Shown: piece by piece, positions 1-48,519 of the stretch
How the letters are laid out: every line of letters begins with the position of its first letter
Numbering within the stretch: position 1 is the stretch's first letter
Assembly: GCA_025361065.1 (NCBI GenBank)
Contig: JANYAY010000050.1
Location: 1-48,519, forward strand
DNA length: 48,519 nt
DNA from: Deltaproteobacteria bacterium
GTDB taxonomy: Bacteria; Desulfobacterota; Syntrophia; Syntrophales; Smithellaceae
Direction of reading: 5' to 3'
Program-made: the position numbers and the translations under genes
Notes under the pieces: generated by a model
Database searches by the model: none
Seen by the model: the letters and a program-made list of their open reading frames with translations, nothing else
What the model was told of the DNA's origin: nothing

Positions 1-1
1 A

Positions 2-1288
2 ATCTCAACAAAATTCCATTATGAAGTCAGAATCATTGCTAAAGACGGCACCATAAAATGGATCGATCTCTCCAGTGATACTATATTCCTCAAAGGTAGT
101 CCTGCCGGGATAGTTTCGGCTGTGGATATTACCGAACGCAAGCGGATGGAAGGAGAATTGCTGAAAGCAAAGAAGCTGGAGTCCGTTGGTATCCTGGCCG
201 GAAGGATCGCCCATGATTTCAATAATCTTCTGGCGGCCATTCATGGTTATATTGAAATGGCCAAAATGGATCTTCCTCCCGGGAACCGCACCCATGACTA
301 CCTGCTTGCCGCCGGGCAATCAGCACAGCAGGCGGTGGAGTTGACCAAACGCCTGATCACGTTTGCCAAAGGAGGAGGGCCGGTAAAATCGTCCTGTGAC
401 TTAGGCGAACTGATTAAAGATGCTGTTCAAAGGGCTTTGGTGGCGATACCCATGGAAAAGAAAATCAACATGGCCAATGATCTCTGGGAGGCGGAAGTCG
501 ATGAAGGTCAGATTCGCCAGGTGATCAGAAACCTTACCGTCAATGCCGTGGAAGCGATGCCGGAAGGCGGTTTGCTGAAGGTGAGTGCGGAAAATGTAAC
601 AGTATCTTTACCAGATCAACTCCCGGTATCGGAAGGGGCATATGTGCGGATAGCCGTTGCCGACACGGGAGAAGGTATCTCCGGGGAAGATTTTCCCCTC
701 ATTTTCGATCCCTATTTTTCCACAAAACAAAAGGGCACACAAAAAGGGATGGGCCTGGGTCTGTCCGTCTGTCACTCTGTTGTCAGCAAGCATGACGGTT
801 GCATCACCGTAGACTCTAAACCGGGTCAGGGAAGCATCTTTTACGTTTATCTTCCGGCAATTGTCGGGGAGAAATTGTCGGACAAAACACAACGCCGGGA
901 AATAATGCCGGATCTTCAGAAGCGAATCCTGGTTATGGATGATGAAGCAAGGGTCCGGGACATGCTCGGCCAATTATTACAAGTCTTGGGTTATCAGGTG
1001 ACAACAGCCGAAGATGGTCTCCAGGCTGTTGACCTGTATTTTAAGGCCAGGGCGGCAGATCAAGCCTATGATATGGTTATCCTTGATCTGACAATCAAAG
1101 GTGGAATAGGCGGCGTGCAGACAATGCAAAGACTTCGGGAAATTGATCCCCGGGTCAAGGCAATTATTTTCAGCGGCTATGCCGATGATCCGGTGATGGA
1201 AAATTACGGCCGGTATGGATTCCTGGGGGCTCTGACGAAACCCTTCAGGAGAGAAGAATTGCAGATCATCCTGGAAAAAAATCTGTAA
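2..1288 (+). CDS. Hybrid sensor histidine kinase/response regulator, 5' end outside window
   Basis: Two-component sensor with a fused receiver. The frame is open from base 2, and its first 40 codons read as the C-terminal part of a PAS/PAC sensor domain ending at the usual VDITERK junction. Then come a HisKA helix with the phospho-acceptor His in AHDFNN (codon 212-214), an HATPase with the N box (NLTVNAVEAM), G1 (DTGEGIS) and G2 (GMGLGLS), and a C-terminal receiver whose phospho-Asp is in VILDLT (codon 1085-1087), followed by the conserved Ser and the Lys of TKPF. The GTG at 122 is internal to the PAS-kinase linker, so it is not the start. The gene converges on the formate dehydrogenase operon. 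Nothing in the sequence identifies its signal or target. Confidence 0.93.
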   Translation: MSTKFHYEVRIIAKDGTIKWIDLSSDTIFLKGSPAGIVSAVDITERKRMEGELLKAKKLESVGILAGRIAHDFNNLLAAIHGYIEMAKMDLPPGNRTHDYLLAAGQSAQQAVELTKRLITFAKGGGPVKSSCDLGELIKDAVQRALVAIPMEKKINMANDLWEAEVDEGQIRQVIRNLTVNAVEAMPEGGLLKVSAENVTVSLPDQLPVSEGAYVRIAVADTGEGISGEDFPLIFDPYFSTKQKGTQKGMGLGLSVCHSVVSKHDGCITVDSKPGQGSIFYVYLPAIVGEKLSDKTQRREIMPDLQKRILVMDDEARVRDMLGQLLQVLGYQVTTAEDGLQAVDLYFKARAADQAYDMVILDLTIKGGIGGVQTMQRLREIDPRVKAIIFSGYADDPVMENYGRYGFLGALTKPFRREELQIILEKNL

Positions 1289-1290
1289 AG

Positions 1291-1412
1291 GCAGTTCACA
1301 GCGCTTCGCTTGCAGAATTGGAGTCTCACTAACCCCGCGCCGCTTCTCTTTGCGGGATAAGTTCGACTAGCCAGTTCCACTGCGCTTTGCTTGTGGAACT
1401 GGAGTCTCACTA
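1291..1412. repeat. Pair of short palindromic repeats
   Basis: Two related units, 1291-1332 and 1371-1412, share the core GGAGTCTCACTAA. The second folds as a hairpin (CCAGTTCCAC pairs with GTGGAACTGG). Between them is a smaller hairpin, CCCGC against GCGGG. The layout resembles a BIME-type cluster of REP sequences between convergent genes. Confidence 0.6.
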
Positions 1413-1445
1413 AAAAGGCCCGGAGTAAAATACTCCAGGCCCTTT
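1412..1445 (-). terminator. Rho-independent terminator of the formate dehydrogenase operon
   Basis: GC-rich stem GGCCxGGAGTA/TACTCCxGGCC with a small A-rich loop, followed on the minus strand by TTTTT. It lies 29 bases past the last fdh stop codon. The A/T flanks on the other side could also help to end the kinase transcript. Confidence 0.85.
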
Positions 1446-1473
1446 AAAAAAGTTAACGTAACTAATTCTAACT

Positions 1474-2127
1474 TTACTTTTTCCCGTCGGAAACTATCAG
1501 TGTTCCCTCATGTTCCATTTCCTTGAGCCATTTCGGGTGTTGCTTCTTCAGCCAGGCACGAGTTACCCAGCCGCTGATCATCGCCTGAACAGTTCCGGGA
1601 TTGCCAACGGTGCCCAGGTACAGATGAACGAAGAAGAAAGCGAAGATCACCAGAAAACCGAATGCATGCAACGTATAGATCCAGCGCAACGCCTCAACAC
1701 CTAGAGGAAATTTGTCCGGAAACCACATGAAAAACCCGGTGACAAACATGAGTAAACCAAAAAGGGCGATCGTGAGGAAAAACATCTTCTGGCCGGGATT
1801 GTATTTGCCTGTTTCGGCTACTTTATCCACATGCCACAAATATCCACCCGCAGTCTTGAACCAATCGAGATCTTCCGGAAATACAAAGACCCCGGCTTCT
1901 TTCCACCACATCTGGATGGCCAGAAGAAGTGCGACGCCGAAAACCACACCGGTAAAATTATGCAGCACTTTCAGGCCTTTCAATCCGCCTGTAATTGCCC
2001 CCAGAAAATTGAGCTCTTGATACATCATCCCTAATCCTGTGTAACATAAAAGTAGACAGGAAATGGCCAGCATCCAGTGCACAAATCTTTCGTAGCCGGA
2101 AGTTACTTTAATCATTCCTTTTTTCAT
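1474..2127 (-). CDS. fdhI: Formate dehydrogenase cytochrome b (gamma) subunit
   Basis: Membrane di-heme cytochrome b that passes electrons from the FdhAB unit at the outer face of the membrane to the quinone pool (FdnI/FdoI family). About 217 aa with four hydrophobic helices and His residues in the usual helix positions (YERFVHW, KVLHNF, IYTLHAFG, FFVHLYLG). A longer reading from 2214 would overlap fdhB. The ATG at 2125-2127 has a strong GGAGG site and begins 1 base after the fdhB stop, so it is taken as the start. Last gene of a three-gene operon, followed by a terminator. Confidence in the family is high; the symbol is by analogy. Confidence 0.92.
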   Translation of the reverse strand: MKKGMIKVTSGYERFVHWMLAISCLLLCYTGLGMMYQELNFLGAITGGLKGLKVLHNFTGVVFGVALLLAIQMWWKEAGVFVFPEDLDWFKTAGGYLWHVDKVAETGKYNPGQKMFFLTIALFGLLMFVTGFFMWFPDKFPLGVEALRWIYTLHAFGFLVIFAFFFVHLYLGTVGNPGTVQAMISGWVTRAWLKKQHPKWLKEMEHEGTLIVSDGKK

Positions 2128-2128
2128 T

Positions 2129-2929
2129 TTACTTTCCTCCTTCCGTCTTTTCATCATTTGGCTCCGGATCCGGTCTCTTGGGCCCGTGCAGCACATAATG
2201 GAGGAACGAACCACCGACTACGCCAGCTGCAGCCAGCAGACTCAGCGGCTTTAACCAGCTCTTCCAGGCAATAACCGAGAAGGGCACTTTCGGGTCCTTC
2301 ATAAGTCCTGCGTAAACGGCCGGATTTTCTTTCAAGACGTACATGAAATGTGTTCCGCCCACAAACTTGTCACCATATGTGGAGGCGACGGCGCCTAAAT
2401 ACTCCTTACGTTTGGCTGCCGCGCCCAGTATTGTTTCTTTGTCCCCCCATTTCAGGGCTCCGGTGGGACAAGCCTTGACACAAGCCGGATCCAGACCGTT
2501 AGTAATGCGGCTTTCACACATATCGCATTTGTAAACTTTATCTGTTTTGGCATCATAACGGGGAACTTCAAACGGACAGGCTGCAACACATTCCTTACAG
2601 CCAATGCACTTGTCATGGTTTAACCCGACGGTCTTAAATTCTTTATTGTAGTAAAGAGCTCCGCTGGGGCAAACCGTTACACAAGCCGCGTTGGTACAAT
2701 GCATACAAGCTTCTTTGCGGAAAAGCCATTTCACATCACCCTGGGCATCAACATAATCCTGGTAGTGGATCATCATATAGGTATTAGTCTGCAAAGAAGG
2801 CGGATTCTGGTATGTGCCGGTGTTCGCCGTCTGTCCGGCTTTCAGCCCGTTCCACTGTTTGCAGGCCAGCTGGCAGCCGCGGCAGGCGGTACATTTGGAA
2901 TCATCGTATAATTTAATTTTCTCGGCCAT
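2129..2929 (-). CDS. fdhB: Formate dehydrogenase iron-sulfur (beta) subunit
   Basis: Electron-transfer subunit of 266 aa with four ferredoxin-type cysteine clusters: CTACRGCQLAC at the N-terminus, CMHCTNAACVTVC, CIGCKECVAAC and CDMCESRI...CVKAC. These are expected to carry four [4Fe-4S] centres, as in FdnH. A hydrophobic helix near residues 228-250 would anchor it in the membrane beside the cytochrome b subunit. It starts 1 base after the catalytic subunit stop codon. There is no signal peptide, as expected for a protein that crosses the membrane with its Tat-borne partner. Confidence 0.95.
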   Translation of the reverse strand: MAEKIKLYDDSKCTACRGCQLACKQWNGLKAGQTANTGTYQNPPSLQTNTYMMIHYQDYVDAQGDVKWLFRKEACMHCTNAACVTVCPSGALYYNKEFKTVGLNHDKCIGCKECVAACPFEVPRYDAKTDKVYKCDMCESRITNGLDPACVKACPTGALKWGDKETILGAAAKRKEYLGAVASTYGDKFVGGTHFMYVLKENPAVYAGLMKDPKVPFSVIAWKSWLKPLSLLAAAGVVGGSFLHYVLHGPKRPDPEPNDEKTEGGK

Positions 2930-2930
2930 A

Positions 2931-5900
2931 TTACTTCACCCCCTTCTTCGCAACATTGACCATGAAAGCTTTGCTTTCCGGGATCATGGTGTTGGCGTCA
3001 CCAATGGTCGATGTTAAAATATTCGCCGCATCACCGAAGGTGTGTACTTCCGGTTTCTTGTCGTTTGGTTCATACTTCCTGTCGGCTGTCGTGATCCAGC
3101 CATAATGCCAGGGAATACCGACCTCATGAATTGTGTTTCCATCAATGTTAAATGGTTTGAAACGGGGAGTGACTATTGCCGTTGCTTCTACTTCGCCCCG
3201 TGCGGATTTGACTATGCACTTATCACCGTTGACAATACCTCTTTCTTTGGCCAGTTCCTGGCTCATCTCTACAAACATGCCCGGCTGCATTTCCGCCAGC
3301 CACGGACACCAGCGGGTGAGAACGCCCGTTTGCCAATGCTCACTGACGCGATAAGTTGTGCCGATGAAGGGGAAACGCGGATCGCAAGATGCGACGCCGG
3401 AATAAACATCCATATCGGAACCGACGCCGCTGGCGTCGAACCGTTTAATGACAGGATTGTTCTTCTGAGGCGACATGATATTCTTCTCCACAGGACACTC
3501 CATCGGTTCGTAGTGTTCGGAGAAAGGACCATCAACTAAGCCCGGACCATAGAGACTGGCCACACCGTCCGGCTTCATGATAAACGGCGGCCGGCCGGAG
3601 CCGGGATTACCGACACCATCGGGAACATCACCGGTCCATTTTTCACCATCCCATTTAATAACCGCCCGTTTGGGATCCCAGGGGTTACCTTGAGTATCAA
3701 CCGAAGCGCCATTGTAAATGATGCGGCGGTTAATCGGCCAGCACCAAGCCCATTCGGAATACAGACCGATATTGGAGTTGTCTTTGGATACTCTGCGCAT
3801 GGCCAGATTAGCTTTTTCACTAACGGAACCGCAATAAACCCAGCAGCCTGACGAAGTGGAACCATCAGCCTGAAGCCAGGCAAAAGTCGGAACTAGATCG
3901 CCTTTTTTGAATTCTTTGAACTCACCTTTTTTCGTCGGATTTTCCAGCTTCTTATCTTCCAGGAAGTAGCCATTAATCTCCTTGGCTACTGTGCGGGGCT
4001 CATAATGGAATTCGTGGCCTACTTTTTTGCCGTAGGGCCAGGTAAGTTTTGTGATCGCTTCCGCGAGCGGACCGCCCTGAGCGGCGTAGAGATCCCGAAC
4101 CTTGAAGTAAAGCTCACTCATAATATCCCCGTCCGGCTTGGATTGGCCTACGGGATTGATGGCTTTATAGCGCCACTGCATCAAACGGCTGCTGTTGGCT
4201 ATGCTGCCTTCCTTTTCGATAGAAGAAGCGGCGGGAAGCATAAAGACTTCCGTCTTGATTTTGGTGGGGTCCATTCCCGGACCGCGCCAGAAGGAGCCGG
4301 TTTCGTTGTCAAACAAGTTGACGTTGACCATCCAGTCAAGTTTGGTCATGGCCTGACGAGTTTTATTGGAATGGGCACCGCTGCAGGCCGGATTCATCCC
4401 CCAGGCAAAGAAGCCGGTGAACTTGCCTTTATACATCTGGTCGAAGATCGTCAGCCAGGAATAATTGCCGCCGTCGTCGAGTTTGGGCATAATTTGATAG
4501 GCATCATCAATAGTCAGGTTCGTTCCGTACATGGAACGCAGGAAGCTGGCCGAATATTTGGGAGTATTCTTCCACCAGTTAAGGCTGTCTTTCTCCTTGG
4601 TTTTCGGAGTCCGCTTTTCATTAAAATCTTTAAGTGTCTTTAATGATGCCGTAGGAGCACCCAGATAGCCGGGCCAGATATGGAACAAAAGCCCGTGATC
4701 AGTAGAACCCTGAACGTTGGATTCACCTCTCATGGCTGCGACTCCACCGCCGGCGATACCCATGTTGCCCAAAAGCAGCTGGATGATACACATAGTCCGG
4801 ATATTTTGCACACCAACAGTATGCTGCGTCCAGCCCATCGCGTAAAGCTCAACACCGGCTTTGTCCGGTTTCCCCGTGGAACCGTAAATTTTGTAAACTT
4901 CCAGAAGTTTGTCTTCGGGTGTTCCGGTGATCCGCGAAACAAGTTTCGTGTTATAACGGGAATAATGTTTTTTCATCAGCTGGAAAACACAGTTGGGATC
5001 TTGCAGTGTCTTGTCTTTTTTAATAACCCCTTCTGCGTCTGTCTGATACGACCAGGTGTCTTTTTCATACTTGCCGGATACTAATCCGGAAAACACACCT
5101 TTATTCTCCCCCGGCATTTTAAATGCCGGATTCACCAGGAAAGAAGCATTGGTGTAGCTGACGACATATTCATGGTGAATCAGATTTTTATCCAGTATAA
5201 ATTTGATCATACCGCCCAGGAAAGCGATATCGGTGCCTGATCGCAGTGGGGCATAGAGGTGAGCTTTAGCAGCCGATTGAGTGAACCGCGGGTCCACACA
5301 GATCAGTTTTGCGCCTCTCTTGTCGATAGCCTCCTGGATCCACTTGAAGGCAACAGGATGGTTGGAAGCCGGATTGCTTCCCATAATCAGAATTACGTCA
5401 CTGTTTTTAAAATCATTCCAGTGGTTGGTCATTGCGCCGCGTCCGAACGACTCTGCCAGAGCCGGTACAGTTGGACTGTGTCAGATACGGGCCTGATGTT
5501 CAATATAGACCAGACCCAACCCCCTTAAGAATTTTTGGTACGTAAAGCATTCTTCCAGGTCCATCGCCGCGCTGCCGACTGAAGCAATGCCCTCGGTACG
5601 ATTGACGACTTCTCCGTTAGCGTTTGTTTTCTTGAAGCTGATGTCTCTGCTCTTCTTCACGTTTTTGGCGATTTTGTCCAGTGCCCATTCCCATTCAACT
5701 TCTTTCCACGCAGTGGCGAAAGGAGCGCGGTAAAGCGGTTTGCCCAGACGATTCTCGTTGACGGCCATCTGATAGATCGAACCGCCCTTGCTGCACAGAG
5801 AGCCTCTGTTGATGGGACTATCGGGGTCCCCCTCGGTGTTGACGACCTTGCCGTCGCGCACGGATACAATAATGCTGCATCCCACGGAACAGTAAGGGCA

Positions 5901-6038
5901 AACGGTAGTGGTTTCCTTGGCGTATTTGATTTTCAAGGGCTGGGCGTGCGCGGCGATCGGCTTAAGGCTGATGCCTAAACCGCTTGTCGCCACCACAGCT
6001 CCGGAAATCTTTAAGAAACCTCTTCTGCTGACGTTCAT
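2931..6038 (-). CDS. fdhA: Formate dehydrogenase catalytic (alpha) subunit, selenoprotein
   Basis: Molybdopterin guanine dinucleotide oxidoreductase, 1035 aa when the in-frame UGA at 5481-5483 is read as selenocysteine (residue 186). The context QARI-U-HSPTV matches the FdnG active site (ARV-U-HGPTV), and the frame stays open on both sides with continuous FdnG-like homology. Start at 6036-6038: ATG with a good AAGGAG-type site, leading directly into a Tat signal, SRRGFLK. Cys47, Cys50, Cys54 and Cys82 bind the [4Fe-4S] cluster. Starting at 6122 instead would add 28 untypical residues. Automated calling would split this gene at the UGA. SelA in the same window supports selenocysteine use. Confidence 0.96.
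5441..5483 (-). promoter_or_regulatory. Selenocysteine UGA and bacterial SECIS-like hairpin
   Basis: The UGA is followed within 5 bases by a foldable segment. An outer stem GTCCAAC pairs with GTT-C-GGAC (one bulge) and an inner stem CTCT pairs with AGAG around a GGC loop. The position, immediately 3' of the codon and inside the coding region, is that of a SelB-binding bacterial SECIS. The fold was done by eye. Confidence 0.75.
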
Positions 6039-6196
6039 GAAATCCTTCTCCTTTCCTCGGAATTTATACATATTTTTTTCATGATCTTTACCCTTCGGGA
6101 GACAGTCGCTTCCAGGCTGCAATTATTTTCCGGGAAAGGCTGTTTTGGAAAAACCAAGGCTAAAGAGCACGACGTTTTTCTGGAAAAGAATGCTTT

Positions 6197-6229
6197 AATC
6201 CCGCTTGTGCGGGACGAGCGTTAATTCTC
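6197..6229. repeat. Short hairpin repeat, second copy in the larC 3' end
   Basis: AATCCCGC-N4-GCGGGACGAGC followed by GTTAATTCTC. The same arrangement recurs at 42463-42495, where it forms the end of larC. Here it lies between the fdh promoter and the fdhA start, so it would be in the 5' leader of the transcript. Confidence 0.65.
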
Positions 6230-6305
6230 CGCAGTTTGCTGCGATATAATGAAGTTCATTTCATACCTCGACAACTTGCTGCGATGTAGTTAATCTGCGC
6301 CCAAG

Positions 6306-6334
6306 GCTATATATTTAATGCGGACTGTTGTCAA
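6306..6334 (-). promoter_or_regulatory. Candidate sigma-70 promoter of fdhABI
   Basis: On the minus strand a perfect TTGACA (6329-6334) is followed after exactly 17 bases by TATAGC (6306-6311). That implies a start near 6299 and a leader of about 260 bases. A perfect palindrome lies upstream, centred about 72 bases before the inferred start. This is a typical activator distance, but only an inference. Confidence 0.6.
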
Positions 6335-6361
6335 CGGTAAAATATGAGCAATTTCGGCCTA

Positions 6362-6381
6362 TTATGTCATATATGACATAA
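6362..6381. promoter_or_regulatory. Perfect 20-bp palindromic operator
   Basis: TTATGTCATATATGACATAA reads identically on both strands. It lies just upstream of the fdh promoter, opposite the DUF364 gene end. The core TGTCA-N4-TGACA has the dimensions of a CRP/FNR-type site, but a ModE-like or other dimeric regulator is equally possible. The same 8-bp half-sites recur at 39174-39190 with a different spacing. Confidence 0.65.
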
Positions 6382-6527
6382 GAAAAAAGAGTAATGAAAT
6401 CGTGTTCATGCAGCACAGAAGGAACTGCTTGAACTTCGATAAATGACTTTTGGTCATAAAAATATAAAAGTGAAAAAAGCAGATTATTGATGACCGGAAT
6501 TTTTTTAAGCTCGATTAGCCGGATTTG

Positions 6528-7307
6528 TTAAGCAGGGATTGTTTTTGGATTCAGCAGCAGATTAACAAAACGCAGGTAAGGACGCAGGGCGGGTGTTCCG
6601 CCTCCCGCGGAGATAATCTTTAGCATTTGCCCCGGATCGGCGGCGAGAGCGCCGCCGAGGTGAGTGACAGGCGTATTGCGGAAAATTGCAGGCATAAGCG
6701 GTGTGGATGGCCCCATAACAGCTACGGAGCGAGGCTTTCCCAGAAACCCGATGGTTTCTTCAAAGGTGCCATTCAAAAGTGTGGTGGCGGTGATGATCGC
6801 GACATTGCAATCCTGGAGCGCTTGCTGTTTTTTTTCTGGGGAGATTAATTCCAGACGCTCAGGATTTTTTTCGATTACCGTTAGAATGGCGCCGGTGGCG
6901 CGGATTCTTTCCGTCAGCGGTGCGAAGAGTCCAACCATGGCTACTTTTTCGCCGGGTTGAAGATTTAAATAGGTGGTTGCCTCCCGGTCTTCCGGTTTAT
7001 TGAAGGAAGATCCGATAAGCGCATTGGCTGTAGCCAGACCTATGGCCAGATGCAGCGAATTTTTGCCGTCGAGAAGATACTTTAAGACGTCCGCTGCAAT
7101 GGCGCCGGCGTAAGGGAAGGCCTCTGGTAAAACGGTGCAGTTCCCGGGTTCAATGTCCGGCAGGACGGCGGCGATACCGGCCGCGTGATTATCCAGTTTC
7201 ACTCCCACATAACTTGAGCCTACGCGCAGATCCGCAATCAGACGTTTTTTTGCGGAGTCTTCGAGCTGTTCGTAAAGGCGCTTTAAAATTGTTCCTGGTT
7301 TCAGCAT
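6528..7307 (-). CDS. DUF364/DUF4213 protein, putative metal-chelation family
   Basis: 259 aa. The N-terminal part fits the DUF4213 fold; the C-terminal part is a Rossmann-like DUF364 domain with the family pattern PGEKVAMVGLF, a central VIEKNPER and the terminal VAVMGPSTPLMP. The family is described as putative heavy-metal chelation; no reaction is established. It starts 7 bases after the fmdE-like gene, with no clear ribosome site, which suggests translational coupling. Its place between formate dehydrogenase and the molybdate transporter suggests a role in Mo or W handling; this is inference from context only. Confidence 0.85.
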   Translation of the reverse strand: MLKPGTILKRLYEQLEDSAKKRLIADLRVGSSYVGVKLDNHAAGIAAVLPDIEPGNCTVLPEAFPYAGAIAADVLKYLLDGKNSLHLAIGLATANALIGSSFNKPEDREATTYLNLQPGEKVAMVGLFAPLTERIRATGAILTVIEKNPERLELISPEKKQQALQDCNVAIITATTLLNGTFEETIGFLGKPRSVAVMGPSTPLMPAIFRNTPVTHLGGALAADPGQMLKIISAGGGTPALRPYLRFVNLLLNPKTIPA

Positions 7308-7314
7308 GTTAATA

Positions 7315-7905
7315 TTATTTCAGTGTATTGATGGGAACGACGTCAGTGTAAGGCGTTTCGCCCTGACAATTGCGGCAGGAATCGCCGTCGCGCGAGGGAT
7401 AGGCCTCATTGCAGACCGGACAAAAACCTACCGGGCCCAGTTTCTTGCGGCGAACCTTTTCCGGATCGACCTGCACGCGCTGGATGCTGAGTAACCCGTG
7501 ACCTGCTTCTTTGATTTGCGCCAGGAGAAGATCGGGATTCTGTTCGCTCTTTTTTTTCTTCTTCAGATACCAGTCGCGCACTTCCGGCCAGGAATCCAGC
7601 TTTTGAGTATCCAGAAAAACCCGCATGCCTTTGCCTGTATATTTTTCATACAGGGTGACAGCAAACCGGCCGAAAGGTACGATGCTCAACCAGCCGTTGC
7701 CGATGGTGCAGGGGGTCAGAATCTGTACGGCATCGGGAAGACAAACCGGTGTTTCGCAGATTGCATCAAAGAATTCCCCTTCCGGCAGATTTTTCATAGC
7801 CAAGTCAACGATAAAACCGCCAATAATCAGGCCTGGTGCCAGATTGCCGTGAAAAGATTTGACCAGATGGAGATATTCTTCGTAGGAATAGGTACAAATG
7901 TTCAT
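7315..7905 (-). CDS. FmdE-family protein with C-terminal zinc-finger
   Basis: 196 aa, similar to subunit E of formylmethanofuran dehydrogenase. The N-terminal part has the FmdE signature (FHGNLAPGLIIGG, ETPVCLPDAVQ, CTIGNGWL). The C-terminal part has two cysteine pairs, CPVC and CRNC, of a zinc-ribbon type. FmdE homologues in bacteria without methanofuran are usually found with Mo/W enzymes, but their activity is not known. An AAGGAG site lies about 12 bases before the ATG. It probably forms a two-gene unit with the DUF364 gene. Confidence 0.88.
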   Translation of the reverse strand: MNICTYSYEEYLHLVKSFHGNLAPGLIIGGFIVDLAMKNLPEGEFFDAICETPVCLPDAVQILTPCTIGNGWLSIVPFGRFAVTLYEKYTGKGMRVFLDTQKLDSWPEVRDWYLKKKKKSEQNPDLLLAQIKEAGHGLLSIQRVQVDPEKVRRKKLGPVGFCPVCNEAYPSRDGDSCRNCQGETPYTDVVPINTLK

Positions 7906-7990
7906 AAAATATTTAACTCCTTAAGTTTTTCTTTCGGAAATGCTTCAAATCTTATTGTGAGGCGAGTAGCTGATTGCTTCACAATGCCGT

Positions 7991-8019
7991 GTCATTCCGG
8001 CCAACGAGCCGGAATCCAG
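7991..8019. repeat. GTCATTCCGG...CCGGAATCCAG palindrome
   Basis: Inverted repeat ATTCCGG/CCGGAAT in the gap between modC and the fmdE-like gene. The same core occurs inside the CTCGTAAAAA- and GAGACTG-bounded units near 23930, 38175, 42580 and 43910. The rest of 7906-8149 shows a second half-match (ATTTCTGGATGCCGG) but no gene. Confidence 0.6.
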
Positions 8020-8149
8020 TAACTAACAAAACAGAAACGCTTGTTTGGACTTCCTTGGGGCAAGTTGTACATGCCCTGGTATTTCTGGATGCCGGATCGA
8101 TTCCAATCAGACAACTTCAATTGCCGGCGCGTAAAGCGAAAATGGTAAC

Positions 8150-8863
8150 CTAATATGCTAATGCCAGGCGCGGTTCTCGCGCCGCGCGGGAAGAACCTCC
8201 CACCGATGGAACGCGGGTAATGGTTCGCTGCATCCAGCCGTCGTCGTTTTTGCCCTCGGCCACCGGCAGAATTTCATCGGCCAGAAACAGGGCTTCATTA
8301 ATGTCATGTGTAACGTAAATAACAGGACATGATAATCTGCCCTTCAGGCTTTTCAGTTCTTCGCGCAAGCCCCGGCGTGTGATCACATCGAGGGCGGAAA
8401 AGGGTTCGTCCAGCAACAACAGTCGCGGATGCCTGGCCAACGCCTGGCAAATCGCGCAGCGTTGACGCTCTCCGCCGGAAACATGGTGAGGTTTACGTTT
8501 TCGCAAATGACTGATGTCAAACAGATCAAAGAGTTCAGAGACTTCCTTTTTGTCTACTGCGGCAAATGCCGCGTTGTCATAAAGATTGAGATGAGGGAAA
8601 AGGGTATAATCCTGAAACACATAGCCCAAGCGGCGTTTCTGCGGCGGAACATTTATCCGGCGGGCAGAATCATACCAGACTTCATCGCCGAAAATCACCC
8701 GGCCTTCATCCGGCATCGTAAGCCCCGCCAGCATACGGATGATCGTGGTCTTACCGCCGCCGGAGGGACCGATCATCACCATCATGCTTTCCGTCGCGCA
8801 GGAGAAAGATATATCCAGATCAAAATATTTCAATTTCTTTTTCAGAGATGCGGTAATGGTCAT
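8150..8863 (-). CDS. modC: Molybdate ABC transporter ATPase
   Basis: Energises molybdate (or tungstate) import with ModA and ModB. 237 aa with Walker A GPSGGGKTT, Q-loop VFQDYTLFPH, signature VSGGERQR, Walker B LLLLDEPFSALD and the H-loop THD. At this length it lacks the C-terminal TOBE/Mop domain of E. coli-type ModC. The last about 25 residues are a basic tail with no known domain. The start overlaps the modB stop by 4 bases. Last gene of modABC. Confidence 0.92.
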   Translation of the reverse strand: MTITASLKKKLKYFDLDISFSCATESMMVMIGPSGGGKTTIIRMLAGLTMPDEGRVIFGDEVWYDSARRINVPPQKRRLGYVFQDYTLFPHLNLYDNAAFAAVDKKEVSELFDLFDISHLRKRKPHHVSGGERQRCAICQALARHPRLLLLDEPFSALDVITRRGLREELKSLKGRLSCPVIYVTHDINEALFLADEILPVAEGKNDDGWMQRTITRVPSVGGSSRAAREPRLALAY

Positions 8864-9519
8864 GGGCGGGAATCCTCGTTGAGTTTGCTAATCAATAATA
8901 AAAAGGCGTAACTTATCGGAATGAAGCTGAGCGCAATCATGCCTGCGGCCGAATAATTCATGGTTTCCACTGCTTCGTAGATGGCGATGGAGGCAACCTT
9001 GGTTTCTCCCGGAATACTTCCGCCGACCATCAAGAGAACTCCGAACGCCCCGATACTGTGCAGAAAAACTAAAACAGCGGCGGCGGCGATACCGCTTACA
9101 GAGTTGGGAATGATCACCCGAAAAAATGCCGTCCGCTTGGACAGACCGAGAATATAGGCAGCATCCAGGAGGCGTTGGTCGATTTTCTGGAATGCCGCTT
9201 TCATCGGCTGTACAGCAAAGGGAATAGAGTAAAGAATCGAAGCGATAGTGATTCCCAGGAAGGTGAAAAGCAGCGATCCTCCGGTGATTGTTTCCCAGGC
9301 CTGTCCGACAAATCCTTTCGGTCCCATGACCACAAGCAGATAAAAACCGATGGCTGTGGGCGGCAGCGCCATCGGCAAATAGATCAATGCCTCCAGCAGC
9401 GACTTTCCCGGGAAACTGGTGTAGGCCAGCAGATAAGCGATTGGTGCAGCGATCAGCATCAGAAAGATCGTTGTAACCAAAGCCAGTTTCAATGTGACGT
9501 AAAGCGCGAGATAATCCAT
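8860..9519 (-). CDS. modB: Molybdate ABC transporter permease
   Basis: 219 aa membrane protein with about five to six hydrophobic segments and the permease EAA-type loop (EALIYLPMALPPTAIGFYLL and the conserved AAYILGLSK segment that docks the ATPase). It forms the membrane channel for molybdate. The start codon is directly adjacent to the modA stop, and its own stop overlaps modC, so the three genes are tightly coupled. Confidence 0.93.
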   Translation of the reverse strand: MDYLALYVTLKLALVTTIFLMLIAAPIAYLLAYTSFPGKSLLEALIYLPMALPPTAIGFYLLVVMGPKGFVGQAWETITGGSLLFTFLGITIASILYSIPFAVQPMKAAFQKIDQRLLDAAYILGLSKRTAFFRVIIPNSVSGIAAAAVLVFLHSIGAFGVLLMVGGSIPGETKVASIAIYEAVETMNYSAAGMIALSFIPISYAFLLLISKLNEDSRP

Positions 9520-10266
9520 TTAACGGTATCCGAATTTCATTTTAATCTCTTGGGCTTCAGGCGATACTAAAAATGCCGCGAACTGTTCCACTACGGCGCG
9601 GTTTTTTGTCTTTTTCAAAATGCAGGCGGATTGAATAATATCCGGAGCTTCTGCAATCATATAGAAGCAGCCGTTTTTCCACTGAGAGCTTGTCTTGGCC
9701 GACAATGAACAGAAACCGGCGTCAACCGCAGAGGTGTTCGCATATTGAAAAGACTGGGCAATGTCCTGGGCATTAACCAGTTTGCGCTGCAGAGCATCCC
9801 ACAATCCGGCTTTTTGCAGCGCCGTCTTTGCCACTGCTCCGTAAGGGGAGGTCACAGTATTGGCTATGGCAATCTTTTTTATTCGTTCATTTTTCAGAGC
9901 GTCCTGCCAGGTTGCTGCCTTGCAAAAATCTCTATCGGCGGCCCATAGAATCGCTTGTCCCCGGGCATAAACAAACGGCCGATCCGCAAGCCCGTCCTTT
10001 TGTAAAATGGCGGGACGCTGCTTATCGGCGGACAAAAATAAATCGTAGGGAGCACCGCTGACAATCTGACTGTAAAGGTTTCCGGTGGAAGAAAAAGTTC
10101 CCTCAACGTGAATCTTTGTTTTCGCTTCAAAATCAGCCGCAATTTCTTTAAAGGCCGCAATAAAGTTTGCCGCTACCGCCACGGAAATTTTTTCCTGGGC
10201 CAAGGCGGAAAAGGGACTCAGCAGGGTGATCAGAATAAGCGCAATAACAATTCGGCAATATTTCAT
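9520..10266 (-). CDS. modA: Molybdate-binding periplasmic protein
   Basis: 248 aa with a clear signal peptide (MKYCRIVIALILITLL... cleaved after SALA). The mature protein has the ModA features: AVAANF at the N-terminus, the GTFSSTGNLYSQI ligand loop and TSPYGAVAKTAL in the second lobe. The upstream open frame continues to 10416, but the ATG at 10264-10266 opens directly into the signal peptide and is chosen. First gene of modABC, divergent from the ModE-type regulator. W versus Mo preference cannot be read from the sequence. Confidence 0.92.
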   Translation of the reverse strand: MKYCRIVIALILITLLSPFSALAQEKISVAVAANFIAAFKEIAADFEAKTKIHVEGTFSSTGNLYSQIVSGAPYDLFLSADKQRPAILQKDGLADRPFVYARGQAILWAADRDFCKAATWQDALKNERIKKIAIANTVTSPYGAVAKTALQKAGLWDALQRKLVNAQDIAQSFQYANTSAVDAGFCSLSAKTSSQWKNGCFYMIAEAPDIIQSACILKKTKNRAVVEQFAAFLVSPEAQEIKMKFGYR

Positions 10267-10300
10267 AGTTGATTCATTCTCTTTAAGAGGTTTCTCATAT

Positions 10301-10317
10301 GTTATAAATAGCATAAC
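10301..10317. promoter_or_regulatory. Candidate ModE operator in the modA/modE divergent region
   Basis: Inverted repeat GTTAT-N7-ATAAC between the divergent modA and ModE-type genes. ModE sites of other proteobacteria carry similar TTATAT-type half-sites, so this is a reasonable autoregulatory operator. It was not tested against a matrix. The rest of 10267-10482 shows no gene. Confidence 0.45.
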
Positions 10318-10482
10318 CATAGGAACAAATCCACCAACAGTTATCGAAAAAAGACTGACTGATTGGTTTATTACAATATCTCGGTGTGGAAATCTTTTCG
10401 AGGTGATGACAAACAAGTTGACATTTGATCAGTATCTTTCCTATAACCAAAATCACACGAAGCGTATAGGGAGATTCTCCTG

Positions 10483-10824
10483 ATGGAAATCAAGCATAAA
10501 ATCTGGATTGAAAAAAACGGGAAAGTGGTTTTCGGTAAGGGACGAGACAATATTCTCAAGGCCGTTGATGAGCAGAAGAGCCTCAATGCCGCCGCCAAAA
10601 AACTGGAAATGTCATATCGTGCAGCCTGGGGGCGACTGAAGGCTTCGGAAGAGCGGATGGAAATGAAACTGGTGGATATTGGTGTGCACGATAAGTCCAT
10701 GCAATTGACCTCGCAGGCCCGGGCGATCATTAACCGGTTTGAAAAACTCGAGAAAGATGTTGAGGAACTTCTGCACGCGGCTGATCAGGATTTCCAGAAA
10801 TTAATCCGGAAGGGCGGGAAATAA
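10483..10824 (+). CDS. modE: Short ModE-type transcriptional regulator (HTH only)
   Basis: 113 aa with the N-terminal winged-helix of ModE (ILKAVDEQKSLNAAAKKLEMSYRAAWGRL). It has no TOBE/Mop molybdate-binding domains, which full ModE (about 260 aa) has. An AGGGAG site is 9 bases before the ATG. It lies divergent to modABC and is the likely regulator of that operon and perhaps of fdh. Either it senses Mo another way or it acts through a partner. It converges on moeA with a 13-base gap. Confidence 0.85.
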   Translation: MEIKHKIWIEKNGKVVFGKGRDNILKAVDEQKSLNAAAKKLEMSYRAAWGRLKASEERMEMKLVDIGVHDKSMQLTSQARAIINRFEKLEKDVEELLHAADQDFQKLIRKGGK

Positions 10825-10837
10825 GACAGCATCCTCT

Positions 10838-12010
10838 TTACAAGGATATAACATTAACCGCTTCACTTTTTTTTATTTCCAATACACCTACCGGGAAAGA
10901 AATAAACCCTTCGGCAAAGCATAAAGCATTAATGTGCGCGGAACCATGGAACTCTACCGGAAATACTTTGCCGTTATCAATTTTAACGGGAACAAAAGCC
11001 TTGCGATCACCTGTTTTACGTTTGAAATCGGTTCCGGTGATCAGGGGAAAAGTTTTTGGAATATAGTTATGCCCCATTAATTTGTAAATAAAGGGTTTGG
11101 CCATAATTTCAAAGGGTAAGAAAGTAGCAACCGGATTGCCTGGGAAAGCGAATATTGTGGTTTTATCTTTTGTTCCGAAGGTCAGTGGTTTGCCGGGCTG
11201 CATAGCCACTCTGTCAAATAGAATTTTGACGCCGTTGGCCTTCAATACCGCCGGAACAAGGTCATAGTCACCCATAGATACCCCGCCGGAAAGAATAACT
11301 ACATCGCTTGACTGCAACGCCTTCCTTATCAGCAGATTTAACGAATCCTCGGTATCGCTGGCTATTCCCAGATATTCAGGCTCGATAAACATTTTTTGCA
11401 CCTGCCCGATTAATTGGTAACTGTTGCTGTTGCGGATGCAGCCCGCAGGCAAAGCCTCTCCCGGCTCGACGAGCTCGCTTCCCGTAGTGATAATGCTGAT
11501 TCGGGGCTTTCTGTAAACAGGGACGCCGCTTATTCCGGCATTGACAAGGACAGCGATATGCTGGGGTAAAATCAATGCTCCCCTGCGCAGCACAACTTCA
11601 CCGCGTTTGATATCTTCCCCCTGATAGCAGATATTATCAGGAATACTGCTATCGGTGATCCTGATTTTATTTTCGGGGATTATTTCTGTGTTTTCCACAT
11701 TAACTACACAATCAGCACCTTGCGGCACTATTGCCCCTGTCATTATCTTCGAGCACTCGTTTTCCTGAATGGCTTTCTGCGGCAGGCTTCCTGCGGGAAT
11801 AATTTCAATAACGCTGAGTATTTCCTGCAAATCCTCTCTGCGGCAGGCATAGCCGTCCATAGCCGATTTATTGAAGGGAGGCATATCGGTATCCGATTGG
11901 ATGTCGGAAGCCAGTACCCTGTTTAGAGTACGAACTAATTCCACGGATTCCGTCTCCAGTGTGAATGCGGAATTCATTATTATTGCAAAAGCTTCTTCAT
12001 AAGAAATCAT
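10838..12010 (-). CDS. moeA: Molybdopterin molybdenumtransferase
   Basis: Inserts Mo into adenylylated molybdopterin. 390 aa with MoeA landmarks: PPFNKSAMDGYA near the start, KIMTGAIVPQGAD, ITTGSELVEPGE, the MoCF_biosynth motif VILSGGVSMGDYD, MQPGKP and FAFPGNPVATF. It starts 21 bases after mobA, in the same direction, so it is probably co-transcribed. Works with MobA to make the MGD cofactor needed by formate dehydrogenase. Confidence 0.95.
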   Translation of the reverse strand: MISYEEAFAIIMNSAFTLETESVELVRTLNRVLASDIQSDTDMPPFNKSAMDGYACRREDLQEILSVIEIIPAGSLPQKAIQENECSKIMTGAIVPQGADCVVNVENTEIIPENKIRITDSSIPDNICYQGEDIKRGEVVLRRGALILPQHIAVLVNAGISGVPVYRKPRISIITTGSELVEPGEALPAGCIRNSNSYQLIGQVQKMFIEPEYLGIASDTEDSLNLLIRKALQSSDVVILSGGVSMGDYDLVPAVLKANGVKILFDRVAMQPGKPLTFGTKDKTTIFAFPGNPVATFLPFEIMAKPFIYKLMGHNYIPKTFPLITGTDFKRKTGDRKAFVPVKIDNGKVFPVEFHGSAHINALCFAEGFISFPVGVLEIKKSEAVNVISL

Positions 12011-12031
12011 AATTTAATTCTACCTTGAAAA

Positions 12032-12619
12032 TCATTGTTTGATATAATTTTGATAATCTTCCAGCGTATTCAAATTCTTGTACCATTTTACATCATCCGG
12101 CAGCGGCACGTATTTAACATCCACCAGATCAAACAAAAGGCTGATCTTTCTCCGGCCTGCGTCGAGCAAATTTTTTACATTATCCAGAATAGACTTTGTG
12201 TATACCGCGAATAAAGGTTCATGTTTCCCGTCTTTCCAGGTGGGGATGACTATTTGATGATCTTTCGCCTGCCGGATCAGCTCCTGCACATATTCAATAT
12301 TAATATCCGGGATGTCACAGGCGACCACAAAGTTTATTTCATGATTTGAGCTCAATAACGTCGAATATATCCCCATCAACGGCCCTTTGCCTTCCTCCAG
12401 ATCGGGAATAACCGGCAGGTTCAAAAAACGATACTTTTCCATATCATTGGCGCCGATAATAATCTCCGGGAAATGATCCTTCAGCTGACAAACGATTTTC
12501 CCGATCAGGGGAAGGCTGTCGGCGGCAAGGAGGCTTTTATCCCGGCCCATCCGGCTGCTTTTGCCTCCGGCAAGAATGATCGCGGCGGCATTCTCTCGGA
12601 TACATTTTTTATCATTCAT
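12032..12619 (-). CDS. mobA: Molybdenum cofactor guanylyltransferase
   Basis: Transfers GMP to molybdopterin to form MGD. 195 aa, with the nucleotidyltransferase loop LAGGKSSRMGRDKSLL at residues 16-31, the acidic metal-binding ACDIPDI and WKDGKHEPLFAVY near 160. Upstream of moeA. Its product is the cofactor form bound by the FdhA family. Confidence 0.94.
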   Translation of the reverse strand: MNDKKCIRENAAAIILAGGKSSRMGRDKSLLAADSLPLIGKIVCQLKDHFPEIIIGANDMEKYRFLNLPVIPDLEEGKGPLMGIYSTLLSSNHEINFVVACDIPDINIEYVQELIRQAKDHQIVIPTWKDGKHEPLFAVYTKSILDNVKNLLDAGRRKISLLFDLVDVKYVPLPDDVKWYKNLNTLEDYQNYIKQ

Positions 12620-12663
12620 TGCTTTCTATTTCTTGCCGGATAATTGTACGGCTGTAATTTTAT

Positions 12664-13251
12664 TTACCTGAGTTTCCCCAGTTCCCGCACAAGGTCGTCC
12701 AGTGGCGGGCGTTGATTAATATTATGGACATCGATAAAGCGGATGACGCCTTTTTTGTCAATCACAAACAATGCTCTTTCCGCCACGCCATCGGAGCGCA
12801 GTACCCCGAACCTTGCCGCTACCGCCCCATGCGGCCAGAAATCGGAAAGAACTTCAAACCACAACTTTCCCATCTGGTTTGTCCAGGAAAAAAGAGTGGG
12901 AATATTGTCTACTGTAATTCCCAGCAAAACAGCATCGTTACTTTCGAATATGTCCGCAATAATATTGTAGCCGGGCCACTGATCGGAACAAACCGGTGTC
13001 CAGGCCGCGGGCACAAAGGAAATTACCACATTTTTCCTGCCGCGATAGTCCCTGAGTGACACTTTTCCCCCGCTGACAGCTTTCAGTGTGAAATCGGGAG
13101 CCTTTTGTCCGACTTTGACTTTTAAAACGCTGTCGACCGGTCTTAGTTCTCCGGGGTTATAAATATTATTTTTAAATGCATCGGATGCGGCATAGGCGCT
13201 GCCGGTGAAAAAACAAGCAACTAAAGTCAGTACAATGGCTGTTTTTCTCAT
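12664..13251 (-). CDS. Exported peroxiredoxin-like (AhpC/TSA) protein
   Basis: 195 aa with a signal peptide ending at AYAA, then a redoxin domain: KVGQKAPDFTLKAVSGGKVSL, the peroxidatic motif PAAWTPVCSDQ, and VIDKKGVIRFIDVH near the end. Only one conserved Cys is visible, so a 1-Cys mechanism or an external resolving thiol is likely. It follows an exported thioredoxin-like gene after 9 bases; the pair may work together outside the cytoplasmic membrane. The true substrate cannot be told. Confidence 0.87.
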   Translation of the reverse strand: MRKTAIVLTLVACFFTGSAYAASDAFKNNIYNPGELRPVDSVLKVKVGQKAPDFTLKAVSGGKVSLRDYRGRKNVVISFVPAAWTPVCSDQWPGYNIIADIFESNDAVLLGITVDNIPTLFSWTNQMGKLWFEVLSDFWPHGAVAARFGVLRSDGVAERALFVIDKKGVIRFIDVHNINQRPPLDDLVRELGKLR

Positions 13252-13260
13252 TATCGCCTC

Positions 13261-13839
13261 CTATTTTATTGGTGCTGATTTTACAAGTTTCGCCAGAAAG
13301 AGTTCGATATTATCCAGTGCGCCCAGACGTGAATAGATGACCTCAGTCTTGCCGCCATCATCTACCTTGGCTGCGATAAAGTAAGGTGTGCGCACCTCAC
13401 CAAGAATTTTATAGATTTTAAAATCTTCGTCCGAAATTAAGGGGAAGGGTACTGAATATTTCCTTTTATAAGTTCCCACTTCAAAAGGAGTATTACCGGC
13501 GCCAATGCCGATAATTTTAATTTTATCTTTCAGCGCCGGATTATTTTCGATCAGCCCATAGAGACGATTAACATTAGGAGCCTCGGCCTGGCAATAAGGG
13601 CAATACATGCTGTATATTTGGATAATCAGGATTTTTGCTTTTATCTCACCGGCCTTAAACTTTTTGCCGGAGGATCCCAAGCCCAGATATTGCAGATCGG
13701 CAGGATTGCCGGGCAGTGGTATTTCAATTTCCGGGAGGGCGCTTCCCACTTTGGGCGGGTGACTGTCATCAGCAACGGCTACTCCCACCATAAAAAGAAT
13801 CAAAATAACTGCAACTAACCCGAATGTTTTTCTGACCAT
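13261..13839 (-). CDS. Exported thioredoxin-like (TlpA/redoxin) protein
   Basis: 192 aa with an N-terminal hydrophobic export signal. The active-site motif MYCPYCQAEAP has the CxxC of a thiol-disulfide or redoxin protein. The C-terminal part has the cis-Pro region VRTPYFIAAK. Upstream of, and probably co-transcribed with, the peroxiredoxin-like gene; it may reduce it. It lies 24 bases after the alanine racemase gene. Confidence 0.85.
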   Translation of the reverse strand: MVRKTFGLVAVILILFMVGVAVADDSHPPKVGSALPEIEIPLPGNPADLQYLGLGSSGKKFKAGEIKAKILIIQIYSMYCPYCQAEAPNVNRLYGLIENNPALKDKIKIIGIGAGNTPFEVGTYKRKYSVPFPLISDEDFKIYKILGEVRTPYFIAAKVDDGGKTEVIYSRLGALDNIELFLAKLVKSAPIK

Positions 13840-13863
13840 AATCTGCTCCTTTCTATTATTGTG

Positions 13864-15819
13864 TTAAATGTCCCAGATGAAGATAACACCACTTGTGGGG
13901 AAAATCCATTCCTTATCGGACACATTGATTTCCATGACTTTTCCTTTGTCCCTGATTATTGAAGGAGAAGGATGACGGCCGGCAAAAAAGCTCTCCACTC
14001 TCACGTTTTTTAAATCGGCTTTTTCATAATTGAAAGTGATGTCCACACCCCGTGTCGGATATATCAGATATACCGGGAAAATATTGTTGGTCTTGGCCTT
14101 CTTTGTGACAATTTCTATGGCAACTGTAACTTCGGAATTGATTTTTTTCGCCAGCTTCTCGTTTCCACACCAGACCTCATAACCTCTGTCGGTTATTTTA
14201 GTGGCGGTAATCGGAATATCTTCGTCATCGATGCGCACTCGTTCGACATGGAAATCTCTTTCCATAACCAAGTCCTCGCCGCCACCCAACAGCCAGCGGT
14301 ATTCGCAGCGCGGGTCTTCCATCAGGGCGGAAAGCTGTTGATTATTAAGGGCGCAGCCGATCATGAAGAAATCGTTCTTGATGGTTTTTTTATATTCAAT
14401 ATGTGCGTTTACCTGAAAATAGGCGCCGGAACGTGAAGTATTTTTCATTGCTGCGGGCAATTGGGCGATTTTTATATCGTAACGGAAGCCGGTACGCAGC
14501 TCCAGCTGGCGGTCTTCTTTTCCAAACAGGGTTTCGAACATCTCATAATAAATAGCGTCGCCCAGTTCTTCATTGCGCGTCCGTGCCTGGAAACATTGCC
14601 GGATAATGTTATCTATTCGGGCGAGAGATTTTTCCTCGCCGGGAATAAAGATGCGCCGCAGCCGTGGCTCAATGGCGTCCGTTTGGCCTTTTTGTAAAAA
14701 AACACGGGGCGCACGTTTGCCTAAAGCGCAAAGTATTTCGTAGCTGATTGTTTTTGCTCTGTCTGCTATTTCGTTGGCGCTGATGTATTCGTTGCCCTGT
14801 TTGCCCAGAAGCACAACCTCATCTCCCACGGCACAATCAGGAATGTTCGTGACATCAATGGTGCACAAATCCATGGAAATTCGCCCGACGATGGGGGCGC
14901 GACTGCCGTGAATTAAGGCCTCGCCCTGATTAGAAAGAATGAAGCCGTAGCCGTCGCCGTAACCAACAGGAATAGTGGCAATGCGTGTCTTTCTTTTGGT
15001 CACATAAGTGCTGTTGTAACCAATCCCATAGCCTGGAGGAAAATCCTTGATTAAGACAATAGTTGTTTTGAAAGACATTACGGGGGCAAGTACAGCTTTC
15101 GCTTCCGTGCCGGGTGAAGGATAAATGCCGTAAGTCATGATTCCCGGCCGTACCATATCTAAATTGAATTGTGGATAATTTAAAATGGCGCCGCTGTTAT
15201 CCATGTGCCGTATGGGGATGGAAATGTTCAGCTCTTTGAGCCTCGCCAGTAAACTGGAAAACAACTGCCACTGCTGATCATTAGAGGGAATAATTATTTC
15301 ACTTGCGGCCAGATGAGTGAATATTCCTTCCAGCCTGATATCCGACAGAGCTAAAACATTGCGAATAAGCTCTATGGCTTCGCTGTGTATAGTGCCGCCG
15401 CGTCCCATGCCGGTATCAACTTCGATATGAATTGAGATGGTACTGCCGGCCTTCTTTACCGCATTTTGCAGTTTCCAGGCAAAGGTTAAGTCGGAAACCG
15501 ACGGTGTAAGATTATATTTGATAATTTCTTCGATTTCCGATTCGGTGGAAGGTCCGAGAATAACTATCGGCGCCTCAATGCCGCTGACGCGCAGTTGCAC
15601 GCCTTCATCAGCATTGGCGACACCCAGCATCCGGGCGCCGTTTTTCAAGGCAACATTGGATATTTCAATGGCGCCATGGCCGTAAGCGTCAGCCTTGACC
15701 GCCTGCATGAAATCAACATGAGGACCGATTAATCTTTTTATTTCTTTTAAATTGCCGATGAAATTATCGAGATCAACTTCGACCCAACTGCGATATTTAG
15801 GCTCTTTTTTAAATCCCAT
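13864..15819 (-). CDS. alr: Alanine racemase fused to an unknown C-terminal domain
   Basis: 651 aa, far longer than the usual 360-390 aa. Residues 1 to about 380 are a complete alanine racemase: PLP Lys42 in QAVKADAYGHG, HIEVDTGMGR, the RPGIMTYGIYP region, the catalytic Tyr in GYGIGYNSTY, and IVGRISMDLCTIDV. It makes D-alanine for the cell wall. The remaining 270 residues begin with a helical stretch (RIDNIIRQCFQARTRNEELG) and continue as a beta-rich sequence with no domain I recognise, ending FPTSGVIFIWDI. No stop or frameshift separates the parts. It lies between the cyclase and the thioredoxin-like gene in one minus-strand run. Confidence 0.9.
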   Translation of the reverse strand: MGFKKEPKYRSWVEVDLDNFIGNLKEIKRLIGPHVDFMQAVKADAYGHGAIEISNVALKNGARMLGVANADEGVQLRVSGIEAPIVILGPSTESEIEEIIKYNLTPSVSDLTFAWKLQNAVKKAGSTISIHIEVDTGMGRGGTIHSEAIELIRNVLALSDIRLEGIFTHLAASEIIIPSNDQQWQLFSSLLARLKELNISIPIRHMDNSGAILNYPQFNLDMVRPGIMTYGIYPSPGTEAKAVLAPVMSFKTTIVLIKDFPPGYGIGYNSTYVTKRKTRIATIPVGYGDGYGFILSNQGEALIHGSRAPIVGRISMDLCTIDVTNIPDCAVGDEVVLLGKQGNEYISANEIADRAKTISYEILCALGKRAPRVFLQKGQTDAIEPRLRRIFIPGEEKSLARIDNIIRQCFQARTRNEELGDAIYYEMFETLFGKEDRQLELRTGFRYDIKIAQLPAAMKNTSRSGAYFQVNAHIEYKKTIKNDFFMIGCALNNQQLSALMEDPRCEYRWLLGGGEDLVMERDFHVERVRIDDEDIPITATKITDRGYEVWCGNEKLAKKINSEVTVAIEIVTKKAKTNNIFPVYLIYPTRGVDITFNYEKADLKNVRVESFFAGRHPSPSIIRDKGKVMEINVSDKEWIFPTSGVIFIWDI

Positions 15820-15841
15820 TTTTATATTCAGCCTGAAAGTC

Positions 15842-18094
15842 CTATTTCCTGGTCATTGTGAAAACGCCGTCCCATTCCCCTTCAGGCGGGTGTTCCTTCA
15901 TTGCCTTGCAGCGTTCGACGTAGATATTTGACGTCGGATCATCGGGCCTGACCTCCAGGACCTTCTGGAAGGCGGCGATGGCTTCGTCCCACTTGGCCTG
16001 CTTGTAATTTTCCAGGGCCTCTTCGAAAAGCCGGGCGAATAATTCCAGGGGGGCGGCATCCTTCCGCTCCGCCAGGAGTTCGTAGATCCTCACCGGGAGC
16101 TTCTTTCCCTTTACCCGCACGGAATCGAGCTCCCTGCAGAACATCTGGTCCTTGACGACGTTGTAGGTGTATTCGCTGATGACGATATTAGTCCCGTATT
16201 CCTTGTTGATTCCCTCCAGGCGGGAGCTGAGATTAACCATGTCCCCCATAACCGTGTAATCGAAGCGCATCAGGGAACCCATATTGCCGACGGTCATATC
16301 CCCCGTATTGATCCCGATTCCGATATCGATGCGGGGCCAGTTTTCGGTTGCCCACTTAACCTGTAGAATCTTCAGGGTCGCCATCATTTCCAGGGCCGTG
16401 CGGCAGGCCCGCACGGGATGATCAGGCTGATCGATCGGGTCGCCCCAGACGGCCATGATGGCATCGCCGATATACTTATCCAGGAGGCCGTCGTACTTGA
16501 AGACGATATCCGTCATCGCGGTGAGGTATTCATTCAGCAGGTGGACGAGTTGTTCCGGCGTCAGTCCTTCGGAGATTGTCGTGAAGCCGCGGATATCGGA
16601 GAACATGACGGTTAGATTCTTCTTATCGCCCCCGAGTTTCAGCTTGGACGGGTCTTTCAGGATTTCGTTCATAACGGATGCCGTCAGGTAGTATTGGAAC
16701 GCGCCGCGGATTTTCTTCTTTTCCTGCTCTTCCGTAATATAACGATAAACGGTGATGCCCAGATAAATAAAGATCATGGTCAGTGCGGGGTAGATGAGGT
16801 TCAACCAGATATTATACCTGGAAAAGAGAAACATGTTGATGGCCACAAAAATGCCGATGATAATTAAAGCATAGAAAATGCCCGTTACCGCCTTAAGGCG
16901 CGGAATAATCATGCCCATTAACAGGCCAAACAGGATGATAGCGCAAAGATCGATAAATCGGGTGAAGCTGGAGTGTGTTAAAAAATTACGATGCAGGATG
17001 TTGTCGATTACAGTTGCATGGATTTCTACTCCGGGATAAGTGGCGCCAAAAGGAGTTACCCGCAAATCGTATATGCCGATGGCAGTTGCCCCGACGAGAA
17101 CGATTTTATTGCGGATTTTTTCTGCCGGGATTTTTCCTTGGAGAATATCGGAAACAGAATAGTGCGGGAAAGTCTTTGCCGGTCCCAAATAGTTAACTAA
17201 AAGCCTTCCTGATTCGTCGGTGGGGATAGTAGTTGCACCGATTTTTACACTTTCCGCACCATAGCCGGCTAAATTTAGTGAAAGCAGCGGCCAATCCAGA
17301 TATTGATGTAAAACAGAAAGGGAAAGTGATGAATAATAATTGTTGCCGAATTTAATCACCAGCGGTGACCAGCGCATGGAACCGTCAGTGTCGGGGATCA
17401 TGTTGAAATAACCGCTATTGGCGGCGGCAGATGAAAAATTTTTTAAATTAGCTTCCGGGGCATAAGCTTTAACCAGGGCATAATCATCCGGATTTTTTTC
17501 CGATGAATTAACTATCTGGTAGCGCGAATTTTTGATGAGATCGGCATTGTCGGAAATCTCCTTTTCCGTTAAATATGCGACCTCTCTACCGGATAAGTGG
17601 AAAAAATAACCGAGGGTCACATTCCTGTTGCCGGCAATTGATCTGGCCAAGGCAGTATCCGTGTCGGCGGCGGCCTTCTTTTTGTTTAAAAGAGCAATTA
17701 AGTTACGATCCTGAGCGCCGCGCTTTTTAATTTCGGTTGAAAGCTCCGCAATGGTTTTGAGGCTGGAATTGTCGTCCGGTTCCGAAAAGACAATATCAAA
17801 ACCGACAGCTTTTGCGCCTGACGCTTTTAGTTTATCCAGCAGCCGGGCGATAGTTGTGCGCGGCCACGGCCAACGTCCCAATTCACTCAGGCTCTTCTCA
17901 TCGATAACTGCAATTATTGTTTCCGAGCCCGCCGGTAATGCTCCGCGGGATGACATACGCAAATCAAGAGTTTTTAATTCCATAAAACGAAGGAAGGGAG
18001 AATCAAAGAAGAAAAGAGCCAGGGCCAGCAAAATGACAAATAGAGTGATTTTTAAAGGTGTGACCTGCGTAAATTTTTTTATGTATTCTTTCAT
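15842..18094 (-). CDS. CHASE2-adenylate cyclase membrane protein with TPR tail
   Basis: 750 aa. A first membrane helix (residues 15-30) is followed by an extracytoplasmic CHASE2 sensor (AVIDEKSLSELGRWPWPR, GFDIVFSEPD), then three membrane helices (about 385-460) and a class III cyclase domain. Metal-binding Asp residues are in FSDIRGFT and GDAIMAVWG; the Lys in DKYIGD and the FDYTVMGDMVNLSSRLE segment favour ATP, so cAMP. The C-terminus carries TPR-like helices (ENYKQAKWDEAIAAFQKVLEVRPDD). First gene of a possible run with alr and the redox genes. The cytoplasmic half (15842 to about 16735) is visibly richer in G+C than the sensor half. Confidence 0.92.
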   Translation of the reverse strand: MKEYIKKFTQVTPLKITLFVILLALALFFFDSPFLRFMELKTLDLRMSSRGALPAGSETIIAVIDEKSLSELGRWPWPRTTIARLLDKLKASGAKAVGFDIVFSEPDDNSSLKTIAELSTEIKKRGAQDRNLIALLNKKKAAADTDTALARSIAGNRNVTLGYFFHLSGREVAYLTEKEISDNADLIKNSRYQIVNSSEKNPDDYALVKAYAPEANLKNFSSAAANSGYFNMIPDTDGSMRWSPLVIKFGNNYYSSLSLSVLHQYLDWPLLSLNLAGYGAESVKIGATTIPTDESGRLLVNYLGPAKTFPHYSVSDILQGKIPAEKIRNKIVLVGATAIGIYDLRVTPFGATYPGVEIHATVIDNILHRNFLTHSSFTRFIDLCAIILFGLLMGMIIPRLKAVTGIFYALIIIGIFVAINMFLFSRYNIWLNLIYPALTMIFIYLGITVYRYITEEQEKKKIRGAFQYYLTASVMNEILKDPSKLKLGGDKKNLTVMFSDIRGFTTISEGLTPEQLVHLLNEYLTAMTDIVFKYDGLLDKYIGDAIMAVWGDPIDQPDHPVRACRTALEMMATLKILQVKWATENWPRIDIGIGINTGDMTVGNMGSLMRFDYTVMGDMVNLSSRLEGINKEYGTNIVISEYTYNVVKDQMFCRELDSVRVKGKKLPVRIYELLAERKDAAPLELFARLFEEALENYKQAKWDEAIAAFQKVLEVRPDDPTSNIYVERCKAMKEHPPEGEWDGVFTMTRK

Positions 18095-18289
18095 GGTTGT
18101 CCCTTCAGCTGATTATGAAAAACATTTAAAAATTAAGACAATCCGCGGCTAAACATCTCCTGATTTTGAAAAGGTATCATCGTGGTATTATGGGCAGGAT
18201 AATATCAAACCAGAGACAGAGAAGTCAAGCTGTCTATGCCGGGTTCTCTTTATTTGACTAAATTTGATAATTATGTCAGAAAAGTTGTT

Positions 18290-19018
18290 ATGAAACAGCT
18301 GGACTTGAAAACGCTCGCCCAATTCAACGGAAATGACGGTAAGCCTGTTTATATAGCATATCGGGGGAAGGTCTTCGATGTCAGCGAAAGTAAAATGTGG
18401 AAGGGCGGTCTGCACATGCGTCGCCATAAGGCGGCAAATGATCTCAGTGGCGAGTTGCCGGCGGCGCCTCACGGTGAGGAGGTGTTGGAACGCTATCCTC
18501 AGGTGGGGATTCTGACACAGGAGACCGCGCCGGGCCGATCGATGCCTTTCTTCCTGTCTTTCCTCATTGAACGTATTCCTATGCTGGAGCGACATCCCCA
18601 CCCGATGACTGTTCACTTCCCCATCGTTTTTTTATTGTCGGCCGTATTCTTTAATTTTCTTTATCTAATAACGGACAACAGATCTTTCGAAACCACGGCA
18701 TTTCACTGTTTGGCCGGGGGGATTTTATTTATGCCCGTGGGCATGCTGACGGGTTTGTTTACCTGGTGGTTGAACTATCTGGCCAGACCGATGAGACCGG
18801 TGATAATAAAAATCATCTGTTCCTGCGTCGTCTTACTTCTCTCCGTCACTGCTTTCTTCTGGAGAATTGCCGATCCTGACATCATGCATGCTTCCGGAAT
18901 GCCCAGGATTATCTACTTTGCCGTCACTCTTGCTTTTGTTCCGCTTGTATCCGTTATCGGCTGGCTGGGGGCCGGATTGACGTTTCCTACCGGGGAAAAT
19001 TATCCTCCCGTTGCGTGA
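18290..19018 (+). CDS. Cytochrome b5-like domain plus DUF2231 membrane protein
   Basis: 242 aa from the ATG at 18290; an in-frame ATG at 18236 gives 18 more residues, and neither has a clear ribosome site. The N-terminal 80 residues are a cytochrome b5-like heme domain (FNGNDGKPVYIAYRGKVFDVSE, then the LHMRRH heme-ligand segment and RYPQVGIL). The C-terminal part is DUF2231 with four hydrophobic helices, starting HPHPMTVHFPIVF. It probably transfers electrons at the membrane; partners are unknown. The neighbouring broken gene at 21332-22125 carries the same DUF2231 domain joined to a cytochrome c. Confidence 0.85.
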   Translation: MKQLDLKTLAQFNGNDGKPVYIAYRGKVFDVSESKMWKGGLHMRRHKAANDLSGELPAAPHGEEVLERYPQVGILTQETAPGRSMPFFLSFLIERIPMLERHPHPMTVHFPIVFLLSAVFFNFLYLITDNRSFETTAFHCLAGGILFMPVGMLTGLFTWWLNYLARPMRPVIIKIICSCVVLLLSVTAFFWRIADPDIMHASGMPRIIYFAVTLAFVPLVSVIGWLGAGLTFPTGENYPPVA

Positions 19019-19130
19019 TCCGGGCAACATATCGAATACAAACGAAGAGCGAACCGCTGTGGGGCCGGTGATAGTGAATGATCTGTCGGTATTATCCGTC
19101 AAGTAAGTGTTTCCCGGAGAAAACCGGCTG

Positions 19131-20091
19131 CTACATGATTTTGACTGCAAGATAGCCGAGTATAAGACAAAACATTGTCAATGCGTGAATTTGTATTGTG
19201 GCCAGGTTTGCCGGAACCATCTTTAATTTATCCATGTAATTTTCATTTAAGATACGAAATGAATTGTAGGCAATAGGGATCGAGAGAAGCCCCAGGAGAA
19301 CATTAAATGATGCTATCTTCAATGATGCTGCGATGAGGATGGTGCCGTATGCGCAAATGAGACCTGCAGCATAAAGTAAAACGCTCTGTTTTCTGCCAAA
19401 ACGAGCGACGAGGTTTCGCTTACCCGCCCGGCTATCCTCTTCATAATCGGGTATCTCGTTAATTACTATCATGGACCACATAAGGAACCCGGGGACGAGT
19501 GATATAACGAAAGGTTCCCAGGCAAACGATCGGGTCTGTACAAAGTATGCTCCGAGACAAATAACAGGACCAAAATTAATGAGGAGACTCAGCTCGCCGA
19601 AACCACGATAGCCGTATCGTATGGGCGGCATACTGTAAAAAACGGAAGAAAACAAACCGATGCCGACAAAGATCGCAATAGGCCAGCCGACCGCTATAGT
19701 CAGGTAAATGGCTGTGATCATCGCCAGGAAATAACAAAAAACCGTCGCCGCCAGCATTTGACCAACCAATAGAAGTTTCTCCGTTAAAACTCCGCTCCCC
19801 CCCCGTATAGGGATTCTTCTGCCGGCCATAAGAGCGATCCACTGCATGGATATAATCAAAGACATCGTCGGCCATGTTGAGAGCGATGTGATGCAATGTC
19901 ACACCGATAATTACCATGACAAAATACCAGTAATTGAATTCCCTGACTGTTGCCCAGGCAATGACACTTCCCAATACGGCAGGAAAGATGCTGGTAGGTA
20001 CAAACTGCAGGCGGAATGCCTGAAGCCATATCCTGAGCATACCGGACTGTTCGTGAACGTTTTCCATTGTTAATATCATTTTTAGCGGCAT
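19131..20091 (-). pseudogene. UbiA-family prenyltransferase, frameshifted in a poly-G run
   Basis: Two overlapping frames together make one UbiA protein of about 320 aa. The N-terminal frame (20091 to about 19800) has the first Asp-rich motif NMADDVFDY...D and runs up to KNPYTGG. The C-terminal frame (about 19800 to 19131) resumes at GGSGVLTEKLL and holds the second motif IPDYEEDSRAGKR. The switch lies in a run of eight C (eight G on the coding strand) at 19797-19804; seven would restore the frame. The reading start is uncertain (20091 or the ATG at 20067). Membrane prenyl transfer to a quinone or heme precursor would be expected if intact. It could be a pseudogene, a phase-variable gene or a sequencing error. 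Confidence 0.85.
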
Positions 20092-20670
20092 TAAAGCGAT
20101 CTCAAATATCTATAAAGTTTTAGACTTTTCCCAAGAGGAACTAAGAACATTACCTCGCAGAATACTCCATTCTGTCGACAGAGGTGAATACCGGTACAAT
20201 TGCCAAAGGAATCAATCCTCCGCTATCCGGTTTTTAAGATGCCCTGCTTTGCAGGGTGGTAGCATACATATGGTTTATACAATAGACTATGGCAACTGAC
20301 TGCTCCAGAAAATAAGGATAAAAAGTAAGGGAAATAATAGTCATAATCTACCGGCAAGGAAGAAGCGGCATACAATCCTCGCTTAAAGATAGCTTTTGCC
20401 TGACATTTTTCTCCTTTTTAATCCTCATTGCGCAACCATGTTTCGCTCCGTAGTGTTAACGATAATTATTTTTAAACTGGGCACAGGGAAAGCTCCGGCC
20501 CCATTGTCTTTAATGCAAGGAGTAAAACAATGATAAAACGCAACAAAAAAATTAATACAGATTTCTCCAATCGATAAGTCCGTAAGTTTACCCGTAATGA
20601 ACGGATAAAAAGTAATTTATAAGACACAACCTGATAATTGAACAACTTTCCAACAAAGAAGGTGCATACA
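20092..20670. other. Gene-poor region before the P460 gene
   Basis: About 580 bases without a convincing gene. A perfect hairpin CCCTGC-TTT-GCAGGG lies at 20242-20256, without a U-tract. A 15-codon reading frame (20530-20577) has a good AAGGAG site 8 bases before its ATG and could be a leader peptide for the P460 gene, but there is no further support. Confidence 0.4.
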
Positions 20671-21216
20671 ATGAAGAAAACGATGATTGCTGTCCTTCTC
20701 ATCTTTGCAGTTGTCCTGCTTATTTGGAGAATCGGCTCAGTTGCTATGCAGGATAAATATAAATTGCAGGCGTTCAATGGAATCTCTTTTTCGGAGATCA
20801 AGGGATATGAAACCTGGCAAGTAATTGCTCCCAGCCGCCGGACGGATAATAATGAGTTAAGGATTATCCTCGGTAATCCTGCCATGATTAAGGCATATGT
20901 GGAAGGTATTCCCGGCAACGGCAAACCCTTTCCCGAAGGATGTGCCGTTGTGAAAATCGCCTGGGCGGAAAAACAAAGTCCCGATTTCCCGGCTGCCTTC
21001 GAACCGGACGTTCTCCGGAGAGTTGAGTTTATCATCAAAGATTCCCGAAGATTTCCTGATACCAATGGCTGGGGTTATGCGCGATTTTTGTATGATAACA
21101 AAACCTCTGCATTTGCGCCTTATGGGAAAGATTCCTCCTTTGCGCAGGAGTGCCACCAGTGTCACACCATCGTGCAGCAAAAGGACTTCATTTTCACCGG
21201 TTATCCCCGTAGGTAA
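20671..21216 (+). CDS. Cytochrome P460-family protein
   Basis: 181 aa. The ATG at 20671 follows an AAGAAGGTG site and opens into a hydrophobic N-terminal segment (signal or anchor, residues 5-20). The body has the P460 features FSEIKGYETWQV, a central IAWAEKQSPDF, GWGYARFLYD, and a C-terminal c-type heme motif ECHQCHTIV. Family members bind a modified heme outside the cytoplasm; the substrate of this one is unknown. It lies among other heme/membrane genes, two of which are broken. Confidence 0.85.
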   Translation: MKKTMIAVLLIFAVVLLIWRIGSVAMQDKYKLQAFNGISFSEIKGYETWQVIAPSRRTDNNELRIILGNPAMIKAYVEGIPGNGKPFPEGCAVVKIAWAEKQSPDFPAAFEPDVLRRVEFIIKDSRRFPDTNGWGYARFLYDNKTSAFAPYGKDSSFAQECHQCHTIVQQKDFIFTGYPRR

Positions 21217-21331
21217 GTAATGATCCTCATGGCTCTGAATGGATTTTTCTTTTTGCCGGCTTCGGGATATTCTCATAAAAATGAAATAGCGCCTGCGGAT
21301 TAAAAGGCATCATAATAAAATCAACCGGTAC

Positions 21332-22125
21332 ATGATCAGCATTGACTTAAACAACCCAGAGGCGACTGTTGAATACCGGAAATCAAAAAGGGGGCAGATA
21401 TGGTCGATAAATGGATCGTTTTTTTACCGCATTGTAAATAGTCTTGGTTTTCCTGATCCTATACATGTCACTCTGGTTCACCTGCCGATGGGACTGATTA
21501 TAGGCGCCTTTTGCTTTGCCTGGATTTCCGCACTTTCCAGTTGGGAAAAGCCGGCCGTCATCGACTATCACTGTATTGGCCTGGCCTTTCTTTTTTTATT
21601 TCCCGTGATCATCTTCGGATTTTTGGACTGGCGGCATTTCTAGTTAGGCGTCTGGCTTGCCCCCATTAAAATAAAAATGGTCCTGGCAGTTATCCTTTTG
21701 ATCCTTTTATTTGTGCTTCTTTTCTGTTGGGTTTTCAGGGCAAGGAAAGATCGAAGATTACGCTGGCTCTTTATAGTCTCTGCTTTCTGACCATCATTGG
21801 CCTGGGCTGGTTCGGCGCAAGACTTATCTATGGAGAACAAATCCAGGCCAGTTTAAAAAAATATCAAGGTGGCGAAAAGATCTTTAGTGCTAATTGCAAC
21901 ATTTGTCATGCCAATGGAGGTAATAAATTTAGCCCCGATAATCCTCTGCGCAATTCTGAAGCTTTGCAAAACTTTAATGACTTCCTGGCGCTGATCCGCC
22001 ATCCGGAAAAACCAATGCCGGCATTTACGGCGTTTAAAATATCCGATAAAGATTCACAGGAACTCTATGCCTATATAGTGAATGAAGTCGATTGTCCTAA
22101 AGGAGCCGGTAGAGATTCACAGTAA
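21332..22125 (+). pseudogene. DUF2231-cytochrome c protein, broken by a stop and a frameshift
   Basis: Two reading frames form one protein. 21332-21643 gives the DUF2231 segment IHVTLVHLPMGLIIGAF and ends ...GFLDWRHF at an amber codon (21641-21643). The same frame then continues as coding-like hydrophobic sequence (LGVWLAPIKIKMVLAVILL) until about 21730, where the frame changes to ITLALYSLCFLT and runs to 22125. The last part is a membrane-anchored cytochrome c with CNICH. Two lesions within 100 bases argue for real decay rather than one sequencing error. The intact form would be a membrane electron-transfer protein. Confidence 0.8.
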
Positions 22126-22128
22126 GGA

Positions 22129-22623
22129 TTAGATAAGGTACTTCTGCAACGTCTGGTAGCTGTGGAAATCGGAATCGACGAAATTTGCCCCGATTTGCAC
22201 ATCACCTTCGGATTCGAATGTCCGCTGGGGTTTGCACTTTACGTTGATGGGCTGCATGGCTTCCGGCAGTGTAAAGATGATCGTGAATTCATTGGTTTCA
22301 CCGCTCGCTGAAACCTCGAGTTTGCCACCTTTGGGTATGGATATCAGGAGTCCTCCGAGCGAAATATCCAGCACCTTTCCTGTCTGTAATGCCCTGTTTT
22401 CTTCATTTTGATCCATGACCAAGGCCGGCAGCGAGACCGGTTTGCGGATATACTGACGCCGCTCTCGTTCTATGTCTTGCAGCGCCTTCTTCTCACTCAG
22501 GTATTGGTAAAGCATGTTATCAATAATGGCCGACATGGTTTGGCGCTCTGCGTCGGCGACCTTCTGGAGGGAATTTCTGATCTCGGTACTGGTACGGAAG
22601 CAAATGGTGATGTCTTTACTCAT
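22129..22623 (-). CDS. Ribbon-helix-helix/PilZ fusion protein
   Basis: 164 aa. Residues 1-48 look like a ribbon-helix-helix DNA-binding domain (DITICFRTSTEIRNSLQKVADAER, then SAIIDNMLYQYLSEKK). A short linker leads to a PilZ domain with the c-di-GMP contacts RRQYIRKP and DISLGG. A c-di-GMP-controlled DNA-binding protein is the natural inference. It has its own promoter region with nested inverted repeats, and a hairpin over the ribosome-binding site. It ends 3 bases from the end of the convergent cytochrome pseudogene. Confidence 0.82.
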   Translation of the reverse strand: MSKDITICFRTSTEIRNSLQKVADAERQTMSAIIDNMLYQYLSEKKALQDIERERRQYIRKPVSLPALVMDQNEENRALQTGKVLDISLGGLLISIPKGGKLEVSASGETNEFTIIFTLPEAMQPINVKCKPQRTFESEGDVQIGANFVDSDFHSYQTLQKYLI

Positions 22624-22629
22624 ATCTAA

Positions 22630-22649
22630 GCCCCCTGTTTTAAGGGGGC
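22630..22649 (-). promoter_or_regulatory. Hairpin covering the ribosome-binding site of the RHH-PilZ gene
   Basis: GCCCCCT/AGGGGGC, a perfect 7-bp stem with a 6-base loop, lies 6 bases before the ATG. The AGGGGGC arm is the only Shine-Dalgarno-like sequence. If it folds in the mRNA, translation would be blocked unless it is opened. Confidence 0.5.
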
Positions 22650-22695
22650 AAACGCCGGAAATAGCCCCCTTGTTATATTTTTTAATTTCAATTAC

Positions 22696-22743
22696 TCACA
22701 AAGTATCACAAAAGTTTGATTTTGTGAATGATCTTCTTTGTGA
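22696..22743. promoter_or_regulatory. Nested CACAAA/TTTGTG inverted repeats, candidate RHH operator
   Basis: Inner repeat TCACAAAA-N6-TTTTGTGA (22706-22727) inside an outer repeat TCACAAAG...CTTTGTGA (22696-22703 and 22736-22743). A further TTTGTG is at 22750. Ribbon-helix-helix proteins typically bind such arrays cooperatively and repress their own promoter. Confidence 0.6.
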
Positions 22744-22877
22744 AGTTAATTTGTGTTATACTAAATTATACAGCAAATGGTCAAGCTCATTTTTCTTTTT
22801 TTTTCAGCAGAATTTAATGCTGAATAACAATTTTGAATCCGGATTACCTTTTTTTACAGGAATGACAAAAGGTAATT

Positions 22878-23855
22878 CTATCTTCCCCAATGCGGGTCGG
22901 TATTCTGCAGGTAGTTCACAACATAATCGCGCACCGAATCTTCCAGAGAAGAAAAAGACACCGGGCAGCCCACGACCTGGAGCTTAGCCATTTTTGCCTC
23001 GGTGAAGTACTGGTATTGATTGCGCAATCCTTCCGGCATCTCGATATATTCAATGTTGGGCTTTAATCCCAAAGATGCAAAAACAGCGCCGATTAAGTCA
23101 TTCCAGGACCTGGCTTTACCCGTGCCCAGATTGAAAATGCCGCTTACAGCCGGATGCTGTAAAAGCCACCACATGACGTTAATGCAATCTTTGACATACA
23201 CAAAATCACGCAACTGTCCGCCGTCCGGATATTCCGGCTTGTAAGATTTGAATAGTTTTACTTTGCCGGTTTGCGTAATCTGGTGAAAGGCTTTGAAGAT
23301 GACACTGGTCATGTCTTCTTTGTGATATTCATTCGGGCCGAAGACATTGAAAAACTTGATGCCGGCGATTTTGCCCTCCAGTGAATTCTTTAATACCCAG
23401 AGATCGAAAACCTGTTTGGAATAGCCGTACATATTAATCGGCTGAAGAGCTGCAATTTTGTCGTGATCATCAGAAAAGCCCCGGGAGCCGTCACCATATG
23501 TGGCGGCTGAACTCGCGTAAATAAAACGGATGCCTCGTTTTATCGACCATTGGGCTAAGTGGCGGGTGTAAGCATAATTGTTTTGCCAAAGGTAATCGGC
23601 ATCGCGCTCGGTAGTTGCGGAGCAGGCACCCATATGAATGACCGCGGTCACCGAAAAAGGAACACGGTCTTCGCAAACTAAGGGCAGGAAATCATCTTTG
23701 TGGATAAATTCGGCAAAACGCCGGTTGACCAGATTCTTCCACTTGTCCTTTGTCCCCAAGCGATCAACAATAATAATATCATCAATACCTTCCTGGTTCA
23801 GTTTCCAGACAAAAGCACTCCCGATGAATCCCGCACCACCTGTGACAACTATCAT
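22878..23855 (-). CDS. hldD: ADP-L-glycero-D-manno-heptose-6-epimerase
   Basis: Last step of ADP-heptose synthesis for the lipopolysaccharide core, so the organism has an LPS outer membrane. 325 aa short-chain dehydrogenase fold: GGAGFIGS at residues 6-13, VIHMGACSATTERDADYL, YASSAATYG and the catalytic pair in MYGYSKQVFD, then KFFNVFGPNEYHK. A GGAGC site precedes the ATG at 23853-23855. Confidence 0.95.
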   Translation of the reverse strand: MIVVTGGAGFIGSAFVWKLNQEGIDDIIIVDRLGTKDKWKNLVNRRFAEFIHKDDFLPLVCEDRVPFSVTAVIHMGACSATTERDADYLWQNNYAYTRHLAQWSIKRGIRFIYASSAATYGDGSRGFSDDHDKIAALQPINMYGYSKQVFDLWVLKNSLEGKIAGIKFFNVFGPNEYHKEDMTSVIFKAFHQITQTGKVKLFKSYKPEYPDGGQLRDFVYVKDCINVMWWLLQHPAVSGIFNLGTGKARSWNDLIGAVFASLGLKPNIEYIEMPEGLRNQYQYFTEAKMAKLQVVGCPVSFSSLEDSVRDYVVNYLQNTDPHWGR

Positions 23856-23894
23856 GTTTTTGCTCCTTTGCTTTTAGAACTACTCATATCTAAT

Positions 23895-24020
23895 GAACTC
23901 GTAAAAATTCGGAAAACCTGCAGATTTGTCATTCCGTCGAAAAACGGAATCCGGATATTTTGAATATTTACCTAAAAAACCGGACACCGGTTTTTTACCG
24001 TTGTGACGACTTTTTGCGAG
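23895..24020. repeat. CTCGTAAAAA-bounded MITE-like unit, copy 1
   Basis: Left end GAACTCGTAAAAATTC and right end ACTTTTTGCGAG are inverted copies. The interior holds GTCATTCCGTCG/CGGAAT and a GGACACCGGTTTTTTACCG palindrome. A closer copy is at 38138-38263. No coding capacity. Confidence 0.75.
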
Positions 24021-24078
24021 GCGGTCGTATCTAACTAATACCGAAAAGAAATACTGTCAACAAAGAAAATCCCCCGGT

Positions 24079-24933
24079 TTATTCCCGCCAATAGACTTTA
24101 CGGTTGATGGTGGTAACTGTACAGGACTCAGTTTCCTTAATCATCATAAAATTAATCTGCCTGCCGGTAATGCCGCCGGAGCCGCGGTGCGAGAAAAAGA
24201 TGTCCTGATTGCACATGGTGCAGTAACCGGATAACTCGATGTTCGTATTCGGAACGCCGCAATTCAATATCTGCCGGCGGTTGGCTTCGGGTAAATCCAG
24301 CAGCCATTTGTTTTTTGCTGCCTGCGGAAACAGAAAAGATTCTTTGTCTTTTTGTGTTCCGAAAGCATCAGCGGTAATGGAATCAACTTCATAACAGCAA
24401 CGGCCTATAGACGGGCCGATGGCCGCCAGAATGTTCCGGGGCAGCGATCCATATTGCTTCTGCATCAACCGGATAACTTTGGCGCTAATACCCGATGCAG
24501 TTCCCCTCCAGCCCGCGTGAACGGCCGCAATGACTTTATGAGCTTCATCAACAAGAAAAACAGGCACACAGTCCGCAGTTTTGATGCAAATAGCAAGGCC
24601 TGCCCGATTGGTCACTATGGCGTCGTAATTGAGCTCAGCACGCGACGAGAAATAACCGCCCTGCGGTTCGATAAGAAAGATTCTGTCCCCGTGAACCTGA
24701 TTAACAACTAAAAATTGTTCCACTGGTATAATAAATGCCTCAGCTAATTTCCCCCAGTTTTGTAACACCTGGAACTCTTCATCGCCTTCGCGGAAACTCA
24801 TGTTGAGGCTTTTGTAATCTTCGCGGGAAACGCCCCCCTGCCGTGTGCAAAAAGCATGGGTAAGAAAATCACATCCGGCAAAAACCGGCGCCTGGAGATA
24901 AGGGAGGGAATTATTTTTGGCCAGTTTAAACAT
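24079..24933 (-). CDS. pgeF: Multi-copper polyphenol oxidase-type/YfiH family protein
   Basis: 284 aa of the DUF152/YfiH family, linked in the literature to peptidoglycan editing and purine nucleoside phosphorylase activity. Landmarks: THAFCTRQGGVS, NQVHGDRIF, CIKTADCVPVFL, AAVHAGWRGTASG and IGPSIGRCCYEV, which hold the zinc-binding His/Cys. The ATG at 24931-24933 is chosen because an earlier one at 25017 would lie inside rluD. Co-directional with rluD, a common pairing in proteobacteria. Confidence 0.9.
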   Translation of the reverse strand: MFKLAKNNSLPYLQAPVFAGCDFLTHAFCTRQGGVSREDYKSLNMSFREGDEEFQVLQNWGKLAEAFIIPVEQFLVVNQVHGDRIFLIEPQGGYFSSRAELNYDAIVTNRAGLAICIKTADCVPVFLVDEAHKVIAAVHAGWRGTASGISAKVIRLMQKQYGSLPRNILAAIGPSIGRCCYEVDSITADAFGTQKDKESFLFPQAAKNKWLLDLPEANRRQILNCGVPNTNIELSGYCTMCNQDIFFSHRGSGGITGRQINFMMIKETESCTVTTINRKVYWRE

Positions 24934-24980
24934 AAATTTTACTTTCCACTCTTTCTGGGGAGCCGTTGCGAAAATAATCC

Positions 24981-25946
24981 TTATGCCGTTTTTGCTAAAC
25001 GGCTCAATTGAGCGCACAGATTAGCCATATCTTCCGGCATTTCGGCGGTAAAAACAATTCTATCATTATTGGAAGGGTGTAAAAATGAAAGCTTGGCGGC
25101 ATGCAATGCCTGCCGGTCTAACGCTTTGAGCTGTGCCTTCAAGGCCGCATCGGTGACAGTACGAATTTTGGAAGCATTGCCGTAAACGGCATCGCTGATA
25201 ACCGGATAGCCCCGTTCGGAAAGATGCACCCGAATTTGATGCGTCCGGCCGGTCATGATTTCCACATCCAGCAGCGTTGCTATGCCGTAACGCTCCCGAA
25301 CTTTCCAGAGAGTGATTGCATCCCTCCCGCGCTTGCTTTTTGTGGACATCTTTTTGCGATCTCCCGGATGCCTGCCCACAGGCAATATTATTTCGCCACG
25401 ATTGCCCTTCATATCTCCCCAGACCAGCGCCTGATAAGTTTTGTGCACGTCGTGACGGACGAATTGAGCTGTCAGGTTGCGATGTGCCTCGTCAGTCTTG
25501 GCCACCACGATCAATCCGGAAGTCCCTTTGTCCAGTCGGTGAACAATTCCCGGACGCAGAATGCCGCCAATCCCGGACAAATCATGACAATGAAAAAGCA
25601 AAGCATTAACCAGCGTCCGATCATAATTGCCCGGCGCCGGATGGACTACCATTCCTGCTGCCTTATTCACGACAATAATCGCCGCATCTTCGTATACTAT
25701 ATTTAAGGGAATTTCCTGCGGGATGGCTGCGGCCTCCTGGGCAGGTCTCAGTGTCAGCAGAATTACATCGCCTTCCTTCAAACGCTGGGAGGGTTTAGGC
25801 GGGAGACTGTTGACCAGGACATCACCTTCTTCAATCGCCCGCTTTACCTGGGAGCGCGAAAGAGACGGATCATTTTGCGGCAGAAATACATCGAGCCGCT
25901 GACCAGTTTGACTTTCCTTCACAGTAATATTTATTTCCGGGGACAT
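24981..25946 (-). CDS. rluD: Ribosomal large subunit pseudouridine synthase D
   Basis: About 321 aa from the ATG at 25944-25946, with an AGGTG site. An N-terminal S4 domain (RLDVFLPQNDPSLSRSQVKRAI) is followed by the catalytic domain with HRLDKGTSGLIVVAKT (nucleophilic Asp) and GRTHQIRVHL. It modifies 23S rRNA helix 69. The start codon, the ribosome site and the first four codons (MSPE) lie inside the inverted repeat of the neighbouring RAYT element, so the original N-terminus has probably been replaced. An open frame continues up to 26024 but would overlap the transposase. Confidence 0.92.
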   Translation of the reverse strand: MSPEINITVKESQTGQRLDVFLPQNDPSLSRSQVKRAIEEGDVLVNSLPPKPSQRLKEGDVILLTLRPAQEAAAIPQEIPLNIVYEDAAIIVVNKAAGMVVHPAPGNYDRTLVNALLFHCHDLSGIGGILRPGIVHRLDKGTSGLIVVAKTDEAHRNLTAQFVRHDVHKTYQALVWGDMKGNRGEIILPVGRHPGDRKKMSTKSKRGRDAITLWKVRERYGIATLLDVEIMTGRTHQIRVHLSERGYPVISDAVYGNASKIRTVTDAALKAQLKALDRQALHAAKLSFLHPSNNDRIVFTAEMPEDMANLCAQLSRLAKTA

Positions 25947-26684
25947 AACACCTATTTCAGCTTCGCTGCTTTTTCTTTCTTCCAGACTTTGCCTGTCGCA
26001 GTATCCGCCCTGTCCGATTTTCAATTGCTATAGTAAAATCGTTATCTCCTGCCGGGCGGCCCGTTCTTGTCGCTTTTCTGATTGTTTGAAAAGTATCTTT
26101 TTCTTCCTGTCCAAGATAAATCCGCCAATCATTGACAAGTCCATATAAACTTCTGTCTTTAACAAGAACATCATCTTCAATTTTGCCAACGTGATAAGCA
26201 GCACTTGACCAAGGATACTCCCATGCATTCATCACAATACCTGCAGCAACAGGATTATTCTCAACATACTGAACAGCAGCCAGTAAATGACGCTCGTCAA
26301 GCACGCATGAACCAAATCGTCCTTGAAACAAATAGCCGCGTACTCCTTCTCGGAAATTCTTCATGCGCGTGTATCGTTTATGCGCTTCTCCAAATCCCCT
26401 GGCAAATGAAGATTCATTATGTGGTAAGGCAACAAAGTGAACATGATTGGTCATTAGACACCAGGCAAGAATATCAATTTCGTAGCGCTGCGTTTCTTCT
26501 TTGATAAACTGCAAATAGGTGTTTCTGTCACTATCGTTTTTGAAAATATCCATAGAACGTACACCACGTTGCGTGATGTGATGAGGATATTCGACAGCTA
26601 CTATACGAGAGATGCGCGCCATGAGTAGAGATTAGAACATTATACTGTCTTTTTCAAGATAAATAGGTGTTATGTCCCCGGAAA
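25934..26684. mobile_element. RAYT-type insertion element with perfect 24-bp inverted ends
   Basis: The 24 bases at 25934-25957 and 26661-26684 are exact inverted copies of each other, with the core GGTGTTATGTCCCCGG. Between them is a single transposase gene. The total is 751 bases. The left end carries the rluD start; the right end lies within the 3' end of a truncated SIR2-like gene. RAYT proteins act on REP palindromes and are normally not bounded by long perfect inverted repeats, so this may be a self-mobile form. Confidence 0.8.
25957..26622 (-). CDS. REP-associated tyrosine transposase (Y1/HUH)
   Basis: 221 aa of the Y1_Tnp superfamily. The HUH metal motif is in MTNHVHFVALP; the catalytic Tyr is expected in the YVENNPVAAGIV region helix. 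The N-terminus MARISRIVAVEYPHHITQRGV and the C-terminal basic tail (SGRKKKQRS) are typical of the group with IS200-like domains and REP binding. The stop codon overlaps the left inverted repeat. Intact and probably functional. Confidence 0.92.
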   Translation of the reverse strand: MARISRIVAVEYPHHITQRGVRSMDIFKNDSDRNTYLQFIKEETQRYEIDILAWCLMTNHVHFVALPHNESSFARGFGEAHKRYTRMKNFREGVRGYLFQGRFGSCVLDERHLLAAVQYVENNPVAAGIVMNAWEYPWSSAAYHVGKIEDDVLVKDRSLYGLVNDWRIYLGQEEKDTFQTIRKATRTGRPAGDNDFTIAIENRTGRILRQAKSGRKKKQRS

Positions 26685-27079
26685 CATTCGTTTGCCGGTT
26701 TCAGCGGCTTGAATAAGTTCTCAAGCCAGCGGGCATATAGGTCCCCCTGTGCAGCTTCGAGTTTTCTACTCATGAATTCAGCGGCGCAGATCAGGTCGTC
26801 GATATCATTGGATTCGAGTTGAGGTTCCCAAGCCTTGGCTTGGGCGGCGGTGATTTTCCCTTTCTTTACGCTATGTGCGAATCCATTGCGGATGAGTCCC
26901 GTCCAAGAGAGTGCCGGGACTTTGTTATTGGTGAGGGCCATGCTGACGCCAGTAGCGATGATCGCGACTAGTTCACCTCGACTAGCGGAGTCCATCAGTT
27001 TCGTGATGGCCGGTTGGCTGATCGGACGAGAAACTACTTTGGCTGAGGTTCTGGTGGCGGTCGTGTGCTTAAGCTTCAT
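26654..27079 (-). pseudogene. SIR2-like domain protein, truncated by the RAYT element
   Basis: 141 aa. After a short lead, residues 35 to about 128 match the N-terminal region of SIR2-like effector proteins: GELVAIIATGVSMALT (in place of the GAGxS NAD loop), PALSWTGLIRNGF, DDLICAAEFMSRKL and DLYARWLENLFKPLKP. The sequence then runs into the inverted repeat and ends ECFRGHNTYLS within the element. The rest of the protein is absent. Such proteins are often NAD-depleting defence effectors, so this is probably the relic of a defence gene. The family call is from pattern recognition. Confidence 0.7.
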
Positions 27080-27381
27080 GAGGCCTCCGTATAAAAAACT
27101 CTAAATTAATAGGAAGTAATTAGTGTCAGGTCTTGGAATATTAGTTTTCCTGCCTCCAGTTAACATTTCATAATTATTTAGTGATACGTGATGCTTGATG
27201 CGTGGCGAATAATACAACGTCTCAAAAATAATGCAAGAAAAAACAGGTGGTTGTGTTAAAAATAGCTTACTGTGGTCATTACATACACACGCAATAAGCA
27301 GTCTGCATATTTAATTTCTTGATTTACCCCGACAAACACAGGAATATTGGGCTAGTTTAACAGCGCCCTATTATTGCTTCC
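27080..27381. other. AT-rich intergenic region, no feature recognised
   Basis: About 300 bases between the SIR2-like relic and the toxin gene. It contains AGTGTCAGGTCTTGG at about 27122, a sequence that looks REP-related, and no reading frame with support. Confidence 0.4.
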
Positions 27382-27735
27382 TCATACCTCTCGATGTTCG
27401 GTAAGCAATTTTATGCCATCAAGAACTTCCATCATCCTTGCTTGTGACACTTGCCCTATTTTTTCAACCAAGTCCGTCTTGTTAACGGTGAAAATTTGGG
27501 AAATGTTGATAATGCTTTTTCTGGAAAGATTCGCTTCACCTTTGTTCAACAGCACATTGCCGGGGGCATTTGCCCGGTTAAGGTTTGAGGTAAGAGAACA
27601 AACCACAACCGTGTTAATTCTGCTGGCATTAAATAAATTGTTTTGAATTACGATATGCGGATGTCGATATCCCGGCTCTGAGCCTTTGGGTTCAGAAAGG
27701 TTAATCCAATATATTTCGCCTTGTTTAATTACCAT
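27382..27735 (-). CDS. MazF/PemK-family mRNA interferase toxin
   Basis: 117 aa, the usual length. N-terminal KQGEIYWINLSEPKGSEPGYRHPHIVIQ is the PemK/MazF signature; the core has NTVVVCSLTSNLNRANAPGNVLL and the C-terminal half LVEKIGQVSQARM. It cleaves mRNA when free of antitoxin. Its start overlaps the antitoxin gene by 7 bases, antitoxin first, the normal order of type II pairs. Confidence 0.94.
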   Translation of the reverse strand: MVIKQGEIYWINLSEPKGSEPGYRHPHIVIQNNLFNASRINTVVVCSLTSNLNRANAPGNVLLNKGEANLSRKSIINISQIFTVNKTDLVEKIGQVSQARMMEVLDGIKLLTEHREV

Positions 27736-27986
27736 GATTCACGCTCAACAATTTTCCCCTGTTTGGTGCGCATGGCTTTGGAAATTGTTTTTTCTTCCTT
27801 GTCGGGAAAGTCTTCATACGCTTTATTCAACTGCTCAAGTAAAGATTGATTTTCTCGTATTTTTAAAAAGTCCTGTACAGCCAGGGCAAATACCTTGCTT
27901 CGGGAAATATGTAAGTCACTTGCTAATCTATTGACTTTTGTAAGCAATTCTTCATCCAATGATATTGCTGTTTTTACTGCTTGCAT
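27729..27986 (-). CDS. Ribbon-helix-helix antitoxin of the MazF-type pair
   Basis: 85 aa. The N-terminal segment VKTAISLDEELLTKVNRLASDLHISRSKVFALAV is a ribbon-helix-helix DNA-binding domain; the C-terminal tail (KTISKAMRTKQGKIVERESW) would wrap the toxin. A GGAGG site precedes the ATG. A diverged copy of its first 15 codons lies at 29561-29606. Confidence 0.92.
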   Translation of the reverse strand: MQAVKTAISLDEELLTKVNRLASDLHISRSKVFALAVQDFLKIRENQSLLEQLNKAYEDFPDKEEKTISKAMRTKQGKIVERESW

Positions 27987-28360
27987 GAAACACCTCCAAT
28001 CTTTCTGGCTAAGTTATACCATATATCATACCAATGTCAATACTATTATTCTTATTCTTGCCGCCTTGTTATCCGTTAAAAGCAATTTGTATTAATCTGT
28101 CAGGCATTGGCGCAAACCTTCGATGATGAAGTCAAATTAATCTCAGAATCCGGAAATTAATGGGGACAACCGCCCCCTTGATCCCCAGGACCTTGGCGAT
28201 GTAGCTGGCGCAGGTGACGATTCCCTGCAAGCCCCCCCATGATGAGTGATGGGAGGCTTGCCGTGTAATTCTGGGTGGATCACTTCCTCGCAGGATGTGA
28301 AGAGGGGATCTCCGTCCACGCGGAGAATTGCCCGGGGTCAGCCGTGGAGGCTTAATATTT
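27987..28360. other. Intergenic region with a selA relic
   Basis: About 370 bases. The left part is AT-rich (promoter of the toxin-antitoxin pair). 28092-28136 is a selA 3' end relic (separate entry). 28140-28340 is G+C-richer than its surroundings and on the minus strand reads through GGLQGIVTCASYIAKVLG, a coding-like fragment I cannot assign. Confidence 0.5.
28092..28136 (-). pseudogene. Relic of a second, diverged selA 3' end
   Basis: On the minus strand this reads FDFIIEGLRQCLTD and a TAA stop. The true selA ends FTFIIRGLRQCLS... (29757-29792). Differences fall partly in third codon positions, so this looks like the end of a different selA allele rather than a fresh copy of the local one. 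Confidence 0.65.
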
Positions 28361-29494
28361 TTAATCGATTGTAATCAAATCGAGAGGATATTTCGTAAAG
28401 ACTTCCCCCTTGCCGGGTTTTACGCACACGACGTATTCCAGAGCAAATATGCCGCAATTGGTAGTGAAATCGTAGATATGCGCACAAGGAACTATCATAA
28501 CATTTTCCTCAAGTATATAGTCGTCGTTGTGGCAAAATGTCGGCGGCAGATGGCCTGTACCGATACCATGCCCCAGAGGAACGGAACCGAAATCCGGATA
28601 GCCGCCCTCTTGGAGACGGCTGAGATACCATTTCTCAATTTCTTTTGTACTCGAACCAGGCACAAACATTTTGTTCATTTCCTCGATGACGGGCCGGAAA
28701 AAATCGACCATCTTCATGTAGTCCTTCGACTGTTTTCCAAACGCAATCGTCCGGAAACTGTCCGTACGGTATTCATCCCAAACTGGATGCAGATCGTAAT
28801 AGATCCGGTCTCCGTTTACCAAAATTTTATCGGTTGGCAAATGATCTCCACTGCCGAACTGGGATGTAAAGAGGCATTGATTCGGCGAATAGTAATAGGA
28901 AGCACCAAGCCTCCGCATTTCCAGCTCGGCATGGCCAATCAGCTCCGCCTCGGTAACGCCAACCCGTGCGTTTTCAATGATTTTGCTCGTGCCTGCGTCA
29001 GCTATGGCACAGGCGCGGCGAATCAGTGCCAATTCCTCCGTGTCCTTGTGGATCATTACATTGTCAATCATCTTTTCGCCATCCACGAGAGTTGCGTCCG
29101 GCAGCTTTTTGATAAGGTGGTCATACATGAGATATGTAATGGACGGCATTTCTACGGCAACAACCTTATTGTGGCATTCGTACTCATGAAGAATGTTTAC
29201 AACATTATCCAAAAAGCTTATGGGCTCTATACCGGCATAAGCAGGCATCCAGTAACGAATGTCCCTGATGTACCCCTCCGCCATGAGTCGTCCCATTTCC
29301 GCAAGTGAGACAAGGAGCGTGGGCTCTTCCTTTGCCCACACAAACAAGCAGTTTCCAAGGTTAAAGTCGTTGTGGAAGGTTCCTGCAACATAGGAATATT
29401 TTTGCTGATGCGTCAGTATCAACACATCAATTCCCTCTTTTTGCATAGCTTGCCTGACTTTTTCCGCATTTTTCCTGAAGAAAGAAAAGTTCAT
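28361..29494 (-). CDS. M24-family (creatinase/prolidase-like) protein
   Basis: 377 aa with an N-terminal creatinase-type domain (VLILTHQQKYSYVAGT) and a C-terminal pita-bread domain. The first metal-site Asp residues (YYDLHPVWDEYRTD) and His (LGHGIGTGHLPP) are present, as is the last Glu (FALEYVVCV). The Glu normally in the IEPGIY motif is replaced (MIVPCAHIY). It may therefore be a metal-poor, creatinase-like hydrolase rather than a true Xaa-Pro peptidase. It stands alone between diverged gene relics, which suggests acquisition as a block. Confidence 0.85.
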   Translation of the reverse strand: MNFSFFRKNAEKVRQAMQKEGIDVLILTHQQKYSYVAGTFHNDFNLGNCLFVWAKEEPTLLVSLAEMGRLMAEGYIRDIRYWMPAYAGIEPISFLDNVVNILHEYECHNKVVAVEMPSITYLMYDHLIKKLPDATLVDGEKMIDNVMIHKDTEELALIRRACAIADAGTSKIIENARVGVTEAELIGHAELEMRRLGASYYYSPNQCLFTSQFGSGDHLPTDKILVNGDRIYYDLHPVWDEYRTDSFRTIAFGKQSKDYMKMVDFFRPVIEEMNKMFVPGSSTKEIEKWYLSRLQEGGYPDFGSVPLGHGIGTGHLPPTFCHNDDYILEENVMIVPCAHIYDFTTNCGIFALEYVVCVKPGKGEVFTKYPLDLITID

Positions 29495-29560
29495 TTTTCA
29501 GTTCCCTCACTTTTATTAATTTTGTCTTATTTGTTTCGATTGTCACAACCCTCTTATTGC

Positions 29561-29606
29561 AAGCGATTCTTCATCCAATGATATTGCAGTTTTTACCGCT
29601 CGTATG
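29561..29606 (-). pseudogene. Relic of an antitoxin 5' end
   Basis: On the minus strand it reads RAVKTAISLDEESLA, matching the first codons of the antitoxin at 27986 (QAVKTAISLDEELLT), but the ATG is changed to ATA and the frame dissolves after 20 codons. It lies between selA and the M24 gene. Confidence 0.65.
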
Positions 29607-29675
29607 CAGGTTATATCCTCCTTGTCGCCCCGATATCCATTGCTTCATTGAAATAAAATCTCCCCTAACAACTCC

Positions 29676-29707
29676 TGCCCTAACCACCTGAAGGTGGCGC
29701 AAGGGCA
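29676..29707. other. Strong imperfect hairpin between the antitoxin relic and selA
   Basis: TGCCCT and AGGGCA enclose CCACCT-GA-AGGTGG. The stem is stable but has no U-tract on either strand, so it is not a standard terminator of selA. It may be a REP-like palindrome. Confidence 0.5.
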
Positions 29708-29729
29708 CGCGATAAAAGAGGGGGATGAT

Positions 29730-31163
29730 TCATGCCGGTGCTGGATTTTTTCCGGAGAGGCATTGGCGTAAACCTCTGATGATGAAGGTAAATTCATCTT
29801 CGGTTATCGTCCGCAAGTCCAGTAGAATTTCATTATTATCAACGCGCACAATAACCGGAACTTTCGCCTTCCGCAGCCCTGCTTCCATCCGGCTGGCGGA
29901 GATTTTAGAATTTTCCACACCCACTAAAAAAGTGGGGATTTTTTCCAGAGGCAAAGAGCCACCACCCGCTGTCGAAAAAGATTCTTTTAGAGATATCGTC
30001 AGCGCTGCGAATTTCTCTTTGCGTAATTTACTGATCAGCTTGGAGGCGCGTTTTTTTACTACGCCTGCAGACTCAGTCAGTGCTTTCAACGGCCGCAACG
30101 AAGATGCCGCCCGGTCCGGATTGAGATAATGGATCAGTGTTCCCTCCAGAGCGGCCAGGGTGAATTTGTCAATTCTCAGTACCCGGTTGAGCGGATTTTT
30201 CGCAATGCGCTCAAGGATGTCCTTTTTGCCGACAATGATGCCCGCCTGAGGTCCGCCCAGTAGCTTGTCACCGCTGAAGGTGACCACATCAATGCCCGAT
30301 GCGACAACTTCCCGAACGGTTGGTTCGTGCTGTAAACCGTATTTGTCCAGATCAAGGAGACAGCCGCTGCCCAGATCATCCATTACCGGAACCCCGTTTC
30401 TCTTTCCCAAAGCTGTAAGAGAAACAATATCCACTTCTTCGGTAAAACCAACGATGCGGTAATTGCTGGTGTGAACCTTTAAAATGAGACCGGTGTCTGC
30501 GCCGATAGCTTTTTCGTAATCACTCAAACGGGTGCGATTGGTTGTTCCAACTTCCCGCATGATGGCTGCGCTTTTTTGCATGACGTCCGGAATGCGAAAT
30601 TCTCCGCCTATTTCGATGAGCTCGCCGCGGGAGACTATTGCTTCTTTTCCTTCGGCTAAAGTATTTAAAACAAGCAGGACGGCGGCAGCGTTATTATTAA
30701 CAATTATAGCATCTTCAGCGCCGGTCAATGTACAAATTATTTCCCGGACATGATCATAACGGTTGCCCCGCTCCCCGCGGGACAGATCGAACTCCAAATT
30801 GGAATAGCCACAGCCCACTTCCAAGATTCTCTGCAGAGCTTCGGGGCTAAGCGGCGCGCGTCCCAGATTTGTGTGCAGGATGACTCCGGTGGCATTGACT
30901 ACCCTCTGCAAATGGCATTGGTGCAAATCTTTAATTAATTTTTCCACTGCCTGCGCAACATAATTTACATCTATGCGGGATGCGCTGTTTTCTATTTGGG
31001 AAGCATTCACAATTTCATCCCGCAATTTCTGCACAACTTTCTGGGTCATTCCCTTGACAATTTCACGCGACGCCAGCGAATAAATGTCTTTCTTTTCCAG
31101 AAGAAGGATTACTTCGTCAATCTTCGGCAGACTTTTTAATAATGATTTTCTTTTTTCATCCAT
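29730..31163 (-). CDS. selA: L-seryl-tRNA(Sec) selenium transferase
   Basis: PLP enzyme that turns seryl-tRNA(Sec) into selenocysteyl-tRNA(Sec). 477 aa from the ATG at 31161-31163, which has AAGGAG 8 bases upstream; the earlier ATG at 31178 overlaps the upstream gene and lacks such a site. Landmarks: LQRVVNATGVILHTNLGRAPL, LSRGERGNRYDHV, VNNNAAAVLLVLNTLA, MREVGTTNRTRLSDYEKAI, DDLGSGCL and the PLP lysine in FSGDKLLGGPQAG. It serves the UGA in fdhA. selB, selD and tRNA-Sec are not in the window. Confidence 0.97.
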   Translation of the reverse strand: MDEKRKSLLKSLPKIDEVILLLEKKDIYSLASREIVKGMTQKVVQKLRDEIVNASQIENSASRIDVNYVAQAVEKLIKDLHQCHLQRVVNATGVILHTNLGRAPLSPEALQRILEVGCGYSNLEFDLSRGERGNRYDHVREIICTLTGAEDAIIVNNNAAAVLLVLNTLAEGKEAIVSRGELIEIGGEFRIPDVMQKSAAIMREVGTTNRTRLSDYEKAIGADTGLILKVHTSNYRIVGFTEEVDIVSLTALGKRNGVPVMDDLGSGCLLDLDKYGLQHEPTVREVVASGIDVVTFSGDKLLGGPQAGIIVGKKDILERIAKNPLNRVLRIDKFTLAALEGTLIHYLNPDRAASSLRPLKALTESAGVVKKRASKLISKLRKEKFAALTISLKESFSTAGGGSLPLEKIPTFLVGVENSKISASRMEAGLRKAKVPVIVRVDNNEILLDLRTITEDEFTFIIRGLRQCLSGKNPAPA

Positions 31164-31174
31164 AAAAGGCTCCT

Positions 31175-32443
31175 TCATAACGGCTGGTCAATGTTGGCCT
31201 GCTTACGGCAAAATTCCCGGAAATTATTTACGGCAATAAAAAATTCCCTCATCAGAATAACCCAAAAATATCGTCCCCGCGGCGTTAAATATAAATTCGG
31301 CGGAAAATAGCGAAAAGACCCGGCCAAAATAAAAGCAATCATTTCCTTCCACAGTGATTTTAAAAACTTCCCGTCATATTTTTCTTCCAGCTCCGGAATA
31401 TTAATTTTGGTGCTGAACAATTTCATCAGGAAATCATAGCTCATTTGATCCTGGCGATTAAAACTACGGGCAGCCATGATGGGCAGTATGTTCTGCTCCA
31501 GAGAAACAATGTATTGATTGATATCAAATGTGTTGGCATAACAAATTCCCTGGAGATAGCCAATGGCGCCACTGCCCAGTCCTGCGTATTCATCATAATC
31601 AACAACATATTCATCAATCATCGTCTTTTTGGTTTTCTTTCGCGAAAAACACCACGCCGAAGAATAATCATAATTGTTTTCCAGACGGCGAGTAAGGAGC
31701 TTATATAATTTTTTTTCGCGGTTGAAATTAACTGTTCCGATTGTCTTATCCATCAGGTTTTGAGTGATCGTGGAAACCATCAAAGGATAAAATGTTATTT
31801 GCTCCATGTTTAATTTCAGCAAAATATTCAGATCGTCACTCAGCATTTGGGGTGTTTGTGTGGGGAAATTGAAAATCATATCGGCATTGACTGTATCAAA
31901 TGAACCCTGAATGTCACCCAGCTTTTCGGCAATTACTTCTCCCGATCCGTATTTTTCGAAACGGCCGATTTTTTTCAGCAGTTCGTCGTTAAAGGTCTGG
32001 ACGCCAACGGAAAGGCGATTAACCCCGGCCTGCTGCAAAATGGTGATAATCTTGGGCGTCAGATGATTGGGATTTGTTTCCACCGATATTTGCCGGATGG
32101 GAAAGTTATCCCTGGCGCATTGCAGCACATTAGCTAATTCATCAATCAAAATGGTGGGCGTTCCGCCGCCTACATATATTCCACTGAAAGAGTAATTTTT
32201 TTTCCGATAAAGTTTAATTTCTTTGATCAGCACCTGGTAATATCGGCGGGTCAGAGTCTCGTTAAAACGTACCCGGTGGAAGGAGCAATAGGGGCAAAGC
32301 TCTTCGCAAAAAGGGACATGTATATAAAGCAGCCGCCGTTTGTCGTCATCACAGAAGGGCAATGCGGGTACAATTCCTTCATCAAATTTCAGCGCACCGG
32401 CAAACTGATTCCTCGCAATTTTAGTAATTATTTGATTTAGCAA
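31175..32443 (-). CDS. HemN/HemW-like radical SAM protein
   Basis: 422 aa. The radical SAM cluster motif is CEELCPYCSF, preceded by YIHVPF, then YVGGGTPT, the SVETNPNHLTP segment and VNRLSVGVQTFNDELLKKIGR. These mark the coproporphyrinogen III oxidase/HemW group. The C-terminal domain (EYAGLGSGAIGYLQG...) fits HemN-like C-termini. It could be a heme chaperone or act on a porphyrin; sequence alone does not decide. It lies directly upstream of selA and probably shares its transcript. Confidence 0.85.
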   Translation of the reverse strand: MLNQIITKIARNQFAGALKFDEGIVPALPFCDDDKRRLLYIHVPFCEELCPYCSFHRVRFNETLTRRYYQVLIKEIKLYRKKNYSFSGIYVGGGTPTILIDELANVLQCARDNFPIRQISVETNPNHLTPKIITILQQAGVNRLSVGVQTFNDELLKKIGRFEKYGSGEVIAEKLGDIQGSFDTVNADMIFNFPTQTPQMLSDDLNILLKLNMEQITFYPLMVSTITQNLMDKTIGTVNFNREKKLYKLLTRRLENNYDYSSAWCFSRKKTKKTMIDEYVVDYDEYAGLGSGAIGYLQGICYANTFDINQYIVSLEQNILPIMAARSFNRQDQMSYDFLMKLFSTKINIPELEEKYDGKFLKSLWKEMIAFILAGSFRYFPPNLYLTPRGRYFWVILMREFFIAVNNFREFCRKQANIDQPL

Positions 32444-32601
32444 AAACTAACCTTTCCCTGTTGTCAAATATCGATATTATGTTGTCCAATTAGTATAAGA
32501 TGTTTAGCAAAAGAACGGTAATAATTGCAACTACAATTCCTTGAAATTACGAAGAATAGATGTTATAGCCCCAGGCAAAATATTCAGCAGGTGACAATTT
32601 A

Positions 32602-33162
32602 ATGGCTAAAAACAGAGTATTAACGTTGTGGAATGAAGAAGGTGTAAATGAAAAAGATACTGCCGTTTTACGTAAAAAATCTGCCGAAATTCCTGCGCCG
32701 TTAAATAAAGAATCCCGCAGCGCTGTCCAAACCCTCATTGATTCATTTTTAGACAGAGATGATGCTTCCGGTCTTGCCGCTCCGCAAATAGGCATTACTA
32801 AAAGGATTATTGTCTTTCGTAATAAAAATTTCGGTGAAAAAGAAAAAATAAAGCCCGATGATTTCGAAGTGTTGATCAATCCGCGGATTACTCAGACGCG
32901 TGGCGAAAAAGTGACTATGTCTGAAGGTTGTTTATCCTGCCCGGAAATCCAGATAGATGTCAGTCGCTTCCCGGAAATCAAGGTTCGCGGCCTGAATGCT
33001 AAAGGCGAAAAAATCAGCAAAAGATATCTGGATTATGTCGCCAGGGTTATTCAGCACGAGATAGACCATCTGGATGGTAAATTAATTGTTGATTATGAAG
33101 GGGACATTTATTACCCCAAGAGCAAAGAAAAACTTTTTAATAAACTCTTTGGCCGAACTTGA
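32602..33162 (+). CDS. def: Peptide deformylase
   Basis: Removes the formyl group from nascent proteins. 186 aa with all three metal-site motifs: GLAAPQIGI, EGCLSCPE (Cys ligand) and QHEIDHLDG (two His ligands and the catalytic Glu). First gene of a plus-strand run leading to the glycine cleavage genes. Confidence 0.95.
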   Translation: MAKNRVLTLWNEEGVNEKDTAVLRKKSAEIPAPLNKESRSAVQTLIDSFLDRDDASGLAAPQIGITKRIIVFRNKNFGEKEKIKPDDFEVLINPRITQTRGEKVTMSEGCLSCPEIQIDVSRFPEIKVRGLNAKGEKISKRYLDYVARVIQHEIDHLDGKLIVDYEGDIYYPKSKEKLFNKLFGRT

Positions 33163-33306
33163 TTATTAATTCCCGTTACTTTTTTATTCCACCGGAAATT
33201 TCTTGATTAAATCTTGAAATCTATTCTAAGTTGTAGTAGTTCTCACGCAATAATGCTGGAAAATTTAATCGGAATTTCATTATTAATTTCCCCCTGGAGA
33301 ATTTTC

Positions 33307-33636
33307 ATGTTGCAGGTCCATTGTCCGGTGTGCAAAAAATCTTTCCTTTGGACTGACGATATGCCGGTGCAGGATAAATGCCCGGGAATGGACTGTGAAG
33401 GGAATTATGATATTCACTCCGCATTAAAGCAAAACATTGACAGACATTCGCCCGATGTAGTGAAAAATATTTTGCTCTGTCCATCCTGTAGCGAGGAAAT
33501 TTCTTCCCGATTTACTCTTTGCCGGCATTGCGGTCAAGTTGTGCTGGGCGCTCAATTTTTCCGGAAAAGTTATTTTTTTATGGCGGTATGCATTTTCCTG
33601 ATAGGATTATCTTTTGTTTTTCGATACTTGGTTTAA
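33307..33636 (+). CDS. Small zinc-ribbon membrane protein
   Basis: 109 aa from the ATG at 33307, which follows CTGGAG; a longer frame back to 33214 has no such site. Four Cys pairs: CPVC, a CPGMDC segment, CPSC and CRHCG, so two zinc ribbons are likely. One C-terminal membrane helix (FFMAVCIFLIGLSFVF). The function is unknown. The stop lies 6 bases before gcvT, so it is part of that operon or translationally linked to it. Confidence 0.75.
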   Translation: MLQVHCPVCKKSFLWTDDMPVQDKCPGMDCEGNYDIHSALKQNIDRHSPDVVKNILLCPSCSEEISSRFTLCRHCGQVVLGAQFFRKSYFFMAVCIFLIGLSFVFRYLV

Positions 33637-33642
33637 GTAAAA

Positions 33643-34743
33643 ATGAAAAAAACACCATTATATGAAAAGCACGTTGCCCTGAATGCCAAAATAATTGATT
33701 TTGGTGGTTGGGCTATGCCCGTTCAATATACGAATGTCATTGACGAACATAAAACAACCCGCAATGCGGCGACCCTCTTTGACATTTGCCACATGGGAGA
33801 AATTGAAGTAAGAGGGCCGCAAGCATCAGACCTGCTGCAGTTTGCCCTGACCAGGAATTTACAAAAGCAGGAAATCGGGCAGATCAAACTTTCCGCCCTG
33901 CTCACCGACGATGGCGGAATAATCGATGATTTGACTGTCTATAAGCTGGCTCAGGATTACTATATGCTGGTTACCAACGCTTCGACCTGTGCGAGAGACT
34001 GGGAAAGGATCAATGCCCTGCATAAGGCCAAAGGGTTTGACTGTACACTGGAAAATATCAGTGATAATACGGGCAAACTTGATTTACAAGGCCCGTGCGC
34101 TCAGGAAATCCTCAGTAGGCTGACCCATTATGATTTAAACAGTCTGGCATACTATCATTTTGTAGAATTAAAAGTATCAGGTCAACCGGCAATCATCTCC
34201 CGCAGTGGTTACACCGGAGAAGATGGTTTTGAGATTTATTCCCCGGCCGCGATCATTGGCAATGTCTGGGATAGAATTATGAAAGAGGGTGTCAATTTTG
34301 GTTTAAAACCGGCCGGACTGGGGGCTCGTGATACCCTGCGGCTGGAAGCAGGCATGTTGCTCAACGGCCAGGATATTACGGAAAGTGTGAGTCCATTAGA
34401 AGTGCCCTATAGTTGGCTTGTTGATTTTGATAAGGAATTCGCCGGCGCTGCGGCTCTCCGGGCTTTAAAACTATCCGGTATTAAGAAAAAAATGGTCGGC
34501 CTGGAAATGACCGGCCGGGGCATTGCCCGGCACGGTTATAAAGTTTTTCACCAGGATAAAGAAATCGGTATTGTCACTTCGGGAACCTTTGCCCCGACTT
34601 TAAATAAAGCTATTGGTTTGGCTTTCGTCGATGTCCAGTACAGTGCACCGGATACCGGAATTTCCATTGCTGTCCGCGACTCGCGGAGTGCAGCGAAAAT
34701 TGTTAAAATCCCTTTTTATAAAAGGCTGAAGGCTGAGGACTGA
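33643..34743 (+). CDS. gcvT: Glycine cleavage T protein (aminomethyltransferase)
   Basis: 366 aa, usual length. Landmarks: DFGGWAMPVQY, the CHMGEIEVRG segment, ISRSGYTGEDGFEIY, GLGARDTLRLEAGM and IGIVTSGTFAPTLNKAIGLAFV. It transfers the methylene group from the H-protein lipoyl arm to tetrahydrofolate. First of four consecutive gcv genes. The last codons (KRLKAED) lie in a segment rich in GGCTGAAGG-type repeats. Confidence 0.96.
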   Translation: MKKTPLYEKHVALNAKIIDFGGWAMPVQYTNVIDEHKTTRNAATLFDICHMGEIEVRGPQASDLLQFALTRNLQKQEIGQIKLSALLTDDGGIIDDLTVYKLAQDYYMLVTNASTCARDWERINALHKAKGFDCTLENISDNTGKLDLQGPCAQEILSRLTHYDLNSLAYYHFVELKVSGQPAIISRSGYTGEDGFEIYSPAAIIGNVWDRIMKEGVNFGLKPAGLGARDTLRLEAGMLLNGQDITESVSPLEVPYSWLVDFDKEFAGAAALRALKLSGIKKKMVGLEMTGRGIARHGYKVFHQDKEIGIVTSGTFAPTLNKAIGLAFVDVQYSAPDTGISIAVRDSRSAAKIVKIPFYKRLKAED

Positions 34744-34831
34744 AGACAGAAGACAAGGCTGAAGGGAAAAGCGGAAATAAAAAACAAGGCCGAAGGCCAC
34801 TAAATAAACTTCAGCCTTCGGTCTTCAGCCT
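34723..34831. repeat. GGCTGAAGG-type direct and inverted repeats between gcvT and gcvH
   Basis: Several copies of (A)AGGCTGAAGG-like octamers (near 34723, 34755 and 34786) and an inverted pair, CTTCAGCC, near 34809 and 34823. They can fold in several ways in the leader of gcvH and form the end of gcvT. They look like a locally expanded simple repeat. Confidence 0.55.
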
Positions 34832-34870
34832 AAATACCTGAGAAAAAAAGAAAAATTAAGGAGAGTGAAA

Positions 34871-35269
34871 ATGTCCAAACAAAACCCGACTGATAGACGC
34901 TATTCCCGTGATCACGAATGGACTAAGGATGAAGGTGCCGGCATGGTTCTGATCGGTATCACCGATTATGCGCAGGAGATGCTCACGGACATTGTTTTTG
35001 TCGAACTGCCCGAGATAGGGAAAAAAGTGGCAAAAGGTGAATCTATGGCCGTCGTGGAATCCGTAAAATCGGTATCCGATATTTACGCTCCGGTCAGCGG
35101 CGAAGTAATTGCCATTAACAGCAAACTGGAGGAAGACCCGGCACTCATTAATCAAGATGCCTTTGGTGAAGGCTGGATTGTCCGGATGCGCGTCAGCGAT
35201 ACGGCTGAACTTGCTTCCCTGATTGATGCCGCAACGTATGATTTATTGATTTCCGAGGAAAAGCACTGA
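34871..35269 (+). CDS. gcvH: Glycine cleavage H protein (lipoyl carrier)
   Basis: 132 aa. The ATG at 34871 has AAGGAG 7 bases upstream; the GTG at 34865 is less likely. The lipoyl attachment site is Lys66 in VVESVKSVSDIY. YSRDHEWTK and the C-terminal GEGWIVRMR are typical. It shuttles the aminomethyl group between P, T and L proteins. Its stop overlaps the gcvPA start (TGATG). Confidence 0.96.
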   Translation: MSKQNPTDRRYSRDHEWTKDEGAGMVLIGITDYAQEMLTDIVFVELPEIGKKVAKGESMAVVESVKSVSDIYAPVSGEVIAINSKLEEDPALINQDAFGEGWIVRMRVSDTAELASLIDAATYDLLISEEKH

Positions 35270-36603
35270 TGAATTATGCGCCTCATACGGAGGAAGACAT
35301 AGCCCAAATGGAAGCAGCTGTCGGCATTGCCGATGTCGAGGAGCTGTTTGCCGATATTCCCGCAAAATACCGCCTTGCGCAATTGCCGGATATTCCCGCG
35401 CCTCTCTCCGAGCAGGAAACGATAGCTCTCCTGAATGGTTTGAGCCGGAAAAATATTTTGCCGCATTTGACCTTGACCGGCGCCGGGGCTTACCATCATT
35501 TTATTCCGGCAGTTGTCGGACACATAATAAATCGCGCTGAATTTTACACGGCCTATACCCCTTATCAGGCTGAAATAAGCCAGGGTATCCTGCAGGCTAT
35601 CTACGAATACCAGACAATGATTGCGCATCTCACCGGGATGGAGATTGCCAATGCCTCGATGTATGACGGCGCTTCGGCCATGGCGGAAGCGGCCGTTCTT
35701 TCCGCTAAAACGCTGAACCGGTCCAAAATAATTATTGCCCGTTCCGTACACCCCGAATATCGGGCTGTTGTGCGCACTTACTGCTGGTCTAATAGCTATG
35801 AGGTCTGCGAAATACCGTTTAATCAAACCGGACAAATAGATCTGGATTTGCTCCAAAAAGAATTGGCGGAAAATGTGGCGGCCGTTCTGGTGCAGAGCCC
35901 CAATTTTTTCGGTGTAATTGAAGATATCGCTCCTCTTGCCGAGGCGGTTCATAGCTTTGGCGCAATGCTTGTTGCCGCTTTTACCGACGGGACGGCACTA
36001 GGCATTCTCAAACCGGCGGGAGAATCGGGGGCTGATTTTGTGGTGGGTGAGGGCCAGAGCTTCGGCAATCCGCTCAACTATGGCGGTCCTTATCTCGGAA
36101 TTTTTGCGGCCCGCGAAAAATTCCTGCGACGGATTCCCGGGCGGTTGGTTGGAGCCACTGTGGATAAAAACGGCCGGCGTGGTTTTGTTCTAACTTTGCA
36201 GACTCGTGAGCAGCATATCCGCCGGGAAAAGGCAACCTCCAACATCTGCTCCAATGAAGCTCTTTGCGCGCTGGCGGCCGGAGTATATCTCGCAACCTTA
36301 GGCAAAAATCTGCAAAAACTGGCCGCACTGAATGTTCAGAAAACACAGTATCTGAAAAAACAGCTCCTGGGGATTCCCGGCTGGAAAGAAGTGTTTACCG
36401 CACCGGTTTATAATGAGTTTGCCGTGAGTTGCCCTGATGCCCGCCTTGTTAATGAAAAACTAAAGAAAGAGGGGATCGTTGGCGCTTATGAATTGCCGAA
36501 AAGCTATCCCGAATTGAAAAACGCCCTGCTCTTTTGTGCTACGGAAATGGTTTCTAAAGAAGATATTGATCGGGTTGTGGATATAGTTAAAGGAGCTCTC
36601 TAA
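35269..36603 (+). CDS. gcvPA: Glycine dehydrogenase (decarboxylating) subunit 1
   Basis: 444 aa, N-terminal half of the split P protein. Landmarks: YAPHTEEDIAQM, GAGAYHHFIPAVV, YTPYQAEISQGILQAIYEYQT, IANASMYDGASAMAEA and CSNEALCALAA. With GcvPB it decarboxylates glycine and loads the H protein. Start and stop overlap its neighbours by one base or so, which suggests strict coupling. Confidence 0.96.
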   Translation: MNYAPHTEEDIAQMEAAVGIADVEELFADIPAKYRLAQLPDIPAPLSEQETIALLNGLSRKNILPHLTLTGAGAYHHFIPAVVGHIINRAEFYTAYTPYQAEISQGILQAIYEYQTMIAHLTGMEIANASMYDGASAMAEAAVLSAKTLNRSKIIIARSVHPEYRAVVRTYCWSNSYEVCEIPFNQTGQIDLDLLQKELAENVAAVLVQSPNFFGVIEDIAPLAEAVHSFGAMLVAAFTDGTALGILKPAGESGADFVVGEGQSFGNPLNYGGPYLGIFAAREKFLRRIPGRLVGATVDKNGRRGFVLTLQTREQHIRREKATSNICSNEALCALAAGVYLATLGKNLQKLAALNVQKTQYLKKQLLGIPGWKEVFTAPVYNEFAVSCPDARLVNEKLKKEGIVGAYELPKSYPELKNALLFCATEMVSKEDIDRVVDIVKGAL

Positions 36604-38045
36604 TGGAGTTGATTTTTGAAAAAAGCCGCCCCGGACGCGGCGCCGGATGTATTCCCGCAAGTGACGTAGCCGCAATAAATATTGAAGCCGTTATCGATCG
36701 GAAATATCTGCGTACGGAGCTCGATTTGCCCGAAGTGGCTGAAGTGGATTTGATCCGCCATTACACCAATTTGTCGCGGCGCAATTTCGGCCTTGATCTG
36801 GGCTTTTATCCCCTGGGTTCCTGCACTATGAAATACAATCCCAAAGTCAATGAAAACGCTGCCGCACTGCCCGGCTTTACCGGATTGCATCCTTATGCCG
36901 GCGATGAATGGGCACAGGGCAACCTGCAATTAATGGATGAGATGCAGCAGTACTTGTGTAATATTTTCGGCATGGCCGAATTCACGCTGCAGCCGGCAGC
37001 GGGCGCACACGGCGAGTTTGCCGGCATGATGATGATTAAAAAATATTTCGAGAAAAAGGGTGAAAAGCGCCATCGCATCCTTATTCCCGATGCCGCCCAC
37101 GGGACCAACCCGGCTTCCGGCGCCTTGTGTGGTTTTGAAACCGTAACTCTCCGTTCCAACAACGAAGGCGGTGTAGATATTGATCATCTGAAATCTTTGA
37201 TGACGGAAGATGTCGCCGCTCTGATGCTGACCAATCCCAACACACTGGGGTTATTTGAACGCAATATTGAAGAAGTCTCCCGTATTATTCATGAAAAAGG
37301 CGGACTGCTTTATGCCGACGGCGCCAATGCTAACGCATTCTTGGGCATAACCAGGCCGGGAGATTTGGGTTTCGATGTTATCCAGCTCAATCTGCACAAA
37401 ACTTTTTCCACGCCGCACGGCGGAGGAGGCCCCGGCAGTGGTCCGGTGGGAGTGGGTAAGGTGCTGGTAGATTATCTTCCTGTGCCGCGTATTGTCAAAA
37501 CAGACGATGGCTACCGGTGGTCGGAGGATTTTCCGTATTCCATCGGCCGGGTGCGGGCTTTCTACGGCAACTTCAATGTGATTGTCAAAGCCTATGCTTA
37601 CATTCGCTCGCTGGGTGCGGAAGGCCTGAAGCACGCCACACAAATGGCTGTGCTCAATGCCAATTACATCAAGGAAAAATTAAAACCATATTTTGATTTG
37701 CCTTACGATCGCGTCTGCATGCATGAATGTGTTTTTTCCGGTTCCCGTCAGGTCGAAGAAAATGGTATACACACTACTGACATTGCCAAAAGATTGATCG
37801 ATTTCGGCTATCATCCGCCGACGATTTACTTTCCGCTGATTGTTCCCGAAGCCATTATGATTGAACCAACGGAGACGGAAAGCAAAGAAACTCTGGATGC
37901 TTTCTGCCAGGCGATGATCATCATTTCCCGCGAGGCCAGGGAAAATCCTCAGCGGTTAAAAGACGCACCTTTGAGCACGGAGGTCAGCAGACTGGACGAA
38001 GTGCTGGCTGCCCGCAAACCGGATGTCTGCTGGAAAAAATCATAG
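36603..38045 (+). CDS. gcvPB: Glycine dehydrogenase (decarboxylating) subunit 2
   Basis: 480 aa, C-terminal half of the split P protein, carrying the PLP Lys in NLHKTFSTPHGGGGPG. Other landmarks: LGSCTMKYNPK, AAGAHGEFAGMMMI, PDAAHGTNPASG and DGANANAFLG. Last gcv gene; no gene for the L protein (dihydrolipoyl dehydrogenase) follows. A 126-base repeat unit separates it from lipA. Confidence 0.96.
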   Translation: MELIFEKSRPGRGAGCIPASDVAAINIEAVIDRKYLRTELDLPEVAEVDLIRHYTNLSRRNFGLDLGFYPLGSCTMKYNPKVNENAAALPGFTGLHPYAGDEWAQGNLQLMDEMQQYLCNIFGMAEFTLQPAAGAHGEFAGMMMIKKYFEKKGEKRHRILIPDAAHGTNPASGALCGFETVTLRSNNEGGVDIDHLKSLMTEDVAALMLTNPNTLGLFERNIEEVSRIIHEKGGLLYADGANANAFLGITRPGDLGFDVIQLNLHKTFSTPHGGGGPGSGPVGVGKVLVDYLPVPRIVKTDDGYRWSEDFPYSIGRVRAFYGNFNVIVKAYAYIRSLGAEGLKHATQMAVLNANYIKEKLKPYFDLPYDRVCMHECVFSGSRQVEENGIHTTDIAKRLIDFGYHPPTIYFPLIVPEAIMIEPTETESKETLDAFCQAMIIISREARENPQRLKDAPLSTEVSRLDEVLAARKPDVCWKKS

Positions 38046-38137
38046 TATCTTCACTCTGGATAAAGATTATGCGAATTATAAAAAATATCTACCGCTGCAT
38101 TTACCCTGATTGCCTGGTGTGAGAACATATGAATGAC

Positions 38138-38263
38138 GACCTCGTAAAAAGTGGGAAAAGCCTCAGAATCGTCATTCCGGCGAAAGCCGGAATCCAGATA
38201 TATCAAAGACTTACAAAACGCTGGACACCGGTTTTCACCGGTGTGACGGACTTTTTACGAGTC
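38138..38263. repeat. CTCGTAAAAA-bounded MITE-like unit, copy 2
   Basis: Ends GACCTCGTAAAAAG and CTTTTTACGAGTC are inverted copies. The interior has GTCATTCCGGCG/CGCCGGAAT-type and CACCGGT palindromes. It stops 4 bases before the lipA start codon, so lipA has lost any upstream ribosome site of its own. Confidence 0.82.
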
Positions 38264-38267
38264 CAAC

Positions 38268-39134
38268 ATGAATGAACGGCAACTAAAAACGAAACTACTC
38301 CGCAAGCCTCCCTGGTTAAAAGTACGTCTGCCTTACGCTGCCGAATGCCGGAAGATTAAAGCAACTCTGGCTCAGTTGAAACTCCATACTGTCTGTCAGG
38401 AAGCGGCTTGTCCCAATATTGCCGAATGTTTCGCCTCCGGTACGGCAACCTTTTTAATTCTTGGAAATATCTGTACGCGGCACTGCCTCTATTGCAATGT
38501 GCAACATGGCGAACCCCTGCCCATAGCGGAAAATGAAGTAGATCGTCTTTTAGCCGCTGTGCAGAAAATGGACTTGAAATATATCGTCGTCACTTCGGTA
38601 ACCCGTGATGATCTGCCGGACGGCGGCGCCGGAATTTTTGCCTACTGCATCAACAATTTACGCCAAGTTCGACCTGAGTGCAAAATTGAAGTATTGATTC
38701 CCGATTTTCAAGGCGACTTTCCGGCACTGGAAAAAGTGATTGCCGCTCATCCCGATGTTATCAACCACAATATGGAAACTGTAAAACCATTGTTCCCGCA
38801 TTTGCGTCCTTCGGGCAATTACAACATTTCGCTGGAACTCTTAAGCCGGATAGCAACATCTTCAGTTGTTGCCAAAAGCGGTTTTATGATCGGCTTTGGA
38901 GAAAGCAATGATGACATTCTCCGTCTGCTGGATGATCTGGCCGCTGTTTCCTGCGCGCGTCTGACTATCGGGCAATACCAGAGGCCGACGCTGAAACATT
39001 GGCCGGTTGCCAAATACTATCATCCTGACGAATTTGCCAGGTTAAAAGAAATTGCCTGTAAACTTGGATTTAAATATGTGGAGGCGGGCCCGCTGGTGCG
39101 CAGTTCCTACCACGCGGCACGGGCGGAGCTATAA
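38268..39134 (+). CDS. lipA: Lipoyl synthase
   Basis: Radical SAM enzyme that inserts two sulfurs into the octanoyl group on GcvH. 288 aa. The auxiliary cluster motif is CQEAACPNIAEC and the radical SAM motif CTRHCLYC; also VVTSVTRDDLPDGGA and MIGFGE. The N-terminal KPPWLKVRLP is the usual start region of LipA, so the ATG at 38268 is right although no Shine-Dalgarno sequence is visible. No lipB or lplA is in the window. Confidence 0.96.
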   Translation: MNERQLKTKLLRKPPWLKVRLPYAAECRKIKATLAQLKLHTVCQEAACPNIAECFASGTATFLILGNICTRHCLYCNVQHGEPLPIAENEVDRLLAAVQKMDLKYIVVTSVTRDDLPDGGAGIFAYCINNLRQVRPECKIEVLIPDFQGDFPALEKVIAAHPDVINHNMETVKPLFPHLRPSGNYNISLELLSRIATSSVVAKSGFMIGFGESNDDILRLLDDLAAVSCARLTIGQYQRPTLKHWPVAKYYHPDEFARLKEIACKLGFKYVEAGPLVRSSYHAARAEL

Positions 39135-39173
39135 AATAAGATTTGGCAGTCGCTGGAATGCAACTTTGCATTA

Positions 39174-39210
39174 TTATGTCATTGACATAAAAGGCCTTTC
39201 TATTTATATT
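39174..39210 (+). promoter_or_regulatory. Promoter with overlapping palindrome
   Basis: TTGACA (39182-39187), 17 bases, then TATATT (39205-39210): a good sigma-70 promoter for the following gene. The -35 lies inside TTATGTCATTGACATAA (39174-39190), an inverted repeat with the same TTATGTCA/TGACATAA half-sites as the fdh palindrome, but 1 base apart instead of 4. A repressor bound here would block the -35. Confidence 0.55.
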
Positions 39211-39272
39211 CCTAGTGGACAGACGGATATCTTATCCGGGCCGACAAAAGTATTATATGAGGAGATATTACG

Positions 39273-39659
39273 GTGGATAGTAAAAATGGGAAAAACAAAG
39301 CGAGTTGGAAATTACAGCTCGTCGGTATTGTGCTGGTGCCCATCATCGGCTTTATTTTTTATACCTGGGTTACACTCACCTGGAGTTTTTCCCGGGGCGA
39401 ACGGGCGGGTTATATTCAGAAGCTGTCCCAAAGCGGCTGGGTCTGTAAAACATGGGAAGGCGAAATGGCCATGGTAACAATGCCCGGCGCCATCCCGGAT
39501 AAATTCCTGTTCAGTATCCGGGACGATGAAGTGGCCAAACGCATTAACAAACTCGCCGGTAAACGGGTTGTTCTCGTTTATGAACAGCATAAAGGCATTC
39601 CGACGAGCTGCTTCGGCGATACACAATATTTTATTGTCGATGCCAAGCCAATTGAATAA
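39273..39659 (+). CDS. Conserved hypothetical single-pass membrane protein
   Basis: 128 aa starting at a GTG with GAGGAG 8 bases upstream. One membrane helix (LQLVGIVLVPIIGFIFYTW, residues 15-33), then a soluble part with GERAGYIQKLSQSGWVCKTWEGEM and VVLVYEQHKGIP. Homologues exist in several phyla and are sometimes labelled 6-phosphogluconate dehydrogenase, which the sequence does not support. It has its own promoter. Confidence 0.75.
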   Translation: MDSKNGKNKASWKLQLVGIVLVPIIGFIFYTWVTLTWSFSRGERAGYIQKLSQSGWVCKTWEGEMAMVTMPGAIPDKFLFSIRDDEVAKRINKLAGKRVVLVYEQHKGIPTSCFGDTQYFIVDAKPIE

Positions 39660-39751
39660 TAAAGTGAGAAAGCAAAATAATACTCTGCATTTTTGGGAGC
39701 ATTAAAACTATACAGTAGTCAAAGAAGGAAACAGGAAGGAGGAAGGAATTT

Positions 39752-40492
39752 ATGACAAAAATATTATTTTTATGCATGAGCTTAATCTTATTCTCCGCAA
39801 CGGAAGTTATGGCCGCAGATCAAAATATTACAACCGATAAAATCAAAACGACGCAGGGTGATCTGGCGATTACTTTTCTTGGTCATGGGTCAATTATGCT
39901 GTCGTTTGGCGGAAAGATTATCTACATTGATCCGGTGTCCCAGTATGCCGATTATTCCAACCTGCCGAAAGCGGATTTGATTCTTGTGACTCATGAGCAC
40001 GGCGATCATCTCGACCTCAAGACAATAGACACCGTCAAAACCGGCAAAACGTCATTAGTAATTACTCAGACCATCGCCGGGCAGATTGCAGGCGGAATCG
40101 TCCTGAAGAACGGCGATGAAAAAACCGTCCAGGGCTTCCGGATTGTAGCAGTGCCCGCATACAACCTTGTTAATATGCGCAGCCCCGGCGTTCCCTACCA
40201 TGCGAAAGGCACAGGTAACGGATATATTATCACTTTCGGAAACAAACGCCTGTATATTGCCGGGGATACGGAAAATACACCGGAAATGAAGAGCCTCAGA
40301 AGTATCGATATTGCCTTCCTGCCCATGAATCTTCCCTACACAATGACTCCGGAGATGGTTGCTGATGCCGCAAAATCTTTCCGGCCAGGGATTCTTTATC
40401 CTTACCATTACGGCAACACAGACACATCGAAGCTGATTGAACTGCTGCGAGACGAGAAAGATATTGAAGTGAGGATCCGAAAAATGATGTAA
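39752..40492 (+). CDS. Exported MBL-fold metal-dependent hydrolase (UlaG-like)
   Basis: 246 aa with a signal peptide (cleavage after VMAA). The metal motif is THEHGDHLD; further ligands are expected in the AGDTENT and the final YPYHYGN segments. The GHGSIMLSFGGKIIYIDPV opening is the UlaG/YtnP-like subgroup. The substrate is unknown. An AGGAGGAAGG site precedes the ATG. Followed at once by a MITE-like unit. Confidence 0.85.
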   Translation: MTKILFLCMSLILFSATEVMAADQNITTDKIKTTQGDLAITFLGHGSIMLSFGGKIIYIDPVSQYADYSNLPKADLILVTHEHGDHLDLKTIDTVKTGKTSLVITQTIAGQIAGGIVLKNGDEKTVQGFRIVAVPAYNLVNMRSPGVPYHAKGTGNGYIITFGNKRLYIAGDTENTPEMKSLRSIDIAFLPMNLPYTMTPEMVADAAKSFRPGILYPYHYGNTDTSKLIELLRDEKDIEVRIRKMM

Positions 40493-40497
40493 ACTAA

Positions 40498-40621
40498 CAG
40501 ACTGTTGAAAAAAGCCTATCTGCGGCGTTGCGCTCCGGTTTAGTCACTGCGGCCTACGCAAAAGTAGGCCTCATTCCTAAATCCTCGCGCGCCTTGCATA
40601 TAGACCTTTTTGAACAGTCTG
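40498..40621. repeat. 125-bp MITE-like unit, copy A1
   Basis: Ends CAGACTGTTGAAAAAAGCCT and TAGACCTTTTTGAACAGTCTG are inverted copies. The interior (TGCGGCGTTGCGCTCCGG, CCTCGCGCGCCTTGCAT) is almost the same in copy A2 (43617-43739) and partly in A3 (45876-45997). No coding capacity, no flanking transposase. Confidence 0.85.
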
Positions 40622-40674
40622 CTGCAGAACAAAGGGGGTAACATCCTGTTAACTGTTGGAAAGGAAGAGGAACC

Positions 40675-41244
40675 TTGCCTGAGATAAAGATCGGACAGCC
40701 GGTGGATATTGTCGTGGAACATGGTGTGATTAGATCGTCCTCGGTTCAGGATATTCTGGAAGACAGGATCGTTCTTTTGCAGATTGCGCCACCCCTTCCG
40801 GACAGTTATATCGATAAGACTATTATCGTAACATATTTAACATTGGCGGATCGGCGCATCCGGCGGGGTTTCCGGGCCAGGATCGTCGAGATGCGTGAGG
40901 GATATGTCACCGTCGGCCGGGGATTTCCGGTCATCATCGTCGAGCGCGTTTCGCCTTGCGATGTGTGCGACCTCCGGGTTCATGAGCGGCGCCGGCCTCA
41001 GCCGGAGATGAAGATCAAGCTTGGTGACGATTGCCTCGAAATCGTCGATATATCCGTCAGCGGCGCCCATCTTGTCCGGGCCGCCGGAAAAAGGGTGATC
41101 CTTAAAGTGGACGATACAATCCTTTTGACCATCCAGAACGGTGCTGATAAAAATGACAGGCAGGCCAGGATTATTCGCCTGTGGCATTCCAAAGGCGCTG
41201 ACGGCCCTGAACATCTGGCAGTAATTTTCACTTCTGAGATATAA
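40675..41244 (+). CDS. YcgR-like PilZ domain protein
   Basis: 189 aa with a TTG start after AAGGAAGAGG. The N-terminal 95 residues are a flagellar-brake-like (YcgR-N type) beta domain; the C-terminal PilZ has RVHERRRPQPEMKI and DISVSGAHL, both c-di-GMP contacts. No flagellar gene is near. It starts 53 bases after MITE copy A1 and ends 31 bases before larC. Confidence 0.82.
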   Translation: MPEIKIGQPVDIVVEHGVIRSSSVQDILEDRIVLLQIAPPLPDSYIDKTIIVTYLTLADRRIRRGFRARIVEMREGYVTVGRGFPVIIVERVSPCDVCDLRVHERRRPQPEMKIKLGDDCLEIVDISVSGAHLVRAAGKRVILKVDDTILLTIQNGADKNDRQARIIRLWHSKGADGPEHLAVIFTSEI

Positions 41245-41275
41245 TATGTCTGTTGTAACGTGAAGGGATTACTTG

Positions 41276-42490
41276 ATGAAGATATTATATTATGATTGTT
41301 TTGCCGGTATCAGCGGCGATATGAACCTGGGCGCAATGATTGATCTTGGTGTTGCTCCGGATTACCTGCTGGGCGAATTGAAAAAACTGAATATCGGGGA
41401 GTATGAGGTAAAAATTACCAAAGATCAGAGGAAGGGCATTACGGGAACCAGGGTCGAGGTCGTTGTGACTAACGATGTTCCTGACGGTAACGGTCATGAG
41501 TCTGGTGCGAGAACATTCAAAGACATCATCCATATTATCAACAAAAGTGATTTGTCCGAAAAAGTCCAGACTATCAGCCTCAATATATTCCGGCGGATTG
41601 CCGAGGCGGAAGGAAAAATTCACGGACACAATATAGACGATGTCCATTTTCATGAAATCGGAGCCGTCGATTCCATAGTTGACATTGTCGGCGCCGCGAT
41701 TTGTCTCGACTACCTCCGTCCGGACCGGATACTTTCTTCTCCTGTTGAGCTGGGCAGCGGTTTTGTCCGGTGCGCCCATGGAATTTTGCCTGTCCCGGCG
41801 CCGGCGACCGTAGAAATTCTCCTGGGTATTCCAGTAAAATCCGGCGCCGTTCCCCTGGAAACCACTACTCCTACCGGTGCGGCAATTCTGGCGGCTACCG
41901 TTGATACTTTTACGGAGGAGCTTCATTTCACGCCGCAGAAAATCGGTTACGGAATCGGCCACAGGGATACGGATATTCCGAATGTGCTGCGCGCTTACCT
42001 CGGAGAGATGCCGGGTGAAACGTTTGCGGGAGGTCCGGATGATACGGAAAAGCAGATGGCCCTTCTGGTGGAATGCAACATTGATGATATGAACCCGGAA
42101 ATGTATGAAGATGTGATGGATGCTCTTTTCGCGAAGGGGGCATACGATGTATTCCTTACCCCGATTATCATGAAAAAGTCCCGTCCGGCGATAAAGATCA
42201 GCGTTCTGTGTGCTGAGAGCAATAGGTGGGCTATGGAGGAGATTCTCTGGCTTTTCACCTCCACCTTCGGCCTTAGATTGCAGCGCGTATCTCGGTCCAT
42301 GCTGCAACGCGATTTCTCGACTTTGTCGACAAAATTCGGGGATGTCTCCATTAAAAATGGTTACTGGCAGGGTCGGAAAATCAAATCCAAGGCGGAGTAT
42401 GATGATTGCAGGAGATTGGCGAAGGAGAACGGCGTCAGCGTGAAAGAGATATATGATCTTATAATCCCGCTCACGCGGGACGAGCATTAA
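41276..42490 (+). CDS. larC: Nickel-pincer cofactor biosynthesis protein LarC
   Basis: CTP-dependent nickel insertase that completes the NPN cofactor. 404 aa, undivided (in Lactobacillus it is split in two frames). Landmarks: YYDCFAGISGDMNLGAMIDLG, HFHEIGAVDSIVDIVG, PVPAPATVEIL, TTTPTGAAIL, ECNIDDMNPEMYE and FLTPIIMKKSRPAIKISVL. The last codons (IPLTRDEH) lie in a repeat that recurs upstream of fdhA, so the C-terminus has been altered. The ATG at 41276 is preferred over the adjacent TTG. Confidence 0.95.
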   Translation: MKILYYDCFAGISGDMNLGAMIDLGVAPDYLLGELKKLNIGEYEVKITKDQRKGITGTRVEVVVTNDVPDGNGHESGARTFKDIIHIINKSDLSEKVQTISLNIFRRIAEAEGKIHGHNIDDVHFHEIGAVDSIVDIVGAAICLDYLRPDRILSSPVELGSGFVRCAHGILPVPAPATVEILLGIPVKSGAVPLETTTPTGAAILAATVDTFTEELHFTPQKIGYGIGHRDTDIPNVLRAYLGEMPGETFAGGPDDTEKQMALLVECNIDDMNPEMYEDVMDALFAKGAYDVFLTPIIMKKSRPAIKISVLCAESNRWAMEEILWLFTSTFGLRLQRVSRSMLQRDFSTLSTKFGDVSIKNGYWQGRKIKSKAEYDDCRRLAKENGVSVKEIYDLIIPLTRDEH

Positions 42491-42495
42491 TTCTC
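42463..42495. repeat. CCCGC/GCGGGACGAGC hairpin repeat in the larC 3' end
   Basis: AATCCCGC-N4-GCGGGACGAGC followed by ATTAATTCTC, the second copy of the element at 6197-6229. It encodes the final residues and stop of larC. A second small inverted repeat follows (ACGAGCGAGCTCGCGAGG). Confidence 0.7.
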
Positions 42496-42535
42496 ACGAG
42501 CGAGCTCGCGAGGTGGTTGATTCAGCCCGGGGAAT

Positions 42536-42818
42536 GAGACTGTGTCGCAATAGGAGAAAACAGCTTCAAAATTGTCATACCGGCGAAAGCCGGTATCCAG
42601 AAGTTGATGTAATTACTGGATTCCGTATCGCGCTTCACTTGTACGGAATGACAAAGAAAGTAATTACGACACAGTCTCGAAAATCGGTATCCAGAACTTA
42701 CTGATAATACTGGATTCCCCCGTATAGATTACGGGGCAGGCTCTTCGTCGCGCTACGCTGGAATATAATCCGGCGCATGCTGGGCGGAATGACGAAACGT
42801 GAATTGTGACACTGTCTC
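42536..42818. repeat. GAGACTGTGTCG-bounded units, one and a half copies
   Basis: 42536-42678 is complete: GAGACTGTGTCGCAATA at the left, ATTACGACACAGTCTC at the right, interior GTCATACCGGCGAAAGCCGG and its relatives. 42679-42818 is the right part of another (ends TTGTGACACTGTCTC). Together they fill the 376-base gap between larC and larB; nothing else is seen there. Confidence 0.8.
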
Positions 42819-42866
42819 TAATGCCGGGGTTACGTCAGATGATCAGGGAAAATAAGGAAGGTTTTT

Positions 42867-43616
42867 ATGGATGTCAATGAGGCGCGTTTGTTGCTGGAAA
42901 GTATCCGCGACAAAAAAATCGATATCGCCGAAGGTGTTTCCCGGCTGCAGACCATGTCTTATGCCGATCTGGGATGCGCGAAACTCGATATAAACCGGGA
43001 GCGCCGCGTTGGCTATCCCGAAGTGATCTATTGCCCGGGAAAAACAACCGAACAGGTAAAAACAATTGTTCGGGCAATGCTTTCTCTGGATTCGAACATC
43101 CTGGCCACGCGGGCCACGGAAGCATTGTATGAGGAGATAAGGCAGATATGTCCCGATGCCGCCTATAATACTCTCGCCAGGACTATCACCGTGCAGAAAA
43201 AGACAATGGAGACACCGGACAGTTATATTGCCGTCGTCACGGCGGGAACATCAGATCTGCCCGTTGCCGAGGAAGCCGCCGTTACCGCGGAGATTTTCGG
43301 CAATCGAGTGCAGAGGATTGTTGACGTCGGTGTGGCCGGTGTTCACCGCCTGTTTGACAAACTGGATATCATCCGGGGGGCTAAGGTGATCGTCGTTGCC
43401 GCCGGTATGGAAGGAGCTCTGCCCAGCGTCATCGGCGGACTCGTGGATAAACCGGTAATCGCCGTACCGACCAGTGTGGGCTATGGCGCAAGTTTTCAGG
43501 GAATCGCCGCTTTGTTGTCCATGCTCAACAGCTGCGCCGGCGGTGTTTGCGTAGTCAATATCGACAATGGTTTCGGTGCGGGGTATATGGCGAGCATGAT
43601 TAACAAGCTCAGATGA
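42867..43616 (+). CDS. larB: Nickel-pincer cofactor biosynthesis protein LarB
   Basis: Carboxylates and hydrolyses nicotinic acid adenine dinucleotide, the first step of NPN synthesis. 249 aa. The N-terminal part is LarB-specific (YADLGCAKLDINRERRVGYPEVIYCPGKTTEQ in two blocks), the C-terminal part a PurE-like carboxylase fold (VVTAGTSDLPVAEEAAVTAE, VVAAGMEGALPSVIGGLVDKPVIAVPTSVGYG). The stop is followed with no gap by MITE copy A2. Confidence 0.94.
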   Translation: MDVNEARLLLESIRDKKIDIAEGVSRLQTMSYADLGCAKLDINRERRVGYPEVIYCPGKTTEQVKTIVRAMLSLDSNILATRATEALYEEIRQICPDAAYNTLARTITVQKKTMETPDSYIAVVTAGTSDLPVAEEAAVTAEIFGNRVQRIVDVGVAGVHRLFDKLDIIRGAKVIVVAAGMEGALPSVIGGLVDKPVIAVPTSVGYGASFQGIAALLSMLNSCAGGVCVVNIDNGFGAGYMASMINKLR

Positions 43617-43739
43617 CAGACTGCTGAAAAAGGCCTATCTGCGGCGTTGCGCTCCGGTTTAGTCACTGCGACCTACGAAAAGTAGGCCTCATTCCTAAAT
43701 CCTCGCGCGCCTTGCATCTAGACCTTTTTGAGCAGTCTG
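43617..43739. repeat. 125-bp MITE-like unit, copy A2
   Basis: CAGACTGCTGAAAAAGGCCT to CTTTTTGAGCAGTCTG. It begins at the base after the larB stop codon. Same interior as A1 with a few changes. Confidence 0.85.
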
Positions 43740-43747
43740 TAAAAATT

Positions 43748-43867
43748 GGGGCTTCGGCAAAGGCTGTTGACCGGGAACGCAATCCCGTCAGGTCAGGGAG
43801 CGTAATATGAATGGGCCAAGTACCTTACCGGTAAAAGCCGCAGGATTTTACAAAAGGCTCCCGGCAG
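43748..43867 (+). ncRNA. Structured non-coding segment, class not recognised
   Basis: Contains several stems by eye: CGGGA-N6-TCCCG (43772-43787, extended by flanking GA/TC), GGGAGC (43796-43801) with GCTCCC (43857-43862) enclosing a palindromic TTACCGGTAA (43825-43834). The GGCAAAGGC and ACGCAA elements recall but do not match c-di-GMP-I or cobalamin riboswitches. No U-tract. The strand is a guess. It could also be part of a decayed repeat. Confidence 0.3.
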
Positions 43868-43882
43868 TTTACTCCGGTGCAT

Positions 43883-44260
43883 GAGACTGTGTCGCAATTA
43901 CTTTTTTGTCATTCCGGGCAAGCGAAGCGCGATTCGGAATCCAGTATTTTTATCAAATATTCTGGTTCCCGTCTTTCGCCGGGACGACGTCTGGATACCG
44001 ATTCGCGTGCCCTTTAGGGTATTTGAACGGCCTGTTGTAAAGCAGGTGCTTTTGAGTATAGTTGGTTTGGATAAGAACCATAGTTTGTCCGGTTAATAAG
44101 TTCTTAGGATTACGCCATCACTTCCTGCTATACACACCTCGATAACCTCCATCAAATTCATTATTTCACCTCGTAATTGTTGAAGCTATTTCTTTATTAA
44201 TCATCATAAAATCTATTGAAATTGATCTTTTTTTCAGGATAAGAGAGGGAAATTTATCAA
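43883..44260. other. Truncated GAGACTG repeat unit and AT-rich spacer
   Basis: GAGACTGTGTCGCAATTAC at 43883 starts another unit with GTCATTCCGGGCAAGC and CGTCTTTCGCCGGGACGACG, but no right end is found. From about 44050 the sequence becomes AT-rich and shows no gene until the small frame at 44262. Confidence 0.55.
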
Positions 44261-44261
44261 C

Positions 44262-44411
44262 ATGAGCAAGGTTAAAATAGAGGAGTCCGTGCTTTTTCTG
44301 TTTATTGGAATATTATTTGACAGTGGCAAAACCGATGCCAATATATACCCTATGGTGGTATATATAAAAGATATTACAAGAAGTATTGTGTTGGTTACAT
44401 CAGGACAATGA
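44262..44411 (+). CDS. Possible small protein, 49 aa
   Basis: ATG at 44262 with an AGAGAGGG stretch upstream, coding MSKVKIEESVLFLFIGILFD and ending at 44411. The N-terminal third is hydrophobic. No homologue is recognised, the spacing of the ribosome site is long, and it may be chance. Confidence 0.25.
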   Translation: MSKVKIEESVLFLFIGILFDSGKTDANIYPMVVYIKDITRSIVLVTSGQ

Positions 44412-44496
44412 GAAATGGAGGCATTGCCTAGATGTAGTATGTGATGAGACTGATGTGCTAACTTTAGACCGCGTATTAAACACAGGAGGGAATATT

Positions 44497-45012
44497 ATGG
44501 GATGGATAAAAAGATGTTTGATGGTTATACTGTTTGTTATTATAGCAACTTCAGCTCCCGCCCAAATGGGCAGTGGCATGATGGGCAAACCCGTGAATGC
44601 GGACTTTGCGAGAATGATGCAGGAGCCGAATAAGGCCCTGACTCAAACATCGATCCAATATATGACCGCGTTTACGGATGCATTGCGTGTACAGATTACC
44701 GAAAGGCGTTCACAGATCAATGCCGAATTTATTAAATCTGCTTTTGCCGAAATGAAGAGGGCCTGCGAGCTGATTGAGAAATATCAAAGCGCACATGTGA
44801 AAACAATGGATGCAACGATGCAAACAAATGTGAAGCCGATGATGGAAAGGATGAACCGTAATCTTGCCGCCATAAAGATGAATCTTGACATCTTGGAAAA
44901 AGAAGTTAACGGGAATCTCGATCTGGACCGAATCGCCCGATTGACCACCGAGATCCTGAAGAGTCTCGATGATATGCCCAAGAGACTTGGCGATATGAAG
45001 GCGCAGCCATAG
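44497..45012 (+). CDS. Exported helical protein of unknown function
   Basis: 171 aa from the ATG at 44497, which has AGGAGGG 6-7 bases upstream; the open frame upstream of it (from 44386) is not needed. Signal peptide MGWIKRCLMVILFVIIATSAPA. The mature protein is helix-rich and charged (ITERRSQINAEFIKSAFAEM, MERMNRNLAAIKMNLDILEKE), with Met-rich QMGSGMMGKP at its start. I do not recognise the family. It is the first gene of the accessory block after larB. Confidence 0.7.
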   Translation: MGWIKRCLMVILFVIIATSAPAQMGSGMMGKPVNADFARMMQEPNKALTQTSIQYMTAFTDALRVQITERRSQINAEFIKSAFAEMKRACELIEKYQSAHVKTMDATMQTNVKPMMERMNRNLAAIKMNLDILEKEVNGNLDLDRIARLTTEILKSLDDMPKRLGDMKAQP

Positions 45013-45036
45013 GAAAGGTAGCCAACTCCGGATGGC

Positions 45037-45101
45037 AAATTGGGGCGGTTCTGTTTTCGTGAAACGAGAAAGTAGAAATAAATAGAACCGTCCCCTTAAA
45101 T
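45037..45101. repeat. GGGACGGTTCTA palindrome, copy E1
   Basis: GGGGCGGTTCTGTTTT...AAATAGAACCGTCCCC, a long stem with an interior GTGAAACGAGAAAGTAG. Other copies: 46002-46064, 46410-46475 and a shortened one at 45811-45840. It lies between the exported protein gene and hicA. Confidence 0.8.
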
Positions 45102-45173
45102 CGCTTATCCTGTCGTATATTTTGAGATGAACTATTTGTTGACATTTACACTTATATGTGTAAGACGTGAACC

Positions 45174-45347
45174 ATGAAGAGACGTGATCTCGAGAAAAAA
45201 CTAAAATCAATGGGATTGCTTTTTCTCAGACATGGTGGGCGACATGATGTTTGGACAAATGGGTTAAGAGAAATGCCCATACCGCGTCACGTCGAAATAA
45301 ATGAATACACGGCTCATAGCATTATAAAACAGGCAAAGGAAGATTGA
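45174..45347 (+). CDS. hicA: HicA mRNA interferase toxin
   Basis: 57 aa, below common length cut-offs. MKRRDLEKKLKSMGLLFLRHGGRHDVWTNG... is a HicA dsRBD-like fold; the conserved His lies in GGRHDVW, and EMPIPRHVEINEYTAHSIIKQA completes the family pattern in two blocks. It ends 2 bases before the hicB ATG. Order toxin then antitoxin is normal for hicAB. Confidence 0.92.
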   Translation: MKRRDLEKKLKSMGLLFLRHGGRHDVWTNGLREMPIPRHVEINEYTAHSIIKQAKED

Positions 45348-45349
45348 TC

Positions 45350-45769
45350 ATGCGATTAGAAGGGAAAGTCAGTAAACAAGGCAAATATTGGGCTGTAGAC
45401 GTTCCTATTATTGGAGTATTCACTCAGGGACACACTAAGAAAGAAGCGTTTGACATGGTAGCTGATGCCATTGAGTCAGTAATAAACAAAAAGGGTTTCA
45501 AAGTGAAGGTTTATCCCGGTCGTGATAACTATTTTGAGATTGGCACGGATGACCAGCGCACTTTAATTGCCTATTTACTCCGTTGGCAAAGAGCGAAAAG
45601 TGGATTAACGCTCATAGAAGTATCACGGCGCATGGGCATGAAATCTCATAACGCCTATGCCCGATATGAGCAAGGAAAGGCAATGCCGACACTTGACCAA
45701 CTAAACCGCCTCTTTTTAGCAGTATGCGGCAAGGATTTTGTTTTGACCGAGTGTGCTACACCTGCATAA
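45350..45769 (+). CDS. hicB: HicB antitoxin with C-terminal HTH
   Basis: 139 aa from the ATG at 45350 (a TTG 6 bases earlier is possible). The N-terminal HicB fold (VDVPIIGVFTQGHTKKEAFDMVADAIESV) mimics RNase H; the C-terminal part is an XRE-type helix-turn-helix (LTLIEVSRRMGMKSHNAYARYEQGKAMPT) for autoregulation. Pairs with hicA. Confidence 0.92.
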   Translation: MRLEGKVSKQGKYWAVDVPIIGVFTQGHTKKEAFDMVADAIESVINKKGFKVKVYPGRDNYFEIGTDDQRTLIAYLLRWQRAKSGLTLIEVSRRMGMKSHNAYARYEQGKAMPTLDQLNRLFLAVCGKDFVLTECATPA

Positions 45770-45845
45770 TGTCTGGAAAAATGGATTAATGGGGAAAATA
45801 AACTGCTATAGGGCAAATTGGGACAACCGTCCCCTTAAATCTCCT

Positions 45846-45875
45846 ATGGCGAGTATGATCAACAAGCTGAAGTAG
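45846..45875 (+). pseudogene. Diverged larB 3' end
   Basis: Reads MASMINKLK and a TAG stop; the true larB ends MASMINKLR with TGA (43587-43616). 23 of 30 bases agree, and three of the differences are silent third positions. As at the true gene, a MITE copy follows the stop directly. Confidence 0.7.
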
Positions 45876-45997
45876 CAGACTGTTGAAAAGGCCTATCTGC
45901 GGTGTTGCCCTCCGGGCCGCGGTGCTCACGTATTACCATATACGCTCCGCTCCTCGGTCCTCGCGCGCCTTGCATCTAAACCTTTTTGAACAGCCTG
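45876..45997. repeat. 125-bp MITE-like unit, copy A3
   Basis: CAGACTGTTGAAAAGGCCT to CCTTTTTGAACAGCCTG. Same ends as A1 and A2, but the middle (GGGCCGCGGTGCTCACGTAT and following) differs, so it belongs to another sub-family. Confidence 0.8.
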
Positions 45998-46001
45998 TAA
46001 A

Positions 46002-46064
46002 AAATTGGATGGTTTATTTTTGTAAAACTGGAAATTAGAAATAAATAGAACCGTCCCGTTAATT
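46002..46064. repeat. GGGACGGTTCTA palindrome, copy E2
   Basis: A diverged copy, ATGGTTTATTTTTG...AAATAGAACCGTCCCG. The right arm is well kept, the left is mutated. Confidence 0.65.
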
Positions 46065-46156
46065 TCGCTTCCAACATTTATACGATAGAGAATATTATTG
46101 GACAAAGTATAAGATTTTTTACCTGGAGAATAACCTCAATCGATAAGGAGAAATAA

Positions 46157-46390
46157 ATGAAGAAAAGGCAAATAAAGAAAGAGCAAAAGAAGCTGACGTT
46201 ATTGGCAGCTCAAGAGGTTTTAAATGCATGTTTGGAAGCTGATGATCCTCTGGCAACGTTGAAGAAAATCAGGACGCAAGGCGAACAATATTTCACACGA
46301 TTAGGACTTGATGTTCCTCCGGCAGTATTTAATGAGCTCATGAATCAATTGGAACCGATTGTCAAAGAATTGGAACTAACCGGTAAATAG
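46157..46390 (+). CDS. Small helical hypothetical protein, 77 aa
   Basis: Follows a TAAGGAG site 6-7 bases before its ATG. Lys-rich N-terminus (MKKRQIKKEQKKLTLLAAQE), then predicted helices; no known domain, no membrane segment. It sits between two GGGACGGTTCTA palindromes and upstream of the TIR-like gene. Whether the two genes work together is unknown. Confidence 0.6.
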   Translation: MKKRQIKKEQKKLTLLAAQEVLNACLEADDPLATLKKIRTQGEQYFTRLGLDVPPAVFNELMNQLEPIVKELELTGK

Positions 46391-46409
46391 CCACAGGCAA
46401 ATTGTGGGC

Positions 46410-46475
46410 AAATTGGGACGGTTCTATTTTCGTGAAACTGGAAAGTAGAAATAAATAGAACCGTCCCCTTAAATT
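46410..46475. repeat. GGGACGGTTCTA palindrome, copy E4
   Basis: GGGACGGTTCTATTTTCG...AAATAGAACCGTCCCC, the best preserved copy, between the 77-aa gene and the TIR-like gene. Confidence 0.8.
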
Positions 46476-46507
46476 TCCTTAATTGTTTAAAGTATATGGG
46501 AACTTAA

Positions 46508-47263
46508 ATGTATACAGACAAATGCAAAGCAAAAACAGTCGCAGGAAGTTCATGCCGTAATTATGCAATAGATGAAACGGGATTTTGTAATATTCATCAT
46601 CCGAAAAAGAAACAAGAGAGAACGGTAAAGGTCAAGAAGCCTCTTGAATGCTCTTTTTGTGGGAAAAAACAAAATGAAGTTGAAAAGCTAATCGCCGGGC
46701 CATCTGTATACATCTGTAATGGATGTGTCGAAATATGTATAGAAATGGTTTGGGACGATAAGGGTGATATTGTAAAAGTCTTAAAAAACGAATTGCCCAT
46801 AGGTGATTTGGGGATAAATCCTGTCTTTTTAAGAAGAAAGTTCACCAAGAAGATAAATCAAGCTTTTGTCTTATGCCCTTTTCGTGAACCATTTGACACA
46901 ATTTACAATGACCACATAATGCCTGCATTATCAAATGCCGGGATGTCATCCATTCGAGCTGATGATATATATGGCGTTGATCCAATAATGGAAGATATTT
47001 GGGCAGGAATCAATGAATCTTCTGTTGTTATAGCGGAGATAACCGGTAGAAACGCTAACGTTATGTATGAAGTTGGGATTGCTCATACAATAGGTAAACC
47101 AGTTATTCTTCTTACTCAAGATGTTGGAGATGTTCCATTTGATCTAAGGCATTATAGATTTGTTCATTATGAGTATACACCAAGGGGATGCAAACAGTTA
47201 GAAAAGGCAATCCATAAAACAGTTGAAGCAGTTTCCTTTCTTTGGGTGAAAACTATACGATGA
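46508..47263 (+). CDS. Double zinc-finger protein with TIR-like/deoxyribosyltransferase-like domain
   Basis: 251 aa in three parts. Residues 1-32: a Cys/His motif (Cys6, Cys16, Cys27, His30/31) like small zinc-binding N-termini. Residues 45-77: a ClpX-type C4 finger with Cys48, Cys51, Cys70 and Cys73 ([20 protein letters not shown]). Residues about 118-245: an alpha/beta domain starting [14 protein letters not shown], with [23 protein letters not shown] (Glu188) and GKPVILLTQ. This is the pattern of TIR-like or nucleoside 2-deoxyribosyltransferase-like domains found in many defence proteins. An NAD- or nucleotide-cleaving effector with a ClpX-style sensor finger is the inference. No partner of a known system is adjacent except the 77-aa gene. 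Confidence 0.78.
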
Positions 47264-47458
47264 GACCAATAAGCATGTTGTTTAACAAGATCAATCCACC
47301 AGATTGCTGGCGCTCCGTCTGATTTTTTCGTTACTCTCTTCAATCCGTAATACCCCAGGACTGACAATTGTCCACCACTGAGCAGTTGTAGGTGCTATAT
47401 TTAACAAAATAATGTAAGATATAATGAAGCAGGACTTATACTGTGAGAAAGAAAAAAT

Positions 47459-48286
47459 ATGGAAATAGAAGACAAGTTAAGCAAATTAAAGGAACATCTG
47501 AAACAATTGGAAAGTGTTGCCGTTGCTTATTCAGGGGGCGTGGACAGCACCTTTTTGCTGAAGATCGCCCATGAGGTACTGGGTGATAATGTCATTGCCG
47601 TAACAGCCAGGTCGTCTACGTATCCCGAAAGGGAGTTCCGGGAGGCCTCGGACTTTGTTCAAGAGGCAGGGATCAGGCATATTGTTATCACTTCCGAGGA
47701 ACTGGATATAGCAGGCTTTTCCGATAACCCCACCAATCGATGTTATTATTGTAAACGAGAGCTTTTGGCGAAAGTTATTGCAGTAGCGCAAAGCAATAAT
47801 ATCCGGCATGTCGTGGAAGGATCTAACGTTGACGATTTAGGTGATTTCCGGCCGGGTAGGAAGGCAATCCGCGAACTCGGTGTGGCCAGTCCTTTAAAAG
47901 AAGCAGGCTTCGGGAAAGAGGACATCCGGATACTGTCCAAGAAAATGAATTTGCCGACCTGGGATAAACCGGCCTTTGCCTGCCTGGCTTCGAGATTTCC
48001 TTACGGGCAGAAGATAACCGGGGATAAACTTCACGTTGTGGATCAGGCGGAGCAGTTTCTGCTGGACCTGGGTTTTCGGCAGGTGAGAGTCCGTCATCAC
48101 GGCGATGTGGCCAGGATAGAAGTTGCCGCAACAGAACGGGATAAATTTTTTGATACGGAAATAATGGACAGAATTTATGAAAAATTCCGGCAATTGGGCT
48201 TTATGTACACTACTCTTGATCTCCGGGGTTACCGGACAGGGAGCATGAATGAAGTTATTGACACAACTTTGCAGGATAGAGAATAG
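47459..48286 (+). CDS. larE: Nickel-pincer cofactor sulfur transferase LarE
   Basis: PP-loop ATP-dependent enzyme that turns the cofactor carboxylates into thio acids. 275 aa. The P-loop is AYSGGVDSTF (residues 23-32); the sulfur-donor Cys175 is in PAFACLASRFPYG. A further pair, Cys95-x-x-Cys98 (NRCYYCKREL), could with Cys175 hold an iron-sulfur cluster as reported for some LarE proteins. It is cut off from larB by the accessory block. A TATAAT lies at 47420-47425. Confidence 0.94.
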   Translation: MEIEDKLSKLKEHLKQLESVAVAYSGGVDSTFLLKIAHEVLGDNVIAVTARSSTYPEREFREASDFVQEAGIRHIVITSEELDIAGFSDNPTNRCYYCKRELLAKVIAVAQSNNIRHVVEGSNVDDLGDFRPGRKAIRELGVASPLKEAGFGKEDIRILSKKMNLPTWDKPAFACLASRFPYGQKITGDKLHVVDQAEQFLLDLGFRQVRVRHHGDVARIEVAATERDKFFDTEIMDRIYEKFRQLGFMYTTLDLRGYRTGSMNEVIDTTLQDRE

Positions 48287-48300
48287 TTACAATAATCATA

Positions 48301-48519
48301 CTTGAATGGTCTCGTAAAAAGGCTGTCACACCGGTGAAAACCGGTGTCCAGCGTTGAAATGTCTGGATTCCGGCTTTCGAGACTGTGTCGCAATAGCAAA
48401 AGTGCTATCAATAGTGTCATGCCGATGAAAATCGGCATCCAGAACTCACTGATAATACTGGATTCCGTGTCGCGCTACGCTTGCACGGAATGACGAAATG
48501 GTAATTATGACACAGTCTC
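48301..48519. repeat. Truncated CTCGTAAAAA unit followed by a complete GAGACTG unit
   Basis: A left half (CTCGTAAAAAGGCTGTCACA) at 48311 runs into a GAGACTGTGTCGCAATA-bounded unit at 48379 that ends at the last base of the window (TATGACACAGTCTC). The second element has apparently inserted into the first. Confidence 0.75.

Follow-up and report, generated by a model that had tools for sequence, protein, structure and literature searches.

The window analysed here, a whole contig (129) of 48,519 nucleotides from a 3.95 Mb genome, encodes a protein in which an RHH domain is joined to a PilZ domain. We give about even odds (near 0.5) to the reading that its gene encodes an autoregulator that responds to c-di-GMP, behind a two-state mRNA leader, the effect of the ligand and the trigger being parts that we infer. 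As far as open-access papers go, RHH-PilZ is an undescribed type of switch protein: no description of the fusion was found in the open-access literature searched, and a 2025 review of c-di-GMP effectors gives CdbA (RHH) and MrkH (PilZ) as separate designs.

Table 1. Features around the RHH-PilZ gene of the window, with dyads from the promoters of three relatives
Feature	Position	Strand	Basis
RHH-PilZ protein, 164 aa	22129-22623	(-)	ORF, Pfam PilZ, 27-member family alignment, AlphaFold models
RHH DNA-binding domain, residues 1-48	22480-22623	(-)	Fold match and alignment
PilZ domain, residues 54-163	22135-22464	(-)	Pfam and fold match
Arm 2, SD sequence AGGGGGC, shortly before ATG	22630-22636	(-)	Sequence; anti-SD duplex -8.9 kcal/mol
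Arm 1, GCCCCCTT, pairs with arm 2 (SD) or arm 0	22642-22649	(-)	Inverted repeats; kept in ortholog
Arm 0, AAGGGGGC, SD-like competitor whose pairing would leave the SD free	22664-22671	(-)	Anti-SD duplex -10.3 kcal/mol
CACAAA/TTTGTG cluster, 5 copies, both orientations	22696-22757	.	Repeat listing, shuffles
Outer inverted repeat, TCACAAAG with CTTTGTGA	22696-22703, 22736-22743
Inner inverted repeat, TCACAAAA with TTTTGTGA	22706-22713, 22720-22727
Proposed sigma70 promoter, TTCACA-N17-TACTTT	22700-22728	(-)	Aligns with ortholog TTGACA-N17-TACATT
Candidate operator half-site, GTGATAC (reverse complement GTATCAC), overlaps -10	22703-22709	(-)	Word enrichment and ortholog position
Possible second promoter, TTGACC-N18-TATAAC, carries the GTATNAC copy GTATAAC	22755-22784	(-)	Direct reading
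Dyad L059, GTAATAC-ATT-GTATTGC-TAT-GTATTAC
Dyad L071, GTCATAC-ATA-GTATAAC
Dyad L064, GTGTTAC-AAT-GTATCAC

Domain fusion

The coding sequence starts at the first ATG after a stop codon. Its C-terminal part matched the Pfam PilZ profile (PF07238) with E=1.4e-10 and 41.8 bits, against a gathering threshold of 22.5. The residues of the ligand motifs, R56 and R60 of RxxxR and S88 and G91 of DxSxxG (D86 in the window protein), were invariant in all 27 aligned family members. In the full AlphaFold model, the PilZ half resembled PilZ domains with bound c-di-GMP, namely MapZ (5y4r, Z 14.9, rmsd 1.7 over 97) and further 5xly and 4xrn.

Residues 1-48 of the window protein stayed below Pfam thresholds, with no match to an RHH profile. 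Such profiles were matched in its relatives, RHH_5 in 10 and Arc in 9 of the 27 members, and also RHH_1 (best E among all these hits 3.6e-5), and the family profile picked ORF56 and CopG from PDB sequences with weak E-values (from 0.04). The AlphaFold model of residues 1-50 matched best the RHH of PutA (2ay0, Z 7.4, rmsd 0.8 over 44), and among the matches listed RHH-type proteins were found nearly throughout, including PutA, Arc and CopG. Helices were predicted at 13-26 and 30-44, giving the strand-helix-helix fold of the RHH superfamily; the beta-ribbon is not formed in the monomer model. Across the alignment, C8 and F9 were near-invariant, S31 invariant and R10 mostly kept.

Given the fold matches, the Pfam match and the invariant RxxxR and DxSxxG residues, the joining of RHH to PilZ proposed by the sequence-only reading is real, and the window protein probably binds c-di-GMP. 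Its RHH part would bind DNA.

Distribution and gene neighbourhood

Comparison of sequences indicates that the fusion forms a family spread over Desulfobacterota. Two further paralogs, about 40% identical, are encoded in the same genome, and matches were obtained in 26 of the 155 genomes of the order (E<=1e-12), in 15 of 395 genomes sampled across the phylum (E<=1e-15) and, within one other family, in 23 of 39. Four related PilZ proteins (L034, L035, L036 and L013) lie in longer frames (about 305-355 aa); as their match covers the PilZ half only, PilZ domains of this subfamily seem to be combined with other N-terminal parts as well.

The nearest relative, hereafter the ortholog, comes from HGW-Deltaproteobacteria-12; its protein is 83% identical overall and 88% over the RHH part. 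Both genes share a heptose-epimerase-like neighbour, which is kept in two other species of the genus without an RHH-PilZ gene after it. In the window, a perfect 10-bp inverted repeat (ATTACCTTTT/AAAAGGTAAT, 22843-22876) directly follows the heptose-epimerase stop codon.

A small cluster of haem-protein genes converges on the RHH-PilZ gene and includes a cytochrome P460 family protein (20638-21216, (+), PF16694, E=2e-32). The stretch 21332-22125 (+) holds an ORF for a short membrane protein and one for a cytochrome c, with a stop between them near 21643; the two resemble a single, possibly interrupted gene for a membrane-anchored cytochrome. Elsewhere in the window, overlapping small genes at 27382-27986 (-) include one for an RHH antitoxin-like protein (27729-27986, with a borderline RHH_1 match in Pfam) and, by eye, one resembling a MazF/PemK-like toxin (27382-27735, (-)). 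An ORF resembling a REP-associated/IS200-type transposase, again by eye, lies at 25957-26622 (-) and adjoins a pseudouridine-synthase-like gene.

Repeats and candidate operator

Nested CACAAA/TTTGTG inverted repeats, described in the sequence-only reading as suited to an RHH array, are indeed present in the promoter region, and they cluster above chance. Five copies of this word within 254 bp were matched in none of 2000 shuffles, and, counting any hexamer that has two or more G/C, a comparable clustering was reached in 4 of 2000; the nested 8+8 arms alone were weaker (28 of 1000 shuffles). Neither the inverted repeat (searched as TCACAAAR-N4-8-YTTTGTGA) nor the 20-bp tandem array (up to 3 mismatches) occurred a second time in the genome, and a genome-wide regulon of either was rejected on this ground. 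A CRP/FNR-type operator was rejected on direct reading, the order TCACA..TGTGA being the reverse of TGTGA-N6-TCACA.

That the operator is the array as such, with RHH proteins bound side by side, is unlikely. Its clustering, its overlap with the proposed promoter and two tandem units 10 bp apart (TTTGTGATAC-TTTGTGAGTA) speak for such a role, and a 10-bp tandem spacing suits adjacent RHH dimers. Against it, the unit spacings are unequal (10/16/13), the array is the sole copy in the genome, and the repeats are absent upstream of the ortholog in spite of the similarity of the two RHH parts. Being single and missing in the ortholog, the array is not a conserved operator and, as far as these comparisons indicate, would be at best a lineage-specific elaboration. 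A role of the repeats as RNA, in which transcripts from the TTGACC-TATAAC promoter would form a nested 5' UTR hairpin and the DNA would have no operator function, is less likely still. In its favour, the 143-nt leader from the upstream start is better folded than shuffled sequences (z -3.1); against it stand the missing repeats in the ortholog and the promoter that can be aligned between the two species, which sits downstream, inside the repeats.

For the same two reasons, absence from the ortholog and from the rest of the genome, the upstream regions of the family were compared instead. Every 7-base word that leaves one inner position free was counted in 36 representative regions (clustered at 78% protein identity, with window and ortholog both kept) and in 60 shuffled sets. 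GTATNAC was the most over-represented, in 16 of the 36 regions against 3.2 expected (z 6.6; the maximum for any word in the shuffles was 4.9), a half-site picked post hoc and partly overlapping -10 sequences. The count was repeated without GTTATAC and GTATAAC, which resemble -10 elements; the word still occurred in 11 of 36 regions against 2.2 expected, a level reached in none of 500 shuffles. It was missing from most family members with sigma54-type promoters.

A generic sigma70 scanner found no promoter in the region, so the proposed promoters are drawn from ortholog alignment and direct reading. The window has GTGATAC 13 nt after TTCACA, embedded in the CACAAA array and on the -10; the ortholog has GTAGTAC, one mismatch from the half-site, 13 nt after TTGACA. 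The arrangement TTSACA-N13-GTRRTAC is thus common to both genes. Several family promoters carry half-site dyads with 10-bp spacing near the -10 (Table 1). The pattern GTNATAC-N3-GTATNRC was found at one place per genome in two genomes (G350 and G372), each time in an RHH-PilZ gene's own promoter; as the pattern was derived from these very promoters, only the absence of other copies counts as independent. The family dyad was not found in the window's own genome, where no further target sites were detected, and a palindromic-dyad scan with 4-base words gave nothing above shuffles. On these sequence patterns, a GTATNAC-type element would be the likeliest operator, the CACAAA units being a local addition to it.

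The absence of a second target site in the genome also bears on whether the protein is a specific regulator at all. The RHH part might only dimerise, or the protein might be a moderately specific, nucleoid-type binder similar to CdbA, an RHH receptor of c-di-GMP with moderate sequence specificity (PMC7156744). This is improbable: the conservation of strand residues C8 and, mostly, R10, together with a conserved word located in the promoter, suggests specific recognition.

Three-arm mRNA leader

A perfect 7-bp hairpin, GCCCCCT/AGGGGGC (22630-22649), contains the only SD-like sequence adjoining the ATG, as the sequence-only reading had noticed. An additional arm, omitted there, changes its meaning: arm 0 is perfectly complementary to arm 1 over 8 bp (pairing 8-10 bp), and the arm 0/arm 1 and arm 1/arm 2 hairpins are mutually exclusive, with nearly equal energies in the window. 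Masking of the ribosome site is therefore one of two competing states. In the ortholog, folding favours the SD-free form, with the ribosome site predicted to be mostly exposed, and when the transcript is folded step by step as it grows, the upstream hairpin is the first to form in both species.

Blastn gave no similarity between window and ortholog upstream of the start codon. When the leaders were aligned, the arms were nearly identical while other columns were about one third identical. A C>T change in arm 1 of the ortholog is compensated in arm 2, which has an A there, and accommodated in the pairing with arm 0 as G-U; this covariation rests on one event, since only two such leaders exist in the genomes searched. 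Within 51 family genomes the three-arm pattern had 2 matches, directly before the window gene and before its ortholog, and none in the reversed control. As judged from these two sequences, which are few, the arm pattern bears the mark of a conserved structure. The overall folding energy of the leaders is not unusual against shuffles (z -0.5 for the window and -1.7).

The arms need not form a switch. The upstream GGGGG arm could be a ribosome standby or decoy, or some other factor that binds DNA or RNA could have its G-rich site in the arms; exact G-runs are conserved, and arm 0 pairs slightly better with the anti-SD than the real SD does (Table 1). We hold this to be doubtful, as the C-rich middle arm is conserved too and the complementarity survives a base change.

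Other explanations of the leader were discarded. No known riboswitch, c-di-GMP classes included, nor any other RNA family reached the gathering threshold in Rfam (E 0.73 for the best, a chance hit). The SD hairpin has no T-run and no intrinsic terminator was returned by the scanner; as for a temperature sensor, the modelled pairing hardly varies between 20 and 55 C. An enriched 7-mer found in the leader loop, TTCCGGC, has scattered positions without pattern.

Proposed mechanism

In the autoregulator reading, the protein would be a one-component, probably dimeric transcription factor whose C-terminal PilZ senses c-di-GMP and whose N-terminal RHH binds DNA. It would most likely repress its own promoter via 10-bp-spaced GTATNAC-type half-sites overlapping the -10, the CACAAA array representing extra or degenerate half-sites in the window lineage. 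Binding of c-di-GMP to PilZ would alter the geometry of the RHH dimer and change its grip on the operator, in a direction that the proposal does not specify. On the mRNA, arm 1 would pair either with the upstream arm, the first to form in transcription, leaving the SD free, or with the SD, hiding it; if the leader switches in vivo, translation would be set by whatever disfavours the arm 0/arm 1 hairpin. The earlier idea of control at two levels thus stays plausible at DNA and RNA, with the operator redefined and SD masking reduced to one half of a two-state leader.

Link to the PEP-CTERM system

A PrsR box followed by a -24/-12 promoter has been described before PEP-CTERM genes (Haft 2006), with a box-to-promoter spacer range of 32-92, and the stimulus of the kinase was called obscure (PMC1569441). 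Both paralogs and many relatives of the window protein have such a box (TGTCGGA..TTTACA) with a -24/-12 sigma54 promoter. Searched as a motif 1 with TTTACA at its end and, about 63 nt further on, a -24(GG)/-12(GC) promoter, the arrangement was found in the paralogs with spacers of 63 (C156) and 120 (C161). Spacers of 106-130 also occur before PEP-CTERM genes of the same genome, and the idea of an RHH site within the 118-nt spacing of sigma54-type members was dropped because of these similar spacings. Upstream of the window gene, neither a PrsR box nor a credible sigma54 site was found. Both paralogs and many relatives fall within the PEP-CTERM/PrsR-sigma54 exopolysaccharide regulon, and the window copy falls outside it.

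In this genome, the PrsR box precedes PEP-CTERM protein genes as well as both paralogs. Boxes and sigma54 promoters were seen upstream of G000:C161 and C156 (L002, L003) and also of L006, L009, L019, L021 and L038, several of which adjoin PEP-CTERM genes. PEP-CTERM proteins are encoded beside the RHH-PilZ genes L006, L009, L012, L029 and L059 (the last borderline). In the order, PrsR above its curated cut-off co-occurs with RHH-PilZ, present in 12 of 21 PrsR genomes against 25 of 155 overall (Fisher p 2.6e-6, without phylogeny correction, the 25 including partial matches at contig ends).

The boxes, sigma54 promoters and neighbours link the RHH-PilZ family to the PEP-CTERM/exosortase programme. 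Tentatively, the family may be activated by PrsR-sigma54 and dedicated to feeding c-di-GMP signals into the exopolysaccharide programme that Desulfobacterota run with PEP-CTERM/exosortase, the window gene being a copy outside the regulon with an autorepressed sigma70 promoter and a two-state SD leader.

Comparison with known systems

Many c-di-GMP transcription factors bind their ligand via unrelated, improvised pockets. Fusing a plain PilZ to a plain RHH gives a simple, modular protein on which the control of an RHH dimer by a ligand is open to direct test, and genomic evidence ties the family to the PEP-CTERM/exosortase system. Compared with the regulon described for PrsK-PrsR-sigma54 (PMC1569441), box and promoter are found in the paralogs and many relatives, and neither in the window copy.

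CdbA and CdbB of Myxococcus xanthus (PMC7156744) are likewise RHH DNA-binding proteins that respond to c-di-GMP, as the window protein would, and CdbA structures (6sbw, 6sbx) are among its RHH fold matches. CdbA, however, is a stand-alone RHH without PilZ that binds c-di-GMP itself, whereas the window protein has a separate canonical PilZ fused to its RHH. MrkH of Klebsiella pneumoniae is a PilZ-based c-di-GMP transcription factor whose structures (5kgo/5ejl) match the PilZ half of the window protein (Z about 11). To go by the structure title, the DNA-binding part of MrkH is PilZ-like and not RHH; the N-terminal 50 residues of the window protein are RHH, and a DNA-binding domain of the MrkH type is absent. 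PutA, AmrZ and NikR share the RHH N-terminus, which in PutA and NikR precedes a larger part with an enzymatic or sensing function, and trifunctional PutA is called an autogenous repressor in PMC5293562. Unlike in these three proteins, the partner domain of the RHH in the window protein is a PilZ.
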